Shown here in pieces: positions 1-64,000 of a stretch of 64,000 bases of DNA. The position numbers and the translations under genes are program-made. The notes beneath the pieces are model-generated. The model searched no databases. It was not told the origin of the DNA and saw only the letters and a list, made by a program, of their open reading frames with translations. Numbering within the stretch: the stretch's first letter is position 1; every line of letters starts with the position of its first letter. Source of the DNA: an uncultured Opitutia bacterium (GTDB lineage Bacteria; Verrucomicrobiota; Verrucomicrobiia; Opitutales; Opitutaceae); NCBI GenBank assembly GCA_903825285.1, contig CAIJZY010000016.1:1-64000 (forward strand). The letters run 5' to 3'.

Positions 1-196
1 ACGGCGCCGGGTCGCCGGGCCGCCACGCGACGTCGCCCGACAGGCGCTCGCCGCGGAGGAACGAGCCCTCGGTGCCGTTGCTGATCCACGAGTGGTGGAC
101 GTCGATCACCAGGTCCTCCGGCCCCGGCTCGGGGCTGTCGAGCTCCTGGAAGGCGACCTGGTTGGGTCCGGTGAAGACGACGGCGTGGGATTTCAT
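1..196 (-). CDS. Zinc-type alcohol dehydrogenase-like protein (MDR), N-terminal part
   Basis: The gene is cut by the left edge; the first 65 codons are visible. The minus-strand ATG at 196 opens a protein beginning MKSHAVVFTGPNQVAF, followed by a segment reading ELDSPEPGPEDLVIDV and then SNGTEGSFLRGE. This is the usual N-terminus of medium-chain dehydrogenases/reductases (GroES-like domain): a first strand starting MKA-type, a P-G-P-x-(D/E)-V turn, and an S-x-G-T-E segment where Zn-dependent members carry C-x-G-T-D. The first zinc Cys position therefore appears to be Asn/Ser, as in the BchC/2-desacetyl-bacteriochlorophyllide-type and related non-Cys MDR branches; the substrate cannot be told from this fragment. 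It starts 21 bp after the stop of the upstream hydrolase on the same strand, so the two are probably co-transcribed. Confidence 0.75.
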   Translation of the reverse strand, partial: MKSHAVVFTGPNQVAFQELDSPEPGPEDLVIDVHHSWISNGTEGSFLRGERLSGDVAWRPGDPAP

Positions 197-217
197 GCGC
201 GAGGGGCAGCCACCAGC

Positions 218-1288
218 CTAGCGGGCGGCGGCGGGGGAACCAGTGGATTTCTGCAGCGCCCGGACGAGGAACTCGATCCCGGCCGGGCCGGGGTTGAACT
301 CGTGGTGGCCGGAAAACACCATGAATCGGAAACGCGCGCCCTGACCGACGCCGCGGTAGAGCCGGCGGAGCCCGGCCGCCTCGCGCCGGGCGCCCGGCGG
401 CGTGAACAGCTCGTCGCGGTCCGCGACCTCGAGCCACAGCGGCCGCGGGCAGACCAGCGCGCCGAGCTCGGCGTCGAGGAGCGAGCCCGCGGGTCCCGCC
501 GGGAGCGCGGGCGGCGCCGGATAGGTGTGGCGGTCGTTGAAGAAACCCGACGCGAGCACGGCGCGGATCCGCCGGTCGAGCGCGGCCGCGTAGAGTCCGA
601 AGCAGGCGCCGTATGAAAGTCCGGCGAGCCCCACGGGCGCGCGGCGGAGTTCCGGGAGGGCAAGCGCGGCGTCGAGCGCCCGCCGCATCGCCAGCACCTG
701 CAGGGCGGGGCAGGAGCCGCCGAGCAGCCGCAGGCGCGGATCCAGTTTCTCCTGAAAGTACGCGGGACGGTCCGACTCACCCCACATCGGCAGCTGCGGC
801 ACCAGCACCGCGCAGCCGCGGCGGCGGAACCGTGCGACCAGGTCACGGTAATTCGTCGAGGGGCGTCCGAGGCCCGAGATCACCTCGACGAGCCCGAGCC
901 CGCCGTGCTGCGCGAGGACGAGCGGCGCGGGTTTTCCGGAGCGGGGCAGGAACAGCAGGGCGAAGGCGGCGTAGCGGCCGGTGACGCCGAAGCGCACCAG
1001 CCGGATCTCACCGAGCGCATCGCGGCCGAGTTTTTCCCAGCGCGGTTTCATGCGTGCCGGCGTGCCGCCGACGAGTGGCCAGCCCAGCTGGACGGTCAGG
1101 CGGGCGGTGGCTTTTTCCTGCCAGCTGCCGAGCCGGCCGGGAGTGGGCCAGGCGGAGCGGCGGCGGCGGTCGGACAGCCGGCGCTGGGCGCGCAGCTCCT
1201 GCTCGAGCGAGGCGACCAGCCGGGCGCGTTCCGTCCGGAGGCGGGCCGCCGCGCGGGCGGAAAAGGCGGGGATTCGCGGGGTCGGCAT
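218..1288 (-). CDS. Alpha/beta hydrolase (dienelactone hydrolase / acetyl-xylan-esterase-like)
   Basis: A 356-aa protein from the ATG at 1288. The reading frame is open up to a TTG at 1372, but that would add a Pro/Gly-rich stretch with no family character, so I prefer the ATG. The core holds an alpha/beta-hydrolase fold: an oxyanion-type LVLAQHGG strand-turn near residue 123, the nucleophile elbow GLSYGA with Ser225, a candidate acid in EVADRDELFTP (Asp290 or Asp292), and the base in SGHHEFNP (His328/329). The S-D-H order and spacing match esterases of the dienelactone hydrolase/AXE superfamily. The N-terminal ~70 residues are Arg-rich and helical, with no signal peptide, so it is likely cytoplasmic. 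It lies immediately upstream of, and in the same direction as, the partial dehydrogenase gene; a shared catabolic step is possible but unproven. Confidence 0.8.
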   Translation of the reverse strand: MPTPRIPAFSARAAARLRTERARLVASLEQELRAQRRLSDRRRRSAWPTPGRLGSWQEKATARLTVQLGWPLVGGTPARMKPRWEKLGRDALGEIRLVRFGVTGRYAAFALLFLPRSGKPAPLVLAQHGGLGLVEVISGLGRPSTNYRDLVARFRRRGCAVLVPQLPMWGESDRPAYFQEKLDPRLRLLGGSCPALQVLAMRRALDAALALPELRRAPVGLAGLSYGACFGLYAAALDRRIRAVLASGFFNDRHTYPAPPALPAGPAGSLLDAELGALVCPRPLWLEVADRDELFTPPGARREAAGLRRLYRGVGQGARFRFMVFSGHHEFNPGPAGIEFLVRALQKSTGSPAAAR

Positions 1289-1416
1289 CGGGGGCGGAGC
1301 GAGTCCGATACGCGGAGCCGCCGTTGGGGGCAAGCCGCGAGCGCCGGGGATTTTGCCCGGACCGCCCGACAAAAGATTGCCCTCGGGCGGCCGGGCGATT
1401 CATTCGGGCCCCACGC

Positions 1417-3210
1417 ATGAGTGAAACATCCGCGCCGAGGCGCTGGCTACCCGCCCTCGGATCCCCCGCCTATCATCTGCTGCTCGCCATCGTGGCGATC
1501 TTCATCCTGGGCCCGCTCGGCGGCATTTCTGCCGCCTTCATGAACTTCTCCATCGGGTTCTTCATCGGCGGCCAGGTCCTGGCCGGCATCCTCGGCAGCG
1601 TGGTCACCCTGCCGTACGGCCCCGAGGGCAAGCACGGCGCGAATTACATCCAGACGATGGCCTCCTCCGTCGCCGGCATGTGCGCGATGGCCGTGCTCGT
1701 CCAGGCGATGGTCTGGCTCGACCTCCCCGAGCCGCCGATGTGGCAGCTCGTCCTCTATTTCATGTGCATCGGCATGTTCGGCGTCGGCCTGGGCATGCTC
1801 TACACGCCGCTGCTGGTGGACCGCATGCAGCTCGCCTTCCCGTCCGGCTACGCCGTCGCGAACATCCTGCGCGCGCTGACCGACACGAGCCTGCTCAAGC
1901 GTTCCATCGCCAAGCTCGGCGGCGGCATGGTCACCGGTTATGTCGTCGGGCTCGGCGCGCTCAAGGTCGCGGCCATGGAGACGCTCGGCGTGTCCGCCTC
2001 CACCGTCGGCGCGGGCATGATCGTCGGCGCGCGGATCGCGCTGCCGGCGCTCGTCACCGGGCTCATCGGCCTGGCGCTGAAGCCCCGCCTCGTGGAGATG
2101 GGCTGGATGCAGGCGGGCGACCCCTACCGCAAGATCGGCTTCATCATCGCCCTCGGCACCATCCTCGGCGCGGCCGGGCTCGATATCACCCTCATCCTCA
2201 TCCAGGCGGTGCGGAAATACATCCGCGAGTCGGGCGCCCCGGTGGCCGACGCCCCCGACTGGAAGCGCGTCAACATGGTGCGGCTCGTCCTCTGGATCCT
2301 GTTCTGGGGCGCGGCCACCGTCTTCCTCGGCCACCAGCTGCTGCACCAGCCCGTGTTCTTCCTGATGGTCGCGCTGGCGCTCTGCTTCGTGTTCGTCCTC
2401 GTCAACGGCATCTCCCAAGGCATCTCCGACTGGAACCCCATCTCCAGCGCGTTCGTGATGTCGGTGTTCATCCTCGCGGCACTGGGGCTGAAGGACGCGG
2501 GCGTGGGCCTGATGTGCGCCTCCATCCTGCTGATCGCGTGCAGCGAAGGCGGCGACATGCAGCAGGACCGCTCGACCGGCTGGCGCCTCGGCACCAACCG
2601 CGTAGTGCAGTTCCGCTACCAGGTGATCGGCATCGCGCTCGGCGCGGTGCTGGCCGTGGTGCTGGCGAAGGTCTTCATGGCCGCGTACCCCATCCTGCGC
2701 GCCAACCAGTTCGCCAACCCGCACCTCGCGGGCGCGCAGCAGTGGCAGTCGGCCATGACCTACAAGTTCGTCGGCGCGCTCAAGGGCATCACCACCGCGC
2801 AGCCGCACGTGATCACCGCCCTGAAGCTCGGCCTCGCGATCGGCCTCGGCCTCGAGATCGTGCGCAAGCTGCTCCGGATGAACCGGCGCTACGTCGCGTT
2901 CGCCACCGGCACGCGCGCCGGGCGCGTCACGGACTTCATTGTCGACGCCTTCCTCCTCTCCAGCCCCTACGCCTCGTCCTTCGGCGGCTTCGTCGAGATC
3001 CCCACGCTGCTGTGGTGGTCGGCCGGCGGCATCATCGGCTCGCTCTACGACGTCTGGCAGGACCGCCACAAGGCCGCCCGGCCGGCCGGCGAGCCCGAGC
3101 TCTCGTCCGACATGAGCACGACCTCGCTTGTGGGCGGCGGCCTCATCGCCGGCGACTCGCTCGCCGCGCTGAGCGTGGGCATCTACGGACTCCTCCAGGT
3201 CATATTCTGA
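1417..3210 (+). CDS. OPT family oligopeptide transporter
   Basis: A 597-aa polytopic inner-membrane protein. The ATG at 1417 is chosen because the first membrane segment (around residues 12-40, LLLAIVAIFILGPLGGISAA) follows it directly; the open frame upstream is Arg/Gly-rich and antisense to the neighbouring hydrolase. About 14-16 hydrophobic segments are visible. Family marks of OPT/YSL-type secondary transporters are present: a P-E-G-x-H-G-A-N-Y-I-Q segment before a helix (residues ~68-78), an acidic-aromatic loop near SDWNPIS, and a GGDMQQDRSTG-like loop (residues ~377-387). Bacterial OPTs import small peptides or metal chelates by proton symport; substrate cannot be assigned here. It is a single gene, divergent from the hydrolase/dehydrogenase pair (about 128 bp between starts), followed by a palindromic repeat. 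Confidence 0.9.
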   Translation: MSETSAPRRWLPALGSPAYHLLLAIVAIFILGPLGGISAAFMNFSIGFFIGGQVLAGILGSVVTLPYGPEGKHGANYIQTMASSVAGMCAMAVLVQAMVWLDLPEPPMWQLVLYFMCIGMFGVGLGMLYTPLLVDRMQLAFPSGYAVANILRALTDTSLLKRSIAKLGGGMVTGYVVGLGALKVAAMETLGVSASTVGAGMIVGARIALPALVTGLIGLALKPRLVEMGWMQAGDPYRKIGFIIALGTILGAAGLDITLILIQAVRKYIRESGAPVADAPDWKRVNMVRLVLWILFWGAATVFLGHQLLHQPVFFLMVALALCFVFVLVNGISQGISDWNPISSAFVMSVFILAALGLKDAGVGLMCASILLIACSEGGDMQQDRSTGWRLGTNRVVQFRYQVIGIALGAVLAVVLAKVFMAAYPILRANQFANPHLAGAQQWQSAMTYKFVGALKGITTAQPHVITALKLGLAIGLGLEIVRKLLRMNRRYVAFATGTRAGRVTDFIVDAFLLSSPYASSFGGFVEIPTLLWWSAGGIIGSLYDVWQDRHKAARPAGEPELSSDMSTTSLVGGGLIAGDSLAALSVGIYGLLQVIF

Positions 3211-3245
3211 GCCGGGCGCTCCGCGGGAAAACCGTGGAGGTTGGA

Positions 3246-3392
3246 CCACGAAGCACACGAAGACTGCGCCTTCGCGCGCTTTGCGGTCTTGGCGGTGACA
3301 GAAAATTCTCATCATACCATTTACCGCTAAGCACGCGAAGGCCGCGAAGCCTATCCAACTCAGGCTTCGTGTGCTTCGTGCCTTTCGTGGTG
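3246..3392. repeat. CCACGAAG-type palindromic intergenic repeat, copy 1
   Basis: The left arm carries CCACGAAGCACACGAAG and the right arm its inverse, CTTCGTGTGCTTCGTGCC followed by TTTCGTGGTG. Between them are two inner arms of a second motif (GCGGTCTTGGCGGTGAC and TTACCGCTAAGCACGCGAAG). The whole element can fold as a long imperfect hairpin. It begins 35 bp after the OPT stop codon. Related copies are at 4523-4672, 5956-6111 and 43943-44023. The element is non-coding: the short ORFs across it are artefacts of the repeat. Confidence 0.8.
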
Positions 3393-3410
3393 AAAACATC
3401 CGGATGGATT

Positions 3411-3438
3411 GATCGCGGAGGCGCGGAGGTGCGGAAGC
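3411..3438. repeat. GCGGAGGCGCGGAGG-type short repeat
   Basis: A tandem run of the unit GCGGAGG (GATCGCGGAGGCGCGGAGG, then TGCGGAAG). The inverse version (TTTCCGCGCCTCCGCGCTTC) appears at 4475-4505, and a related pair of arms brackets 23704-23802. It is a second repeat family that tends to sit beside the CCACGAAG element. From here to 3522 I see nothing else recognisable. Confidence 0.6.
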
Positions 3439-3522
3439 CGAGCCGTGCTATGAATCCGCAAGATATGCGGCGCAAATTCGTCCCCGCGGTGCGATACTGC
3501 CGGCGTTCAACCCAGGCAGGTC

Positions 3523-3792
3523 ATGAAAACTCGACCGCAACAGGGCGCGGCTCCCTTCCTTCGGCCGCCTGACGACACGCTGCGCGAGGATGTCATGTCA
3601 CCGCATACCTCCGCGCAGCTGAACGGCCCGGCCCAGCTCCGGCCGCATCCGTACCCGGCGCACGACAAGCGTCCCGACGTGGCCGCCGGCGCCGCGCCGC
3701 AGCGCACCCGCGCGCGCCAGATGGCGCCCCGCACCGCGCTGGACTGCCATGTGCGGGTGCCGCGCCGTCCGCCCAGCGTGCCCGAGGAGTAA
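3523..3792 (+). CDS. Small proline/arginine-rich hypothetical protein
   Basis: An 89-aa open frame starting at ATG 3523, preceded by a purine-rich AGGCAGG 3 bp upstream that could serve as a ribosome site. Codon third positions are strongly G/C, as in real genes here, but any frame in this GC-rich DNA tends to show that. The product is rich in Pro, Arg and Ala, with no membrane segment, signal peptide or family motif. It ends 66 bp before the isochorismatase-fold gene in the same direction. It may be spurious; no function is proposed. Confidence 0.3.
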   Translation: MKTRPQQGAAPFLRPPDDTLREDVMSPHTSAQLNGPAQLRPHPYPAHDKRPDVAAGAAPQRTRARQMAPRTALDCHVRVPRRPPSVPEE

Positions 3793-3858
3793 ACCGGCGC
3801 CATTGCCCTTGCCGGGGCAGGGGACGGTGAGCATCGTCGCGGCACGCTGCGGCGCCCC

Positions 3859-4422
3859 ATGACCCCACTCGTCCTCGATCCCGCCACCACCGCGCTGGTC
3901 CTCATTGATCTCCAGCAGGGCATCACCTCGCTGCCGGTCACGCCCCGTTCCGGCGCGGAGGTCGTGGCGAATGCCGGGCGGCTGCTGGCGCGCGGCCGCG
4001 AGCGCGGATTGACGGTGGTGCTGGTGCAGGTCGGCTTTCTCGGGGACCAGGACCGGCTCAATCTGCCCGTCGACACGCCGGCGCCCGGGCGTCCGAGCCG
4101 CGGCGGGCTGCTGCCGGAGCTGGGCCCGAAGGAGGGCGACATCATGATCACGAAGCGCCAGTGGGGCGCTTTCTACGGCACGGAGCTGGACCTGCAGCTG
4201 CGGCGGCGCGGCATCCGCACGATCGTGCTCGGCGGCATCGCGACGAACTTCGGCGTCGAGTCGACGGCCCGCGACGCCTACGAGCGCGGCTACGCCCAGG
4301 TCTTTGCCGAGGATGCGATGAGCAGCGTCAACGCCGAGGGCCACCGGTTCACCGTCAGCGTGGTCTTCCCCCGGATCGGCCGCGTCCGCTCGACCGACGA
4401 GATCCTCGCCGCGCTCGCCTGA
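3859..4422 (+). CDS. Isochorismatase-fold hydrolase lacking the nucleophilic cysteine (YecD-like)
   Basis: A 187-aa protein with the Rossmann-like isochorismatase/cysteine-hydrolase fold. Two of three catalytic positions are present: Asp17 in LVLIDLQQG and Lys99 in MITKRQWGAF. The third, normally Cys in a T-N-x-C-V-x-x-T motif, is Gly132 in IATNFGVESTARDA. Gly at this point is known in true isochorismatases (EntB type) and in E. coli YecD-like proteins, which cannot act as Cys hydrolases (nicotinamidase, N-carbamoylsarcosine amidase). A vinyl-ether hydrolase or other non-thiol activity is therefore more likely than an amidase. No siderophore or menaquinone gene is adjacent, so the substrate is open. 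It is probably monocistronic: a repeat cluster follows directly. Confidence 0.85.
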   Translation: MTPLVLDPATTALVLIDLQQGITSLPVTPRSGAEVVANAGRLLARGRERGLTVVLVQVGFLGDQDRLNLPVDTPAPGRPSRGGLLPELGPKEGDIMITKRQWGAFYGTELDLQLRRRGIRTIVLGGIATNFGVESTARDAYERGYAQVFAEDAMSSVNAEGHRFTVSVVFPRIGRVRSTDEILAALA

Positions 4423-4435
4423 CCGGGCCTGAATC

Positions 4436-4505
4436 CACCACGAAGGGCACGAGGTTCGGTTCAGCAGGTGATCCGGTTTCCGCGCCTCCGCGCTTCCGCG
4501 ATCAA
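4436..4505. repeat. Partial CCACGAAG arm plus GCGGAGG-type inverse arm
   Basis: A left half-arm CCACCACGAAGGGCACGAGG (4436-4455) without its partner is followed at 4475-4505 by the inverse of the GCGGAGG unit seen at 3411-3438 (TTTCCGCGCCTCCGCGCTTC). This suggests an older, decayed copy next to the intact one at 4523. Confidence 0.55.
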
Positions 4506-4522
4506 TTTCTCAGGGTGGGTTG

Positions 4523-4672
4523 CACCACGAAGCGCACGAAGAACAGGCTTGGTCGGCCTTCGCGGTCTTCGCGTGCTTGGCGGTGGATGGTTTGGCAAGA
4601 AATCCCTTTCACCGCCAAGGCCGCAAAGCGCGCGAAGGCGCCGACTTCGTGTGCTTCGTGCCCTTCGTGGTG
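4523..4672. repeat. CCACGAAG-type palindromic intergenic repeat, copy 2
   Basis: It has the same architecture as copy 1: CACCACGAAGCGCACGAAG on the left, CTTCGTGTGCTTCGTGCCC then TTCGTGGTG on the right, and inner arms GTGCTTGGCGGTGG and CACCGCCAAGGCCGC. Together with 4436-4505 it fills nearly all of the 356-bp gap between the isochorismatase-fold gene and the next membrane-protein gene; the remaining ~100 bp before 4779 show no clear signal. Confidence 0.8.
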
Positions 4673-4778
4673 AATATAATCCGGATCCTCGAGATGACTT
4701 CGGCCTGAAGCGCCTTGAAGAACTGGCCGTGGCCGCTATGCCCCCTGCAGGGACCGAGCCGATGCCACACCCCATGCG

Positions 4779-5924
4779 ATGAACGCCCCGCCTGCCGCCG
4801 ACGTGCGCGACTACGGTCCGCGGATCCTGCCGCACCTGCTGCTGCTGGGACTGCAGGCGAATCTGGCCGTGCTGTTCTGGCTCGGGCTCTGGCAGCTCCT
4901 GCCCGGCCTGCTGCTCGGCCAGGAGGAAGGGGAGCTCTTGGCGATCGTCGCGGGACTGGCGCTGCTCATGGCGGTGTTGTTCGCCCTGTCGGCGCTGGCC
5001 GCCTCGCGGCGATTCACGCTGCTCTTCCAGCATCCGCGGCTCCGGCTGGCCCCGGACGGGATTCAGGTGCGCTGGTACCGCCTCGGCTGGCGGGCGCTGC
5101 TGCGGCCCAGGTTTGCCTGGGAGGAGCGACGGGTGCCCTGGGCCGAGTTCCGCGGCTGCCGCATTGAACGGATCGAGTTCCCGGAGTTCGTCCCGTGGCG
5201 CAAGCACCTCATCGTCGCCACCGCCGGCCCGGAGATTCCCCTGACCTGGGGCATGTTCGAGCCGAGCGTGGAAACCCTGCAGCGGGACCTCCTCGACTAC
5301 CTCCAGCTCAGCGTCCGGCGGGCGGACCGCGAGGCGGCGCGGGTGCCCCAGCTGCAGCGGCTGCTGTACCGGCAGCCGGTGGCGCTGCGGTGCATTCGCC
5401 TGGGCCGGAGCGAGGTTTTTCTCTCGATCATCGGCCTGCTGGTGGTCGCGGCGTACTTCGTCGTGCATTTTGGCCCGTCGCTCGGCTACCTCCGCGCGCT
5501 GGAGCTGTACGTGGTGCTGGCGGCCGTGGGCCTGGTCATCGGCTATGTCATCTGGCGGCGGTGGGTCGGCGCCACGCGGTTCATCGAGCTGCGCGAGGGC
5601 GGACTCTCGCTCGGCCCGAGTGCCCAGGAGGCCCGGCTGATCGCGTGGGAGGAGATCGCCTTTGCGCGGGTGCACGATGTGCCGGGCGGGCTGGGGACCT
5701 CCCTGACCAAGCTGGAGCTGCGCCTGCGCGACGGCCGCGCCGTGTACATCCGGTCGCTGCCCGAGGCCGCGCAGCTGGCGGCGCTCCTCGACCCGCCCGC
5801 TGAACGCGTGCGCCGGGCCTGGGAGCTGATCAATGCGGGACGGCCCGCGCGGGCCGCGGCGCTGGAGGCCGGGCTGCTCGACGAGGACGTCGCGAAGCAC
5901 GCGATCGTGGCCGCGCGCCCCTGA
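4779..5924 (+). CDS. Hypothetical membrane protein with two TM-hairpin plus PH-like halves
   Basis: A 381-aa protein from ATG 4779. Two hydrophobic pairs are visible: residues ~18-38 and ~45-68, then ~208-228 and ~236-254. Each pair is followed by a soluble beta-rich stretch: HPRLRLAPDGIQVRWYRLGW (~88-107) and FIELREGGLSLGPSAQEARL (~267-286). The repeated pattern 'strand, G-(I/L)-x-(V/L), then a W-E-E-I/W-A-E-F turn' resembles bacterial PH-like (bPH) domains anchored by a membrane hairpin, so I read it as a duplicated unit. This is inference from pattern only; I do not recognise a named family. The N-terminus is cytoplasmic by charge. It is flanked by repeats on both sides and converges on the response-regulator gene at 6119. 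Confidence 0.7.
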   Translation: MNAPPAADVRDYGPRILPHLLLLGLQANLAVLFWLGLWQLLPGLLLGQEEGELLAIVAGLALLMAVLFALSALAASRRFTLLFQHPRLRLAPDGIQVRWYRLGWRALLRPRFAWEERRVPWAEFRGCRIERIEFPEFVPWRKHLIVATAGPEIPLTWGMFEPSVETLQRDLLDYLQLSVRRADREAARVPQLQRLLYRQPVALRCIRLGRSEVFLSIIGLLVVAAYFVVHFGPSLGYLRALELYVVLAAVGLVIGYVIWRRWVGATRFIELREGGLSLGPSAQEARLIAWEEIAFARVHDVPGGLGTSLTKLELRLRDGRAVYIRSLPEAAQLAALLDPPAERVRRAWELINAGRPARAAALEAGLLDEDVAKHAIVAARP

Positions 5925-5955
5925 GCGGGGCGGGTCGGGCCCGGTCCATTTGGCA

Positions 5956-6111
5956 CCACGAAGGGCACGAAGCCCACGAAGTTTATCCTTCGCGGCCTTG
6001 GCGGTGATATGGATTTCTCGTCAAGCCATCCATCGCCATGCGCGCGAAGAGCCCGAAGAGCGCGAAGGCCTGAAAGGCTTGGGCTTCGTGCGCTTCGTGT
6101 CCTTCGTAGTG
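5956..6111. repeat. CCACGAAG-type palindromic intergenic repeat, copy 3
   Basis: The left arm is CCACGAAGGGCACGAAGCCC; the right arm is CTTCGTGCGCTTCGTGTCC then TTCGTAGTGC. It fills the space between two convergent genes (stop codons at 5924 and 6119), a place where a bidirectional terminator would be expected. Small differences between arms (GTAGT instead of GTGGT) show some decay. Confidence 0.8.
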
Positions 6112-6118
6112 CAACACC

Positions 6119-6781
6119 TCACGAATGCACCGGCTTCCCGTTGTGCTGCGTGACCACGCGGGAGAAGCCGTGCTCGAGGGCGAACCGCGCGAGCTTGCCC
6201 GAGCCCGAGATGCCCAGCTTGCGCATGATGCGGCTGCGGTGGGTCTGCGCCGTCGTGTGCGAGATGCCCAGCCGCTGCGCGATCTCCTCGTCGGTCAGCG
6301 CCGCGCCGATCAGCGCCAGCACCGCGCACTCGCGCTCCGAGAGCAGGCGGCTGAAGTGGTCCGACTGCTCCTTCCGCGCCGCCTGCGCCTCGAGGAACGC
6401 CGGCGAGAAGTACCGCTCGCCGCGGCGCAGCGCCTCCACCGCCCGGCGCAGCGCCCCCAGCGACTGCGTGTTCTTGTCCAGGAATCCGTGCGCGCCGCTC
6501 CGCTCCACGCGGAAGAGGGTGTAGTCGTCCATGTGCGACGAGATCATCAGGAACCGCGCCGCCGGCGCGTGGATCCGCCCGTAGGCCGCCACCTCGAAGC
6601 CGTCGCAGCCCGGCAGGTGCAGGTCCAGCAGCACCAGTTCCGGCTGCAGCTGGTTGATCACCCGCTTGGCCTCGGGCCCCTCCCGCGCCTCGCCCACCAC
6701 CGGACATCCCAGCTCGAACACGCACGCCTTCCGGAGCAGCTCCAGAAACATCGCGTGGTCTTCAACAATTACGGTGCGCAT
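6119..6781 (-). CDS. NarL/FixJ-family response regulator
   Basis: A 220-aa protein from ATG 6781 (MRTVIVEDHAMFLELL). The N-terminal receiver domain shows the acidic pocket (E7, D8), phospho-acceptor Asp53 in LVLLDLHLPGCDG, a Ser/Thr position in LMISSH and the Lys in GFLDKNT. The C-terminal LuxR-type helix-turn-helix is seen in LLSERECAVLALI and DEEIAQRLGISHTTAQTH. It is a DNA-binding output regulator of a two-component system. The open frame reaches further upstream to 6997 but that part has no receiver homology. It is transcribed divergently from the haem chemoreceptor gene, with a 284-bp shared control region, suggesting that it belongs to the neighbouring signalling island. No cognate kinase is adjacent on the same strand. 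Confidence 0.9.
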   Translation of the reverse strand: MRTVIVEDHAMFLELLRKACVFELGCPVVGEAREGPEAKRVINQLQPELVLLDLHLPGCDGFEVAAYGRIHAPAARFLMISSHMDDYTLFRVERSGAHGFLDKNTQSLGALRRAVEALRRGERYFSPAFLEAQAARKEQSDHFSRLLSERECAVLALIGAALTDEEIAQRLGISHTTAQTHRSRIMRKLGISGSGKLARFALEHGFSRVVTQHNGKPVHS

Positions 6782-6838
6782 ATCGGTGGCATGAAGGTAT
6801 CCATATGAGCCGCTCGCACGGACGTTACGACAGTGTCG

Positions 6839-6858
6839 GATACATAGTTTTAAGTATC
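6839..6858. promoter_or_regulatory. AT-rich GATAC-N10-GTATC dyad in the divergent control region
   Basis: The perfect inverted pair GATAC / GTATC is separated by 10 bp (ATAGTTTTAA), within otherwise GC-rich DNA and 58 bp upstream of the response-regulator ATG. Placement and AT content fit an operator or a -10 region for the minus-strand gene. No known binding motif is matched. Confidence 0.35.
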
Positions 6859-7034
6859 TAGGGCGCGGGAGAAATTTTGCCCAATCGTCATCGGGATTCC
6901 GCACCCATCGGACGGGATAGGCCGTTGGGGTTACGCCCAGGCCGGTGGCGAGGGTGGGCGGGGCGGGCGCCCTCCGGCACTGAGTAGTAGTCCTCAATCG
7001 TGGCCGTGGGGCTCAAGCGGGCGGGGTTGCAACC

Positions 7035-7049
7035 GTATGGTACCCATAC
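7035..7049. promoter_or_regulatory. Palindromic GTATGG-TACCCATAC site upstream of the chemoreceptor
   Basis: GTATGGTACCCATAC is a near-palindrome ending 16 bp before the chemoreceptor ATG. It contains TACCCAT, which fits the heptamer consensus bound by NarL-type regulators (TACYYMT), with a degenerate copy in inverse orientation. A NarL/FixJ regulator is encoded divergently, so an auto-/cross-regulatory site is possible. This is inference from a short motif. Confidence 0.3.
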
Positions 7050-7065
7050 CCCCCATCGTCATTTC

Positions 7066-8877
7066 ATGAAACTTGGCACCAAGATCCTCCTCGCGGCCGC
7101 TTCGGCCGTCGTCCTAACCGCGCTCGGCGCCTTCATCACCGTGCGCGTCCTGGCCTCAAGGAACCACATCAATTCCATGCACGCCGGGATGAGCACCATC
7201 CTGCAGCAGGCCGAGGATGTCGCCGCCAAGATGGACGACATGCACAAGTCCCAGGTCTTCGACCTCAAGGGGCTCGTGGCCCGGGCGCACCAGCAGAGCG
7301 GCGACCGCCCGCTCAAGGAGATGTACCGCCAGACCGACCTCTACAAGGTCATCCCGGTCGTCGCCGCCTGGCACTCCGTCGAGCGCGCCGCCGCCAGCGA
7401 GGGCTACACTTTTGTCATTTCCACGCGTCCCGGCATCCCCGCCCGCAATTCGCGGAACGATCTGGGGGCCGAGTACGCCCCGATGTTCGCGGCCTTCGCG
7501 GCCGGCGACGCCGAGTATTTCAAGCGCGACACCGTCAAGGACGAGATCGTCTTCGCGCGTCCGGTGCGCCTCGCCCCGAGCTGCCTGTCCTGCCATGGCG
7601 ACCCCGCCACGAGCCCGACCCACGACGGCAAGGACGTCCTCGGCTTCGCGATGGAGAACATGAAGGAGGGCGACATCAAGGGCGCCTTCATCCTCAAGGC
7701 CAAGCTCGGCGACGACCCGGTCGTCGCCCAGACCAGCAAGGCCATGGGCCTGGTCTCGCTCATCATCCTCGGCCTCGTGGGCGGGGGCTTCTGGTTCTTC
7801 AACCGCATTGTCGTCAACCGGCCCCTGCATCGCGCCATCGAGGGCCTCTCCGCCGGCGCCGGCCAGTTCGCCTCGGCCGCCCGCGAAATCTCGTCCTCCA
7901 GCGGCATGCTCGCCGAGGGCGCCAGCTCCCAGGCCGCCAGCCTCGAGGAGACCAGCGCGTCGCTCGAGGAGATCTCCTCGATGACCAAGCGCAACGCCGA
8001 CAGCGCCACGCACGCCAAGGAGCTTTCCGCCCGCACCCGCGTCGCCGCCGACCGCGGCACCGCGGACATGCAGGAGATGAAGGCCGCGATGGACGCCATC
8101 AAGCTCTCCTCCGCCGAGATCGCGAAGATCGTGAAGACGATCGACGAGATCGCCTTCCAGACCAACCTCCTCGCGCTCAACGCCGCGGTCGAGGCCGCCC
8201 GCGCCGGCGAGGCCGGCGCCGGCTTCGCCGTCGTCGCCGAGGAAGTGCGCAACCTCGCCCAGCGCTCGGCCCAGGCCGCCCGCGAGTCGGCCCTCCGCCT
8301 CGACGACTCCGTCGCCAAGAGCGGCCACGGCGTGGCCATCTCCGCCAAGGTTGCCGAGTCGTTCCAGATCATCGTCAAGCAGGCGACCGAGGTGGACACG
8401 CTCATCGCCGAGATCGCGAATGCCTCCCAGGAGCAGAGCCAGGGCCTCGGCCAGATCAACACCGCCGTCGGCAAGATGGACCAGGTCACGCAGAACAACG
8501 CCGCCGGCGCCGAGGAAACCGCCTCGGCCGCCGAGGAACTCTCCGCCCAGTCGGAGGAGCTGCGGCACCTCGTCACCGATCTCCAGGCCCTCGTGGGCGG
8601 TGGCCTGCTCACGCCGGAAGGCACTCCCGCCAAGGTTCCCGCGCCCGCCAAGCCGATCGCCGCGGCGGCTCCCGCCGCGCGCCCTGCCGCCGTCCGCCCG
8701 CCCACCCCCGCCGCCCGCCGGGCCGCGCCCGCCGCGAACGGTCAGGCCAATGGCAAGGGCAGCGGCAACGGCCACGGCAGCAACGGCCACGGCGTGACGC
8801 ACTCCCGCATCGGCCGGCTCGACGCCAATCCTCCCAAGGACGATTCCGCCAACGGCCACGGCGATTTCTTCGCCTGA
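7066..8877 (+). CDS. Methyl-accepting chemotaxis protein with a c-type-haem (DUF3365/Tll0287-like) sensor domain
   Basis: A 603-aa chemoreceptor. ATG 7066 is chosen because a membrane anchor (residues 7-30) follows at once. The extracytoplasmic region (~31-225) contains a single CxxCH haem-attachment motif (C173, C176, H177, in [10 protein letters not shown]) followed by DGKDVLGF and [10 protein letters not shown], the arrangement typical of DUF3365 / Tll0287-like PAS-fold haem domains. TM2 is ~227-247. No clear HAMP is seen; the MCP signalling domain runs ~255-530 with the hairpin tip [19 protein letters not shown]. The tail is Ala/Pro-rich, then Gly/Asn/His-rich (repeats of NGHG) to the end. 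Such receptors are expected to sense redox state or gas ligands. It heads the signalling island. A hairpin follows the stop. Confidence 0.92.
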
Positions 8878-8907
8878 TTCCGTTCCCGTCTCCACGGTCG
8901 GACTGAA

Positions 8908-8935
8908 CAGCCGTCCCGGTCCGCCGGGGTGGCTG
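8908..8935 (+). terminator. Strong hairpin downstream of the haem chemoreceptor
   Basis: The stem CAGCC-gt-CCCGG pairs with CCGGG-gt-GGCTG around a TCCG loop, 31 bp after the stop codon. There is no long T-run (TCGTGTATT follows), so it may be a weak or processed terminator. It separates the chemoreceptor from the next transcription unit. Confidence 0.45.
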
Positions 8936-9075
8936 TCGTGTATTGGGAGAGAGCTTACCGCCGGCCGAGGGGGGCTTTCCCTATTAGCTACGTAGTTCCC
9001 TCGCAAATAATGCGCAGGATTCGGACTGATTGACGACAATTACCTATTTCAAAGGCGGGAACGTTCCGATAATTT

Positions 9076-9795
9076 ATGGGCATGTCATCCCCAGCGAACG
9101 ATACCCCTGCCACCCCGGGCTCCCCCGTCATCGACGTCATGATTGTCGAGGACCAGACCGCCATCCGCCAGATGCTGGTGGCCTTTGTCGGCGCGATGCC
9201 CGGCTACCGCGTGGTGGGGGAGGCCGGCAGCGTGGAGGACGCCGTCCGCACCGCGGAGGCGAAGAAGCCCCGCGTGGTCGTGCTCGACTGGATGCTGCTC
9301 GGCGGCGTGGGCCTTGATTTCCTGCGGCAGGTCCGGTGCGACCCGCCGCCGCAGGTGCTGGTGTTCTCGGCCAACACGACGGAGCTCGCCGTGCGCGAGG
9401 CGCTCGCGGCCGGCGCGCGGGGCTACATCGAGAAGACCGCCAGCTTCGCCGAATTCACAGCCGCCCTTAAGTCCGTCGCCGCCGGCGGCACCTACATCGG
9501 CCCCGCCATTTCCCGCGCCGTGCAGCGCATCGTCAGCGCCCCCGAGCGCGTCGCCGCCCGCGTGGAGCTGTCCGTGCGCGAGCGCGACGTCCTCCGCTTC
9601 CTCGCCGAGGGCCTGTCCTCGAAGGAGATCGCCGAGCGGCTGGGCCTGTCGATCCGCACGGTGGAGAACCACCGCGCCAGCATCATCCGGCGGACCGGCC
9701 TGCGCTCGGTCGCCCAGCTCACCCTTCACGCGGTCCGTCTCGGCCTGGTCGAGGCGCCCGCCGCCGGCCAGGCCGGCGCCGTCGCGGCGTCATGA
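9076..9795 (+). CDS. NarL/FixJ-family response regulator
   Basis: A 239-aa protein; two in-frame ATGs (9076 and 9082) are possible and the first is given. The receiver domain has V-M-I-V-E-D (acidic pair E25/D26) and Asp71 in RVVVLDWMLLGG; GYIEKTAS holds the conserved Lys. The LuxR HTH is seen in LSVRERDVLRFLAEG and KEIAERLGLSIRTVENH. The Trp after the phospho-Asp and the L-G-G loop are slightly unusual. The stop overlaps the next gene's start by 4 bp (ATGA at 9792), so this regulator is translationally coupled to the REC-PAS-kinase. It probably is an output of the kinases that follow. The gap upstream (8878-9075) contains the CTACGTAG palindrome near 8986-8993 and no gene. Confidence 0.9.
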   Translation: MGMSSPANDTPATPGSPVIDVMIVEDQTAIRQMLVAFVGAMPGYRVVGEAGSVEDAVRTAEAKKPRVVVLDWMLLGGVGLDFLRQVRCDPPPQVLVFSANTTELAVREALAAGARGYIEKTASFAEFTAALKSVAAGGTYIGPAISRAVQRIVSAPERVAARVELSVRERDVLRFLAEGLSSKEIAERLGLSIRTVENHRASIIRRTGLRSVAQLTLHAVRLGLVEAPAAGQAGAVAAS

Positions 9796-11267
9796 AGAAG
9801 CTCCCGCGCGTCCTGATCGTCGACGACGACGCGCCGACGCGGATGGTCCTGCGCGACCAGGTGCGGCGGACCGGCGACTTCGAGATCCTCGAGGCGGCCG
9901 ACGGCTTCGCCGGCACAGCCCTCGCGCGCGAGCGCCGGCCGGACCTGATCCTGCTCGACCTCATGATGCCCGACCGCACGGGCTACGAGGTCTGCGCCGA
10001 CCTCCGCGCCGACCCGCTGCTGCGCGAGGTGCCCATCATCGTCCTGTCCGCGGCGGAGGAGTCGGCGGCGACCGTCGCCGCGCTCGAGGCCGGGGCGGAC
10101 GACTTCCTGCGCAAGCCCTGCGCCATGCCCGAGCTGCGCGCCAAGGTCGGGAATATCGCCCGCCTGAACCGCTTCCGGGTCATCGCCCACGAGCGCGAGC
10201 GCTTCCGCTGGCTCCTCGACCACTCGCTCGAGCCGCTGGCCGTGGTGCGTCCCGACGGCACGCTGGTCTTCGCCAACGGCCGCGCCCGCGAGGTGTTCGG
10301 GCTGCCGGCCGAGTCCGGCGGCGACATCGTCGCCGCGATCGCGCGCAACTTCCGCTGCGATCCGCCCGACGCGTGGGCGCAGCTGCGGGCGCGGGCCTTC
10401 GCGCCCGGGCCGGCGTTTGCCGTGTTCCAGCCCGAGGGCGAGCACGCCGCGGCGCGCTGGTTCGACCTCGAAGTGCGAGCGGCGGAGGACGGCGGCGAGG
10501 TGCTGCTGAAATTCACCGACCGCACCGGCTGGGTGCGCCGCGAGCTGGAGACCTGGTCGTTCCAGCACCTGATCGCCCACAAGGTCCGCACGCCCCTCAG
10601 CGGGCTCGGCGGCACGCTGGAGATGCTCGGCGAGATTCCGGCCGTCACCGGCGACCCCGAGGCGGCCGAGCTGCTCGGCACCGCGGCCGCCAACGCCCGC
10701 CGGCTGGAGCGGGACCTGCTCGCCGTGCTGCAGTACCATTCCGCCCTCTTCCGCGGGGGCGCGCCGGTTGAGGCACCCGCGCCCGCCGGCACCCTGGCGG
10801 ACCTGGTCCGCGAGGCCGCGACGGCCGCGGATCTCCCGCGGGTCGCCGTGGCGGAGCTGGACGCCGTGCCGGCCGCTGGCCTCGCCGCGTCACTGCGGCT
10901 GGTGCTCCGCGAGGTGTGCGAGAATTACGCGAAGTTCAGCCGGGCGCGGTCCGCCGGGCTGGACGTGACCGCGTCCCCGGCCCCGGCCGGGCTCGCGGCC
11001 CTGGCCTTTTTCGCGCCCGGCGCGGTGCCGCCGCCGGACGTCGTCGCCCAGCTGGGGCGGCCCTACTGGCAGCTGCAGGCCCGCTTCACCGGCGAGATCG
11101 CCGGCATGGGCCTCGGCGTCGCCACCGCCCGGCTGCTGCTGCGGTCACGCGGCGGCGACCTGACGTTTGCCGCCGCCCCGGACGCGGCCGGCCTGGTCAC
11201 CACCCTTACTTTCCCCGCCGCTGCCCCAACTCCGGCCGAGCCAATCCCAACCCCCGCCCTGGCCTGA
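9792..11267 (+). CDS. REC-PAS-histidine kinase with degenerate ATPase domain
   Basis: 491 aa, soluble. Domains: receiver 5-122 (DDD at 11-13, Asp56 in LILLDLMMP, Lys in DFLRKPC), a PAS-like segment ~140-245 (EPLAVVRPDGTLVFANGRAR), a dimerisation/His domain ~252-325 with His263 in LIAHKVRTPLSG, and an ATPase-like domain to ~475. In the last domain an N-box is recognisable (REVCENYAKFSR) and a G2-like stretch (GMGLGVATARLLL), but the D-x-G-x-G G1 motif is replaced by FFAPGAVPPPDV. ATP binding is therefore doubtful, and the protein may be a phosphotransfer scaffold or receiver-controlled adaptor. Its ATG overlaps the stop of the upstream regulator by 4 bp; 24 bp separate it from the next kinase. 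Confidence 0.85.
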   Translation: MKKLPRVLIVDDDAPTRMVLRDQVRRTGDFEILEAADGFAGTALARERRPDLILLDLMMPDRTGYEVCADLRADPLLREVPIIVLSAAEESAATVAALEAGADDFLRKPCAMPELRAKVGNIARLNRFRVIAHERERFRWLLDHSLEPLAVVRPDGTLVFANGRAREVFGLPAESGGDIVAAIARNFRCDPPDAWAQLRARAFAPGPAFAVFQPEGEHAAARWFDLEVRAAEDGGEVLLKFTDRTGWVRRELETWSFQHLIAHKVRTPLSGLGGTLEMLGEIPAVTGDPEAAELLGTAAANARRLERDLLAVLQYHSALFRGGAPVEAPAPAGTLADLVREAATAADLPRVAVAELDAVPAAGLAASLRLVLREVCENYAKFSRARSAGLDVTASPAPAGLAALAFFAPGAVPPPDVVAQLGRPYWQLQARFTGEIAGMGLGVATARLLLRSRGGDLTFAAAPDAAGLVTTLTFPAAAPTPAEPIPTPALA

Positions 11268-11291
11268 GCCGCTGTCCGACCCCGCTATAAC

Positions 11292-12824
11292 ATGACTCCC
11301 CGCATTTTGATCGTGGATGACGAGAAGATGAACCAGGTGACGCTCGAGGCGTTCCTGACCACGGACGGCTACGAGCTGCACTACGCCGAGAACGGCCGCG
11401 AGGCCTTCGAGAAGGCGCGCGCGCTGATGCCCGACCTGATTCTCCTCGACGTGATGCTGCCCGAGCTGGACGGCTTCGGCGTCTGCAAGCTCCTGCGCAG
11501 CGACCCAGCGCTCGGGCGGATCCCGATTATTTTGATCACGGCGCTCCACGACGAGCAGTCGCGGCTCGAGGGGCTGCGCGCCGGGGCGGACGACTTCCTG
11601 ACCAAGCCCTGCATCCGCGAGGAGCTGCGGGCCCGCGTCCGCACGGTGGTCTCGCTGAACCGCTTCCGGGCGCTCGCCGAGGAGCGCACCCGCTTCGAGT
11701 GCCTCTACGAGCTCGCCCCCGCCGGCATCGTGCTCACCGACGAGCAGGGCCGCGTGCTCGCCGCCAACCGGCGGGCCGAGACCTGGCTCGGCGGAGCCGG
11801 GCGGCCGCTGGTCGGCGACCTGATCGCCACGCGCTTCGAGGCGGCGGCCGCCGCCGGCCTCGAGTCCATCATCGCCGCGGCGCTGCGCGACGAGGAGGTC
11901 GAAGCGCAGCCGCTGCACCGCGGCACCGGGGCCGACGAGCGCATCATGCTCGTGCGCGGCGCCGCCGTGCCCGAGGGCCGCCGGACCAGCCGCGCCATGC
12001 TCGTGCTCGGCGACGTCACCGCCGAGGTGCGCGCCCGCGAGGCGCTGGAGAAGCTCAACGCCGAGCTTGAGGACATCGTCCGCGCCCGCACCCGCCAGCT
12101 GGAGGACGCCAACTCCCTGCTCCTCTCCTACGCCAGCTTCGTGTCGCACGACCTCCGCTCGCCGCTGACGGTCGTCAAGGGCTACCTCGCGCTCCTGGAG
12201 GAGGGTGTCGCCCCGATCTCGGACGAGGCCAAGCCGATGGTCACCGCCGCCCACCGCGCCGCCAACACCATGGCGGAGATGGTGACCAACATCCTGCAGC
12301 TGGCGCAGGACGTCCACGATAGCACCCGCGGCCCGGCCTTCGCGCTGGATCCGCAGCCGGTGCTGAAGCACCTCATCTCCCACGTCCGCGATCTGGCCGA
12401 GAACCGCGAGACCAAGATCACGCTCGCCGGGCCGCTGCCCACCGTCGGCGTGACGGCGGTGCTGCTCGAGCGCGTGTTCTTCAACCTGCTCACGAACGCC
12501 GTGAAGTATTCCGCGGGCCGCCCGAAGCCCGTGATCGAGATCGGGGCCCGCGCGCATCCGGAAGGCCCGGTCATTTACGTGCGCGACAACGGCGTGGGCT
12601 TCGACGCCCGTGACGCCGACCGGCTGTTCCAGGAGTTTTCCCGCCTGCCGACGGCCGGCGCGAGCGAGGGCCTCGGGCTCGGCCTGTCGCTCGTGAACCG
12701 CCTGGTCCGCGCCCACGGCGGCCGGATCTGGGCCGAGAGCGACGTCGGCGCCGGCGCGACCTTCTTCGTGCTGCTCCCGGCCCCGGCGGCCGAGGACGCC
12801 GCCCTGCTCACTCCGGCCCCATGA
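11292..12824 (+). CDS. REC-PAS-histidine kinase
   Basis: 510 aa, soluble, same domain order as the upstream gene but with an intact catalytic core. Receiver 3-120 with Asp53 in DLILLDVMLPELDG and Lys in DFLTKPC; PAS ~135-245 (APAGIVLTDEQGRVLAANRR); a coiled-coil linker ~247-275; HisKA with His286 in FVSHDLRSPL; HATPase with N-box FFNLLTNAVKYS, G1 VRDNGVGFD and G2 EGLGLGLSLVNR. The absence of membrane segments and the N-terminal receiver imply that it receives signal or phosphate from another protein, which places it mid-chain in a phosphorelay. Its stop overlaps the ATG of the membrane hybrid kinase (ATGA at 12821). Both kinases share NRFR after the receiver domain, suggesting duplication. 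Confidence 0.92.
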   Translation: MTPRILIVDDEKMNQVTLEAFLTTDGYELHYAENGREAFEKARALMPDLILLDVMLPELDGFGVCKLLRSDPALGRIPIILITALHDEQSRLEGLRAGADDFLTKPCIREELRARVRTVVSLNRFRALAEERTRFECLYELAPAGIVLTDEQGRVLAANRRAETWLGGAGRPLVGDLIATRFEAAAAAGLESIIAAALRDEEVEAQPLHRGTGADERIMLVRGAAVPEGRRTSRAMLVLGDVTAEVRAREALEKLNAELEDIVRARTRQLEDANSLLLSYASFVSHDLRSPLTVVKGYLALLEEGVAPISDEAKPMVTAAHRAANTMAEMVTNILQLAQDVHDSTRGPAFALDPQPVLKHLISHVRDLAENRETKITLAGPLPTVGVTAVLLERVFFNLLTNAVKYSAGRPKPVIEIGARAHPEGPVIYVRDNGVGFDARDADRLFQEFSRLPTAGASEGLGLGLSLVNRLVRAHGGRIWAESDVGAGATFFVLLPAPAAEDAALLTPAP

Positions 12825-15616
12825 CCCCCGCCCACCAGCATGCGCGCCGGATCGGGCTGTTTGCGCTCGTCGCGGCGGCCCTGAACTTCATCGCGCTCGG
12901 CCTGCCCGGCGGCACCGAGCTGCTGTTCTCGCCGCTGGCCTACCTGCCGCTGGTCCTCGTGCTGCCCGCGCCGTGGGCCATGGCGGTTGCCGGCCTCTTC
13001 CAGGCGGCGACGGTGCTGAAGCTCGGGCATCCCTTTATCCTGGTGGTCTCCGTCCTCGAGGCCGCGTGGCTCGCCGGCGGCCTGCGCCGCTGGCCCCGGC
13101 AGGCCGTCCTGCTCGACCTCGCGTTCTGGATCCTCCTCGGCGGCCCCCTCGGCTACGCGCAGGTCGTGGGCCTCGCGCACCTGCCCCGCGACCTCGGCCT
13201 GCTGATCGTGGCCAAGCAGGGGCTCAACCACTGGACCGCGGTGGCCCTCGCCGACTTCCTCGTGCGCCACACGCGGGCGGGCGACTGGCTGCAGGCGCGG
13301 CCCGCCACCCCCGCGCGGCTGCGCGACACCGTGTTCAGCTACGTCTTCGTCCTCGCGCTCGTGCCCCTCATGCTGTTCGGCGTCGGCCTGTCCACCGCCC
13401 TGCGCCGCCTCAGCGAGCAGGCCGACCAGCAGGTGCTGGGCGACTCCGCCCAGCGCGTTTCCCAGCAGCTCGGGCTCTTCCTGCAATCCCACCGGGCCGC
13501 GGTCGAGGAGCTGGCCCAGCTCGCCCGCCACCGCGGCCTCGAGCCGGCCGTGCTGCTCGAGGAGGCGCGGCGCACGCATCCGGCCTTCCTGACGCTGCTG
13601 CTGACCGACGCCGCGGGCCACGTGGTCGCGAGCGCGGCCCCCGCGGCGTACGTCCGGCCGGCGCCGGGGTCGGTCGCCGACCGTCCGTTTTTCCAGATGC
13701 CCCGCCGCGACGGCCGGCCCTTCGCGTCCGGCGTGTTCCCCGGCCGCGGCTTCGGGCCCGACACCCTCGTCGCGCTCAGCGCGCCGGTGCTCGGCGCCGA
13801 CGGCCGGTTTGCCGGCGTCGTCGAGGCCGCGCTCGAGGTGCGGCAGTTCGGGCAGTCCCTCGTCCGCGCCTCGGACCTCCAGGGCGTGGAGCTCATCCTC
13901 GCCGACGCGCAGGGCCGCGTGATCTTCGCCGACGCGCGCACCGGCCTCCAGCCGCTGGCCAACCTGCGCTCCCACCTGCTCGCCCCGGTGCTCGGCGGCG
14001 GGCCGGCCGGGTCGCGCTTCATCTACGACCGCGATGAGCCCGACGGCCCCGGCGCGCGCTACGTCGCCTACGCCAGCCGCTGCCCGGAATTCGGCATGGT
14101 GGTCATCGCCCAGCGGCCGCTGCTGGCCAGCCTGATGAGCATCCAGTGGATCTTCACGCTCATGCTGGCCGTCCTCGCCGGCGTGGTGCTGACCGCGGTG
14201 CTGGTGGCGCGGGCCGTCAGCCGCCGCCTGTCGCAGCCCCTGGAGCACTTTGCGCGCAGCGCGGAGAGCCAGGCGACACGGCGGTCGGTCGAGCCGATCA
14301 CGGGCATGCCGGCCGACGCGCCGCGCGAGGTGACCCGGACGTACGAGGCCTTCAACCACCTCGCCGTGCGGCTGCGCGAGAGCGCCGCGCTCCTGCACCG
14401 CACGAACGAGGAGCTCGACGCGCGCGTGACCGCGCGCACGCGGGAGCTGGACCAGGCACGCCAGGCGGCGGTGGGCGCGAGCCAGGCGAAGGACGAGTTC
14501 ATCGCGATGACGAGCCACGAGATCCGCACGCCCCTGACGGCGATCATCGGCCTGGCCGACTCGCTGGTGGAGCGCGCGCCCGACGCGGCCGTGGCGGACC
14601 GCCTCCGCACGATCAGCCGCTCGGGCGAGCGCCTGATCGGCGTGGTCAACGACCTGCTGGACCGCTCGCGCGTCGAGGCGGGCCAGCTCGAGGTGCGCGC
14701 CGAGCCGGTGGACCTGCCGGAGCTGATCCGCGAGGTGCAGGCGTTGCTCGCCCTGCGCGCCGAGCAGCTCGGCCTCGCCCTGCGCGTGGAGCTGGCGGTG
14801 ACGGAACCGTTCTGGGTGCTCACCGACGCGGGCCGGCTCCGCCAGATCCTCGTCAACCTCACCGGCAACGCCCTCAAGTTCACCCCGCGCGGCCAGGTCC
14901 GCATCCGCCTGGAGGCGGCCGGCGACGGCGCGGCCGGCCGGCGGCTGCGCTTCGCCGTCAGCGACACGGGCCCGGGCCTCGCGGCCGAGGAGCAGGCCAA
15001 GCTGTTCCAGCCGTATGTCCAGCTGGGCAACGCCGCCGAGGTGGCCACGCCCGGCAGCGGGCTCGGCCTCGTGATCAGCCGGCGGCTCGTCGAGCTGCTC
15101 GGCGGCGAGCTGCAGCTCCGCAGCACGGTGGGGCAGGGCTCCGAGTTCTATTTCACGCTGACGCTCCCCCTCGCGACCCCGCCGGCGCCCCCGGTGCCGG
15201 TGGCGACCTCGCCCGCCGCCGTGCCAGGCGGCCTGCGCGTGCTGGTGGCGGACGACAACCCGGCGAACCAGGAGGTGATCCAGGCGATGCTCGAGCGGCG
15301 CTGCGGCCGGGTCACGGTCGTGGGCGGCGCCGGGGCCGCGCTGGTCCGGCTCGAGGCCGAGGCCTTCGACCTCGCGCTGATCGACCTGAACATGCCGGAT
15401 GCGGACGGCTTCAGCGTCGCGCGGGCCGTGCGCAGCTGGACCGGCGCGCAGGCGTCGCGCGACTGCCGGCTCGTCGCGTTCTCGGCCTTCCGCTACGATC
15501 AGGTCCCGGAGGACTGCCTCGCGGCCGGCTTCGAGGACTTCCTGGAGAAGCCCGTGAGCCGGCGGGAGCTGGTCCGGGTGCTGGACGAGACCGCCGCCCG
15601 GCTGGGCCGGACCTGA
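12821..15616 (+). CDS. Membrane hybrid sensor histidine kinase (multi-TM, Cache-like, HisKA-HATPase-REC)
   Basis: 931 aa. The N-terminus holds about five hydrophobic segments (~12-148, MASE-like integral membrane domain), then a further anchor ~170-192, an extracytoplasmic Cache-like domain ~195-435 (TDAAGHVVAS, SVADRPFFQMP, LSAPVLGADGRFAGVVEAAL) and TM ~440-463. A HAMP-like stretch (~464-520) leads to a coiled coil, HisKA with His566 in MTSHEIRTPL, HATPase (N-box VNLTGNALKFTP, G1 SDTGPGLA, G2 GSGLGLVISRRL) and a C-terminal receiver with Asp855 in LALIDLNMPDADG. It is the only evident membrane-spanning kinase of the island, hence a candidate entry point for extracellular signals (small organic ligands are usual for Cache). 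It is coupled to the preceding kinase by ATGA overlap; the H-NOX gene starts 25 bp after. Confidence 0.92.
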   Translation: MTPAHQHARRIGLFALVAAALNFIALGLPGGTELLFSPLAYLPLVLVLPAPWAMAVAGLFQAATVLKLGHPFILVVSVLEAAWLAGGLRRWPRQAVLLDLAFWILLGGPLGYAQVVGLAHLPRDLGLLIVAKQGLNHWTAVALADFLVRHTRAGDWLQARPATPARLRDTVFSYVFVLALVPLMLFGVGLSTALRRLSEQADQQVLGDSAQRVSQQLGLFLQSHRAAVEELAQLARHRGLEPAVLLEEARRTHPAFLTLLLTDAAGHVVASAAPAAYVRPAPGSVADRPFFQMPRRDGRPFASGVFPGRGFGPDTLVALSAPVLGADGRFAGVVEAALEVRQFGQSLVRASDLQGVELILADAQGRVIFADARTGLQPLANLRSHLLAPVLGGGPAGSRFIYDRDEPDGPGARYVAYASRCPEFGMVVIAQRPLLASLMSIQWIFTLMLAVLAGVVLTAVLVARAVSRRLSQPLEHFARSAESQATRRSVEPITGMPADAPREVTRTYEAFNHLAVRLRESAALLHRTNEELDARVTARTRELDQARQAAVGASQAKDEFIAMTSHEIRTPLTAIIGLADSLVERAPDAAVADRLRTISRSGERLIGVVNDLLDRSRVEAGQLEVRAEPVDLPELIREVQALLALRAEQLGLALRVELAVTEPFWVLTDAGRLRQILVNLTGNALKFTPRGQVRIRLEAAGDGAAGRRLRFAVSDTGPGLAAEEQAKLFQPYVQLGNAAEVATPGSGLGLVISRRLVELLGGELQLRSTVGQGSEFYFTLTLPLATPPAPPVPVATSPAAVPGGLRVLVADDNPANQEVIQAMLERRCGRVTVVGGAGAALVRLEAEAFDLALIDLNMPDADGFSVARAVRSWTGAQASRDCRLVAFSAFRYDQVPEDCLAAGFEDFLEKPVSRRELVRVLDETAARLGRT

Positions 15617-15641
15617 GCCAACGCTTCAACCCCCGCAAAAA

Positions 15642-16184
15642 ATGTACGGCATGGTCAACCAGGCAATCGAGCAGATGGTGCTCCGCGCGCACGGCCCCGA
15701 CGTGTGGCGCGACATCCAGCGCCGGGCCGGCCTCACGGTGGAGGGCTTCATCAGCAACGAGGCCTATCCCGACGAGGTCACCTACCAGCTGGTCGGCGCC
15801 GCGAGCGAGTGCCTCGGCCAGCCCGCCGAGCGCATCCTGCACGCGTTCGGCGAGCACTGGGTCCTCCACACCGCGCGCGAGCACTACGGCCCGATGCTCG
15901 CGGCCACCGGGTCGACGCTGCCGGAGTTCCTCGAGCACCTGCCGCGCTTGCACGACCGCGTGGTCCTGATCTATCCCAAGCTCATGCCCCCCCGCATCGA
16001 GGTCACCGACCGGGCCGAGCGCTCGCTGCGGCTGCACTACACCTCGACGCGTCCCGGGCTCGCGCCCTTCATGGGCGGCCTGCTGAGCGGGCTGGGCCAG
16101 CTGTTCGGCACCCCGACCAAGGTCACGCTCGAGCGCCCGCGCGGCGCCGCGGGCGGCACCGACATCTTCCGCGTCGAGTGGTGA
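15642..16184 (+). CDS. H-NOX (haem nitric oxide/oxygen binding) protein
   Basis: A stand-alone 180-aa H-NOX sensor. It begins MYGMVNQAIEQMV, the canonical opening, and carries W22 and F36, AYPDEVTYQLVGAAS, the proximal haem ligand His104 (in LPRLHDRVV), the double proline P116-P117 of LMPPRIEV that distorts haem, and the porphyrin-carboxylate motif Y-x-S-x-R as Y133/S135/R137 (HYTSTRPGL). Length fits the ~180-aa family. H-NOX proteins bind NO (some also O2) and pass the signal to a partner kinase or cyclase. The partner is evident: the next gene begins with an HNOBA domain and overlaps by 4 bp. Whether O2 also binds depends on a distal Tyr that I cannot place without a structural alignment. 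No Shine-Dalgarno is evident before the ATG (AAAAAATG). Confidence 0.95.
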   Translation: MYGMVNQAIEQMVLRAHGPDVWRDIQRRAGLTVEGFISNEAYPDEVTYQLVGAASECLGQPAERILHAFGEHWVLHTAREHYGPMLAATGSTLPEFLEHLPRLHDRVVLIYPKLMPPRIEVTDRAERSLRLHYTSTRPGLAPFMGGLLSGLGQLFGTPTKVTLERPRGAAGGTDIFRVEW

Positions 16185-18358
16185 AGCCGAACCCCGCCAA
16201 CGTCATCCGCTTCTCGGCGGAGGAATTCGGGGAGATGTTCCCGTTCTACGTCGCGTTCGGCCCCGACGGCGTGGTGACCGACGTGGGCCGCTCGATGCGG
16301 CAGCTCTCGCCGGCGGCGCGCCCGGGGGCCCGGGTGGACGAGATCCTCCGCCCGCACCGGCCGGAGGAGCCGCTCGAATTCGCGCGGCTCGAGGCGGGCC
16401 GGCACCAGCTCTACATCGTGCGCGAGGTGGCGACCGGCACCCTCCTGCGCGGCCAGATGCAGCGGCTCGGCGGGGCGATGTACTTCCTCGGCTCGCCGTG
16501 GCTCCCGAGCACCGCCGCGCTCTCGGCGCTGGGCCTGACCCTCCGGGACTTTGCGGTGCATGACCCGACCCTCGACCTGCTCCAGCTGCTCCAGAGCCAC
16601 GAGATCGCCGCGCGCGACCTGCGGCAGCTGACCGACCGGCTGACGGCGCAGGGGGTGGAGCTGCAGGAGAGCGCGCGCCGCGCCCAGCAGAAGGAGGAGG
16701 AATCCCGGACCCTCGCCGTGGTCGCGGCCCGCACGGACAACGCCGTGGTGCTGACCGACGCCCGGGGCCGCATCGAATGGGTGAACGACGGCTTCACCCG
16801 CATGACCGGCTACACCCTCGCCGAGTGCGCGGGCCGCACGCCCGGCTCGTTCCTGCAGGGCCCCGGCACCGACCCGGCGGTCGTGCAGCACATGCGGCGC
16901 CAGCTCGCGGCGGGGCAGGGCTTCAAGGTCGAGCTGATCAATTACCACAAGGACGGCCATTACTACTGGGCCGCCACCCACGTGCAGCCGATCCTGGACG
17001 CCGCCGGCCGGCTCGCGCATTTCATGGCGATCGAGAGCGACATCACCACCCGGCGCCAGACCGAGAATAACCTGCGCACGCAGTTCGGTGTCGCCCGGGA
17101 GCTCGTCGAGTCGCAGACGCTCAACGAGGCCGGCGCGGCCATCCTGCGCACGGTGGGCCGCGAGATGGACTGGACCGTGGGGGCCTTCTGGCTGGTGGAC
17201 TCGCTGCAGGCCCGGCTCGAGTGCGTCGAGGTCTGGTGGCCCGAGGGCGAACCGGGCATCGGCGAGTTTGTCGCGGGCTTCCGCGGGCGCCAGTTTGCCC
17301 GCGGCGAGGCGCTGCCCGGCCGGGCGTGGCAGGAGGGCCGCAGCCTCTGGCTGCGGGATGTGCCCTCGGAGCCCAGTTTCAAGCCCGCCGGCGCCGCCCA
17401 CACGAGCGGTCTCCACTGTGGCGTCGCGGTCCCGGTGGCCGTCGCCGGCCAGGTCATCGGCGTGATCGAGTTCCTGTCGAAGCGCGTCGAGGAGCCCGAT
17501 GATGTCCGGCTCAGCACCCTCAACGCCGTCAGCCAGCAGTTCGGCCAGTTCATCGAGCACCTCCGCACCGGCGAGGCGCTCCGGACCCGCAGCGAGGAGC
17601 TGGAGCGCGCCAACGTCCAGCTGGCGGAGGCGGCCCGGATGAAGGACGCGTTCCTGGCGAGCATGAACCACGAGCTGCGCACGCCGCTCACGGGCATCCT
17701 CGGCATGACGGAGACCCTGTTGGACAACGGGGCCGGCCCGCTCAACGACAAGCAGGTCCAGTACCTGAAGATCGTCGAGACCAGCGGCCGCCATCTCCTG
17801 GAGCTGATCAACGACATCCTCGACCTGGCCAAGCTCGAGGCGGGCCTGCAGCACCTGGCGAAGCAGCCCTGCCTCGCCCAGCAGTTCTGCGAGTCCAGCC
17901 TCCGCACGGTCAAGGGCATCGCCACCCGGCGCCGGCAGAAGATGACGCTGACGAACGACGCCGTCGGCGTGCGCGTGCGGGTCGACAGCCGCCGCATGGT
18001 CCAGGTGCTGGTCAACCTGCTCAGCAACGCCGCCAAGTTCACGCCCGAGGGCGGGGAATTCGGCCTGCACGCCTCAGTGCACGGGGAGGAGCTTCACCTC
18101 GTGGTGTGGGACCGCGGCATCGGGATCGCGCCGGCGGAGCTGGCGCGGCTCTTCCAGCCGTTCACGCAGCTCGACGCGCGGCTGTCGCGCCGCTACGAGG
18201 GCACGGGCCTCGGCCTCGCGCTGGTGAAGAAGCTCGTCGAGCTGCACGGGGGCACGGTGTCCGTCACCAGCGAGCTGGCCGCGGGCTCGCAGTTCACGAT
18301 CCGGCTGCCGCTCGCCGCGGCGGACGAGCCGGCGGTGAGCGACAGCTCCGGGCTATAG
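16181..18358 (+). CDS. HNOBA-PAS-GAF histidine kinase, H-NOX partner (HnoK-like)
   Basis: 725 aa, starting at GTG 16181 whose GTGA overlaps the H-NOX stop; a second GTG at 16178 is possible. Residues 1-140 form an HNOBA domain: FPFYVAFGPDG, then TLLRGQM, YFLGSPWL, the LGLTLRDF stretch and HDPTLDLLQLL, all hallmark segments of the domain otherwise found in soluble guanylate cyclases. It continues with PAS ~175-292 (VLTDARGRIEWVNDGF), GAF ~305-460, HisKA with His497 in MNHELRTPL, and HATPase (N-box VNLLSNAAKFTPEGG, G1 WDRGIGIA, G2 YEGTGLGLALVKK). No membrane segment and no receiver. It is the presumed kinase whose activity NO-bound H-NOX modulates; its receiver partner is likely one of the upstream REC proteins. 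A 151-bp gap precedes cheW. Confidence 0.93.
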   Translation: MKPNPANVIRFSAEEFGEMFPFYVAFGPDGVVTDVGRSMRQLSPAARPGARVDEILRPHRPEEPLEFARLEAGRHQLYIVREVATGTLLRGQMQRLGGAMYFLGSPWLPSTAALSALGLTLRDFAVHDPTLDLLQLLQSHEIAARDLRQLTDRLTAQGVELQESARRAQQKEEESRTLAVVAARTDNAVVLTDARGRIEWVNDGFTRMTGYTLAECAGRTPGSFLQGPGTDPAVVQHMRRQLAAGQGFKVELINYHKDGHYYWAATHVQPILDAAGRLAHFMAIESDITTRRQTENNLRTQFGVARELVESQTLNEAGAAILRTVGREMDWTVGAFWLVDSLQARLECVEVWWPEGEPGIGEFVAGFRGRQFARGEALPGRAWQEGRSLWLRDVPSEPSFKPAGAAHTSGLHCGVAVPVAVAGQVIGVIEFLSKRVEEPDDVRLSTLNAVSQQFGQFIEHLRTGEALRTRSEELERANVQLAEAARMKDAFLASMNHELRTPLTGILGMTETLLDNGAGPLNDKQVQYLKIVETSGRHLLELINDILDLAKLEAGLQHLAKQPCLAQQFCESSLRTVKGIATRRRQKMTLTNDAVGVRVRVDSRRMVQVLVNLLSNAAKFTPEGGEFGLHASVHGEELHLVVWDRGIGIAPAELARLFQPFTQLDARLSRRYEGTGLGLALVKKLVELHGGTVSVTSELAAGSQFTIRLPLAAADEPAVSDSSGL

Positions 18359-18509
18359 GAGCCCGCTGGCGGGTGGGGGAGTAGCGCTCAGGGCAACTGG
18401 GTAGTTCTGCTCTCCGCAATTGGGGTTTAGCGGGGGCCAACGGCACCGAAGGGTTCCACCAACCGTGCCTATCTGTCTACCGCCCTCCGCGGAGCCCGGC
18501 CCTCCCCCC

Positions 18510-18992
18510 ATGAGCTCCCCGACCCAAACCCTTGCGCCGCTGGCGACCCTGGCCGGCAAGTACCTGACCGTCGCCGTCGGCGGCGAGTCCTACGGCATCG
18601 AGATCCGCCAGGTCCGCGAGATCATCCGCTACCAGAAGATCACGCCGCTCCCGCACCTGCCGGCCGGCGTGAAGGGCGTGATCAACCTCCGCGGCCGCGT
18701 CATCCCGATCACCGACCTGCGGGTCATCTTCGGCGTGGACGCGGGCGTGGCGGACCGCACCTGCATCGCGGTCGTGGAAGTGAGCCAGCCGGGTGCCGCC
18801 CCCCTCCTGCGGGGCCTGATCGTGGACCGCGTCGAGGAAGTCGTGACCATCGCCGCCGGTGACCTGCAGGCCCCGCCGGATTTCGGGACCTCCGTCCGCG
18901 TCGAGTACCTGCTGGGCGTAGCCCAGGTGCGCGGCGAGGTGAAGTTCCTCCTCGACCTCGGCCTCGTGGTCGGCGGGTCCACCGCCGGCTGA
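18510..18992 (+). CDS. CheW-like chemotaxis coupling protein
   Basis: 160 aa from ATG 18510. A single CheW domain covers ~20-150: YLTVAVGGESYGIEIRQVREII, the conserved GVINLRGRVIPITDLR and GLIVDRVEEVVTI, ending in DLGLVV. It bridges chemoreceptors to CheA. It lies 20 bp upstream of a chemoreceptor gene in the same direction, so the two form an operon. No cheA, cheB, cheR or cheY is present in the window, so it must act with a kinase encoded elsewhere. The upstream frame to 18420 lacks CheW character and is excluded. The 151-bp leader has a GTAGTTC motif near 18401. Confidence 0.93.
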   Translation: MSSPTQTLAPLATLAGKYLTVAVGGESYGIEIRQVREIIRYQKITPLPHLPAGVKGVINLRGRVIPITDLRVIFGVDAGVADRTCIAVVEVSQPGAAPLLRGLIVDRVEEVVTIAAGDLQAPPDFGTSVRVEYLLGVAQVRGEVKFLLDLGLVVGGSTAG

Positions 18993-19012
18993 TTCCCGTC
19001 CAATATTTCCCC

Positions 19013-20572
19013 ATGAAACTAAATCGTTGGAGCCTGTTCGCGAAGATGACTGCGGTCATCGCGGTGTTTGCCGCGGTCCTGATCGCCCTCGGCCTGTTTG
19101 CCACCCGCACCCGCAACCGGGTGCAGGTGGGCGGGCCGTACTATGCCCAGATCGCGCTGAGCAAGGACCTGGTGGCGGACATCCTGCCGCCGCCGGCCTA
19201 CATCCTCGAGGCCTACCTCCTCACGTTCGAGGCGATCAACGCGCCCGACGCCACGGTGCGCGAGCAGAAGCTGACCCGGCTGTGGGAGACCGAGAAGGAG
19301 TTCCATGCCCGCCACGACTTCTGGGCCGGCGCCCTGGAGTCCTCGCGCATGAAGTCCGCGCTGATCGAGTCCGCCGCCCAGCCGGCCGAGGAGTTTTTCC
19401 GCCTGGCCCACACGCGCCTCCTGCCGGCGCTGCAATCCGGGGATGTCGCGGGCGCCCAGCGGCTCGCCACCCATGAGATGCGCGACGCCTACGCGCAGCA
19501 CCGCGCGGCCATCGACGAGGTGGTCACGCTGGCCAACCAGTTCACCGCCGAGCGCGAGCAGGAGGCCGCCGCCGCGGTCCACTCCGGCACCTATTGGGAA
19601 GTGGGCCTCGGACTGGCCGGCCTGCTGGCCGGCGTGCTCTTCGGCGCCGCCATCCTCCGCAACCTAAATTTCACCCTCCGGGAAGTGTCCGACTCGCTCG
19701 CCGCCGGCGCCCACGAGACGGCCCGGGCCGCCGCGCAGGTGGCCTCGTCCAGCCAGTCGCTCGCCGACGGCGCCAGCCGCCAGGCCGCCTCCCTGGAGGA
19801 GAGCAGCGCCTCGCTCGAGGAGATGGCCGCGATGACCAAGCGCAATGCCGAGGGCGCGCTGCAGGCGAAGTCGCTGTCGGGCCAGACCCGCGTCGCCGCC
19901 GACACCGGCGCCGCCGCCGTCGGGGAGATGACGAGCGCCATGGAGGCGCTGCGCGGCTCCGCCAACGAGATCTCCAAGATCGTGAAGACGATCGATGAAA
20001 TCGCCTTCCAGACCAACCTCCTCGCGCTCAACGCCGCCGTCGAGGCCGCGCGGGCCGGCGAGGCCGGCGCCGGCTTCGCCGTCGTCGCCGAGGAGGTCCG
20101 CAACCTCGCCCAGCGCTCCGCCACCGCGGCGCGCGAGACGGCCGGCCGGATCCAGGACTCCGTCACCAAGAGCGAGCACGGCGTCCAGGTGTCCGCCAAG
20201 GTCGGGCAGACGCTCGCCGAGATCGTCGAGCGCGTCCGCGAGGTCGACCACATCATCGCCGAGATCGCCACCGCCTCCCAGGAGCAGACCCAGGGCATCG
20301 GCCAGGTGAACACCGCCGTGTCCGAGATCGACCGCGTCACGCAGGCCGTCGCCGGCAACGCCGAGGAGACCGCCGCCGCCGCCGAGCAGCTCAACGCCCA
20401 GTCCGGCGCGATGCAGGACGCGGTCGGCCAGCTGCGCGCCGTGCTGGAGGGCCAGGGGGCCGCCGCGCGTCCCGCTGCTTCGGTCCCGCTGGAAACCGTG
20501 CCGGTGGTGACTCCGCGGCTCATTCCGAGCCGGCCGAAGCCCGCCAACGCGCCCGCCGTCCTGGCCGCGTAA
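19013..20572 (+). CDS. Methyl-accepting chemotaxis protein with helical-bundle sensor
   Basis: 519 aa. TM1 ~9-30, an extracytoplasmic alpha-helical domain ~31-198 (rich in charged helices, AILEAYLLTF, HARHDFWAGAL, QHRAAIDEV, resembling four-helix-bundle ligand domains), TM2 ~199-222, then the MCP signalling domain with the tip [19 protein letters not shown] and flanking methylation-helix heptads (SSQSLADGASRQAASLEESS). No CxxC and no haem motif. The cytoplasmic part is nearly the same as in the haem chemoreceptor at 7066, which implies a shared array and recent exchange of sensor domains. It is co-directional with cheW and faces the PEP-CTERM gene tail-to-tail across 29 bp. Confidence 0.93.
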   Translation: MKLNRWSLFAKMTAVIAVFAAVLIALGLFATRTRNRVQVGGPYYAQIALSKDLVADILPPPAYILEAYLLTFEAINAPDATVREQKLTRLWETEKEFHARHDFWAGALESSRMKSALIESAAQPAEEFFRLAHTRLLPALQSGDVAGAQRLATHEMRDAYAQHRAAIDEVVTLANQFTAEREQEAAAAVHSGTYWEVGLGLAGLLAGVLFGAAILRNLNFTLREVSDSLAAGAHETARAAAQVASSSQSLADGASRQAASLEESSASLEEMAAMTKRNAEGALQAKSLSGQTRVAADTGAAAVGEMTSAMEALRGSANEISKIVKTIDEIAFQTNLLALNAAVEAARAGEAGAGFAVVAEEVRNLAQRSATAARETAGRIQDSVTKSEHGVQVSAKVGQTLAEIVERVREVDHIIAEIATASQEQTQGIGQVNTAVSEIDRVTQAVAGNAEETAAAAEQLNAQSGAMQDAVGQLRAVLEGQGAAARPAASVPLETVPVVTPRLIPSRPKPANAPAVLAA

Positions 20573-20601
20573 CGCGGGTGACCGCGCCGGGTCCCCGCGG
20601 G

Positions 20602-21501
20602 CTAGTTCCGCCGGCGGTGACGCCGCAGGCCGAGGCCCGCGAGGCCGACGGCCAGCAGCGCCCACGTGCCGGGCTCCGGCACGGGCATGAAGGCGAAGCC
20701 GCCGGAATTGGTCAGTCCCGTGATGAAGTTGGCGTTCAGCAGCGTCCCGCCCGGGCTGTACTGCTGGATCGTGCCCAGCGAGTTGTTCCCGATATAGACG
20801 TTCCCACTGGCATCGGTCGTGACGAAGAAGGGGATGCCGGCGCCGAGGTTGGCGAAGGTCGCATTGATCACTGTGCCGGTCGTGGTGTATTCGCCCACGA
20901 CGTGGTTGTTCGGGTCCACCACGAAGAGGTGGTTGCTGGCGTCGATCGCCATGCCATAGGTGTTGCCGGACATGGTGATCAGGCTCGAATTGAGCAGGGT
21001 GCCGGCGGAGGAGTACTCCGCCACGGAGCTGTAGCTCGACACGTAGAGGTTGCCGCTGCTGTCGATGACCAGGCCCCGCGGCATCCCGTTGGCGGTGATG
21101 AGGGACGCGTTGATCACGGCGCCGGCGGCGGAGTAGTGGCCGATGACACCGCCGTTGTTGGCGATGAAAAGGCTGCCGTCGGGGGCCACGGCGAAGGCCG
21201 AGGGCGTCGACAGGCCCGTGATCAGCGCGGCGTTGATCGGCGTGCCGTTGGCCGCGTATTCGCCGATGGTGCCGGCCATGTCGAGGATGTAGAAGCTGCC
21301 CGTGTTGGAGAAGGCCACCTGGAACGGCGTGCCGAGCCCGGTGATCAAGTTGGCGTTGATCACGGCGCCACCCGAGGTGTACAGGCCGACGTTGCCGCCG
21401 CCGTTGTCGGTCACCACGATCTGCCCGGAGGCGGCGAGGGCGGCGCAGAGCCCCAGCCCGGCCAGCAGGCACCGGCACCAGGCGGGACCAGATGACACCA
21501 T
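20602..21501 (-). CDS. PEP-CTERM-anchored repeat protein (NHL/beta-propeller-like)
   Basis: 299 aa from ATG 21501. The signal peptide is ~1-29 (CLLAGLGLCAALAASGQ). About six repeats of ~41-43 residues follow, each with a G-x-(V/L/P)-(I/L)-N-A/S-x-L/F-I-T segment and a D-x-S/G-x-x-(L/V)-(Y/F)-(V/I) strand; this is the usual look of NHL-type propeller blades. The C-terminus is a full PEP-CTERM signal: VPEPGT, a hydrophobic stretch of ~17 residues, then RRHRRRN. Such proteins are processed by exosortase (not in this window) and exported to the surface or the extracellular matrix. It is monocistronic. Surface role unknown; binding or exopolysaccharide-associated functions are typical guesses. Confidence 0.88.
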   Translation of the reverse strand: MVSSGPAWCRCLLAGLGLCAALAASGQIVVTDNGGGNVGLYTSGGAVINANLITGLGTPFQVAFSNTGSFYILDMAGTIGEYAANGTPINAALITGLSTPSAFAVAPDGSLFIANNGGVIGHYSAAGAVINASLITANGMPRGLVIDSSGNLYVSSYSSVAEYSSAGTLLNSSLITMSGNTYGMAIDASNHLFVVDPNNHVVGEYTTTGTVINATFANLGAGIPFFVTTDASGNVYIGNNSLGTIQQYSPGGTLLNANFITGLTNSGGFAFMPVPEPGTWALLAVGLAGLGLRRHRRRN

Positions 21502-21646
21502 GCAGACAGCCAAAGACCTTGCCTCGGGGGAATAGGCATTCGGTTTTTTTTAGCCGGGCTGATCCGTCGTTGGCAATGGCAATTCCAGCGGCCGTCGCCC
21601 GCTGAATTTGTTTTACGCCGGCGGCGGGAGCTTAACCATCGCGGCG

Positions 21647-23695
21647 ATGTCCGCCGCCGCCCCTTTGCCGAGTGACTCCGCCGCGCGCCGGTCGGTCGGC
21701 GGGCTGGCCGCGCTCCTCGTGCTGGCGGTCGGGCTGGCCTACGCGAACACCCTCCAGGTGCCGTTCCTCCTCGACGACAGCTCGGCCATCACGGGCAATG
21801 CCTCGCTCGCCGACCTGGGCCGGATCGGGACGGTCCTCGCGCCGGCGGGGACCACCACCAGCGGCCGGCCGCTGCTGAATCTCTCGTTCGCGCTCAACCA
21901 CGCCTGGGGCGGGGAGTCCGTGGCGGGCTATCACGCGGTGAACCTGATCCTCCATGCGCTGGCGACGCTGGCGCTGTTCGGCGTGGTGCGCCGCACGCTG
22001 CTCTCGCCGCGGCTCGCCGCCCGGTGGGGCGCCACCGCGCTTCCGGTCGCGGCCGGCACGGCGCTGCTGTGGGGCGTCCATCCGCTCCTCACCTCGGCCG
22101 TCACGTACCTCAGCCAGCGCGCCGAGTCCATGATGGGCCTGTGGTACCTGCTCACATTGTACGCCTTCTTGCGCGGCGCGGCGTCGCCGCAGCCGGCGCG
22201 CTGGCTGCTCGTGTCCGTCGCGGCCTGCGCCGCCGGCATGCTGACCAAGGAGGTGATGATGACGGCGCCGGTGCTGGTGCTGCTCTTCGACCGCGTGCTG
22301 TTCGCCGCGTCCTGGCAGGCGACGCTGACGCGGCGGTGGTACTATGCGGGCCTGGCGCTGTGCTGGGTCCTGCTGGCCTGGCTCATGGTCAGCTCGGGGC
22401 TCGGCGGGCGGGATGTCGGGCTGCGGGCGGGGGACGACTGGCTCTTCTACGCCTACACGGAAAGCAAGGCGCTGGTGACCTACGCCCGGCTCGCGCTCGT
22501 GCCGTACCCGCTCGTGTTCGACTACGGCACGGAGGTGCTGGTGCGGGAATTCCGGACCGCGGCGCCGTACGCGCTGCTCGTGCTGGGCGGGCTCGCGGCC
22601 ACGGGCTGGCTGTTCCGGCGCGGCGCGGCGGCGGCCGGCCTGGCGGCGGCGGCGGTCTTTGTCGTGCTCGCGCCGACCTCGAGCTTTGTGCCGGTCATGG
22701 GCCAGCCGATCGCCGAGAGCCGCATGTACCTGCCGCTCGCCGCGCTCGTCGCCCTTGGCGTGTGCGGCCTCCACCGCCTCGCCGGCCGGGCGGCCCTGCC
22801 GGTGGTCGCCGGGCTCGCCGTCCTGCTCGGCACGGGCACCTTTCTGCGGAACCGCGACTACCGCACCGCGCTGGGGCTCTGGACGGACACCGTGCAGCGC
22901 ATGCCGGGCAGTGCCCGCGGCCACTACAACCTGGCGAACGAGCTGGTCCGCGAGCCCGGCCGCTCGGCGGAGGCGATCGCGCACTACGAGACGGCGCTGC
23001 AGATAAAGCCCGACCTCGTCGCCGCGCACCATAATCTCGCCAACGAGCTGGCGCAGCAGCCCGGCCGGGAGGCGGAGGCATTGGCGCACTACACGGCCGC
23101 GCTGGCGCTGGCGCCGGACCTCGCGGAGGCGCACGCCAACGCCGCGCGGCTGCTCGCGGGCTGGCCCGGGCGCGAGGCCGAGCGGCTCGGCCACCTCGAG
23201 GCGGTGGCGCGGCTGCAGCCTGCATCCGCCGCCGCGCAGTTCCAGCTCGCGAACGCGCTGGCGCAGGTGCCGGAGCGCGCGGCCGAGGCGATCCCGGCCT
23301 ACGAGGCCGCGCTGCGGCTGCGGCCCGATTTTCCCGAGGCGCACAACAACCTCGCCAACCTTCTCGCGCACGACCCGGCCCGCCTGGCCGAGGCGCTGGC
23401 GCACTACGAGACGGCGCTGCGGCTGAAGCCCGACTTCACCGAAGCCCACTACAACTACGCCAACCGGCTCGCCCGCCTGCCCGGCGGGTGGGCGCGGGCG
23501 GTGCCGCAGTACGAGGCGGCGCTGCGCCTGAACCCGCAGCTGGCCGAGGCGCACAAGAATCTCGCGCTCGCCCTCGCCAATCTCGGCCGCCTCGACGAGG
23601 CGGCCGCGCACCTCGAGGCCGCGCTCGCGCTCCGGCCCGACTATCGCGAGGCCCGCGAGCTGCTCGAGCGCGTGCGGGCCTACCCGCGGCCCTGA
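21647..23695 (+). CDS. TMTC-like multi-TM protein with C-terminal tetratricopeptide repeats
   Basis: 682 aa from ATG 21647; a TTG at 21608 would add 13 residues without support. The first ~415 residues hold about ten hydrophobic helices. The first lumenal loop carries FLLDDSSAITGN, matching the acidic D-D/E motif of GT-C glycosyltransferases of the PMT/TMTC kind, and YLSQRAESMMGLWYLL is the conserved loop-helix after it. Residues ~420-675 hold seven to eight TPR motifs (HYETALQIKPDLVAAHHNLA and so on). In eukaryotes TMTC proteins are O-mannosyltransferases; bacterial homologues are uncharacterised, so glycosyl transfer to exported proteins is a family-based inference. It is monocistronic, followed by a repeat-filled spacer. 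Confidence 0.85.
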   Translation: MSAAAPLPSDSAARRSVGGLAALLVLAVGLAYANTLQVPFLLDDSSAITGNASLADLGRIGTVLAPAGTTTSGRPLLNLSFALNHAWGGESVAGYHAVNLILHALATLALFGVVRRTLLSPRLAARWGATALPVAAGTALLWGVHPLLTSAVTYLSQRAESMMGLWYLLTLYAFLRGAASPQPARWLLVSVAACAAGMLTKEVMMTAPVLVLLFDRVLFAASWQATLTRRWYYAGLALCWVLLAWLMVSSGLGGRDVGLRAGDDWLFYAYTESKALVTYARLALVPYPLVFDYGTEVLVREFRTAAPYALLVLGGLAATGWLFRRGAAAAGLAAAAVFVVLAPTSSFVPVMGQPIAESRMYLPLAALVALGVCGLHRLAGRAALPVVAGLAVLLGTGTFLRNRDYRTALGLWTDTVQRMPGSARGHYNLANELVREPGRSAEAIAHYETALQIKPDLVAAHHNLANELAQQPGREAEALAHYTAALALAPDLAEAHANAARLLAGWPGREAERLGHLEAVARLQPASAAAQFQLANALAQVPERAAEAIPAYEAALRLRPDFPEAHNNLANLLAHDPARLAEALAHYETALRLKPDFTEAHYNYANRLARLPGGWARAVPQYEAALRLNPQLAEAHKNLALALANLGRLDEAAAHLEAALALRPDYREARELLERVRAYPRP

Positions 23696-23703
23696 ACCGA
23701 AAA

Positions 23704-23802
23704 TCGCGGAAGCGCGAAAGGGCGGAAGTGCGGATAGAGCTCCGGGCCTGGATCCGCGTTCCGATTCTCCGCGTTTCCGCGATCCATTCCCCCTTTCACG
23801 CT
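23704..23802. repeat. GCGGAAG-type inverted repeat
   Basis: The left arm ATCGCGGAAGCGCGAAAGGG (then CGGAAGTGCGG) is mirrored by a right arm reading TTCTCCGCGTTTCCGCGATC followed by CCCCTTTCACGCTTC. It lies in the 148-bp spacer between the TPR gene and the symporter and can form an imperfect hairpin. It belongs to the same broad family as 3411-3438. Confidence 0.6.
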
Positions 23803-23843
23803 TCAAGCTTGGCGTCGGCCACGGGCGCTGAAACAACCTCCCC

Positions 23844-25124
23844 ATGGCCCGCGCCGCATCCGTGGAAACCAAGTCCTGGCTCCGCCTCACCCTCACGCAG
23901 CAGATCGTCCTCGGCCTCGTCGTGGGCGTCGGCATCGGCTGGTGGCTGAGCATTCAGCCCGCCGCCCGCCACGAGCAGTGGGACACCTGGCTCAAGGTCG
24001 TCCGCGACATCTTCCTCCACCTGATCAAGGCGATGATCGCGCCGCTGATCTTCGCGAGCGTGGTCCAGGGCATCGCGGGCACCGGCGACATGCGCAAGGT
24101 CGGCCGGATCGGGGTGAAGGCGCTGCTGTACTTCGAGGTGGTCACGACCGCGGCGCTGGTGGTCGGCCTGGCCGTGGTGAACTTCGTGCGGCCCGGCGCC
24201 GGGGTCATCCTCGGGGCCGACCCGAGCACCGTCGTGGCCAAGCCGCTGGCGCTGCCGGAGATCGTCCTGCACATCTTCCCGACCAGCCTGCTGGACGCGA
24301 TGGCGCGCAACGACGTGCTCCAGGTCGTGTGCTTCGCCGTGCTGTTCGCGATGGCGGTGATCGCGGCGGGCGAGCCCGGCCGGCCGGTGCTGGATTTTTT
24401 CGGCAGCCTGACCCAGGTGATGTTCAAGTTCGCCGGCGTCATCATGAAGTTCGCGCCGTTCGGCGTCGGGGCCGCGATCGCGGTCACGCTCGGCGAGCAG
24501 GGCCTCAGCGCGCTGCTCACGCTCGGGAAGCTCGTCCTCACCCTGTACGCGGCGCTGGCCATCTTCGTGGTGGGCGTGTTCGGGACGGTGATCTGGATCA
24601 CGAAGGTGCCGCTGAAGGCGTTCGCCCGCGCCGTGCGCGAGCCGTTCACGCTCGCATTTGCGACGGCGAACAGCGAGGCGGCGCTGCCCAAGGCCTTTGA
24701 CCTGATGGAGCGCCTCGGCGTCCCGCGCGGGATCGTCGGCTTCGTCCTGCCGGCCGGCTACTCCTTCAACCTCGACGGCTCGACCCTGCACCTGGCCGTG
24801 GCCTCGGTCTTCGTCGCGCAGGCGGCGGAGACGACCACGGGCATCCACTTCGGGCTGGGGCAGCAGATCATGATGATGCTCACGCTCATGCTCACCTCGA
24901 AGGGCGTGGCCGCGGTGCCGCGGGCCTCGTTCGTGGTGCTGGTGGCGGCGCTGCAGTCGTTCAACCTCCCGGTGTCAGGCGCGTTCCTCATCCTCGGCGT
25001 GGATGCGCTGCTCGACATGGCCCGCACCTCGGTGAACGTGATGGGCAACTGCCTCGCCAGCGTGGTCGTGGCGCGCTGGGAGGGGGAGTTCGACGACCGG
25101 AAGGCCCAGGAGAATTTCGGTTAA
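23844..25124 (+). CDS. Dicarboxylate/amino acid:cation symporter (SLC1/DAACS family)
   Basis: A 426-aa inner-membrane transporter. Hallmarks of the GltP/GltPh/DctA family are present: the early KAMIAPLIFASVV helix, the HP1 re-entrant loop with TANSEAALPKAF (residues ~273-284, serine motif), the TM7 signature FNLDGSTLHL (N-x-D-G-T-type, ~309-318), HP2 with LTSKGVAAVP (~350-359) and the TM8 binding motif DALLDMARTSVNVMGN, which includes the substrate-contact Asp and Arg. An Arg in M-A-R-T-S-V-N favours acidic substrates (glutamate/aspartate or C4-dicarboxylate), coupled to H+ or Na+. The gene is flanked by a repeat and a MobA-like gene, and appears to stand alone. Confidence 0.93.
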   Translation: MARAASVETKSWLRLTLTQQIVLGLVVGVGIGWWLSIQPAARHEQWDTWLKVVRDIFLHLIKAMIAPLIFASVVQGIAGTGDMRKVGRIGVKALLYFEVVTTAALVVGLAVVNFVRPGAGVILGADPSTVVAKPLALPEIVLHIFPTSLLDAMARNDVLQVVCFAVLFAMAVIAAGEPGRPVLDFFGSLTQVMFKFAGVIMKFAPFGVGAAIAVTLGEQGLSALLTLGKLVLTLYAALAIFVVGVFGTVIWITKVPLKAFARAVREPFTLAFATANSEAALPKAFDLMERLGVPRGIVGFVLPAGYSFNLDGSTLHLAVASVFVAQAAETTTGIHFGLGQQIMMMLTLMLTSKGVAAVPRASFVVLVAALQSFNLPVSGAFLILGVDALLDMARTSVNVMGNCLASVVVARWEGEFDDRKAQENFG

Positions 25125-25168
25125 CCCGGCCGCAGCAGCTCATCCTCGAATTTCGGATTTTTCCCTTC

Positions 25169-25756
25169 GTGCTTACCTTCAGTGCCGTCCTCCTGGCCGC
25201 CGGCCACTCGATCCGCATGCGCCGCGACAAGGCGCTGCTGGAGCGGGACGGCGCCGTGATGTGGCGGCGGCAGCGCGACCTGCTCGCCGCGGCAGGCGCC
25301 GCGGAGCTGCTGCTGTCGGCCCGGTCGGACCAGGCCTGGGCGGAAACCGCGGAGGGCTTCGCCGGCGTGGTGCGCGACGCGAGCCTCGACTCCGGCCCGC
25401 TGGGCGGGATCGTCGCCGCGCTCGAGCGCGCCGCGCACGGCCACCTCGCCGTGCTGGCGGTGGACCTGCCGCGGATGGAGCCCGCCTGGTTGGCGGGCCT
25501 GGCGGCGGACGCGCGGCCCGGCGTGGGCGTGGTCGGGCGGCTCGGCGGATTCTTCGAGCCCCTGGCGGCGATCTACCCGCGCGAGCTGGCGCCGCTGGCC
25601 CGCGCCGCGCTGGAGCGGCGCGAGCTGTCGCTGCAGAAGCTGCTGCACGCCGGCGTCACCGCCGGCCTGCTCCAGGCGCGCGACATCACCGCCGCGGAGG
25701 CGCCCCTTTTCACGAACTGGAACGAGCCGACCAGCCCCGCGGGGCCGGGCCCTTAG
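25169..25756 (+). CDS. mobA: MobA-like nucleotidyltransferase (molybdenum cofactor guanylyltransferase)
   Basis: 195 aa from a GTG start at 25169. The nucleotide-binding N-terminus is AVLLAAGHSIRMRRDKALL, the L-A-A-G-x-S-x-R-M-G-x-x-K signature with H and R at two variable places; the diphosphate-binding Arg/Lys are kept. Next come SGPLGGIVAALE and the metal-binding D in LAVLAVDLPRMEP. The C-terminal FTNWNEP corresponds to the N-x-N-T/x-P-E-D end of MobA. It would attach GMP to molybdopterin, activating Mo enzymes; MobA-type enzymes are hard to tell from MocA/CofC-like relatives, so the exact substrate is uncertain. It starts 44 bp after the symporter stop and converges on a small membrane-protein gene. 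Confidence 0.75.
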   Translation: MLTFSAVLLAAGHSIRMRRDKALLERDGAVMWRRQRDLLAAAGAAELLLSARSDQAWAETAEGFAGVVRDASLDSGPLGGIVAALERAAHGHLAVLAVDLPRMEPAWLAGLAADARPGVGVVGRLGGFFEPLAAIYPRELAPLARAALERRELSLQKLLHAGVTAGLLQARDITAAEAPLFTNWNEPTSPAGPGP

Positions 25757-25773
25757 CCTGGTCCGGACGGGCG

Positions 25774-26289
25774 CTACAGTTCGCCGGTTTCCTCCATCGC
25801 CTCCGCGACGGCGTCGCGGCGGCGGTGGTAGTAGAGGGCCATGCCGCCGGGGTAGAGCAGGGCGATGAGCGCGACGACGGCGTAGGTGAGGCAGTACGAG
25901 AGCAGCAGGAACTCATCCTCGGTCAGGCCCGTCTGGGGCAGCGACGCGCGCAGGTCAGCGGTGACCGCCGCGCGCAGCGGCGTGAGGTCCACGTGCGTGA
26001 ACTGCCAGGCGCAGAGCGCGAGGAGGAAGGCCATGCAGAACAGCTGCCCGCCCACGAGCCAGCGCAGGCCCCGGGGCTCGCCCCCGGCCAGGAGGGTGGC
26101 GCCGTGGAGCGTCAGGGCCCCGGTGCCGGCGACCAGCAGCCAGGTGAGCGCGCCCGGGACCTCGCCGGCCGCGGCGCCGAGCAGCCCGAAGACGCTGCCG
26201 AGCACCAGCAGCCAGGTGCCGTTGCGGCGCGCGTGGCGGAGGACGCGGACCAGGGTCTCGAAAGGCAGCAGGGGCGGGGAGGAGGACAT
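25774..26289 (-). CDS. Hypothetical four-TM membrane protein
   Basis: 171 aa from ATG 26289. Hydrophobic helices lie at ~22-42, ~48-66, ~75-98 and ~133-155, preceded by a short soluble N-terminus with basic RHARRNG. The C-terminus YYHRRRDAVAEAMEETGEL is basic then acidic and cytoplasmic. A conserved-looking loop (TEDEFLLLSYCLTYAVVAL) precedes the last helix. I do not recognise a family. It converges with mobA (17 bp apart) and starts next to a TCATTCTGAGCGAAGCG repeat that lies between it and the divergent helicase gene. Confidence 0.7.
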   Translation of the reverse strand: MSSSPPLLPFETLVRVLRHARRNGTWLLVLGSVFGLLGAAAGEVPGALTWLLVAGTGALTLHGATLLAGGEPRGLRWLVGGQLFCMAFLLALCAWQFTHVDLTPLRAAVTADLRASLPQTGLTEDEFLLLSYCLTYAVVALIALLYPGGMALYYHRRRDAVAEAMEETGEL

Positions 26290-26310
26290 GCGGGCGGAGG
26301 GATGCAAACA

Positions 26311-26349
26311 GTGTCGCACTGGAATCCTCGCTTCGCTCAGAATGACAAA
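26311..26349. repeat. TCATTCTGAGCGAAGCGAGGATTCC-type dispersed repeat
   Basis: On the minus strand the element reads GTCATTCTGAGCGAAGCG then AGGATTCCAGTGCGACAC. Translated in one minus frame it gives the peptide CHSERSED, a familiar artefact found between genes of many bacteria. It sits between the divergent starts of the membrane-protein and HrpA genes, and therefore argues against the ATG at 26302 as the helicase start. Confidence 0.7.
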
Positions 26350-26358
26350 CTAAATTCC

Positions 26359-29300
26359 GTGGCCGCCCGTCGTTCACCCGCCAATTTTCCGTTTCGCCTC
26401 GAGTTTCCGCCCGAGCTGCCGATCAGCGCGCGGGCGGAGGAAATCGTCGCGGCCATCCAGGCCCATCAGGTGGTGATCCTCGCGGGCGAGACCGGCTCGG
26501 GCAAAACCACGCAGATCCCGAAGTTCTGCCTGGCCGCCGGCCGCGGCACCGCCGGGCGCATCGCCTGCACCCAGCCCCGCCGCGTCGCGGCGCTGTCGAT
26601 CTCGCGGCGCGTGGCCGAGGAGCTCGGCGTGGCCTGGGGCCGCGAGGTCGGGTGCAAGGTGCGGTTCAGCGACCAGACCACCCCGGCGACCGTCATCAAG
26701 TTCCTCACCGACGGCATGCTCCTGGCCGAGCTCCAGGGCGACCCGCAGCTGCGCGAGTACGACACCCTCATCATCGACGAGGCCCACGAGCGCTCGCTCA
26801 ACATCGACTTCCTCCTCGGCCACCTGCGCACCCTGCGGCTCCGGCGGCCGGAGCTGAAGGTCATCATCACGTCGGCCACGATCGACACCGAGCTGTTCAG
26901 CCAGGCCTTCGACGGCGCGCCCGTGCTGCGGGTCGAGGGCCGCACCTTTCCCGTCGAGGTGATCTATGCCCCGCTCGACTCCCTCGGCTCGGACGCGGCG
27001 GAGGGCGACGAGCGGGAGGCGAAGGCGGAGGCGCTGCACTACATCGACGGCGCGGTGGAGGCGGTGGAGCGCATCGTGCGCGACAGCCCGGCGGGCGACA
27101 TCCTGGTGTTCATGCCCAGCGAGCGTGACATCCGCGAGGCCGGCGACCTCCTGACCGGGCGCCGGCTCCGGGACTGCGAGCTCGTGCCCCTGTACGGCCG
27201 GCTCTCGAACGCCGAGCAGCAGCGCGTGTTCGCGCCGACGCCGCACCGCAAGATCGTCGTCGCGACCAACATCGCCGAGACCTCGCTCACTATCCCCGGC
27301 ATCCGCTTCGTGGTGGACACCGGCCTCGCCCGCCTGAGCCGGTACGCGCCGCAGGCGCGCACCCGGCGGCTCCCGATCGAGCCCATCGCGCAGTCCAGCG
27401 CCGACCAGCGCAAGGGCCGGTGCGGCCGCGTCGCGGACGGCGTGTGCATCCGGCTCTACGCCGAGGCGGACTACCTCGAGCGCCCGCGCTTCACCCAGCC
27501 GGAGATCCAGCGGGCCAACCTGGCGGACGTCATCCTGCGCATGAAGGCCTTCGGCCTCGGCGACATCGAGCGGTTCCCCTTCATCAACCAGCCCGCGGTG
27601 AAGTCCATCCGCGCCGGCTACGCGCTGCTCGAGGAGCTGGGGGCGATCGCGCCCGCCGAGGGCGCCGCGGCGGCCCTGGCCCGCGAGCTCACGCCGGTCG
27701 GGGCCGAGCTGGCGCGCCTGCCGGTGGACCCGACCGTGGGGCGCATGATCCTGCAGGCGCGGACGGAGCGCGCGCTCGCCGAGGTGCTCGTGATCGCCTC
27801 CGGGCTCTCGATCCAGGACCCGCGCGAGCGGCCGCTCGACCGGCAGGCGCAGGCCGACGCCGCCCACCGCCGCTTTGTCCATCCCGACTCGGACTTCCTC
27901 ACGCTCTACAACATCTGGGAGGCCTACCACGACCAGTTCGAGACCCTCACGCAGGCGAAGCTCCGGCGGTTCTGCCGGGATCATTTCCTGAGCTACACGC
28001 GCATGCGCGAGTGGCGCGACATCCACGCGCAGTTGCTCGAGGTGCTGCGCGAGCGCGAGGGGTTCCGGATGACGTCGGCATACCGCGGCGTGGCGGCCGA
28101 CGACCCGAAGGCCACCGCGTTCGGCACGCCGGCCTTCCGCGCGGTCCACCGCAGCATCCTGGCCGGCCTGCTCGGCAACATCGCGGTGCGCGACGACGAG
28201 GGCGGCTACAAGGCGACGCACGACCGGCGCGTGGCGCTGTTCCCCGGCTCGGTGCTGTTCGTGCGCGACGAGCCGAGAAAGAAGGCGGCCCCCGCGAAGC
28301 CGGCCGGCGCCGGGCGCGCCCCGCGCTGGCTGATGGCCGCGGAGATCATGGAGACCACGCGCCTGTACGCGCGCACCGGCGCGCGGCTCGACCCGGCGTG
28401 GGCGCTGGACCTCGGGGCGCACCTCGTGCGCGTGGCACACAGCGAGCCGTTCTGGGACGAGGCGGGCGGACGCGTGCTGGCGAAGCAGCGCACGCGGCTG
28501 TACGGCCTCGAGCTGGAGAGCCGGGCCGTGGGCTATGGCCGGATCAACCCGGCGGCGGCCACCGAGATCCTCATCCGCGAGGGGCTGGTGAACGACACGA
28601 TCGCGTTTCCCCTGGATTTCATCGCCCACAACCGCCGCGTGCGGGAGCGGATCGAGGTCATCCTCACGCGCACGCGCGATGCCGGCTACCTCAACCTCGA
28701 CGAGGCCGCCTACCGGTTCTATGCGGCGCGGCTGGCGGACACCCCGGTCGCGTCGGTCGCCGAGCTCGTCGACCTCGTGCGGGCGCGGCGCGGGGCCGAG
28801 CCGCGGTTCCTGATGATGGAGCCGGACGACCTGCGCGACCCGGCCACGCTGGCCCACGACGCGGAGGCGTTTCCCGAGTCGCTGCCGCTGCCGAACGCCG
28901 CGCTGCCGCTGGCCTACGCCTACAAGCCCGGCCAGGCGGACGACGGCGTGACCCTCGACGTCACGGTGGCCGCGGCGGAGCACCTCACCGCGGCGGCGCT
29001 GGACTGGGCGGTGCCCGGCCACCTGGAGGCGAAGGTCGCGCACTACCTCCGCGCGCTGCCGAAGGAGCTGCGCCGGGGCTTTGTGCCGCTGGCGGAGACG
29101 GCGCGCAGCCTGGCAGAGGAGCTGGCGGCGCGCGACCGGCTGACCGGCCGCCGCGAGCCGCTGACCGCCGCGCTGGCGGCCCGCATCGCGGAGCGCTGGC
29201 GCGTGGCGGTGGACCCGGCGCTGTGGGACGACAAGCCCCTGCCGGACCACCTGCGCGTGCGCATCCGCGTCGTGGATGCGGCCGGCCGCGAGCTCGGGGC

Positions 29301-30363
29301 GAGCCGGGAGCTGGCGGAGATCCGCGCCGTGCTGCAGAACCAGGCGCGCGCGGCGAGCGCGGGCGTGGCGCAGGAGGACCCGGCGGCGTGGCGGGCGGCC
29401 CGCGCGCGCTGGGAGCGGACCGCGCAGACGACCTGGACCTTTGGCGACGTGCCCGAGCGCGTGCCGGTGGCGGAGCCGGCGGGCGTGCCCGTGTTCGCGT
29501 TCCCCGGCCTGCGCGCGGCCCCGGGCGGCGTGGAGCTGCGGCTGTACCCGACCCCCGAGGTGGCGCGGGCCGCGACGCGCGCCGGGCTGGCGGCGCTGCT
29601 GGAGCGGGAGCTGGGCGCCGACCTGGGCTGGACCGAACGCGACCTCCGCGCGCTGCGGGAACTCGGCACCTCGACGGCGACGCTGGCGCCGACGGCGCAG
29701 CTGCAGGCGGATGCGCTCCAGTCGATCCGGCGCTGGATCTGCGACCCGGCGCGGGTGCCGCAGCCGACGGCAGCGGCGTTTGCCGCGGCGGTGGCGAAGG
29801 CCCGGTCGGACCTGCGCGGGCTTGTGCCGCGGCTGACGGACCTGCTCCGCGAGATTCTCACGCTGCGGCAGGCGCTGCTGGTGCACCCGACGCCGCCGGC
29901 CGGGCAGGACCGCGACCTGGCAGCGCTGCTTGCGCCCGACTTCCTCCGCACGACGCCGTACGCGCAGCTCGCGCAGTTTCCCCGGTACCTGAAGGCGATG
30001 AGGCTCCGGGCCGACCGCTGGCGGCAGCAGCCGACGAAGGACGCGGACCGCGCCGCGCAGCTTGCGCCGTATGTGGCAGCCCTCGGCGGCTTGGCCACGG
30101 CGGAGCCGGAGGCCGCCGGTGCGCTCCGCTGGCTGGTGGAGGAATTTCGCGTCAGCCTCTTCGCGCAGGAACTCGGCACGGCGGAGCCGGTGTCGGCCGT
30201 GAAGCTCGACCGGGCGTTCGCCGCGGCGCGGGCGGGTGGTCCGGCGGCCCGGCCGGAGCCCGCGCCGGCCGCCAAGCCGATCGTGGCGGCGCCGGTGGCG
30301 GAAAAGAAGGCGCCGCCCCTCAAGAGCCTCGGCGCGCTCGACCGGCTGTTCCCGCGCGGTTGA
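26359..30363 (+). CDS. hrpA: ATP-dependent RNA helicase HrpA
   Basis: A 1334-aa DEAH-box helicase. GTG 26359 is chosen; the ATG at 26302 would force translation through a dispersed intergenic repeat. Motifs in order: I AGETGSGKTTQIPKF, Ia TQPRRVAA, II IIDEAHERS, III TSATI, V NIAETSLTIPG, VI SADQRKGRCGRV. After the helicase core come the HA2/ratchet region, an OB-like domain (VALFPGSVLF), and the long C-terminal DUF3418 domain typical of HrpA rather than HrpB (DYLPKELRRGFVPL-like segment as RALPKELRRGFVPL). A Lys/Ala/Pro-rich tail ends in LGALDRLFPRG. HrpA acts in mRNA processing and rescue of stalled/collided ribosomes. The length is close to E. coli HrpA (~1300). A dienelactone hydrolase gene follows 32 bp later. 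Confidence 0.93.
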   Translation: MAARRSPANFPFRLEFPPELPISARAEEIVAAIQAHQVVILAGETGSGKTTQIPKFCLAAGRGTAGRIACTQPRRVAALSISRRVAEELGVAWGREVGCKVRFSDQTTPATVIKFLTDGMLLAELQGDPQLREYDTLIIDEAHERSLNIDFLLGHLRTLRLRRPELKVIITSATIDTELFSQAFDGAPVLRVEGRTFPVEVIYAPLDSLGSDAAEGDEREAKAEALHYIDGAVEAVERIVRDSPAGDILVFMPSERDIREAGDLLTGRRLRDCELVPLYGRLSNAEQQRVFAPTPHRKIVVATNIAETSLTIPGIRFVVDTGLARLSRYAPQARTRRLPIEPIAQSSADQRKGRCGRVADGVCIRLYAEADYLERPRFTQPEIQRANLADVILRMKAFGLGDIERFPFINQPAVKSIRAGYALLEELGAIAPAEGAAAALARELTPVGAELARLPVDPTVGRMILQARTERALAEVLVIASGLSIQDPRERPLDRQAQADAAHRRFVHPDSDFLTLYNIWEAYHDQFETLTQAKLRRFCRDHFLSYTRMREWRDIHAQLLEVLREREGFRMTSAYRGVAADDPKATAFGTPAFRAVHRSILAGLLGNIAVRDDEGGYKATHDRRVALFPGSVLFVRDEPRKKAAPAKPAGAGRAPRWLMAAEIMETTRLYARTGARLDPAWALDLGAHLVRVAHSEPFWDEAGGRVLAKQRTRLYGLELESRAVGYGRINPAAATEILIREGLVNDTIAFPLDFIAHNRRVRERIEVILTRTRDAGYLNLDEAAYRFYAARLADTPVASVAELVDLVRARRGAEPRFLMMEPDDLRDPATLAHDAEAFPESLPLPNAALPLAYAYKPGQADDGVTLDVTVAAAEHLTAAALDWAVPGHLEAKVAHYLRALPKELRRGFVPLAETARSLAEELAARDRLTGRREPLTAALAARIAERWRVAVDPALWDDKPLPDHLRVRIRVVDAAGRELGASRELAEIRAVLQNQARAASAGVAQEDPAAWRAARARWERTAQTTWTFGDVPERVPVAEPAGVPVFAFPGLRAAPGGVELRLYPTPEVARAATRAGLAALLERELGADLGWTERDLRALRELGTSTATLAPTAQLQADALQSIRRWICDPARVPQPTAAAFAAAVAKARSDLRGLVPRLTDLLREILTLRQALLVHPTPPAGQDRDLAALLAPDFLRTTPYAQLAQFPRYLKAMRLRADRWRQQPTKDADRAAQLAPYVAALGGLATAEPEAAGALRWLVEEFRVSLFAQELGTAEPVSAVKLDRAFAAARAGGPAARPEPAPAAKPIVAAPVAEKKAPPLKSLGALDRLFPRG

Positions 30364-30395
30364 CGCCGCGGGGGAGTGGCGCACAGTGCGCCGAC

Positions 30396-31190
30396 ATGAA
30401 ACCCGTCCTCGCCCTCCTGCTCGCGGGCGCCCTCGCGGCGTCCGCCTCGGCCAAGATCGTCACCCGTGCCGTCGCCTACACCCATGCCGGCGTGAAGCTC
30501 GAGGGCTACCTCGCCTATGACGACCGCGGCGCGGCCCGGCGCCCCGGCGTGCTGGTGGTGCCGGAGTGGTGGGGCCTGAACGACTATGTGAAGGGCCGCG
30601 CGGAGCAGCTGGCGGCGCTGGGCTACGTGGCGTTCGCGGCGGACATGTACGGCGCGGGGGTGTCGACGACCGACCCGAAGCAGGCGGGCGCGCTCGCCGG
30701 GCAGTTTTATGGCAAGCCGCTGATGGCGGAGCGGGCGCAGGCCGGGCTCGACCAGCTGCTGGCCACGGGCCGGGTGGATCCCACGAAGGTCGCCGCGATC
30801 GGCTACTGCTTCGGCGGCTCGACCGTGCAGGCGCTGGCTTACTCCGGCGCGCCGCTCGCGGGGATCGTGAGCTTCCACGGCGGGCTGATCCCGGTGCCGG
30901 CGGACGCGGCGGCGAAGACGCGGGCGAAGCTCCTCCTGTGCCACGGCGGCGCGGACGGATTCATCCCGCCGAAGGACGTGGATGCCTTCCTGCAGGCGAT
31001 GGAGGCCGGCAAGTTCGACTACCAGTTCATCAGCTACGCCGGGGCGGTGCACGCCTTCACGAATCCCGGCGCGGACGCGCTGGCGGCCCGGAACGGCCTG
31101 AAGGGCATCGCCTACAACCGGGCGGCGGACCTCCGGTCCTGGCGGCACATGCGGGATTTCTTCGCGGAGATCTTTGGCGAGGCCAAGTAG
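30396..31190 (+). CDS. Exported dienelactone hydrolase-family protein
   Basis: 264 aa from ATG 30396. A signal peptide is evident at 1-19 (LALLLAGALAASASA). The mature part is a complete DLH domain: E57 in VVPEWWGLN, nucleophile Cys138 in IGYCFGGS, Asp187 in CHGGADGFIP and His219 in AVHAFTNP, i.e. the C-D-H triad with the auxiliary Glu of dienelactone hydrolases. It would hydrolyse a lactone or ester, but the periplasmic location makes a classical chlorocatechol role unlikely. It lies 32 bp after hrpA; the function of the two is unrelated, so co-transcription may be incidental. A 51-bp gap leads to the next gene. Confidence 0.9.
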   Translation: MKPVLALLLAGALAASASAKIVTRAVAYTHAGVKLEGYLAYDDRGAARRPGVLVVPEWWGLNDYVKGRAEQLAALGYVAFAADMYGAGVSTTDPKQAGALAGQFYGKPLMAERAQAGLDQLLATGRVDPTKVAAIGYCFGGSTVQALAYSGAPLAGIVSFHGGLIPVPADAAAKTRAKLLLCHGGADGFIPPKDVDAFLQAMEAGKFDYQFISYAGAVHAFTNPGADALAARNGLKGIAYNRAADLRSWRHMRDFFAEIFGEAK

Positions 31191-31241
31191 GCGAGGACGG
31201 CCCCGGCTTGCCTCGGCGCGTGGATTGACTTTTGTGCGGGC

Positions 31242-31658
31242 ATGGACCTTTCGACCGCCCGCAAGCACATCGCGACCAGTTTCGAGCGCATGCGCGCCCT
31301 CTACTCGCGGCCGGTGTTTGACGAGTGGGTCATCGTGACGGCCGCGGCGCAGCGCAGCGTGCTGGCGTACTCGGGTCCGCGGCTCGAGGAGTTCCGGCAG
31401 AAGCTGCCGTCGGACATCGAGCCGCTCCTGGCACAGCTGGCGGGGCGCAACCTCGCGATCGGCGACTTCGAGTTCACGCAGGCCGGCGACGGCACGCGGC
31501 ACGACGCCCTCATCCGGCTCGGCGCCAGCAGCTACCTCGTCTGCAACAACCTCGCGCACTCGATGGCGGATCTCCGCCGCGACCAGCGCTGGCTGAAGGC
31601 GCAGGGCGCGTTCGTGGACCTGTCCGAGCAGTTCCGCGCCGACCCGCTCGAGGCGTAG
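31242..31658 (+). CDS. Conserved-looking hypothetical protein
   Basis: 138 aa from ATG 31242; no signal peptide or membrane helix. The predicted pattern is an N-terminal helix (STARKHIATSFERMRALY), then strands (EWVIVTAAAQRSVLAYSG), a helix, strands (LAIGDFEFTQAGDGTRHDAL and SSYLVCNN) and a C-terminal helix. This mixed alpha/beta layout recalls roadblock/longin-like small folds but I cannot name a family. Its stop is 15 bp from the convergent stop of the six-PAS kinase. Codon use is as in neighbours, so I regard it as a real gene. Confidence 0.7.
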   Translation: MDLSTARKHIATSFERMRALYSRPVFDEWVIVTAAAQRSVLAYSGPRLEEFRQKLPSDIEPLLAQLAGRNLAIGDFEFTQAGDGTRHDALIRLGASSYLVCNNLAHSMADLRRDQRWLKAQGAFVDLSEQFRADPLEA

Positions 31659-31673
31659 GGCGCCCGCGGGCCG

Positions 31674-34600
31674 TCACCGGACGGGCGCGACCGGGGCCTC
31701 GAGCAGCTCGCGCAGGTGCGAGAGCACCTTCTCGATCAGGAACGGCTTGGAGAGGAACCGCAGGTGCGGCCCGAAGTTGGCCTCGAGCTCCGCGCGCTGG
31801 CTGCTGATGCCGCTGACGATGACGACGGGCAGGCGGGGGTTCAGCTGGCGCAGCGCCCAGATCGCCTGGGCGCCGTCCATCACGGGCATCATGTGGTCGG
31901 TGATGACCAGCTTGATCTCGGCGGCGTGCCGGACGTAGGCGGCCAGGCCCTGGGCGCCGTCGGCGGCGGTGATGGCCCGGTAGCCGTAGTCGGCCAGCAC
32001 GCGGCTCAGCGTGCTGCGGATGTTCTCCTCGTCGTCGATGACCAGGATGAGCTCGCCCCGGCCCTGCAGCCGCGGCCGGTGCTGGTCGAGGTCGGAGAGC
32101 TTGAGGGACTCGGCGCGGGCGGGCAGGTAGACGGCGAACTCGGAGCCGACCTTCTCGATGCTGTCGACGGTGATGAAGCCGCCGTGGCTGCGGACGATGC
32201 CGAGCACGGTGGCGAGGCCGAGGCCGGTGCCCTGGCCGAGGGCCTTGGTGGTGAAGAACGGGTCGAAGATCTTGTCGAGGAGCTCGAGGGGGATGCCGGT
32301 GCCGTTGTCCTTGACCCGCACGAGCAGGTGCGGCCCCGGCTTGGCGCCGGGCTGCCGCGCGGCGAAGGCGGCGTCGACCGTGATGTTCTCGGCGCCCACG
32401 GTGAGCTTGCCGCCCAGCGGCATGGCGTCGCGGGCGTTGACGCAGAGGTTGAGCAGGACCTGGTGGAGCTGGGTGCGGTCGCCGTCGATCGTCCACAGGT
32501 CCTTGGGCACGCGGAAGGTGACCACGAGGTTCTTCGGGAAGGTGCCGCGGATCATCTGCTCGGTCTCCTTCATCACGCGGCCGAGGTTCAGCGGCGAGCG
32601 GGGCGAGTCGCTGCCGCGGCCGTAGAGGAGGAGCTGCTGCACGATGTCGGCGCCGCGCCGGGCGCTGAGGCTGAGCTGCTGGATCAGTTCCTTCTCGGCG
32701 GGCGTGCGCGCGAGGTCCGTCAGCAGCTCGCCCGCCAGCAGGATGGGGGTGAGGACGTTGTTGAGGTCGTGGGCGACGCCGCTGGCGAGGGCGCCGAGGC
32801 TCTCCAGGCGCTGGGCGCGGAGGAACTGTGACTCCAGCCGCTTGGCCTCGGTGATGTCGGTGGTGATGAGCAGGACGGAGGCGACCTGGCCCTGCTCGTT
32901 GCGGACGAGCGTGGCGCGCGTCTGCACGGGAATCTCGCCGCGCTCGCCGGAGACCTGCCGTCGCTCGAAGGTCCACTCGCCGTCCTGCAGGAACTTCTGC
33001 CACTCGGGCTCGAAGTCCACGGGCTTGTCGCGGTAGGCGACCGACTCGTAGCGCTGGCCGACGGCGCGCTCGCGGCTCAGCCCGTAGAGCTTCTCGGCGC
33101 CGCGGTTCCAGAAGGTGATCACGCGCTCGAGGTTGAGCACGATGATGGCGTCAAGCGTGGCGTCGAGCAGCGCGGCCTGCTCGCGGATGCGGTCCTGCGC
33201 CTCCTTCCGGTTCGAGATGTCCTCCTTCACGGCGAGGAAGTGCGTGATCTGGCCCGCGTCGTCGAACAGCGGCGAGACCGTGGCGGCCTCCCAGAACAGC
33301 TCGCCGTCCTTCCGGCGGTTGTGGAACACCCCCCGCCACTCGCGGCCGGAAGTGATCGCGGACCACATCTCGCGGTAGCGCTCCGCGGACTGTTCGCCCG
33401 AGCTCAGGATCCGCGGGTTGGCCCCGCGCACCTCGTCGAAGGTGTAGCCGGTCTTCTCCGTGAAGCTGGGATTGACGTACTCGATCGCGCCCGCGCAGTC
33501 GGTGATGACGATGGTGACGGGGCTCTGCTCGACCGCGCGGGAGAGCTTGCGCAGCTGGGCCTCGGCCTGGCGCCGCGCGGTGACGTCGTGCACGATGGAG
33601 AACAGCAGCGCGCGGCCGCTGCTGTGGACGGGGCTCGAGTGGACCTCGACGTCGCGGATCTCGCCCGAGGCGAGCCGGTGCTGGAAGTTGAAGTACTGGC
33701 GCTCCTCCCGCTCGGCCAGGGCCATCTCCCGCCGGACGGCCTCCGCGTCGAGCGCGTTGATGTCCATGATCCGGAGGCGGATGATCTGCTCCGGGGCGTA
33801 GCCGTAGAAGTCGCAGGCGGCGGAGTTGGCCTTGACGATCTCGCCGGTGGCCGGGTCGATGAGGAGCTTGATCGCCTGGTTCGTGTCGAACATGGCCCGG
33901 TAGCGGAGCTCGCTCTCGCGGACGGCGGCATCGGCCCGCATCCGCTCGGAGATGTCCTCGACGATCCAGATCGTGCCGTCCTCCTTCGGCGTCCCGCGCA
34001 GGCGGTGGCCGATGAGCTTGGCCTGGAAGGGCGTGCCGTCGACGCGCTTCATCTCCGCCGAGGTCACGTAGTGGCCGGCGGCGCGGATCGCCTCGTAGCC
34101 CTCGCGGCCGACGCGATCGTGCTCCCCGGGCCGGGCGTAGAGCTCGGACGTGGGCAGGCCCGGGCTGCGTCCCACCTCGTGACCGAAGAGCTCGTCGTGG
34201 GCGCGGTTGGCCCACGCGATGCGGCGGTTCCGGACAAGGCTGACGCCGACGGTCAGCGTCTCGAGGATCGCCTGCTGCTCGGCGGCGAGCTGCTGCACGG
34301 CAGCCTCGGCCAGCTGCTGCTCGGTGAGGTCGCGCAGGAAGGCGGTGAAGCGCGGCGGCTCGCCGGGGAGGCGGGTGACGGTGAACTCCACGGGGAAGAT
34401 CGTGCCGTCGGCCCGCAGGGCGGTACCGTGCGTCCGGCGGGCCGGCGGGTCGGCGGCGCCGGCGGAGGCATACTGGACGAGAATCTGCTGGTAGCTGCGG
34501 CCGGAGCCGGCGGGAATGACCACCTCGACCAGCGGGCGACCCCTCACCTGGTCCCGTGACCGGCCGAAGGCGAGCTCGGCGGCGGCGTTGAACTCCAGGA

Positions 34601-35801
34601 TGCGTCCCTCGTGGTCGATCGTGATGATGCAGTCCTGGGCGCTTTCCAGGATGGCGGTCTGGTGGGCCTCGCTCCGGCGCAGCGCCTCGTGCGTTTCCCG
34701 GACCTCGGTGAGGTCGACGCAGGTGCCGATGAAGCCGGCGAACTGGCCGTCGGGCTGCCAGCGCGGCACCGCCGACGTGTAGAGCCAGCGATACTCCCCG
34801 TCGTGGCGCCGCAGGCGGAATTCCTTGGTGTAGGCCACCTGGGCGGCGATGCGGTCATGGAAGTCCCCGGTGCAGGCCGCACGGTCCTCCGGGTGCAGGC
34901 CGTCGGTCCAGCCGGAGCCGAGCTCCTGCTCGAGCGTGCGGCCGGTGAAGTTGTGCCAGGACTGGTTGAAGTAGATGCCCGCCCCGTCGGCCTGGACGAT
35001 CCAGATCAACACCGGGGCCGAGTCGGCCAGGTGGCGGAACCGCTCCTCGGACTCCCGCAGCTCGGTCGCGTGCGCCTGCAGCAGTCCGGCCATGTGGTTG
35101 AACGCGGCGCCGATCTGGGCGAGTTCGTCGCTGCCCGCGAGCTGCGGGCGGGCGTCGAGCTGGCCGGCGGCGAAGGACTGCGCGCCCTTGGCCAGCGCGG
35201 CGGCGCGCCGCGTGATGGTGCGGTTGAAATAGAACCCGACCAGCACGCTGGCGAGCAGGCTGGTGCTGAACAGGATGCCGAGGTGCCGAAACTGGTCGCC
35301 CTGCAGACGGGCCTGCTGGGCGGCGATGTCCGACTCCGTGACCAGCCAATGGCGGGCGCCGAGATTGGCCGTCGGGAAAACCGCCTGGAGGGTGCGGCCG
35401 TCGGCCGAGGTCTCGAGGCGCCGGGCCGGCTGGCGCCGGACCTGGGCCAGGAGGGGGTCGATCCAGGCGCCGGCCTCGCGGGTCCGCCGGCCCCGGAGCG
35501 CCGCGTCGGTGGCCGCGAGGATGCGGCCGTCATCATCGCAGAGGAGGCCGAGGCGCAGCTGCGGCACGCACCGGATGCGCGCCATGAGGTCCACGCCCGC
35601 CTGCGGATGGGCCGCCGCCAGCTCGGCCTGCAGGACCGGCAGGACGAAATCGCCCAGCGCCAGGACCCGCTCGCGCATCAGGGCGTCGCTGGCGGCCTGC
35701 AGGTCGTGGTCGCCGAGCGCCCAGCTGCCCAGCACCACCAGGAGGCCCAGCATGAGCGCGCCCAGCGGCAGGGTGTAGCGAAGCGGATAGGGGTGCGTCA
35801 T
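31674..35801 (-). CDS. Hybrid sensor histidine kinase with six PAS domains
   Basis: 1375 aa, ATG 35801. TM1 ~10-30, an extracytoplasmic domain ~31-170 ([17 protein letters not shown], Cache-like), TM2 ~173-195, HAMP ~196-250. Then six PAS units begin near [72 protein letters not shown] and [14 protein letters not shown]. The HisKA box is [12 protein letters not shown] (the H-D-L-N-N type of NtrB-like kinases), followed by HATPase ([32 protein letters not shown]) and a C-terminal receiver (VIDDEENIR, Asp in [13 protein letters not shown]). It is an orphan kinase, with no regulator gene nearby. Multiple PAS units suggest several internal cues or dimer relays. The receiver may feed a separate Hpt protein. 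Confidence 0.93.
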
Positions 35802-36055
35802 GGCCGATGCGCGGTCGCCTCACCCTCACCCGGTTCGCTGAGATCGGCGCGCGCGGACACAACAAACTGCCCAAGGACGCCGGGGTAGGTGCATTCGTCA
35901 TTGTTGACCAAACCCCCCGGAAGCGTCTGCGCAGGCCTTGGCTTGTTGCGCGCACATTTTGTTTATTGCTCCGGCCCTGCCGCGGGGGGCCGGCGTGGCC
36001 CGGGCCAAGATCGGCATAGGAGTCGCGCCGCGGTTCTGCTATGCTCCAAGGGTCC

Positions 36056-36499
36056 ATGAACACCACCGTCCCAGAGCTGCTCCCCATCCTGCAGTCCTCC
36101 ATTGGCCCCGTGATCCTGATCTCCGGCGTCGGGCTGCTGCTGCTGACCCTGACCAACCGCTTCGGCCGCATGCTCGACCGGGCCCGGCTGATCAACCAGG
36201 AGCTGGGGACGGAGCTGGCGGCCGACAAGCAGGCCGCGCTCCGCATGCAGATCAGCATCCTCATGCGCCGGGCCGGCATCCTCCGCACCTCGATCGCGCT
36301 GGGGGCGGTCACGGTGCTGCTGGCGGCGGTGCTGATGCTCGTGCTCTTCCTTGCGGCGTGGCTCCGGCTCGAGTGGGCCGGCGTCATCATCGGCATCTTC
36401 TGCGTCGCCCAGCTCTGCCTGATCGGCTCGATGGTGGCCTTCATCCGCGACCTCCACCTCGCGCTGGAGGCGGTGCGGCACGAGGTGCAGGTGCAGTAG
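36056..36499 (+). CDS. DUF2721-family membrane protein
   Basis: 147 aa from ATG 36056; AAGGG lies 6 bp upstream, favouring this start over the ATG at 36041. Three membrane helices are visible: ~14-34 (GPVILISGVGLLLLTLTNRF), ~75-101 and ~106-128. The signature loop NRFGRMLDRARLINQEL between helix 1 and 2, with a further helix LRMQISILMRRAGILRTSI, matches DUF2721 proteins, which are small inner-membrane proteins of unknown function. The 254-bp upstream region separates it from the divergent hybrid kinase and contains no clear motif. It ends in an inverted repeat shared with the convergent exchanger gene. Confidence 0.85.
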   Translation: MNTTVPELLPILQSSIGPVILISGVGLLLLTLTNRFGRMLDRARLINQELGTELAADKQAALRMQISILMRRAGILRTSIALGAVTVLLAAVLMLVLFLAAWLRLEWAGVIIGIFCVAQLCLIGSMVAFIRDLHLALEAVRHEVQVQ

Positions 36500-36500
36500 G

Positions 36501-36527
36501 ACCGGCCTAGCCGCCGAGCAGGCCGGT
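36501..36527. terminator. Inverted repeat between convergent genes
   Basis: ACCGGCC (36501-36507) and GGCCGGT (36521-36527) form a 7-bp stem spanning the 7-bp gap between the stops of the DUF2721 gene and the exchanger gene. No T-run follows on either strand, so termination is only suggested by position. Confidence 0.35.
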
Positions 36528-37523
36528 GCCGACGAACCACGCGTAGGCGGCGAGGAGCGGCCAGCCCATCCAGCGGGGCAGGCCGCCGGAGAACAGCACG
36601 CAGAGGATGTGGATCACGGCGGCGCCGAGGAGGATCGCGAGCCCGGTCTCGAAGAAATGCGGGACGGGGATCGGGCGGAGGAGCGCGCTGAGCCCGAGGC
36701 AGAGCGGGATGCAGATGTGGCCGTCGCCCACCTGGGAGGCGTAGGCGATGTCGGCGCGGCGGCGCGCGGCGTAGTAGACGGCGAGCAGCGCGTTGGGCAC
36801 GACCATGAGCCAGCCGCTGAGCCAGCCGAGGTGCGCGGCGTTGACGAAACCCCCGTGCTGGGCCGACAGCCAGTCCACCAGCCAGTCGATGCTCGCGTAG
36901 AGCCCGTAGGCGGCGAGAAGGATGATGAACAGGTCGAGGTAGAACAGCGGGCCGAAGGTGCGGCTCTGCCGGACGTTGTGCTTGAGGACGTCGAAGACCT
37001 GAAAGCACTGCCAGAACAGGAACAGCGCCACGAGCACGAGGCCGTCGCTGGCGTCGAGCGTGCCGTCGGCGCCCAGCGCCCAGGTGACACCGGTGAAGAA
37101 CAGCACGGCGGCAAGCGTCAGGAGCAGCGAGAGCCGGTTGATCTTCTGCGTGGTGTCCGCGGCGCTCGCGCCCTTGCCCCGGCCGCCCTTGCGGGCGCCG
37201 GCCTCGCCGCGGAGGCTCAGGCCCCACCACAGCGCCGGCAGGCCGAGCACGAGGGTGAGGTTGGTGACGTTGTTGACGAGGCAGTTGGTCAGCACCTCCT
37301 GGACGGGCCCGTGGCGGGCGGCGATGATCGCGACGAAGATCAGGTTCCCGAGGCCGGAGCAGTACGGCATGACCAGCGTGCCGAGCGCGGTGCCCTCGAG
37401 CCCGTGGTCCAGCAGCGCCTCGAGCCGCCAGATCATCACCAGCGAGGCGGCGAGGAACAGCCCGAGGTAGGTCCACAGGCTCGTGAACCCCAGCTGGTCG
37501 ATGGCCTCGGCGAGCGGGTTCAC
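36507..37523 (-). CDS. Sodium/calcium exchanger-family (CaCA) membrane protein
   Basis: 338 aa, starting at GTG 37523 which overlaps the ABC ATPase stop (GTGA). About ten membrane helices in two halves. The alpha-repeat signatures are visible: GTLVMPYCSGLGNLIFVAIIA and NCLVNNVTNLTLVLGLPAL in the first half (N-x-x-x-N-x-x-L-V-L-G), and GDGHICIPLCLGLSALL in the second half. A basic loop (RGEAGARKGGRGKGAS) with TTQKINRLSLL separates the halves. Members move Ca2+ or another cation against Na+/H+. The translational coupling to a lone ABC ATPase is odd: CaCA proteins do not use ATPases. The second alpha-repeat is less typical than the first, so the cation cannot be assigned. Confidence 0.75.
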   Translation of the reverse strand: MNPLAEAIDQLGFTSLWTYLGLFLAASLVMIWRLEALLDHGLEGTALGTLVMPYCSGLGNLIFVAIIAARHGPVQEVLTNCLVNNVTNLTLVLGLPALWWGLSLRGEAGARKGGRGKGASAADTTQKINRLSLLLTLAAVLFFTGVTWALGADGTLDASDGLVLVALFLFWQCFQVFDVLKHNVRQSRTFGPLFYLDLFIILLAAYGLYASIDWLVDWLSAQHGGFVNAAHLGWLSGWLMVVPNALLAVYYAARRRADIAYASQVGDGHICIPLCLGLSALLRPIPVPHFFETGLAILLGAAVIHILCVLFSGGLPRWMGWPLLAAYAWFVGTGLLGG

Positions 37524-38305
37524 AGGCGGGGGAGGACGAGGGCGTGGCGGCGGCCCGGGCGGGTGAGCCGCAGCGGCGCGCCGAAGACGGTGGAGAGCCG
37601 GCGCGAGGTGAGCACGCCGGCGCGGGGCCCGGCGGCGACGACGCGCCCGCCGCGCAGGAGCAGCGCGTGGGTGAAGGCCGGGGTGATCTCCTCGACGTGG
37701 TGGGTGACGAGGACGAGCGTCGGCGAGCCGCGCTGCCGGGCGAGGCGGTCCACCCACGCGAGGAAGCGCTCCCGCGCCACCGGGTCGAGGCCGGCGCAGG
37801 GCTCGTCCAGGATGAGCAGCCGCGGCCGGGCCATGAGGGCGCGGGCGATGAGGACCCGCTGGCGCTCGCCCTGCGAGAGGTAGGCCCACGGACGGGCGGC
37901 GATCCGCGCGGCGCCCACGCGCCGCAGCCAGCGGCCGGCGGCGCGGCGGTCGGCCGCGCTGACGCGCGCCCAAAGGTCGAGCTGCGCGAACTTGCCGCTG
38001 ATGACCGTGTCGCGCGCGATCTCGGCCGGGGGAATGGCCGCGATGAAGGCGCTCATGACCACCCCGATGTGGAGCCGCAGCTCGCGCCAGTCGCTCGCGC
38101 CGTACCGCCGGCCCAGCACGGTGATCTCGCCGGTCGTGGGCGGCAGGTGGCCGTGGAGGACCTTGAGCAGGGAGGTCTTGCCCGAGCCGTTGGCGCCGAG
38201 GATCACCCAGTGCTCGCCCGGGCGGACCCGCCAGGCGACGTCGCGCAGGATCGCGGTGCGACCGCGGTGGACGCTGAGGCCGGTGACGTCGAGGACGGGG
38301 GACAT
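37520..38305 (-). CDS. ABC transporter ATP-binding protein
   Basis: 261 aa from ATG 38305. Walker A GANGSGKTSLL (residues ~38-48), Q-loop region (HIGVVMSAFIAAIPP; the usual Gln is Met/Ser here), signature YLSQGERQRV (~142-151), Walker B LLILDEPCAGLDP (~163-175), and switch His in VTHHVEEI. The sequence, with LSQGERQRVLIARALM and H-V-E-E-I, resembles the ModF/YlmA-like group of stand-alone ATPases. No permease or binding protein is adjacent; instead its stop overlaps the start of a CaCA exchanger gene by 4 bp. The odd Q-loop (MSAF instead of Q) is a feature of that group, as far as I recall. Divergent from the nuclease gene, 108 bp between starts. Confidence 0.88.
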   Translation of the reverse strand: MSPVLDVTGLSVHRGRTAILRDVAWRVRPGEHWVILGANGSGKTSLLKVLHGHLPPTTGEITVLGRRYGASDWRELRLHIGVVMSAFIAAIPPAEIARDTVISGKFAQLDLWARVSAADRRAAGRWLRRVGAARIAARPWAYLSQGERQRVLIARALMARPRLLILDEPCAGLDPVARERFLAWVDRLARQRGSPTLVLVTHHVEEITPAFTHALLLRGGRVVAAGPRAGVLTSRRLSTVFGAPLRLTRPGRRHALVLPRL

Positions 38306-38413
38306 GGGAGTCGCCGATACCGGAAACCGGAGCGGACGGGCGCGCAAGGGCGGACTGCGCAAATCGGGAAATGCGGCTCGCCCCGGCCGGCCCCTCTGCT
38401 GCACGATGGCCGG

Positions 38414-39925
38414 ATGCATTTTTCCCTTTCCCGCCGCGCCTGGGGCCTGGGCCTCCTCGGCCTGCTGCTCGCCGCCGTCCCCGGCTGGTCCCGGACCATC
38501 ACCGTGATGGCCTACAACGTGGAGAACCTCGTGGATGCCGACGGCCGCGCCGTGTTCAAGGAATACCAGGGGACGGCCTACACGCCGGCGCACGTCCTGA
38601 CCAAGGTGGAGAACATCGCCCGCGTGGTCGGGCGGATCAACGACGGGCGCGGCCCCGACGTGATCCTCTTCGCGGAGATCGAGGTGGACCTCACGCCCGG
38701 GCCGACGCCGCCGGACTACGACGCCGTGCTGCGCCGGTACGCCGGGATGAAGATCGGCGACATGCTGGGCAAGAATTTCGACGCCGCGATTGCCGACCTG
38801 CCGGCCGAGGCGCTGCTGTTGAAGGCGTTCGCGGACCACGGCCTGACCGGCTACCGCGTCGTCGCGGCGGACAACGTCCAGGCCCCGGGCGCCACGCGGC
38901 CCCTCGCGCAGAAATGCGTGGTCTTCACCCGGCTGCCCGTGCAGGCGGTCCATGCCTGGCCCACCCCGGACGCGCGGGCCATCCTCGAGGTGGACGTCTC
39001 CGTCGACGGCGCGCCGCTCTATCTGTTCGACAACCACTGGAAGTCGGGCGCGAGCGATCCCCGCACGGAAACCACGCGCATGGCCAACGCGCGGACGCTG
39101 CGGACGCGGCTCGACGAGATTCTCCGGGCCGACCCGCAGGCGGACATCATCCTCGGCGGCGACTTCAACTCGCAGTACAACCAGTCCGAGCGCTACGCCG
39201 CGACGATGCCGGAGACGGGCCTCAACGGCGTTCTCCGGTCGCAGGGCGACGCGCAGGCGGTGCGCGGGCCCAAGCACGATCTCTACAACCTGTGGTACGA
39301 GCTCCCGCCGGCCCAGCGGGGCAGCGACACCTATCACGGCGAGTGGGGCACGCTGATCCAGCTCATCGTCTCCCGCGGCCTGCTCGACTACCGCGGCGTG
39401 CAGTACGTGGAGCATTCCTTCGGCGTCGCGAAATTCCCGGACCTGAACATGGACCCCGAGGGCCGCCCGCTGCGCTGGTCCTTCGACGGCCCGGCCGGCG
39501 CGGGCTTCTCGGACCATTTTCCCATCTACGCGCGGTTCACCACCGTGTCCGACAACCGGCCTGACCGCTACCTGCCGGTGGCGCCGGCCGCCGCCGCGGT
39601 CGCGCCCGCCGCCGCGCCGGTGCCCGTGGACTATGCCCATGTGGACCTCGCGCATGCCGCGACGGTGTTGCCGGCCGGGGCCGTCCTCCGCTCGCCGGCC
39701 AATGTGGGGAAAATTTTTCGGGTCGAGGGCCGGATCGGTCCTGGCCGTCATCTCACGGTGGACTTCCTCGGCGAGTCGTACGACGTGTGGAGCTACGACA
39801 AGGAGTTCCGGAACCGGCTCCGCGACTCCTACCGCGCCGGCGACGTGATCCGCTTCTACGGCGAGCTCGGCCAGTACAAGGAACGCTGGCAATTCGTGGT
39901 CCGTGATGAAAGCTGGGTGAAGTGA
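38414..39925 (+). CDS. Exported endonuclease/exonuclease/phosphatase-family protein with C-terminal OB-like domain
   Basis: 503 aa from ATG 38414. Signal peptide ~1-26 (GLGLLGLLLAAVPGWSRT). The EEP fold follows: VMAYNVENLVDADG (N-box), a metal-binding E in ILFAEIEVD, FDNHWKSGASD, GGDFNSQYNQSE (the G-D-F-N catalytic pair) and FSDHFPIYARF (S-D-H). The catalytic set N, E, D-x-N, H is complete, so it is probably an active Mg2+-dependent nuclease or phosphodiesterase outside the cytoplasm. An Ala/Pro-rich linker (~393-410) leads to a C-terminal ~85-aa beta-rich module (GKIFRVEGRI to FVVRDESWVK) with the look of an OB-fold. It is 7 bp upstream of the Spx-like gene. Confidence 0.88.
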   Translation: MHFSLSRRAWGLGLLGLLLAAVPGWSRTITVMAYNVENLVDADGRAVFKEYQGTAYTPAHVLTKVENIARVVGRINDGRGPDVILFAEIEVDLTPGPTPPDYDAVLRRYAGMKIGDMLGKNFDAAIADLPAEALLLKAFADHGLTGYRVVAADNVQAPGATRPLAQKCVVFTRLPVQAVHAWPTPDARAILEVDVSVDGAPLYLFDNHWKSGASDPRTETTRMANARTLRTRLDEILRADPQADIILGGDFNSQYNQSERYAATMPETGLNGVLRSQGDAQAVRGPKHDLYNLWYELPPAQRGSDTYHGEWGTLIQLIVSRGLLDYRGVQYVEHSFGVAKFPDLNMDPEGRPLRWSFDGPAGAGFSDHFPIYARFTTVSDNRPDRYLPVAPAAAAVAPAAAPVPVDYAHVDLAHAATVLPAGAVLRSPANVGKIFRVEGRIGPGRHLTVDFLGESYDVWSYDKEFRNRLRDSYRAGDVIRFYGELGQYKERWQFVVRDESWVK

Positions 39926-39932
39926 GCCTGCC

Positions 39933-40292
39933 ATGCTGAAGATCTACACCTACGCCAACTGCGACACCTGCCGCCGCGCCGTGAAATGGCTGCGCGCGGA
40001 GGGGATCGATTTCGACGAACGTCCGATCCGCGAGACGCCCCCGTCGGCGGCGGAGCTGCGGACGATGCTGGCGGCGCAGGGCGGCGAGCTCCGCCGGCTG
40101 TTCAACACCTCCGGCAAGGACTACCGCGAGCAGAAGCTCGGCGCGCTGCTCCCGACGCTGACCCCGGCGGCGGCGCTGGCGCGGCTCGCGGACAACGGCA
40201 ACCTCGTCAAGCGCCCGTTCCTGCTCGGCCCGGGTGTGGCGCTGACCGGATTCGACCCCGCGGCCTGGAGGACGGCCCTGCTTTCCCGATGA
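39933..40292 (+). CDS. ArsC/Spx-family thioredoxin-fold protein
   Basis: 119 aa. The N-terminal strand and active-site loop are IYTYANCDTCRRAVKWL with C10 and C13 (C-x-x-C); GIDFDERPIRETPPS and LFNTSGKDYRE are typical of the ArsC/Spx/YffB fold, as is the NLVKRPFLLG stretch with R-P-F before the last strands. The C-x-x-C makes it more like Spx/MgsR or YffB than an ArsC with single Cys plus glutathione. A regulator or a small reductase are both possible. It starts 7 bp after the nuclease gene and overlaps the next small ORF by 4 bp. Confidence 0.88.
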   Translation: MLKIYTYANCDTCRRAVKWLRAEGIDFDERPIRETPPSAAELRTMLAAQGGELRRLFNTSGKDYREQKLGALLPTLTPAAALARLADNGNLVKRPFLLGPGVALTGFDPAAWRTALLSR

Positions 40293-40540
40293 ACGCGCCC
40301 GATCCCCTTCGCGACACCGTGCGCTGGCTGACAGCGCACACGCGCTTTCCCGCGAGCCGGCTGGCGCCCGGCGCCGAGACGCTGCTCTGCCTGGCGTCCC
40401 TCGTGGCGGCGGCGGAAGCCGAGGAGCGGCAGCGGTTTCTGATCCAGCGCCGCGACCCGGCGCAGACCTCCGCCCTGCGCGCCCACGGGCTGCGCCGCTC
40501 CCAGGTCCACTACAAGTGCGACAACAGCGCGAAGGTGTAG
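40289..40540 (+). CDS. Small hypothetical protein, translationally coupled to the Spx-like gene
   Basis: 83 aa from ATG 40289, which overlaps the Spx-like stop (ATGA). Helical: DPLRDTVRWLTAHTRFP, then AETLLCLASLVAAAEAEERQ, then a basic C-terminus RAHGLRRSQVHYKC. Two cysteines, no membrane span. Not recognised. The overlap and the codon pattern support a real gene; the coupling suggests a role linked to the thiol-fold partner. Confidence 0.55.
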   Translation: MNAPDPLRDTVRWLTAHTRFPASRLAPGAETLLCLASLVAAAEAEERQRFLIQRRDPAQTSALRAHGLRRSQVHYKCDNSAKV

Positions 40541-40598
40541 GAATCGGCGGATTCGTGTAACTTTGGCGGAGTCCGGAGGGTTGTAGGAGAACCAGCCT

Positions 40599-41543
40599 AT
40601 GAAATTCCATACCCTGTTGTTCGCGGCCGGCATGCTGGCCCTCATTCCGGCGGCGGCGCACGCCAAGATTGAGCGCATCGTCGAGAAAACCTTCAACGTC
40701 CAGCCGGGCGGCCTGCTCAAGGTCGAGACCCACGGCGGCGAAATCCGGATTGAAACCTCCGCCACCGCCACGTCCGTCCATGTTGTGGCCCGGGAAAAGA
40801 TCCGGGCGAGCACCGAGGCCGAGGCGGACGAGCGACTCAAGAAGCTCAGCCTGGTCATGGAGCAGCGGCCCGACGGCGTGGTCGCCAGCGCCGCCTACGA
40901 GCGGGGCTCGTCCTTCACGATCACGGGCTTCTGGCCCCCGGTGCAGGTGGACTTCACCGTCACCGTGCCGGCCGCCTACAACGTCGAGCTCAAGACCTCG
41001 GGCGGCGACGTCACGGTCGGCGACCTCCAGGGCCGCGTCACGGCCCGGACCTCCGGTGGCGACATCACGCTCGGGAGCATCACGGGCGACATCCGCGCCG
41101 GCACCTCCGGCGGCAACGTGCGCCTGGCCGAGGGCCGCGGCGCGGTGAAGCTTGGCACCTCGGGCGGCAACATCACGGTCGGCCATGCGGTGGGCCCGAC
41201 GGACCTCGACACCTCCGGCGGCGACATCGAGATCGACTCGGTGGAAAACACGCTGCAGGCCTCGACCAGCGGCGGCGACGTCACGGCCGGCATTGCCGGC
41301 TCGCTCCGCGGCGACTGCCGGCTGGGCACCTCGGGCGGGCGCGTCCGTGTGACCGTGGACAAGACCGCCCGCTTCGCGCTCGACGCCTCGACCAGCGGCG
41401 GCGGGGTGGATGCCGCCGGCCTGACGATCACGATCGACAAGGGCGGCGCCGGCCACAACCGCCTCTCCGGCCAGGTCAACGGCGGCGGCCCGCTGCTGCA
41501 CCTCCGCTCGAGCGGCGGCGAGATCGAGATCCGGACCCGCTGA
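40599..41543 (+). CDS. Exported DUF4097-type beta-repeat protein
   Basis: 314 aa from ATG 40599. Signal peptide 1-22 (LLFAAGMLALIPAAAHA). After an N-terminal beta region, residues ~120-310 consist of repeated ~20-residue turns centred on T-S-G-G-(D/N/G)-(V/I), about eight to nine copies (LKTSGGDVTVGDL, ARTSGGDITLGSI, AGTSGGNVRLAEG and so on). This is the DUF4097/putative adhesin pattern predicted to form a right-handed beta-helix. Periplasmic or surface location is inferred from the signal peptide. The ribosome site is likely GGAG at 40587-40590. No neighbour hints at the function. Confidence 0.85.
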   Translation: MKFHTLLFAAGMLALIPAAAHAKIERIVEKTFNVQPGGLLKVETHGGEIRIETSATATSVHVVAREKIRASTEAEADERLKKLSLVMEQRPDGVVASAAYERGSSFTITGFWPPVQVDFTVTVPAAYNVELKTSGGDVTVGDLQGRVTARTSGGDITLGSITGDIRAGTSGGNVRLAEGRGAVKLGTSGGNITVGHAVGPTDLDTSGGDIEIDSVENTLQASTSGGDVTAGIAGSLRGDCRLGTSGGRVRVTVDKTARFALDASTSGGGVDAAGLTITIDKGGAGHNRLSGQVNGGGPLLHLRSSGGEIEIRTR

Positions 41544-41615
41544 GGCCCGGGCGTTTTCCACCGGCGGCGCGAAGTTTGGTTGGCCAAGGCGCGCCCGCCG
41601 GTTGAGGCTGGGCGC

Positions 41616-43112
41616 ATGTCCACCGAATCAGTTTACGCGGAATTCACGGCCTGGATCAAACAGGTGCACCTGCTCGGCACCGTGGGCGAGTTGCTCGGCT
41701 GGGATGAGCAGGTAAACCTACCCCCCGGTGCGGCCGAGCAGCGCGCGGCGCAGCAGGCGGCGCTGGCCGGCGCGACCCACGCGGCCGCCAGCGACCCCCG
41801 TCTCGGCGCCTGGCTCAAGGTGCTGGAGGCCGAAGCCACGCTCACCGCCGACCAGCGGGCCGTCGTCCGCCAGGCGCGGCGCGACTATGATCGAGCGACG
41901 AAACTCCCGGCGGAGTTCGTGCAGGCCAAGGCCGCGCAGGGCAGCCGCGGCTACCACGCCTGGGCCCGGGCCAAGGCCGCCAATGATTTTGCGGGCTACG
42001 CACCCGTCCTGGCGCAGAACCTCGAGTTCGCGCAGCGCGAGGCGCGCTACCTCGGCTGGGGCGGGCGCGAGTACGACTACATGATCGACCGGCACGATCC
42101 CGGCATGACGGCGGCGGTCATCGCGCGGCTGTTTGCCGAGCTTCGCCGCGACCTCGTGCCCCTCGTGCGGGCGATCGCGGCGTCGCGCGTGCGGCCGCGG
42201 CCCGGCGCGCTGCGGGGCTTCCCGGTCGAAGGCCAGCGGGCGTTCCTGCGCGAGGTGACCGCGCAGCTGGGCTTCGACTACGCGCGCGGCCGGATCGACG
42301 TGTCGCTGCATCCGTTCTGCACAGGCACGGGCTCGGACGTGCGGCTGACGACGCGGTTCAAGGAGGACGAGCCCCTGGACTCGCTCTTCAGCTCGATCCA
42401 CGAGGCGGGTCACGGGATGTACGAGCAGGGCCTGCCGGCGGCGCACCTCGGCACCGCGCTCGGGATCCACGCCGGCATGGCGGTGCACGAGTCGCAGAGC
42501 CGCCTGTGGGAAAACCAGGTGGCGCGCAGCCGCGGCGCCTGGCGCGGCTGGGAACCCCGGCTCCGGGCGGCGTTTCCCGCGCAGACGGCGGGCGTGTCGT
42601 CGGACGAGCTGTACCTGGCGATCAACGAGGTCTCGCCGACGCTGATCCGCGTGGATGCCGACGAGGTGACCTACAATCTCCACATCATCCTGCGCTTCGA
42701 GCTGGAGCAGCGGCTGTTCTCGGGCGGGCTCGCCGTGGCGGACCTGCCCGGCGCGTGGCGCGAGTCGTCGCAGGCGCTGCTCGGCCTGGTGCCGCCGGAC
42801 GACCGCGTGGGCGTGCTGCAGGACGTGCACTGGAGCGACGGCTCGTTCGGCTATTTCCCGAGCTACTGCCTCGGCAACATGCTCGCGGCGCAGCTCTGGT
42901 ACCGGGCGCTGGCGCTGCGGCCGGCGCTGGAGGAGGATTTTGCGCGCGGCGACTTCACCTGGCTCCTCGGCTGGCTGCGCGAGCACGTCCACACGCAGGG
43001 CCGGCGTCACGACGCGCTGGAGCTTTGCCGCCAGGTCACGGGCGAGGAACTGTCGCCGAAGCACCTCGTGCGTTACCTGACGGAGCGGTACGGGAAGCTC
43101 TATCGAATTTAA
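41616..43112 (+). CDS. Metallocarboxypeptidase, M32 family (thermostable carboxypeptidase Taq-like)
   Basis: 498 aa from ATG 41616 (a TTG at 41580 is rejected). Family marks: LLGWDEQVNLPPGAAEQRA at the N-terminus (usual W-D-x-x-x-x-M/L-P), DVRLTTRF with the conserved D-x-R-x-T-T-R, the zinc motif HEAGH (H262, E263, H266) and the third ligand Glu in VHESQSRLWEN, then VRVDADEVTYNLHIILRFELE-type region seen here as I-R-V-D-A-D-E-V-T-Y-N. Cytoplasmic Zn/Co-dependent carboxypeptidase that trims C-terminal residues from peptides. Length matches the ~500-aa family. It is 41 bp upstream of tatD. Confidence 0.95.
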   Translation: MSTESVYAEFTAWIKQVHLLGTVGELLGWDEQVNLPPGAAEQRAAQQAALAGATHAAASDPRLGAWLKVLEAEATLTADQRAVVRQARRDYDRATKLPAEFVQAKAAQGSRGYHAWARAKAANDFAGYAPVLAQNLEFAQREARYLGWGGREYDYMIDRHDPGMTAAVIARLFAELRRDLVPLVRAIAASRVRPRPGALRGFPVEGQRAFLREVTAQLGFDYARGRIDVSLHPFCTGTGSDVRLTTRFKEDEPLDSLFSSIHEAGHGMYEQGLPAAHLGTALGIHAGMAVHESQSRLWENQVARSRGAWRGWEPRLRAAFPAQTAGVSSDELYLAINEVSPTLIRVDADEVTYNLHIILRFELEQRLFSGGLAVADLPGAWRESSQALLGLVPPDDRVGVLQDVHWSDGSFGYFPSYCLGNMLAAQLWYRALALRPALEEDFARGDFTWLLGWLREHVHTQGRRHDALELCRQVTGEELSPKHLVRYLTERYGKLYRI

Positions 43113-43153
43113 CCGGACCGTTCAGACGCGGCGTTTGGAATTTCCCCACAGTC

Positions 43154-43942
43154 ATGATCGACACCCACACCCACCTCGAGTCCTTCGTCCGGCAGAACAC
43201 GCTGGCCGGAGCATTGGCACGGGCGAAGGAGGCGGGGCTGGAGGCGATGATCACGATCGGGACCTCGCCGGACGACTGGGCGCTGTACCAGGGCCTGGCC
43301 CGCGAGCACGCGGGCTTCGTCCACTACACGGTGGGGCTGCATCCCTGCGCGGTGGAGGCGGACTGGGCGGCGGCGCAGGTGGAGGCCTTCTGGGGCGGGG
43401 CGGGTCCGCGGCCGGTGGCGCTGGGGGAGATCGGGCTCGACCGTTTTCACCTGCCGAAGGACGCGGCGGAGGCGGAGCGGATCCTGGGCTGGCAGCGCGC
43501 GGCGTTCACGGCGGGCCTCGCGGTCGCGAAACGGCTCGGCTGCCCGGTGGTCGTCCATTCGCGCGGGGCGTTCGCGGAGTGCGTGGAGCTGATCGATGCG
43601 AGCGGGGTGGACTGGACCAAGGTCGTGTTCCACTGCTTTACCGAGGGCGAGGCCGAGATGGCGCAGCTGACGCGGCGCGGGGGATTCGGGTCGTTCACCG
43701 GCGTGCTGACCTACAAGTCGGCCGACAACGTCCGCGCGGCGGCGAAGGCGCAGGGGCTGGCGCGGCTGATGATCGAGACCGATGCCCCGTATCTCACGCC
43801 GATGCCGCACCGCGGCAAACCCAACGAGCCGGCGTATGTGCGGCACACCGCGGAATTCGCAGCGAAGGAGGTCTTCCAGGTGACCGTGGAGCAACTCGCG
43901 GCGGCGACCACCGCGAACGCGCGGAAATTCTTCGGGCTTTAA
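43154..43942 (+). CDS. TatD-family metal-dependent hydrolase (DNase)
   Basis: 262 aa from ATG 43154. Metal-binding H-x-H at H5/H7 (MIDTHTHLE), TVGLHPCAVE, ALGEIGLDRF (Glu ligand, L-G-E-x-G-L-D), CPVVVHSRGAF (His), VFHCFTEGEAE (His), and IETDAPYLTP (catalytic Asp) with an R-G-K-x-N-E-P. All six metal positions of TatD are in place. These enzymes show 3'-5' exonuclease or DNase activity and help DNA repair. It lies 41 bp after the carboxypeptidase gene and is followed by a palindromic repeat that fills the space to the convergent HPr gene. Confidence 0.93.
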   Translation: MIDTHTHLESFVRQNTLAGALARAKEAGLEAMITIGTSPDDWALYQGLAREHAGFVHYTVGLHPCAVEADWAAAQVEAFWGGAGPRPVALGEIGLDRFHLPKDAAEAERILGWQRAAFTAGLAVAKRLGCPVVVHSRGAFAECVELIDASGVDWTKVVFHCFTEGEAEMAQLTRRGGFGSFTGVLTYKSADNVRAAAKAQGLARLMIETDAPYLTPMPHRGKPNEPAYVRHTAEFAAKEVFQVTVEQLAAATTANARKFFGL

Positions 43943-44023
43943 CCACGAAAAACACGAAACCCACGAAAGGTCCGACCGCATTCAGCGATCAGGTCTTCGT
44001 GGGTTTCGTGTTTTTTGTGGTGA
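43943..44023. repeat. CCACGAAA-type palindromic repeat, copy 4, between convergent genes
   Basis: The left arm ACCACGAAAAACACGAAACC (then CACGAAAG) pairs with the right arm CTTCGTGGGTTTCGTGTTTT (then TTGTGGTGA). The stem is over 25 bp with few mismatches and an ~20-nt loop. It occupies the whole 86-bp interval between the tatD and HPr stop codons, so it may end transcription in both directions. The A-run and T-run in the arms help this view. Confidence 0.8.
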
Positions 44024-44028
44024 CGAAC

Positions 44029-44328
44029 TCAGGCCTCGTCGAACTTGCGGGCGAAGAGGGCCTCGAGTTCTTCCATCATCTGCGCGGCGTCGGCACCCGT
44101 GGCCAGGAACTTGACCTTCGAGCCCTTGCCGGCGGCGAGCATCATCAGGCCCATGATGCTTTTGCCATTAACCTGCTCATCGTCCTTTTCCACGAACACC
44201 TCGGCTTTGAACTTGTTCGTGATGCGAACAATCATGGCGGCCGGACGGGCGTGGATGCCCATCTTATTCTGCACCAATAGCTCTTTGATGAGCTGGGTTG
44301 GGGCAGGTGTGGCATCGCTCGTGTTCAT
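44029..44328 (-). CDS. HPr-family phosphocarrier protein
   Basis: 99 aa from ATG 44328. The phosphorylation site His26 lies in MGIHARPAAM, the regulatory Ser57 in VNGKSIMGLMML, and the end AAGKGSKVKFLATGADA is typical. With both His and Ser sites kept, it can take part in PTS phosphotransfer and be a target of an HPr kinase. No enzyme I or EII genes are in the window. It is slightly longer than usual (~88 aa) owing to an N-terminal extension of ~12 residues. It is divergent from kdsB with ~80 bp between the chosen starts. Confidence 0.93.
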   Translation of the reverse strand: MNTSDATPAPTQLIKELLVQNKMGIHARPAAMIVRITNKFKAEVFVEKDDEQVNGKSIMGLMMLAAGKGSKVKFLATGADAAQMMEELEALFARKFDEA

Positions 44329-44409
44329 GGATGGAAAGGGAAGGACCGGCGTAAATCCGGGATGACGGCGCGGCTTGCAACCCAAAAACCAGCTGCCAGT
44401 ATGACGCCG

Positions 44410-45156
44410 ATGAGCGACGTAGCAATCATCGTGCCCTGCCGGCTGGAGTCTACGCGATTCCCCCGTAAGCTCTTACACAAGATCAAGGGTCGTCCGTTGC
44501 TTTCGTGGGTCGCGGAGCGGATCGCGGGGCAGGCGCCGGAGTTTCCGTTGTATTTCGCGGTGGATCATGAGCTTTTGCGCGAATGTGTGATGAAAGCCGG
44601 GTTCAAGGCCATCGTGACGGATCCGGCGCACCAGAGCGGCACGGACCGTATCGCCGAGGCGAACCGGATCGTCCGGGCCCGGCAGGTGATCAACGTGCAG
44701 GCGGATGAGCCGCTGGTCACGGGCGGCCAGATCCGCGCGCTGGCCGGGTTGCTGAAGGACGGGGTGGCGATGGCGACGCTGGCCACGCCGTTCCAGACCG
44801 CGGCGGATTTTGCCAACCCCAACCAGGTGAAGGTCGTGATGCGCCGGGACGGACGGGCGCTGTATTTTTCCCGGTCGCTGGCGCCGTATCCGCGGGAGCG
44901 GGGCGCGGCGATCGACGATGCCTGGGTGCGGGCGAATCCCTGCTTCCGCCATCTCGGGCTCTACGCCTACCAGGCCGACCTGCTGGAGAAATTCGCGAAG
45001 CTGCCGCCCGGCCGGCTGGAGCAGATCGAGAAGCTCGAGCAGCTGCGCGTGCTGGAGAACGGCTACGAGATCGCCTGCGGCGTGACCGGGGATCCGACCA
45101 TCGGCGTGGACACGCCGGAGGACGCGGTGAAGTTCGAGCAGTGGCTGGGCGCGTGA
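44410..45156 (+). CDS. kdsB: 3-deoxy-manno-octulosonate cytidylyltransferase (CMP-KDO synthetase)
   Basis: 248 aa from ATG 44410, which equals the E. coli KdsB length; ATGs at 44362 and 44401 would add residues without homology. Motifs: IIVPCRLESTRFPRKLL (CTP-binding signature), SGTDRIAEA, VINVQADEPLV (metal/CTP), LYFSRSLAPYPR, HLGLYAYQ, and VDTPEDAVKFE at the end. It activates KDO as CMP-KDO for lipopolysaccharide inner core synthesis, showing that the host makes KDO-bearing LPS. No other Lps genes adjoin; the gene starts divergently from HPr and converges on a hypothetical gene. Confidence 0.95.
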   Translation: MSDVAIIVPCRLESTRFPRKLLHKIKGRPLLSWVAERIAGQAPEFPLYFAVDHELLRECVMKAGFKAIVTDPAHQSGTDRIAEANRIVRARQVINVQADEPLVTGGQIRALAGLLKDGVAMATLATPFQTAADFANPNQVKVVMRRDGRALYFSRSLAPYPRERGAAIDDAWVRANPCFRHLGLYAYQADLLEKFAKLPPGRLEQIEKLEQLRVLENGYEIACGVTGDPTIGVDTPEDAVKFEQWLGA

Positions 45157-45174
45157 CGCGGCCGGGCCACGGCG

Positions 45175-45765
45175 CTAGAGGCGGCGGCTCGACACCGAGG
45201 TGATCCAGAACACCTCGCAGGCGCCGCCACCCGTGTCCTCCCGGCTGAGCGAGGAGCGCCAGTGGTAGCCGTCCACGGCGGTCACCTCGACGAGGTAGCC
45301 CTCCATGGTCACGAGCGAGTGCCGCTTCACGTCCAGGAGCCGGGAGCGCACGTCGTCGTCCGCCGGCAGGCAGTGCGTGTTGGCGGAGTGGATGGCGATC
45401 TGGCGCGGCTCGAGCGGCGGCTCGCCCGGGAAGGCGTACTCGTACCAGCGGCCCGACTGCGAGATCTTGAGCTCGTTGATGACCGATGCGACGGACATTG
45501 GGCCCCAGCCCAGGGCGAGGTCCACGGGGCTCAGGTCGGCGCCGCGGTCGTTGCGGTAGCGGTCGCGGCTGAGCACGACGGCGGTCACGCTGTAGCGCGC
45601 CAGCGGCGTGATGGTGTAGTCGCCGTGGTGGAATGGCCCGGGCAGGCTGGCGGACGTCTGCACGGGATCGCGCGCGGCCGGCATGCCCCGCCACGCGGCG
45701 GCGGGTTCGTGGACATACCACCAGCCCGCGGCGACCAGCGCAGCCAGCACGAGGAGTCTTTTCAC
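45175..45765 (-). CDS. Hypothetical membrane-anchored or exported protein
   Basis: 196 aa if started at GTG 45765 (a TTG at 45783 would add 6 residues). An N-terminal hydrophobic segment (LLVLAALVAAGWWYV) acts as a signal anchor. The remainder is soluble, with DYTITPLARYSVTAVVLSRD, VDLALGWGPMSV, SGRWYEYAFPGE, an IAIHSANTHCLPAD stretch and MEGYLVEVTAVDGYHWRSSL. The H-S-A-N-T-H and W-R-S-S-L-S-R-E-D-T-G-x-G-A-C-E elements look conserved, but I cannot name a family. It is divergent from the glycosidase gene and convergent with kdsB. Confidence 0.75.
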   Translation of the reverse strand: MKRLLVLAALVAAGWWYVHEPAAAWRGMPAARDPVQTSASLPGPFHHGDYTITPLARYSVTAVVLSRDRYRNDRGADLSPVDLALGWGPMSVASVINELKISQSGRWYEYAFPGEPPLEPRQIAIHSANTHCLPADDDVRSRLLDVKRHSLVTMEGYLVEVTAVDGYHWRSSLSREDTGGGACEVFWITSVSSRRL

Positions 45766-45858
45766 GGGGACGGTGTCAGCCAAAACCGCAGGCGTGGCAA
45801 GCCCGGCCGGCCTTCGGCATTGCGTGAACCAGCCTGCCTCGCCCAGAAAGACGGCCGC

Positions 45859-47976
45859 ATGCCAATCTGCCTCCGGAATGGTTTTTGGGAAATCCTGCTG
45901 GCGGAGAACCGGGCGCTCGTGACGTCCCTGCGTTTCGACGCGACCGGCGGATCAAACGGGTGTGCGAACCTGCTGAAGACGGGTGCGCCCGGTGCGTCGC
46001 ATCTGAGGCTGACCGGCCCCACCGGCGGCCAGACCGGTTACGTGGACGCGACCGGCGCCTGGCAACTCAGCGGGACGGCCGTCGCGGCGAAGACCGAGCG
46101 GATCAGCGAAACGGAGGCAGTGATCGCAGGCGTGCGGTATGGATCCGTGACCGAACGCTGGGTCGTGCGGCTCGAGGGGCCGCGACTCGAGTGGGAGGTG
46201 ACCCAGACCTGGCGCGAGACCGTGGACCTGGCGGATGCGTTTTCGCCCGGGTTGTTCTTCTCGGCGCAAGCGGCCTGGGGCGAGGCGACGTTCTTCGTGC
46301 TGTGGGAGCAGGGCATGGCGAAGGATCTGTTTTACGGCACGGGGAGCATTCTCGGCCCTGAAAGCGCGACCGCGAGCACGCGGCAGACCCGGCGGGAGGC
46401 GGGGGGCTGGGCCATCGCGAAGCTGCTCTCGCACGCGGGTCCCAACGGCGACCTGCGCGTGGCCACCTCGCATCACCTGAAAAAAGGGGAGATTGAGAAT
46501 TTCTCCTCCGTGCTCGCGCAAAGCCCTTGGTGTGATGCCGCCGCGGGGCGGACGATGCGCAGCGGAGAAATCCTCACGACGAAGCTGACCCTTGAACCGG
46601 TCGCGGCGCCGACGGGTTTGGCGCTCGAGTTGGCGCTGCCCGGGCCCTGGCAGGAGGACGCCCGCGTCAACTGCCGCTTCTTCGACGGGTACGCCAACTG
46701 CGGGATCATGGCGGACACCCATGATTGGCGGCTGGGCAACGGGCCGTCGGGTTATGTGGCGCTGCTGTGCCGGTATTTCCATGCCGAGATGCTGCGGTTC
46801 GGCATGATACGCGGGTCGCTGGGGCCGGACAGCACGGATGTGCGGCGGGTGCTGGAGGCGGAGGTGGTGCGCATGGCGGATCACCTGGTGAGCGATGGCA
46901 CACTGGGTCCGGGATACCAGAGCTCGACCTCGCTGGATCTGTATCCGTCCTATCTGCTCTGCGTCCGCGACGTCCTGCTGGTGACCGGCGACCGGCTCAT
47001 GGGGGAACGGCTGTGGCGCGGCGCGCAGCGTGCGCTGGCGGCGCTGTTTCGCCAGCTGCGCGAGGGCGACGGCATGATCCGCACGACGCGGGAGGACGGG
47101 AACGACTATTGGGATTGGATTTCCCGCAGCGGGCATATCGGCTACGTCAACATCCTCGCGTGGACCGCGCTGCAGGCGGCGGCGGAGACGGCCTCATGGC
47201 TCGGCCGCGCCGGCGAGGTCCCGTCCATCAAGGCGCACGCGGAGCGGGTGCGGGAGAAATACGAGCGCGAGTTCTGGAGCGAGGAGCGGGGCTATTATGC
47301 CGACTGGATCGATTTGGACGGCGTGCCCCGGTTCTATCTCTACGCCCCGCCGCAGTGCCAGGCGATCGTGGCGGGCATGATCGCGGGAGACCGGGCAACG
47401 CGGGTGGTGGACGCGGTGCAGGCGCGGCGGCGCGAGCTGGGGCCGGAGTGGGAAAACTGCTTTTCGATCCAGACCAACTTTCACGACGCGGAGGAGTATT
47501 CCTTCATGCATCGGCGGTTCGGGGCCAATGTCACCCGCTTCGGCCAGACCATGAACGGCGGCTGCCTTGCCTCTTGGAACTATCACTGGATCGGCGCCCT
47601 GGTGACGGTGGGGCGCGTGGAGGAGGCGCTGGCGGCGTGGCGAAAATTCATGGCGCGGGTGGGGCAGACCTGGCTCGTGGAGGGCTCCAATTACTGGGAT
47701 TTCGCCGGACGGCCGAGCCGGACCGTCGTGCCCGTGATGATCCCGCGGGAATTTCCCGCCTACGAACCGATCGCGGCGGAGCCGTTCCTTTCCGACCAGG
47801 GGCTGGTGGCGTGCGCTCTGCCGCGCTGGCTGCTAGGCATCGAACTGACTCTGTCGGGAGAATCGGTGCGGCCGGTCCTGCCAGCCTCGGCCTATCCGGC
47901 GACGGTCAGGCTGTGTCACCTGGGCAGGGAGCGCGTGCTGGAGATTAGCGGCCCCGGAACGCATGGCTGGCGATGA
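45859..47976 (+). CDS. Six-hairpin glycosidase-like protein (alpha-L-rhamnosidase/GH-like)
   Basis: 705 aa from ATG 45859; no signal peptide. The N-terminal ~250 residues are beta-rich (a beta-sandwich domain such as seen before GH catalytic domains). The ~300-620 region is helical with an (alpha/alpha)6 toroid character: SLDLYPSYLLCVRDVLLVTGD, REDGNDYWDWISRSGHIGYV, EREFWSEERGYYADWID and SWNYHWIGALVTVGR. A run of acidic residues in loops after helices (DGNDYWDW, WSEERGYYADW) could supply the catalytic acids. It resembles GH78/GH-like six-hairpin enzymes acting on plant or algal polysaccharide side chains; family assignment is tentative. The gene is isolated, with the hypothetical gene divergent at its 5' side. 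Confidence 0.7.
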   Translation: MPICLRNGFWEILLAENRALVTSLRFDATGGSNGCANLLKTGAPGASHLRLTGPTGGQTGYVDATGAWQLSGTAVAAKTERISETEAVIAGVRYGSVTERWVVRLEGPRLEWEVTQTWRETVDLADAFSPGLFFSAQAAWGEATFFVLWEQGMAKDLFYGTGSILGPESATASTRQTRREAGGWAIAKLLSHAGPNGDLRVATSHHLKKGEIENFSSVLAQSPWCDAAAGRTMRSGEILTTKLTLEPVAAPTGLALELALPGPWQEDARVNCRFFDGYANCGIMADTHDWRLGNGPSGYVALLCRYFHAEMLRFGMIRGSLGPDSTDVRRVLEAEVVRMADHLVSDGTLGPGYQSSTSLDLYPSYLLCVRDVLLVTGDRLMGERLWRGAQRALAALFRQLREGDGMIRTTREDGNDYWDWISRSGHIGYVNILAWTALQAAAETASWLGRAGEVPSIKAHAERVREKYEREFWSEERGYYADWIDLDGVPRFYLYAPPQCQAIVAGMIAGDRATRVVDAVQARRRELGPEWENCFSIQTNFHDAEEYSFMHRRFGANVTRFGQTMNGGCLASWNYHWIGALVTVGRVEEALAAWRKFMARVGQTWLVEGSNYWDFAGRPSRTVVPVMIPREFPAYEPIAAEPFLSDQGLVACALPRWLLGIELTLSGESVRPVLPASAYPATVRLCHLGRERVLEISGPGTHGWR

Positions 47977-48039
47977 ACGGTCGGGCCCATGGCCGCCGTT
48001 GAGCGCGATCCAGCTTTCGCCCGCGGGCGTAAGGCCCGC

Positions 48040-49212
48040 TCAGATCTTCCCGGCCTTGCGCTGCTCGACCATCCGGTAGAAGTCGACGAAGAGCGGGTCG
48101 GCGTCGTTCGGGCCGGGGGCGGCCTCGGGGTGGTACTGCACGGAGAACACCGGCAGCCGCGTGTGGCGGAGCCCCTCGACGGTCTGGTCGTTGAGGTTGA
48201 TCTCGGTGACCTTCGCGCCGTGGCTCTCGATGGACTTCGGGTCCGTGGCGAAGCCGTGGTTCTGGGCCGTGATGGAGACCTTGCCGGTCTCGAGGTTTTT
48301 CACCGGCTGGTTGCCGCCGCGGTGGCCGAACTTCAGCTTGAAGGTCGTGCCGCCGAGCGCGTGCGTGATCATCTGGTGGCCGAGGCAGATGCCGAAGATC
48401 GGAAAATCGGGGAGCAGCCCGGTGACGGTCCGGTGGATGTAGGGCAGCGCGGCGGGGTCGCCGGGGCCGTTCGAGAGGAACACGGCGTCGGGCTGATGCT
48501 CGCGGACCTGCTCGTGCGTGGCGGTGGCGGGAAAGACCTGCACCTCGAAGCCGTGGTTCACGAGCTTGCGGTAGATGCTGTGCTTGGCGCCGTAGTCGAA
48601 GGCGGCGACGCGGAACTTCTTCGCCGGGATGCCCGGCGCGTTCATCGTGGTGCCGACCGGCAGGTACGGGGCGTTGTGGTTCGCGGCGTCGTCGGCCCGC
48701 CAGAAATAGGGGGTGCGGCACGTGACGTCCTTCACGTAGTCCGCGCCGGCCATGTCGCGCCAACCGCGCGCGCGCTTCACCGCCTCGGCGTCGTCGAGCG
48801 GCAGGGTGCTGAGGCAGCACTTCATCGCGCCGTCCACGCGGAGCTTCTTGGTGAGGGCGCGGGTGTCGACCTCGCTGATGCCGGGGATGCCGTGGCGGCG
48901 CAGGTATTCGCCGAGGTCCAGGCGGCTCCGCCAGTTGCTGACGACCGGCGAGAGTTCGCGCACCACGAAGCCGGAGCACTTGGGCACGGCGGCCTCGGTG
49001 TCCTCGTCATTGACGCCGTAGTTGCCGATCTGGACGGCGGTCATGGTCACGATCTGGCCGAAGTACGAGGGGTCCGTGAGGATCTCCTGGTACCCCGTCA
49101 TCGAGGTGTTGAACACGCATTCCCCGGCGATGGTGGCGTCGGCGCCGAAAGCGCGTCCCCGGAAGATCGAACCATCTTCAAGGGCGAGGATTGCGGGCTT
49201 GGGCGTGGACAT
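48040..49212 (-). CDS. carA: Carbamoyl-phosphate synthase small subunit
   Basis: 390 aa from ATG 49212. N-terminal CPSase_sm domain (LALEDGSIFRGRAFG, VFNTSMTGYQEILTDPSY, GISEVDTRALTKKLR), C-terminal class I glutamine amidotransferase with nucleophile Cys276 in FGICLGHQ, and His361/Glu363 in VQYHPEAAPGP. NGPGDP forms the oxyanion region. It supplies ammonia from glutamine to CarB for arginine and pyrimidine synthesis. carB is not adjacent. Length agrees with the family (~380-390). The 189-bp upstream region shared with kamA has an AT-rich stretch near 49320-49335. Confidence 0.97.
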   Translation of the reverse strand: MSTPKPAILALEDGSIFRGRAFGADATIAGECVFNTSMTGYQEILTDPSYFGQIVTMTAVQIGNYGVNDEDTEAAVPKCSGFVVRELSPVVSNWRSRLDLGEYLRRHGIPGISEVDTRALTKKLRVDGAMKCCLSTLPLDDAEAVKRARGWRDMAGADYVKDVTCRTPYFWRADDAANHNAPYLPVGTTMNAPGIPAKKFRVAAFDYGAKHSIYRKLVNHGFEVQVFPATATHEQVREHQPDAVFLSNGPGDPAALPYIHRTVTGLLPDFPIFGICLGHQMITHALGGTTFKLKFGHRGGNQPVKNLETGKVSITAQNHGFATDPKSIESHGAKVTEINLNDQTVEGLRHTRLPVFSVQYHPEAAPGPNDADPLFVDFYRMVEQRKAGKI

Positions 49213-49358
49213 TAAAGCCTGACGAAAAGGCGTCGCCCCACCGCTGCCAAGGGGAAACGTGGCCGGGCCCGAAAAAACTCCGCGCCGGGCCCCGCGGGCG
49301 TACGGGCCGAGCGGAATCGCGTTATTTCTAATAATCAGGAGCTATTCGGCCCCTTCGT

Positions 49359-49387
49359 TTGACAGGTGTAGTTAGGCTCCATACCAA
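49359..49387 (+). promoter_or_regulatory. Sigma-70-type promoter candidate for kamA, near-leaderless
   Basis: A perfect -35 TTGACA (49359-49364), a 17-bp spacer and a weak -10 TACCAA (49382-49387). The predicted start near 49394 leaves only ~8 nt before the kamA ATG at 49402, and there is no Shine-Dalgarno sequence (CCGACAAACCA precedes the ATG), so kamA mRNA could be leaderless. Confidence 0.45.
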
Positions 49388-49401
49388 TTCCCGACAAACC
49401 A

Positions 49402-50598
49402 ATGCCCTACATCGAAGACCGCACGACCTGGTTTCAGGGCCAGGGGCATTGGCAGCACGTCCCGGCGAGCGACTGGAACAGCTGGACCTGGCAGCTGCAG
49501 AACCGGATTACCTCGGTGGCCCAGCTGGAGCAGTTCATGACGCTCACGCCCGACGAGAAGGCCGGGTGCGATTTTGCTGACAAGAAGCTCTCGCTGGCGA
49601 TCACGCCGTATTTTTTCAACCTGATCGACCGAAACGATCCCAACTGCCCAATCCGCAAGCAGGTTATCCCGCGGGTGGGGGAGCGGCAGCTCTCGCAGGA
49701 GGAGCAGCTCGACTCGCTGGGTGAGGATGAGCATTCGCCGGTGCCGGGATTGGTGCACCGCTATCCCGACCGCGTGCTCTTCCTCGTGACCGACCGGTGC
49801 GCGGCCTACTGCCGCTACTGCACGCGGAGCCGGCTGGTGTCGAACGCCCAGGACTACAATTTCCACCCGGAGTACGAGCAGGCGCTGCGCTACATCGAGT
49901 CACACACCGAGGTGCGCGACGTGCTGCTGTCCGGCGGCGACCCGCTGCTGCTCTCGGACAAGAAAATCGAGCACCTGCTGGCGCGGCTGCGCGCGATCAA
50001 GCACGTCGAGTTCATCCGCATCGGCTCGCGCATCCCCGTGTTCCTGCCGCAGCGCATCACGCCCGAACTGTGCGAGGTTTTCCGGAAGTACGGCCCGATC
50101 TGGATGAGCATCCATGTGAACCATCCGAAGGAGGCGACGCAGGATCTGAAGGACGCGTGCGACCGCCTCTCGTTCGCCGGCGTGCCGCTCGGCAACCAGA
50201 GCGTGCTGCTCCGGGGCGTGAACGACGACGCCGACGTGATGAAAGCACTCGTGCACCGGCTGCTACGGATGCGCGTGCGGCCGTATTACCTCTACCAGAT
50301 GGACCTCATCACGGGCGGCGCGCACTTCAAGGCCGACGTCCGCAAGGGGATCGAGATCATCCGCGCCCTCCGCGGCCACACCACCGGCTATGCGGTGCCG
50401 CAGTACGTCATCGACGCGCCCGGCGGCGGCGGCAAGGTGCCGATCAACCCGGAATACGTCGAACAGATCACCGACGACGAGGTCATTTTCCGCAATTACG
50501 AGGGCACCCTTTTCCGCTATCCCCTGAAGAGCACGCCGGTGCCCGACAAGACCTCTGCCGACGTCCCGCACCCCCACGGGCATCCTGTTACGCATTGA
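49402..50598 (+). CDS. kamA: Lysine 2,3-aminomutase (radical SAM, KamA-like)
   Basis: 398 aa. The radical-SAM cluster motif is C133-x3-C137-x2-C140 in DRCAAYCRYCTR. PLP-binding Lys345 lies in DAPGGGGK, and both Asp residues that hold the lysine side chain in clostridial KamA appear conserved: Asp301 in LYQMDLITG and Asp338 in VIDAPGGGG. This favours a true aminomutase on lysine over the shorter EpmB type. It converts L-lysine to beta-lysine, used for osmolyte synthesis, lysine breakdown or EF-P modification. No other lysine gene is adjacent. The C-terminal tail (HPHGHPVTH) is His-rich. Downstream lie 708 bp without protein genes (small RNAs and a riboswitch). Confidence 0.9.
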   Translation: MPYIEDRTTWFQGQGHWQHVPASDWNSWTWQLQNRITSVAQLEQFMTLTPDEKAGCDFADKKLSLAITPYFFNLIDRNDPNCPIRKQVIPRVGERQLSQEEQLDSLGEDEHSPVPGLVHRYPDRVLFLVTDRCAAYCRYCTRSRLVSNAQDYNFHPEYEQALRYIESHTEVRDVLLSGGDPLLLSDKKIEHLLARLRAIKHVEFIRIGSRIPVFLPQRITPELCEVFRKYGPIWMSIHVNHPKEATQDLKDACDRLSFAGVPLGNQSVLLRGVNDDADVMKALVHRLLRMRVRPYYLYQMDLITGGAHFKADVRKGIEIIRALRGHTTGYAVPQYVIDAPGGGGKVPINPEYVEQITDDEVIFRNYEGTLFRYPLKSTPVPDKTSADVPHPHGHPVTH

Positions 50599-50763
50599 GG
50601 CGGCCGATGGTCGGGTAAGGCTTCCGTTGGGGCTGAATCAGTCCGACGGACTGCGATTCATGTCCCGGGAGAGGGCATTTCCAGCGGCCGAATGCTTTTA
50701 TAATATTCAGATAAACAGCGGGATATGGGTGCTATATTGGGCCGCGAGAAATCAGGACTTTTT

Positions 50764-50793
50764 TTGAGCATTTTCCGGCGGGGTTCGTCTATC
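50764..50793 (+). promoter_or_regulatory. Promoter of small-RNA unit 1
   Basis: -35 TTGAGC, 18-bp spacer, -10-like TCTATC. The same layout (TTGAAC, 18 bp, TCTACC) occurs before unit 2 at 50922-50951. Conservation extends to the T-run before the -35 and a CCGG in the spacer, which supports function. The 165 bp between kamA and this site show no other signal. Confidence 0.55.
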
Positions 50794-50798
50794 CCAGT

Positions 50799-50883
50799 GT
50801 AGTCAGCATTGTTTGTAGTTCTTACGGTTTGCTTGGTGTTAGGTCACTCGGGCCGCCTCAATCTTGAGGCGGCCCTTGTTATT
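50799..50883 (+). ncRNA. Predicted small RNA, unit 1 of a tandem pair
   Basis: A ~85-nt transcript is predicted, starting near GTGTAGTCAGC and ending at a strong intrinsic terminator. A 35-nt core (50812-50846, beginning TTTGTAGTTC and ending GTGTTAGGTCA) is repeated in unit 2 with a single change. No open reading frame with a ribosome site is present. The core is followed at once by the terminator stem, a layout common in trans-acting base-pairing RNAs. I do not recognise the family; the role is unknown. Confidence 0.65.
50850..50875 (+). terminator. Intrinsic terminator of small-RNA unit 1
   Basis: An 11-bp GC-rich stem, GGGCCGCCTCA paired with TGAGGCGGCCC around the loop ATCT, then TTGTTATT. 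The stem is perfect; the T-tract is interrupted. Confidence 0.75.
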
Positions 50884-50921
50884 GGAGGGGACGGGAAGGT
50901 TCTGGCGGTCGAAATTCTTTT

Positions 50922-50951
50922 TTGAACGTTTTCGCCGGTCCCGCATCTACC
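50922..50951 (+). promoter_or_regulatory. Promoter of small-RNA unit 2
   Basis: -35 TTGAAC, 18-bp spacer, -10-like TCTACC, aligned base for base with the promoter of unit 1 (both preceded by CTTTTTTGA-like T-runs and followed by GTGTAGTCA). Confidence 0.55.
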
Positions 50952-50954
50952 TCT

Positions 50955-51056
50955 GTGTAGTCACCATCGTCCTGGTAAGACGATGAAAGTTTGTAGTTCA
51001 TACGGTTTGCTTGGTGTTAGGTCATAAAAGCCGCCCTCAAAAGGGGCGGTTTTTAT
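50955..51056 (+). ncRNA. Predicted small RNA, unit 2 of a tandem pair, with an extra hairpin
   Basis: A ~100-nt transcript beginning GTGTAGTCACC. The core at 50990-51024 equals that of unit 1 except for one base (A for T at core position 11). Compared with unit 1 it carries an insert forming a 7-bp hairpin, CATCGTC-CTGGTAA-GACGATG (50965-50985), just before the core. The terminator differs in sequence but sits at the same distance after the core. Conservation of core and promoter with divergent stems is what a paralogous pair of regulatory RNAs would show. Confidence 0.65.
51031..51056 (+). terminator. Intrinsic terminator of small-RNA unit 2
   Basis: CCGCCC pairs with GGGCGG around TCAAAAG; flanking AAAAG and TTTTTAT extend the stem, and TTTTTATGTTTT supplies the T-tract. 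It isolates the small RNAs from the riboswitch downstream. Confidence 0.7.
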
Positions 51057-51129
51057 GTTTTCGGCGGGGCGGCATGACGCGTTCAGGCGAACTTTCGCTT
51101 GCGCTGCCGTCGAGGCGGCATTTGCTGCG

Positions 51130-51231
51130 GCTGTCCTGTAGGGGTGCCCTCCGCGGAGGGCTGAGATTGCGGCACGCTCGGCTGCTCGACCCTTCGAACC
51201 TGAAACGGATCATACCGGCGAAGGAAACAGC
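51130..51231 (+). promoter_or_regulatory. TPP (thiamine pyrophosphate) riboswitch
   Basis: The THI-element consensus is clear: GGGGTGCCC (51141-51149), GGGCTGAGA (51158-51166), then ACCCTTCGAACCTGAAACGG and ATCATACCGGCGAAGGAA. P1 can form between GCTGT (51130-51134) and ACAGC (51227-51231). It lies 75 bp before the ATG of a TonB-dependent receptor. After the aptamer a GGGGCG-CGCAC-CGCCCC hairpin (51251-51267) without a T-run is seen, so control may act on translation or on an atypical terminator. Expression of the receptor should fall when TPP is plentiful. Confidence 0.95.
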
Positions 51232-51306
51232 AGGCGTCGCGAGCCCACGGGGGCGCGCACCGCCCCTTCCGCCGGGAGTTCGGATTGGGTCGGGCCAACC
51301 ACCACC

Positions 51307-53646
51307 ATGAAACTCCCGCGCCGCCTTCTCCTCCTCGCCACCTCGCCCTGGCTGGTTCACGCCCAGACCGTGCCCGGGGTCACGACGCTCTCGCCCTACA
51401 TCGTCACCGGCCTCCCGGTGGAGCAATCCGTCAACCCGCTCACGCGCCAGACCTCGTCCGTGATGGGCGATGCCCGCGACCCGCTCGACACGCCGCGCGG
51501 CGCCAGCACGATCACGACCGCGCTCTTCAACGAGCGCCAGATCCACGGCGTGCAGGAAATCCTGCCCTATTCGCCCGGCGCCTACGTGGGCGCGGCCTAC
51601 GGCAACATCACGACGCCCAACCTGCGCGGTGACCTCGCCGAGACCTACCTCAACGGCCAGCGGCTGAGCTATAATTACTACGGGTACTTCCCCTCGTTCA
51701 ACGGCGTCGAGGCCGTGGACCTCGTGCGCGGCCCGGGCTCGGCGGTCTTCGGCGCCGGCTATTTCACGGGCGGCTACGTCAACTATGTCACCAAGCAGCC
51801 GAAGTTCTCGGGCCCCGAGACGACCCTCACGACGCGCTTCGGCACCTGGGCGCCGGGACAGGTTTCCTTCCTCAACGCCTCCGTGCAGCTCGACACCACC
51901 GCGCCCGTCAGCGACCGCCTCGCCTGGCGGCTGAGCTACGAGGCGAAGGGGGGCGACACGTTTTTCCGGAAGAACGACGCCCGCGATGACCGCCAGGATC
52001 TCTTCCTGGCCGTCGCCTGGCATCCCGGCCCAGCCACCACGATCGACGCGAGCGTGCAGTATTTCTGGCAGGACGCGCCCGAGACCCTCGGCGTCAACCG
52101 CGTCAACCAGGACCTGATCTGGCACGCCCGCTATTCCACCGGCGCCTCGGCGGACATGGCGCCGTTCCCGGGCCCGATTCCCGCGACGTCGGCCGTCAAC
52201 CTGCCATGGGAGGCGACGCTGTTCTCGCGCGGCGACTTCTCCAACGCCGGCGTGGCCCGCGCGCAGGTCATCGCCACGCACGTGGTCTCGCCCTCGCTCA
52301 CGGTCGTGAACCGCACGCTGTTCGAGTACGTTGACCGCCGCCGCTTCCAGCAGTTCGAGTACGCCGAGTACGTCACCCAGCACACGTTCGAGAACCGCAC
52401 GGAGTTTCACGCGGACTGGAGCGACGCGGCCGTGCCGCAGAGCGTGGTCGCCGGCGTCGCGATCCGCTACGCGCACACGCTGAGCTACGAGAACTACTTC
52501 AACGAATACATCTACAACTTCGACCTCACCGATCCCTCCCGGGTCTTCAACGAGGCGGAGCAGTATCCCAACTCGTACTATCCCGGTGAGACGGGCCCCG
52601 GTGGCCGGACGTTTTTCCCGGCGGCCTGGGGCAGTCCCGAGACCGACAACAGCACGCTCTGGAATCCTTCCGTCTTCTGGCAGCATGAATTCCACCTGAC
52701 GCCCCGCCTGGCCCTGATCGCCGGGCTGCGCGGCGACCTGTACATTGGCGACGCGCGCGATCCGCTGGCTCCCGCGGGCACCACGCCATGGCACGATCAC
52801 GCGACGGTCGGCGCGTTTTCGCCGACGGCGAACCTCATCTATCGTCCGACCGCGCGGGCATCCTTCTACGCGACCTACCAGCGCATCCGCGCCGTGACGG
52901 GCAACCTCGCCGGCGGCGGCCTCATCCTCAGCGACCGCGGCGACGGCACCGGGGCGCTCAACCGCGACGATTTCCGCAACCGTAGTGACCTCGCGGAGGT
53001 CGGCCTGAAATACTCGCTGCTGGACCACCGGCTCTATGCCGCCGCGGCGCTGTTCGACCAGCGCCGGACCAAGATCGGGCTCGGCGGCGAGCACAGCGAC
53101 ATCCTGCTCCGCGGCCTGGAGCTGGAAGCGGTCTACCAGCCCGATGTCCGGTTCAACGCCACGGCCAACGCGACTTTCCAGGACGGGCATTACGTGGACT
53201 CGTCGCCATTCCAGTTCGGCGGCCGCTCGATCTACTCCGCGTATGCCCTCGGCCGCGGCCCCGGCGGACTCGGCACCGGCACGGCGGCCTACGATCCGTA
53301 TGCGGACCAGGTGCCCGCGGGCGACTGGCCCCTGATCGGGCTGTCCAAGGTCATGCTCAACGGCAGCGTGCGTTACCGTTTTGAAAGCGGTTTCGGCGCG
53401 GGTCTCAATGTCCGCTGGCAGAGCTGGCAGCGCGGCAACCTCGACAACGAGTGGCACCTCCCGGCGCAGTACACGCTCAACGGCGCGCTGTTCTACGAGG
53501 CCCGGCGCTGGTCGGCGAACCTCGATTTCCTGAACCTCACGGACCAGCGCAACTGGATTCACAACGGCGACGCCTACACCGCGAGCGAGCTGATCTTCCC
53601 CGAGCTGCCATTTCGCGTGGAGGGCTACGTGAAGATCAAGTTCTGA
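51307..53646 (+). CDS. TonB-dependent outer-membrane receptor under TPP-riboswitch control (putative thiamine/precursor receptor)
   Basis: 779 aa from ATG 51307. Signal peptide 1-19 (LLLLATSPWLVHAQ). Plug domain ~45-160 (TITTALFNERQIHGVQEIL, TPNLRGDLAETYLNGQRL, VDLVRGPGSAVFGAG), then a 22-strand-type barrel with alternating aromatic strands and a terminal ...RVEGYVKIKF ending in Phe, as required for BAM assembly. The N-terminal Ton box is not certain; LSPYIVTGLPVEQ is a candidate. The upstream TPP riboswitch implies that the substrate is thiamine, its phosphates or a pyrimidine/thiazole precursor. No inner-membrane thiamine transporter or thi gene is adjacent. Two chains of small-RNA terminators upstream isolate it as its own unit. 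Confidence 0.92.
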   Translation: MKLPRRLLLLATSPWLVHAQTVPGVTTLSPYIVTGLPVEQSVNPLTRQTSSVMGDARDPLDTPRGASTITTALFNERQIHGVQEILPYSPGAYVGAAYGNITTPNLRGDLAETYLNGQRLSYNYYGYFPSFNGVEAVDLVRGPGSAVFGAGYFTGGYVNYVTKQPKFSGPETTLTTRFGTWAPGQVSFLNASVQLDTTAPVSDRLAWRLSYEAKGGDTFFRKNDARDDRQDLFLAVAWHPGPATTIDASVQYFWQDAPETLGVNRVNQDLIWHARYSTGASADMAPFPGPIPATSAVNLPWEATLFSRGDFSNAGVARAQVIATHVVSPSLTVVNRTLFEYVDRRRFQQFEYAEYVTQHTFENRTEFHADWSDAAVPQSVVAGVAIRYAHTLSYENYFNEYIYNFDLTDPSRVFNEAEQYPNSYYPGETGPGGRTFFPAAWGSPETDNSTLWNPSVFWQHEFHLTPRLALIAGLRGDLYIGDARDPLAPAGTTPWHDHATVGAFSPTANLIYRPTARASFYATYQRIRAVTGNLAGGGLILSDRGDGTGALNRDDFRNRSDLAEVGLKYSLLDHRLYAAAALFDQRRTKIGLGGEHSDILLRGLELEAVYQPDVRFNATANATFQDGHYVDSSPFQFGGRSIYSAYALGRGPGGLGTGTAAYDPYADQVPAGDWPLIGLSKVMLNGSVRYRFESGFGAGLNVRWQSWQRGNLDNEWHLPAQYTLNGALFYEARRWSANLDFLNLTDQRNWIHNGDAYTASELIFPELPFRVEGYVKIKF

Positions 53647-53655
53647 GGATGTGAT

Positions 53656-53760
53656 TCACCACGTAGGGCACGAAGCGCACGAACCGGATGTTTTCGCGGT
53701 GGGCGTGGCTGGAAATCCAAGCCCTCCGGCATCCGTGTCCATCCGCGTGATCCGCGTGAA
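53656..53760. repeat. Decayed CCACGAAG half-arm plus ATCCGTGTCCATCCGCGTG-type repeat
   Basis: CACCACGTAGGGCACGAAGC (53656-53675) is a single left arm of the CCACGAAG family with one substitution. At 53730-53760 GCATCCGTGTCCATCCGCGT followed by GATCCGCGTGAAAA is another repeat type made of the unit ATCCG(T/C)GT. Together they make up most of the 212-bp gap between the receptor and the next gene. Confidence 0.5.
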
Positions 53761-53858
53761 AATATCGGCGTCCATCCCTTCGGGTTCGCGGGAGGAAAGC
53801 GGGAAGCGTCCGTGGCTCTCGCTTGCGCGCGGCGCGGCGCCGGTTTCAACTGTCAGGC

Positions 53859-54452
53859 ATGATTGGGCTTCTCGAAGGCAAGGGCACTCCGGCCAAGAAA
53901 CCGCCGGAACGGGTTTTCTCGCTGCGGCTCACCGTGGTGGGCTGCCAGCCGCGCGTCTGGCGCCGGCTGCTGGTGCGCGAATCCATGTGGCTCTCGCGGC
54001 TCCATGACAGCATCCAGGTCCTCTTCGACTGGTTCGATTACCAGACCCATGCCTTCAACCTTGATGACCTGCGCTATGGGAATCCGCTGAAGCGCGAGGA
54101 GCTCACGATTGAGGACGACCGCGACGTGAGCCTGGCCGACCTCGACCTTGAGCACCGGAACCAGTTCACCTACGGATACCATTTCGGCGAGGGCTGGCAG
54201 GTTGAGATCAAGGTCGAGAAGACCCAGGCCGTCGAAAAGGGGGTCTCGTATCCCACCTGCCTCGTCGGCGAGCGCGCCGGCCCGCCTGAGGATTGCGGCG
54301 GGCTGGAGGCCTTCCATGACATGCTCGCCTGCATCAAGGAGCCCAACACCGATTTGGGCCGCGAATGGCTCGAATGGCTGGGGCCGGATTACGACCCCGC
54401 CGCCTGCGATCTGACGAAGATCAACAAGGCACTTAAAAAACTGACCAAGTAA
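53859..54452 (+). CDS. Plasmid pRiA4b ORF-3-like family protein
   Basis: 197 aa from ATG 53859. The domain shows the expected pattern: FSLRLTVVGCQPRVWRRLLV near the N-terminus (the L-x-G-x-x-P-x-x-W-R-R/I motif), LSRLHDSIQVLFDWFDYQTHAF, a FTYGYHFGEGWQVEIKVEK strand region with Y-x-F/D-x-G-D/E-x-W, and YPTCLVGERAGPPEDCGGLEAF, the P-P-E-D-C-G-G segment strongly typical of this family. Function unknown; such genes occur on plasmids and chromosomes, often near mobile or regulatory genes. It is soluble, ending in KINKALKKLTK. The upstream frame to 53823 relies on a TTG and is excluded. Confidence 0.9.
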   Translation: MIGLLEGKGTPAKKPPERVFSLRLTVVGCQPRVWRRLLVRESMWLSRLHDSIQVLFDWFDYQTHAFNLDDLRYGNPLKREELTIEDDRDVSLADLDLEHRNQFTYGYHFGEGWQVEIKVEKTQAVEKGVSYPTCLVGERAGPPEDCGGLEAFHDMLACIKEPNTDLGREWLEWLGPDYDPAACDLTKINKALKKLTK

Positions 54453-54550
54453 TTGCTGGTTAGCAGGTAATGGAGTGTTCCCAGCCTGCGGTCAGATCGT
54501 TTTCTTGACGGACGCGCCGGCCTCAGCAGGTTGCCGCCGTTCTTTGCCAG

Positions 54551-54604
54551 TCCTGGTCAGCCAGGAGTCGTCGCCACCTGATGTGGCGAAGCCTCCCTCT
54601 GACC
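54551..54604 (+). promoter_or_regulatory. Structured 5' leader with two hairpins before a small gene
   Basis: TCCTGG-TCAG-CCAGGA (54551-54566) and CGCCAC-CTGAT-GTGGCG (54572-54588) are perfect 6-bp hairpins. Alternatively GGTCAG (54555-54560) pairs with CTGACC (54599-54604) directly before the ATG, closing the second hairpin inside. The only Shine-Dalgarno-like GGAG (54564-54567) lies within the first stem. The two folds are mutually exclusive. No known riboswitch consensus is matched. Confidence 0.4.
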
Positions 54605-54862
54605 ATGAAAAAAAGGACAAGACAGCTCTACGTCATCAGTCCGGGGCTTTCCTCGGGTATGGCGTTCATCGGCTGGGATGCGGGCGAAGACCCCTACCAG
54701 CGGGCGAATGACTACTTTCCCGATGTGGAAGAGCCGGTCCAGAAGCGTGAGAGTCTGCAACGCAACTGGACGCAGGCGTTGAAGCACCTGCCCAAGGTGT
54801 GGAAACGTTTCGTCCAACAGCCACTGTGGCGCCCGGCGACCAAGCCGGTCGCTTCGGTCTAA
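54605..54862 (+). CDS. Small hypothetical protein
   Basis: 85 aa from ATG 54605 (MKKRTRQLYVISPGLSSG); an ATG at 54581 would add eight residues. No membrane helix. It has a basic start, an aromatic core (FIGWDAGEDPYQRANDYFPD) and a basic C-terminal half (LPKVWKRFVQQPLWRP). Lower GC3 than its neighbours (ATG AAA AAA AGG, CAA, GAT) suggests a different origin or higher expression. A textbook intrinsic terminator follows 13 bp after the stop, supporting a real, independent transcription unit. Not recognised. Confidence 0.6.
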   Translation: MKKRTRQLYVISPGLSSGMAFIGWDAGEDPYQRANDYFPDVEEPVQKRESLQRNWTQALKHLPKVWKRFVQQPLWRPATKPVASV

Positions 54863-54875
54863 ACTAGCCAACAAC

Positions 54876-54916
54876 GCCGGGGCAGGGGAGCAATCCTCTG
54901 CCCCGGCTCTTTTTTT
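54876..54916 (+). terminator. Rho-independent terminator
   Basis: GCCGGGGCAG...CTGCCCCGGC is a 10-bp stem (with extra GG/CC pairing towards the loop) followed by TCTTTTTTTG. This is the clearest intrinsic terminator in the window and ends the small-gene transcript before the glycosidase gene. Confidence 0.9.
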
Positions 54917-54970
54917 GCGGACCGCGCCCCCGGCGTTGATCCCGGCTCCCGTGGGAGTTTTAATCCAACC

Positions 54971-56764
54971 ATGAAATCCGCCTGGCTGGTCGGACTGGGC
55001 ATGCTGGCAATCGGAGTGGCCTCGGCCACCGAGGCCGCCCCTTCCTTCACCTTGGAATTCGCCGCCGGGGCCGCGCTCGGCTCGACGGCGCTGCGCGCCA
55101 AGACCGACGCAGGGATCACGACGCTGGTCGCGCCCGACGGCCGCTGCACGGCGACCGTCCGTGTGGTCCGTCCGGAAGGCGCGGCCTACGTGCGGACATT
55201 CGTGATGGTGACGAACACCGGTCCCGGCGACCTGGCGCTGGCGCGCATCGTGTTGCTGGACCAGCCGGCGGCCGCGCTCGACGGCGGCCCGGCGCGCGTG
55301 GTGGGACAGTTCAGCGGCTCGCCCATCGTGACCGACCGCCGGTTCCTCGGCGTGGAGCATCCGCTGGCGGAAAATCAGGTGGCCGGCGGCCGCGTGCGCT
55401 GCGCGCTGCCGCTCATGCAGCCGCTGCGGCCGGGCGAGTCGGTGACGGCCTCGCTCGTCGAGGGCACCTACCGGCCCGGGCAATTGCGGCGCGACTTCCT
55501 TGCTTACGTCGAGCGCGAGCGGGCCCGGCCCTACGCGCCCTACCTGCACCACAACAACTGGTACAACCTCGGCTGCGGGCGAAAATTCACGGAGGCCCAG
55601 GTGCTGGGCGACATCGCCTTCTTTTCCCGTGAGCTAATCCAGCAGCGTGGGGTGCGGCTCGACGGCTTCGTGCTCGACGACGGCTGGGACGACGTGCACT
55701 CGCTCTGGCGGTTCCATGCCGGCTGGCCGGAGGGCCTGAGGAACGTGGCGGCCGCCGCGGCCCGCGTCGGCGCTGCGCCCGGGATCTGGCTCTCCCCGTG
55801 GGGCGGCTACAGCAAGGCGCACGACGCGCGCATCGCGGCCGCGGCGCCGCAGGGCTTCGAGCTGCGCGACGGCAACTTCTCCCTCGCCGGCCCGCGCTAC
55901 TACGAGCGCTTCCGCGAGATCTGCACCAGTGTCGTCCGCGACAACGGCGTGAACTACTTCAAGTTCGACGGCATCGGCTCCATCGAGGCCACCGGCCGCA
56001 TTGATCCCGCCGCGGGCCGCGACTTCGACGCGATGCTGCGGCTCGTCCACGAGCTGCGCGCGCTGCGTCCCGGGATCTACATCAGCCAGACTACCGGCAC
56101 CTGGCCCTCGCCCTGGTGGCTCTTCCACGTGGACAACATCTGGCGCGACGGCTCGGACCACGGCTTCACCGGCGTCGGCACAAACCGGCAGCGCTGGATG
56201 ACCTACCGCGACCGCGAGACCTACCGCAACGTCGTGGGCCGCGGTCCGCTGTTCCCGATCAACTCGCTGATGATCCACGGCGTGCTCTATGCCGTGCGGC
56301 CCGAGCAGCTGGCCACGGATCCCGGCGATGACTTCGCGTCCGAGGTGCGCACCTATTTCGGCTGCGGCACGCAGCTGCAGGAACTCTATCTCTCGCCCGA
56401 GCTCCTGACCGCGAAGAACTGGGACGACTTGGCCGCCGCGGCGAAGTGGGCGCGCGCCCACACCGCAACCCTGCGCGACACGCACTGGCTCGGCGGCGAT
56501 CCCGGCCAGCTTGAGGTCTATGGGTGGGCGGCGTGGTCGCCCGCCCAGGGCCTGATCACGCTGCGCAATCCCTCCGATCACGCCGCGCGCTTCACCTTTG
56601 ACGCCGGCACGGCCTTCGAGCTGCCGGCGGGCGCGCCGCGGGAGTTCCAGGTCCGGAGCCCCTATGCCGACGCCCCGGCCCCGCTGGCGCGGATGCGCGC
56701 CGGCGAGCCCGTGACGATTGCGCTGCGTCCGTTCGAGGTGCTGGTCCTCGAATGCACGCCCTGA
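54971..56764 (+). CDS. Exported GH36-like (clan GH-D) glycoside hydrolase
   Basis: 597 aa. Signal peptide ~1-22 (LVGLGMLAIGVASATEA). An N-terminal beta-sandwich (~25-170) precedes a TIM barrel: YLHHNNWYNLGCGRKF, GVRLDGFVLDDGWDDVHSLW (D-D-G-W-D, substrate-binding acids), GIWLSPWGGY, the nucleophile in NYFKFDGIGS (Asp333), GIYISQTTGTWPSPWW, and an acid/base candidate in IWRDGSDHG (Asp393 or Asp396). A C-terminal beta domain (~510-597) ends in FEVLVLECTP. The K-x-D nucleophile and D-D-G-W motifs fit clan GH-D (alpha-galactosidase-type), but the specific sugar is unknown. It converges with the M16 pair, 9 bp between stop codons. Confidence 0.8.
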   Translation: MKSAWLVGLGMLAIGVASATEAAPSFTLEFAAGAALGSTALRAKTDAGITTLVAPDGRCTATVRVVRPEGAAYVRTFVMVTNTGPGDLALARIVLLDQPAAALDGGPARVVGQFSGSPIVTDRRFLGVEHPLAENQVAGGRVRCALPLMQPLRPGESVTASLVEGTYRPGQLRRDFLAYVERERARPYAPYLHHNNWYNLGCGRKFTEAQVLGDIAFFSRELIQQRGVRLDGFVLDDGWDDVHSLWRFHAGWPEGLRNVAAAAARVGAAPGIWLSPWGGYSKAHDARIAAAAPQGFELRDGNFSLAGPRYYERFREICTSVVRDNGVNYFKFDGIGSIEATGRIDPAAGRDFDAMLRLVHELRALRPGIYISQTTGTWPSPWWLFHVDNIWRDGSDHGFTGVGTNRQRWMTYRDRETYRNVVGRGPLFPINSLMIHGVLYAVRPEQLATDPGDDFASEVRTYFGCGTQLQELYLSPELLTAKNWDDLAAAAKWARAHTATLRDTHWLGGDPGQLEVYGWAAWSPAQGLITLRNPSDHAARFTFDAGTAFELPAGAPREFQVRSPYADAPAPLARMRAGEPVTIALRPFEVLVLECTP

Positions 56765-56773
56765 GCGGCGGCC

Positions 56774-58105
56774 CTATTTTCCGCCCGGCACCGTTCCCGC
56801 CTTGATCAGGAACATGTGGTCGGGGTTGAGGTGCTGGCGGATGGCGCCGTTGACCTCCTCGAGCGTGAGGGCGTCGAGCTTGGCGGGGTACTGGTCGATC
56901 CACCCGGGCCCTACGCCGCGGTTGACGCACGCGAGGAGCGTCGTGGCCATGCCGTCGGTCGTCGCGAGCGCGACCTTGTAGTGGCCGCTGAGGTTGGTCT
57001 TGCGCTTGGCCAGCTCGTCGGCGGTCACGCCCTGGTCGTACCAGCCCTTGAGCTGCTTCATCGTCGAGGCGACGCCCTGGTTCAGGAGATTCGGGGCGAA
57101 CGTCGCGGTGACCTTCCAGTCGCCGTCGGTGAAGTCGTCGTCCGCCAGCCGCGCGCCGATGCCGTAGGTCAGGCCCTCGGTGTCACGCACGGTGGCGACG
57201 AGCCGGCTGGTGAAGTCGCTGCCGAGGATGGAGGACGCGACGCGCAGCGCCACGTAGCCCGGGTCGCCGTAGCGGAGCCCGCTGGCCTGGCCGAGGGTGA
57301 CCGAGACGCTGGTCTTGTCGGCCATGAAGACGGTCTGCTCGCGCGGCGCGTCGGTGCCGGTGGAGCGGGCCGGGTGGAGGTAGTCGGCGCCGCCGGTCCA
57401 GCCGGCGAAGGCGGAGGCGACCTGCGTCTGGATGACGCCGGCATCCACGTCGCCGACGAGCACGAGCGTGCAGTGGGCGGGGCCGTAGTATTTTGCGTGG
57501 AAGGCCTTCACGTCGTCGAGCTTCGCGGCGGCGAGGGCGGCGAGAAACTCGTCGGTGGTGGCGTCGCGGTTCGGGTGGCCCGGCGCGAAGACGGCCTGCT
57601 TGAAGGCCTCCTCGGCGCGGAAGTCCGTGTTCTCGGCGGAACGCTGGAGGTTGCCGGCGATCTGGGCCTTGGCCTTGGCGAACTCCTCCTCGGTGAACGC
57701 GGGAGAGCGGAGCTGCTCGGCGATCAGGCCGATGACGAGGGGGACGTCCTGCTTGAGGCACTTGGCCTCGATCTCGAGGGCCTGCGGGCCGACGCCGAAG
57801 CTGATCGTGGCGCCGACACGGTCCAGCTGCTCGGCGATCTCAAACTTGCTGTGCTTGGTCGTGCCCTGGTCGAGGAGATGACCGCAGAGCGTGGCGACCG
57901 CGATGTTGCCGCCGGCGGCGTGGGCGTCGCCCGCGGGCAGGTTGCCCTTGAGGGTGACGACGTCGCGCACGCCGGTGCGGTAGATCAGGACATCAATCCC
58001 GGCGATCGTCGCGCGGACCACGTTGGGGGCCACCGCGGCCGTCGCGTTGGCGACGGCCAGGATCAAGGCACAGGCGGAAAGTAGCAGGAAAGAGGTGCGT
58101 TTCAT
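56774..58105 (-). CDS. M16-family peptidase-like subunit without zinc site (R/Y partner)
   Basis: 443 aa with signal peptide ~1-24. The M16 fold is evident, but where the zinc motif H-x-x-E-H should lie the sequence reads CGHLLDQG (His76, Asp79, Gln80), so zinc binding is lost. In the C-terminal half the substrate-holding pair is kept: R307 and Y314 in VRDTEGLTYGIG. This is the pattern of the non-catalytic partner in heterodimeric M16 proteases, whose partner has H-x-x-E-H. That partner is encoded 18 bp upstream on the same strand. Together they form a periplasmic zinc protease for peptides. Stop near the GH36-like gene's stop. Confidence 0.9.
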   Translation of the reverse strand: MKRTSFLLLSACALILAVANATAAVAPNVVRATIAGIDVLIYRTGVRDVVTLKGNLPAGDAHAAGGNIAVATLCGHLLDQGTTKHSKFEIAEQLDRVGATISFGVGPQALEIEAKCLKQDVPLVIGLIAEQLRSPAFTEEEFAKAKAQIAGNLQRSAENTDFRAEEAFKQAVFAPGHPNRDATTDEFLAALAAAKLDDVKAFHAKYYGPAHCTLVLVGDVDAGVIQTQVASAFAGWTGGADYLHPARSTGTDAPREQTVFMADKTSVSVTLGQASGLRYGDPGYVALRVASSILGSDFTSRLVATVRDTEGLTYGIGARLADDDFTDGDWKVTATFAPNLLNQGVASTMKQLKGWYDQGVTADELAKRKTNLSGHYKVALATTDGMATTLLACVNRGVGPGWIDQYPAKLDALTLEEVNGAIRQHLNPDHMFLIKAGTVPGGK

Positions 58106-58123
58106 GGTGAGCGAAGTGAAGGG

Positions 58124-59506
58124 TTACTTTTTGGCGGGGGCGGCGGGCTGGGCGGCGGCGATCGGGACAAACCAGCCGGTCGTGCTCTGGTCGACGTTGA
58201 AGTACTTCTGGGCGACGCGCTGCACGTCAGCGGGCGTGACCTGCTTGATGGCGTCGTCGAGGCGGTAGAACAGCGTCCAGTCGCCGACGGCGATGTCGGT
58301 GTTCAGGTTGTCGGCGATGGCGTAGGTGCCGTCGCGCTGGAAGGCGGAATCCGCGAGGTACTTCGCGACGGCGGCCTGGACCTCGGCGGCGGTGACGCCG
58401 TCCCGCTTCAGCCGCTCGATCTGCTCGACGGCGATCTTCTCCACTTGCTCGTGCGTGGCGCCGGGCGCCAGCGGGATGAAGGTGAAGTGGAGCGACGGGT
58501 CGTGGGTGGGGAAGGGAAAGCCGGAGACCCCGGTGGAAAGGCTCTGGTCGGTGAGGGCCTGGTAGAGGCGGCTGTTCTTGCCGTCGGTCAGGATGAGGCT
58601 GAGCACCGTGACCGCGGGGGCGTCGGGATGCGTGGCGGCCGGGATCTTGTGGCCGATGCCGACGACGCCCAGGCGGCCGGCGCGCTTGACCACGACGTGG
58701 CGCGGTCCGGTCTGCTCGGGCTCCTCCGTGTAGAGCGTCGGGATGGGCTTGGGCGCGCGCGGGATCGGCGCGTAGTATTTCCTGATCAGATCGAGGGCGG
58801 CGGCGGGCTGGAAGTCGCCGACGACGGTGACGGTCGCGTTGTCCGGCCAATAGAAGGTGTCGTAGAACTCGCGGAGCTTCTCGATCGAGACCTTCTCGAT
58901 GTCGCTGCGCCAGCCGAGGGTGCTGTGGTGGTACGGGTGGGCGACGTAGGCGGCGGACATGATGTCCTTCATCAGCGCCTGGAAGGGCGAGTTCTCCCCG
59001 CGCTCGAACTCGTTGCGCACGACGGTCATCTCGGGCCGGCGGTCGCTCTCGCGGAGCAGCAGGCCGCGCATGCGGTCCGCCTCCAGCTCCACGATGACCG
59101 GCAGGTGCTCGCTGCCGAAGGTCTCGTAGTAGTTCGTGCGGTCCACCCAGGTGGTGGCGTTGTTGGTGGCGCCGATCGGGTCGAGGACCTGGTCCACCTT
59201 GTTGCCCTGCTCCTTGTTGAAGTGGACGGAGCCCTTGAACATCAGGTGCTCGAGGAGGTGCGTCGCGCCGGTGGTCCCGGTGACCTCGTTGCGCGAGCCG
59301 ACGCGGTACGTCACCATGAAGGTGATGACCGGCGCGGAGTGGTCGGGCAGGAGGAGGACCTGGAGGCCGTTGGCGTCGAGCGTGTACTCGGAGATGGCCC
59401 CGACGGTCTTCACGAAATGGAAGCCGTCGGTGACGGGGGCGTCGGCCGCGCGGAGGCCGGCGACGGAAGCCAGAAGGACGAGCAGGAACAGGGGCTTGGG
59501 TTTCAT
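58124..59506 (-). CDS. M16-family zinc peptidase, catalytic subunit
   Basis: 460 aa from ATG 59506 (a GTG at 59530 would add 8 residues). Signal peptide ~1-22 (LFLLVLLASVAGLRA). The inverted zinc motif H83-L-L-E-H87 is in ATHLLEHLMFKGS and the third ligand is a Glu in VVRNEFERGENS (~166). NNATTWVDRTNYYETF is also typical. The C-terminal half keeps the M16_C fold (GDFQPAAALDLIRKYY, SRLYQALT). It pairs with the zinc-less subunit encoded 18 bp downstream. The 234 bp upstream of its ATG, divergent from the Ig-domain gene, hold no clear promoter. Confidence 0.93.
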   Translation of the reverse strand: MKPKPLFLLVLLASVAGLRAADAPVTDGFHFVKTVGAISEYTLDANGLQVLLLPDHSAPVITFMVTYRVGSRNEVTGTTGATHLLEHLMFKGSVHFNKEQGNKVDQVLDPIGATNNATTWVDRTNYYETFGSEHLPVIVELEADRMRGLLLRESDRRPEMTVVRNEFERGENSPFQALMKDIMSAAYVAHPYHHSTLGWRSDIEKVSIEKLREFYDTFYWPDNATVTVVGDFQPAAALDLIRKYYAPIPRAPKPIPTLYTEEPEQTGPRHVVVKRAGRLGVVGIGHKIPAATHPDAPAVTVLSLILTDGKNSRLYQALTDQSLSTGVSGFPFPTHDPSLHFTFIPLAPGATHEQVEKIAVEQIERLKRDGVTAAEVQAAVAKYLADSAFQRDGTYAIADNLNTDIAVGDWTLFYRLDDAIKQVTPADVQRVAQKYFNVDQSTTGWFVPIAAAQPAAPAKK

Positions 59507-59740
59507 GCGGTTGAAGGAGGGGTGAGACACTGCAGGGTTCCCGGGATTACGCCAAGGCTTCTGCGACGAAGCAGCTTGAAATGGGTCCGGCGGCGGGTGG
59601 GCGGGATGGACGGTCGGCCGGTCCGGGCGTTGGGCATCTAATCAGCGGCAGCGGACAGGATTATAATGGCGGTAGTGGCGGGCTGGGGCTCGTCGGTTGT
59701 CACAACTCATGACAGGCTGCTTGCCGTCGAAGTCTTTCCC

Positions 59741-62074
59741 ATGAAATCGCTGCCGATTCCCTTCCGCCAGGTTGGGCTTGTCGTGCTGGTTCTGGGGATT
59801 TTTGTCACGGCGGGCTGGGCGCAGACGGCGCCGACGATCACGACCCAGCCGCCGCCGACGCTCTTCGTGGACGCGGACAAGGACATCACGCTGTCGGTCG
59901 TGGCCGCCGGCTCGACTCCGCTGTCGTACCAGTGGTTGAGGGATTTCTCGCCGATTGCGGGGGCGACCAGCGCCTCGCTCACGATTTCCCGGGCCCAGGT
60001 TTTTACCGACTGGGGCAATTACTGCGTGGTGGTGAGCAACCCTGCCGGCTCGGTCACCTCCAACCTTTGTATCCTGAGCGTGAACCACGCGCCCTTTTTC
60101 TACCAGCAGCCGGAATCGCAGGGCATGCTGGCCGGCGGGAGTGCCACGTTCCAGTCGGGCGGCCTGGGCTGGCCCATCCCGACGATGCAGTGGAGCAAGG
60201 ATGGGGTCGCGATCCCGGACGCCACCGGCACGACCCTGACCCTGGCGAATGTCACGCCCGCCAGCGCCGGCAGCTACACGCTCACGCTGTCCAACCGACT
60301 GGGCACGGTGACCTCCCAGCCCGCCCTGCTGTCGATTGGCACGGGCCTGGTCATCGCCACGGAACCGGCCGGAGCCCATATCCAGAGCGGGGAATCGGCG
60401 ACCTTCGTGGTCGGAGTGACCGGCATCATGCTCGCCTGCCGCTGGCAGCAGCAGCAGCAGGGGTTCGGCAGCCCTTGGAGTGATCTTGCGGACCAGGGCA
60501 TTTACAGCGGCACGGCGACGCGCACGCTGCACCTCGCGAATCCGCCGATGGCGCTGAACAATGCCCGGTACCGCTGCGTGGTCACGAACAGCGCGGGCAC
60601 GGAAACCAGCGCGGCCGCCACGCTGACCATCGAGGGCTTCCCGCCTTTCTCCGGCGCGTACTTCGGTTCCTTTGATTCCGGCGGTGGGCATTGGGCCATT
60701 TCCCTGAATGGCACGTCCGCCACGTTCCTGGCGTACCTGCCCGACCGGCACAGCGTGATCGTGCAGTCGCTGTACATCCCGCCCTCGGGCGAGTTCAGCA
60801 CCACGGCCGTGGAGCGGCTGGCGGGGAATGTGGCTGGCACGGGCGCGACCATCACGGTGAGCGGCCAGATCACCGGCACGGCCGCCGCCCCGTCCGTGCG
60901 CACGGTCACGGGCACCATTCCCGCGTTCGGCAAGACCTTCACGGGCGAGTTCCGCGCGGGCAACGGCGCGCTCACGCCGGCGTCGGGCGACTTCTACTCC
61001 GCCCTCGCGCTGAATGGCGACCAGGGCTCAGTCTACACCGTCGTCGGCTACGGCGGGGATGTCCTGGCCGTGGTCATCACGCCGACCGCGGCGGATGGCG
61101 TCCTCGGCCAGCTCGCGCTCACCACGCCCATCACCGCCACGACGACCGTCGCCACCGCGAACGGCGCCATGCTGGGGCTGACCGTGAACATCATCAGTCA
61201 CTCCCTCGCCGCCACTTACACGCCGGCGAGCAGCGGCACGCGTGCGGTCAGCTTCCTCGGGCTGGGCTCGGCCACCGTGACGACCTCCAAGCTGGCCGGG
61301 CTCTCCATCCGCGGCCTGGCCGGCCAGGGCGACCAGACGCTCATCGTCGGCTACGTCGTCTCCGGCGCGGCCGCCAAGCCGGTGCTGGTCCGCGCGGTCG
61401 GACCCTCGCTCATCCCGCAGGGCGTCAGCGGCGTGCTGGCCAATCCGCGCCTCCGGATCTTCAGCGCGGCGGGCGCGCTCCTCTCCGAGAATGAGGACTG
61501 GGGTGGCGGCGGTGCGCTGCAGACGATGTTCCAGTCGCTCGGCGCCTTCGCGCTCACCAGCCCGCTTGACGCCGCGCTCGCGACCTCGCTGCCGGACGGC
61601 GTCTACACGGCGCATGCCGGCAGCACCGCGGGGGCCAATGGCGTCGCGCTGCTCGAGGCCTACGACGCCGACGCGAGCCGGACGACCCGCCTGGTCGCGC
61701 TCTCCGCGCGGGCCCTGGCCGGCACCGGCGACAACACGCTGATCGCGGGTTTCGTGATCACGGGCAATGCGCCCGTGACGCTGCTGATCCGCGGCGTGGG
61801 GCCGACGCTGGCCAATTACGGGGTGACGGGACCGCTGGCCGATCCGCAGCTCAGGGTGTTTGACGCGTCCGGGCAGGTACTCGCGCAGAACGACAACTGG
61901 GGCGGCGGCGCCGACCTGCAGGCACAGTTTGCCGCGCTGGGCGCCGCGCCGCTGACCAGCCCGCTCGACGCCGCGCTGCGGATCACGCTCCCGCCGGGCG
62001 TCTACACCGCGCAGGTGTCGTCCACCGACGGCCGCACCGGCGTCGCGCTGGTCGAGGTCTACGAGGTCCCGTAG
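59741..62074 (+). CDS. Exported Ig-domain protein with two C-terminal tandem repeats
   Basis: 777 aa from ATG 59741. Signal peptide ~1-27 (VGLVVLVLGIFVTAGWAQ). Three immunoglobulin-like domains follow: PTITTQPPPTLFVDADKDIT with YQWLRDFSP, then FYQQPESQGMLAGGSATF with MQWSKDG, then IATEPAGAHIQSGESATF with CRWQQQQQ; each ends in a Y-x-(C/L)-x-V-x-N motif. A central beta region (~310-520) leads to two ~115-residue repeats with the pattern L-(I/V)-x-G-(F/Y)-V-(I/V)-x-G, L-(I/V)-R-x-V-G-P-(S/T)-L, N-x-x-W-G-G-G and P-L-D-A-A-L. Such repeats recur in large surface proteins of Verrucomicrobiota. Surface or adhesion role is inferred. No anchor signal at the C-terminus. Confidence 0.85.
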   Translation: MKSLPIPFRQVGLVVLVLGIFVTAGWAQTAPTITTQPPPTLFVDADKDITLSVVAAGSTPLSYQWLRDFSPIAGATSASLTISRAQVFTDWGNYCVVVSNPAGSVTSNLCILSVNHAPFFYQQPESQGMLAGGSATFQSGGLGWPIPTMQWSKDGVAIPDATGTTLTLANVTPASAGSYTLTLSNRLGTVTSQPALLSIGTGLVIATEPAGAHIQSGESATFVVGVTGIMLACRWQQQQQGFGSPWSDLADQGIYSGTATRTLHLANPPMALNNARYRCVVTNSAGTETSAAATLTIEGFPPFSGAYFGSFDSGGGHWAISLNGTSATFLAYLPDRHSVIVQSLYIPPSGEFSTTAVERLAGNVAGTGATITVSGQITGTAAAPSVRTVTGTIPAFGKTFTGEFRAGNGALTPASGDFYSALALNGDQGSVYTVVGYGGDVLAVVITPTAADGVLGQLALTTPITATTTVATANGAMLGLTVNIISHSLAATYTPASSGTRAVSFLGLGSATVTTSKLAGLSIRGLAGQGDQTLIVGYVVSGAAAKPVLVRAVGPSLIPQGVSGVLANPRLRIFSAAGALLSENEDWGGGGALQTMFQSLGAFALTSPLDAALATSLPDGVYTAHAGSTAGANGVALLEAYDADASRTTRLVALSARALAGTGDNTLIAGFVITGNAPVTLLIRGVGPTLANYGVTGPLADPQLRVFDASGQVLAQNDNWGGGADLQAQFAALGAAPLTSPLDAALRITLPPGVYTAQVSSTDGRTGVALVEVYEVP

Positions 62075-62084
62075 CCCGCGCGGC

Positions 62085-64000
62085 TCACCCGCCCAGGACT
62101 GCGACCTTCGCCTGCAGGTGGGTGATGCGCTGCTTCGACTCGCTGTTGCGCACGGCCATACCGTAGGCGGCGGGCTCGCCGACGATCACGACCTTCTTGC
62201 GGCCGCGCGTGATCGCGGTGTAGAGCAGGTTGCGCTGGAGCATCATGAAATGGCCCTTGAGCAGCGGGATGATCACGACCGGGTACTCGCTGCCCTGGGA
62301 CTTGTGGATGCTGATCGCGTAGGCGAGCACGAGGTCGTTGAACTCGCCGCGCTCAAACGTGTGTTGCTCGCCGTCGAACTCCGCGTCGAGCGTGCCGTTC
62401 ACGCCGTCCACCGCCTTCACCGTGCCGATGTCGCCGTTGAAGAGGTTCTTGTCGTAGTTGTTCCGGAGCTGGATGACTTTGTCGCCCGGCCGGTACTCGG
62501 CCGCCGGCCCGCGCAGGCCGCGGGCGTGCGGGTTGAGCGCGGCCTGCAGCGTGACGTTGAGGTTCGCCACGCCCGCCACGCCCTTGTGCATCGGCGCGAG
62601 CACCTGCACGTCGTCCACGGGGTCGAACCACTTCCAGAGCCGCGGCACGAACTCGGTGCAGAGCGCGGTGACCTTGGCGAGGCAGTCCTCGGCATCGGTG
62701 GCGACGACAAACGTCAGGTCGCTCCAGGCCTGGATGCCCGCGAGGTCGGTCACGGCTGGCGGCAGGGAGGCGTCGCCGGCGTTGATCGCGTGGGCGGTGG
62801 TGACGATCCCGCTCTGCTCCTTCTGGCGGTAGATGACGGAGAGGCGGGTGACCGGGACGCGGCCGGTGGCGATGAGGTCCTTGAGGACGTTGCCGGCGCC
62901 GACGCTCGGCAGCTGGTCGGTGTCGCCGACGAGCAGGAGGTGGGCGCGGGCGGGGACGGCCTGTAGCAGGGCGGAGGCGAGCCGGGCGTCGAGCATCGAG
63001 GCCTCGTCCACGACGAGGAAGTCGGTGGCGAGCGGGTGGGACTCGTTGCTGGTGAAGCCGCCGCTGGCGGGGTCGTACTTGAGCAGGCGGTGGATGGTGG
63101 AGGCGAAGCCGCCCGTGGTCTCGGCCAGGCGCTGGGCGGCGCGGCCGGTCGGGGCCGCGAGGTGCACGCGGACCTTCTTCGCCTTCAGGATCTCGACGAG
63201 GGCGCGGAGGATGGTGGTCTTGCCCGTGCCGGGCCCGCCGGTGAGGATGCTGAACTTCGCGGTGAGCGCGAGGCGGACCGCGACGCGCTGCAGCTCGTGG
63301 AAGGCAAAGCCCGCCTTCTGCTCGGCCCACTGCACGGCGGCGTCGGCCTTGATCGGCGGCAGCCCGCTGCCGACCCGGCCGAGGCGCTGGACGACGTCGG
63401 CGATCTTCTGCTCGGCGCGGTCATTGTGCGGGAGCTGGAGCAGGCCGGAGCCGGGCAGCGGGTCGGCCACGCCGGCAGGCGCGTGGCGGATCAGCGCCTT
63501 GGTCTCGACCAGGGCCTGGATGCGGGCGGTCACGAGCTCGCCCGAGGTCTCCAGCTGGTTGGCCGAGTATTCGACCAGGTCGGACTCGCGGAACGCCGTG
63601 TGGCCCTCCTCCTGCAGGGTCTCGAGCGCGTAGAGGATGCCGGCGTCGAGCCGCGGCGGCGCGTCGTTGGCGAAGCCGAGGTTGATGGCGATGCGGTCGG
63701 CGGTCTTGAACCCGATGCCGTCAATCTCGCGGGCGACGCGGTAGGGCTCGTTCATCAGGACCTGCTTCGCCTGCGGGCCGAAGTGGTTGACGAGCTTCAC
63801 GCACTGCGAGGGCGTCACGCCGTAGGTCTGGAGGAAGATGTACAGCTCGCGCTCGGTCCGCTTCTCGTCCCACGCGCGCTTGATCGACGCGGCGCGCTTC
63901 TGGCCGATGCCCTCGACGTCGCGCAGCCGGCCGGACTCCTCGCTGAGGACGCGGAAGGTGTCGGTCCCGAACGCGTCCACGATCTTGTTGGCGTAGACCT
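62085..64000 (-). CDS. recD2: RecD2-type exonuclease V alpha/helicase, N-terminus beyond the right edge
   Basis: At least 638 residues are visible; the frame runs off the edge upstream of VDAFGTDTFRVL. The N-terminal region holds tandem helix-hairpin-helix-like segments (DVEGIGQKRAASIK, EIDGIGFKTADRIA), the RecD2-specific feature. The helicase core has Walker A TGGPGTGKTT, II VVDEASMLD, III VGDTDQLPSVGAG, and the C-terminal SH3-inserted 2B/UvrD-like part with SIHKSQGSEYPVVIIPL and YTAITRGRKKVVIVG. It is a 5'-3' SF1B DNA helicase found in bacteria outside the RecBCD complex. About 90-100 N-terminal residues are likely missing. Its stop is 10 bp from the convergent Ig-domain gene. Confidence 0.95.
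   Translation of the reverse strand, partial: VYANKIVDAFGTDTFRVLSEESGRLRDVEGIGQKRAASIKRAWDEKRTERELYIFLQTYGVTPSQCVKLVNHFGPQAKQVLMNEPYRVAREIDGIGFKTADRIAINLGFANDAPPRLDAGILYALETLQEEGHTAFRESDLVEYSANQLETSGELVTARIQALVETKALIRHAPAGVADPLPGSGLLQLPHNDRAEQKIADVVQRLGRVGSGLPPIKADAAVQWAEQKAGFAFHELQRVAVRLALTAKFSILTGGPGTGKTTILRALVEILKAKKVRVHLAAPTGRAAQRLAETTGGFASTIHRLLKYDPASGGFTSNESHPLATDFLVVDEASMLDARLASALLQAVPARAHLLLVGDTDQLPSVGAGNVLKDLIATGRVPVTRLSVIYRQKEQSGIVTTAHAINAGDASLPPAVTDLAGIQAWSDLTFVVATDAEDCLAKVTALCTEFVPRLWKWFDPVDDVQVLAPMHKGVAGVANLNVTLQAALNPHARGLRGPAAEYRPGDKVIQLRNNYDKNLFNGDIGTVKAVDGVNGTLDAEFDGEQHTFERGEFNDLVLAYAISIHKSQGSEYPVVIIPLLKGHFMMLQRNLLYTAITRGRKKVVIVGEPAAYGMAVRNSESKQRITHLQAKVAVLGG

Follow-up and report, generated by a model that had tools for sequence, protein, structure and literature searches.

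A predicted small-RNA family of Opitutaceae with an ECF-like promoter and a near-invariant G/U-rich core

Introduction

The window analysed here, a stretch of 64,000 nucleotides from an uncultured Opitutia bacterium, contains two small-RNA-like units in tandem, with cores 178 nt apart, between a kamA-family gene and a TPP riboswitch. Such a locus raises the question of whether the two units are independent small-RNA genes, whether they belong to a family that extends beyond a single genome, and what the sequence conserved at their centre does. According to one review, the whole Planctomycetes-Verrucomicrobia-Chlamydiae group has 8 annotated small RNAs (PMC9029176). A well-marked family whose promoter, core and terminator can be defined, from a lineage in which the search for Hfq was negative, would offer a handle on possible Hfq-free small-RNA action in the phylum, on the controlling ECF sigma factor and on the retention of a copy by a phage. 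The phage copy, the Hfq-less setting and the near-invariant core all add to the interest of the RNA family.

Architecture of the two units

Both tandem units reported in a preliminary description, which was made from the sequence alone, are present at the positions it gave, with all their parts on the + strand. Each unit consists of TGARC-N16-CRTCTA, followed by GTGTAGTCA, a 36-nt core and a G+C-rich hairpin. In unit 1, the putative ECF-like promoter TGAGC-N16-CGTCTA (50765-50791) was recognised by direct reading; its layout is identical to that of the wider set of units, and it matches the strict pattern given below. The predicted RNA, with putative ends, covers 50797-50880 and has no 5' hairpin. 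Its core lies at 50811-50846 by sequence comparison, and its terminator hairpin of 11 pairs at 50850-50875, on the basis of a terminator scan and of helix covariation across the family. In unit 2, the putative ECF-like promoter TGAAC-N16-CATCTA (50923-50949) was likewise identified by direct reading, wider-set layout and the strict pattern. It is followed by a predicted RNA at 50955-51056 (ends likewise putative), which includes a 5' hairpin of 7 bp (50965-50985; covariation, -9.1 kcal/mol alone), the core (50989-51024; sequence comparison) and a terminator hairpin (51024-51056; 14 pairs in folding, and covariation). This 14-pair 3' hairpin was not flagged on the + strand by a simple terminator scan, and the 5' hairpin is absent from the minimum-energy fold of the unit (-34.1, versus -33.3 with the hairpin forced). 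Both units are more stable than their shuffled versions (z = -4.23 for unit 1 and -4.20 for unit 2). The covariance model, whose underlying alignment includes both units, scored unit 1 at 88.3 bits (50796-50883; E 5.8e-17) and unit 2 at 111.4 bits (50954-51060).

Most of what the preliminary description had said about these parts was upheld. The sequence GTGTAGTCA stands at both unit starts, the additional 7-bp hairpin precedes the core of unit 2, and the two cores differ at one position, although the shared core is 36 nt long and not 35 nt. Each unit has its own terminator, as had been proposed, but the two terminators are not unrelated, as both align to one covarying helix. A chance likeness of the tandem cores is excluded: allowing up to 3 mismatches, a 23-nt piece of the core is present nowhere else in the genome, and units of this architecture were also found in other genera.

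The kamA-family radical SAM gene upstream (49402-50598, +) matches TIGR00238 with 354.1 bits, against a cut-off of 199.2; it is a conserved neighbour and is not claimed as part of the RNA. Downstream, a TPP riboswitch (51130-51243, +; 65.3 bits) precedes the gene of a TonB-dependent receptor (51307-53646), whose best match, TIGR01783 with 82.7 bits, is under the cut-off. Given this riboswitch, the receptor may import thiamine or a precursor.

Compensatory changes in the flanking helices

The structural analysis was based on an alignment of 72 of 98 distinct units, hand-picked for spread and clear ends. The structure model comprises the 5' hairpin and the terminator and was drawn from the aligned sequences themselves. 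In these two helices 90.2% of cells pair, and compensatory changes on both sides occur in 16 of 17 pairs, including 6 of the 7 pairs of the 5' hairpin. Double changes were counted in 210 cells, versus 58.6 in shuffles, a control that relatedness of the sequences may inflate. Versions with partners slid by one to three columns preserve the relatedness, and in them most of the covariation is gone (20 to 72 cells). The compensatory changes in nearly all pairs indicate that the product is RNA.

Folding also suggested hairpins inside the core; these were rejected, as they show no compensatory change. The core is only partly unpaired in folding (mean 0.46 over 97 units), a point against the pairing model discussed below. 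Covarying flanks together with the lack of covariation inside the core suggest that the core is kept for its sequence and the flanks for their shape. Of the features that mark an independent small-RNA gene, those readable from sequence, namely its own promoter, its own terminator and compensatory helix changes, were found.

Promoter

A -35/-10 promoter layout with 18-bp spacing had been proposed for both units. This part of the preliminary description had to be given up: a scan for sigma-70-like promoters returned 0 at 50500-51350 (shuffle mean 0.4), and the conserved elements are instead TGARC-N16-CRTCTA. Among the 98 units, the spacer from T[GC]A[AG]C to C[GA]TC was found by script to be N16 in 87 and N17 in 8 (95 together), while the three remaining units, inspected by eye, have N17, N16, and N16 with CGTTTA. 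The consensus is T[GC]A[AG]C-N16/17-C[GA]TCTA. Promoters of ECF (group IV) sigma factors have a GAAC-type -35 and a CGTC-type -10 element, about 16 bp apart. Judged by its motifs, the predicted promoter of the units fits an ECF sigma factor and not a sigma-70-like one.

A strict form of this pattern was searched in 12 genomes of the genus: its 19 matches all belong to these RNAs, and the control had 2. With a looser form 40 places were found, of which 20 belong to these RNAs and 20 lie elsewhere. As the control for the looser form gave 25 matches, the pattern is not in excess outside the RNAs. The genome itself has 22 matches to sigma-70 region 2, none of them tied to this promoter.

Distribution in Opitutaceae

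The full 36-nt core, searched within the family only and with up to 3 mismatches, was found in 119 of 252 Opitutaceae genomes and 28 of 49 genera. For the 18-nt heart of the core, GGTTTGCTTGGTGTTAGG, searched with at most 1 mismatch, the counts are 174 of the 252 genomes and 32 of the 49 genera, with one match for the reversed control. Genomes with a heart match mostly carry one to three copies, and up to five were counted (in G144). One match inside the family (L322, genome G084) has no promoter or hairpin on reading. All 98 units agree at several positions in the 3' half of the core, but similarity to that half was the basis on which they had been gathered.

Searches beyond the family relied on the 18-mer heart or on the covariance model. 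With strict filters, the model recognised units in 62 of the 372 genomes searched across the order; 61 of these genomes belong to the family, and the lone match outside (G352, 28.9 bits) is without the core on reading. In a draw of genomes from the class, the 18-mer with up to 1 mismatch was found in 27 of 38 family genomes versus 5 of 346 others, and these five matches look like chance, having neither promoter nor subsequent terminator on reading. Among named genomes, the exact 18-mer occurs in at least 118 stretches, and 78 of the 80 matches listed carry Verrucomicrobia- or Opitutus-type titles or the names of genera that presumably belong to Opitutaceae. Exact matches in Marinomonas and Flammeovirga look like chance, with neither promoter nor hairpin on reading.

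The core is thus not confined to one genome, and the same architecture is present in other genera. The predicted RNA family is spread through Opitutaceae. The proposal that the units are sibling small RNAs, alike in their core and divergent in their structural parts, is supported by this occurrence of the core, by the covariation and by the fixed promoter.

Genomic settings of the units

Sixty loci, the window and 59 chosen others, were compared for their neighbours. In 48 of them the units are preceded by a kamA gene of the same orientation; among the 12 loci without it, one had 91 nt and one 1203 nt of sequence upstream. A similar TonB receptor lies downstream in 17 of the 60. The position between kamA and the receptor, the meaning of which had been left open, is therefore conserved on the kamA side and less so on the receptor side. 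The usual form at the kamA locus consists of 5' hairpin, core and terminator. Tandem pairs number 25 among the collected units, with spacings of 152 to 248 nt, and concerted change of tandem cores was not significant in these 25 pairs (within 4.12, between 4.61; permutation p 0.06).

Copies away from kamA are often shorter, with promoter and core unchanged and mostly without the 5' hairpin. In 24 of 29 dispersed units checked, the loop of the terminator that follows the core contains AGGGGT, and three units are without this motif. Among the neighbours of 17 dispersed copies, none is shared by more than 3 loci. A direct repeat, GTNAM-N6-GTNAM, lies upstream in 7 of 25 dispersed units versus 0 of 98 kamA-type units (background 0.0036 per 140 nt). 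This repeat resembles a Pho box, hinting at possible phosphate control. In the units concerned (L151, L153, L156, L157, L158, L160 and L168) it has an 11-bp period and stands before the promoter.

A further copy is carried by the viral contig IMGVR_UViG_3300005529_000089 (L297; 3976-4088, minus strand). It has a 5' hairpin, a core one base shorter and a 3' hairpin, and the covariance model scored it at 43.5 bits (E 3.8e-8). Two genes on one strand, both without a PHROG match, flank the unit, which stands downstream of the gene for the major head protein; the head protein (phrog_1328) is the sole named match among seven proteins of the contig that were scanned. Within 200 nt before the phage core no ECF-like promoter was found. 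No second phage with the unit was found: relatives of the head protein led to the same contig, two further viral patterns led to the same contig or to nothing, and a search of a phage collection gave no match. Three other viral contigs with a gapped-pattern match (L307-L309) had no covariance-model match and were rejected. A plasmid search gave six short, weak matches.

Comparison with known RNAs

At gathering score, the TPP riboswitch is the one family of Rfam release 15 recognised in the window, and the units match none; their best sub-threshold scores are 22.6 of 55 bits for Thr_leader and 22.3 of 60 bits for RcsR1. Six related loci yielded only a tRNA. This is in line with the earlier statement that no named RNA family has this core. 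Judged by titles and abstract starts, no published description of the RNA family is among the literature matches listed. By its sequence features, the predicted family is an uncatalogued small-RNA family of a known general kind.

The general kind can be illustrated by several regulators. RybB and MicA of enterobacteria are sigma-E-dependent small RNAs with their own ECF-read promoter, a conserved seed at the 5' end, outer-membrane targets, a terminator and a dependence on Hfq. The units resemble them in having an ECF-type promoter of their own, a conserved stretch and a terminator. They differ in that their core is internal and in that a search for Hfq (PF17209) was negative in all 120 family genomes covered, with 5 of 14 control genomes positive. 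GcvB, which is Hfq-dependent and has a different promoter, shares with the units a G/U-rich conserved linker between hairpins, but the units gave no Rfam match at threshold. An account of GcvB is found in PMC3879156.

Another similar system is that of FopS and GibS of Bacteroides thetaiotaomicron, paralogous small RNAs that occur in several copies, have a seed region in common and are linked to the RRM-type protein RbpB (PMC11697453). According to that paper, FopS is about 65-70 nt long, mostly intergenic, present in 14 copies and transcribed from a canonical Bacteroides sigma promoter, and it represses mRNAs of SusC-type transporters. Set beside FopS and GibS as so described, the units are likewise paralogous, short and mostly intergenic, share a conserved region and occur in a genome with an RRM protein. 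Unlike FopS, they have an ECF-like promoter, and most genomes with a match carry one to three of them.

Possible mode of action

On balance, the reading considered somewhat probable is that the units encode ECF-controlled, Hfq-independent regulatory RNAs, in which the G/U-rich core pairs with mRNAs and the flanks stabilise and terminate the transcript. The window would then hold two small-RNA genes of about 85 and 100 nt, whose ECF-type promoters and intrinsic terminators are recognised by pattern and covariation and from which transcription is predicted. The core would be the working part, and stability and termination would be provided by 5' hairpin and terminator. A stress that releases the ECF sigma factor would lead to accumulation of the RNAs. 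Pairing of the core, without Hfq, to C/A-rich sequence close to the start of several mRNAs would then lower their translation. A TonB-receptor mRNA may be one of the targets, and the single RRM protein of the genome (contig 55, 58745-58954) may be a helper.

The composition of the core is compatible with such pairing: 28 of its 36 bases are G or U, which would suit C/A-rich stretches of mRNAs. A 17-nt heart, searched in the genome with up to 3 mismatches, gave 2 non-self matches versus 2 control matches. One of the two non-self matches, agreeing at 14 of 17 positions, lies on contig 31 (85178-85194; L313 1501-1517), antisense to the start region of a TonB-receptor-like gene with CarboxypepD_reg and TonB Plug domains. 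In the mRNA this site is C/A-rich and stands before or just after the start codon, the gene start being uncertain, with three competing ATG codons of which the gene caller took the most distant. Shuffled cores paired with the site at least as strongly in 29 of 1000 cases. As a single place noticed afterwards, the site fits the expected kind of target and proves nothing; it is a candidate target and no more than a lead.

More general tests compared the core with shuffled cores at predicted gene starts. At 403 crudely called starts from mixed loci, the core was equalled or surpassed by 45 to 53 of the 60 shuffles, and at 347 guessed starts of the genome itself by 43 to 55 of 80. At 275 guessed starts of a relative (G105), the two measures based on the strongest starts gave 3 and 5 of 80, and the other two gave 33 and 46 of 80. 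The window's own TonB receptor ranks 302 of 347 for pairing with the core. Starts of TonB receptors available for a comparison of this receptor type as a whole numbered only 2 in the sample from the genome and none in that from G105. The view that the core is a base-pairing seed, put forward in the preliminary description, did not gain from these tests: heart matches equal the control, and the start tests are negative in the genome and in mixed loci, with a slight excess in G105. With mostly negative general tests and one site, the pairing of the core with mRNAs is put at about an even chance, and protein binding becomes the main rival; the TonB-receptor site left these odds as they were.

According to this rival, the core is a binding site for a protein that the RNAs titrate or carry, as CsrB- or 6S-type RNAs do. 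Such a role is considered possible, though well short of probable. The invariant stretch is long and little changed, and near invariance over about 19 nt is long for a seed. The core is kept in three settings, namely the kamA-locus form, the dispersed form with other flanks and the phage, no general start-site preference was found in the genome, and one RRM protein is at hand. Nevertheless, this explanation names no binding protein, and genomes mostly have one to three copies with one core each, unlike CsrB-type sponges, which carry many protein sites.

A more elaborate possibility, and a rather doubtful one, is a lineage-specific system without Hfq in which one protein, perhaps the RRM protein, binds the core of every copy, an ECF sigma factor acts as switch under stress of the envelope or of another kind, TonB-receptor mRNAs are among the targets, and the phage copy, placed among head genes, feeds or soaks up the system late in infection. 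A phage-borne small RNA that engages a small-RNA circuit of the host is known from AgvB, which is reported to imitate the mRNA targets of the host small RNA GcvB (PMC12197685). Unlike that target mimic, the phage element here resembles the host small RNA itself.

That the units are not independent small RNAs but leader or 3'-end parts of mRNAs, that is, cis elements or processing sites of their neighbours, is unlikely. The frequent kamA gene upstream on the same strand would suit this explanation, as would the phage copy between two same-strand genes and without an ECF-like promoter nearby. However, the units have a conserved promoter and a covarying terminator, the genes downstream vary, and the dispersed copies have no common neighbour. 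Still less credible is a DNA feature (a repeat, an integration site or a protein-binding site) that happens to resemble an RNA gene: tandem and dispersed repetition of the units would suit it, but both helices show compensatory changes, the order of promoter, core and terminator is fixed, and the dispersed copies share no neighbour suggestive of a mobile element. A small protein encoded in the core can practically be dismissed, since the short open frames that cross it are contradicted by a one-base deletion in some copies (L154 and the phage copy L297) and by the lack of a third-base pattern across core positions.

Related units

Nine of the 20 places that the looser promoter pattern marked elsewhere were read individually, and five of them stand before RNA-like units. 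On contig 46 of the genome (78930-78956, minus strand), such a place precedes a unit in which the core is reduced to its 5' half, GGTTTGTAGTTTCA. This unit (L298, 2344-2426, minus strand) is followed by a terminator and scores 20.9 bits with the covariance model, and a similar unit is present in L299. In the dispersed units L324 and L329, the AGGGGT loop lies upstream of the core, in an apparent 5' hairpin and not in the terminator, as if the loop were functional. L303, L305 and L306 share a GGAAC-N16-CGTCTW promoter and a different conserved body, and their terminator loop reads AGGGGT, as in most dispersed units.
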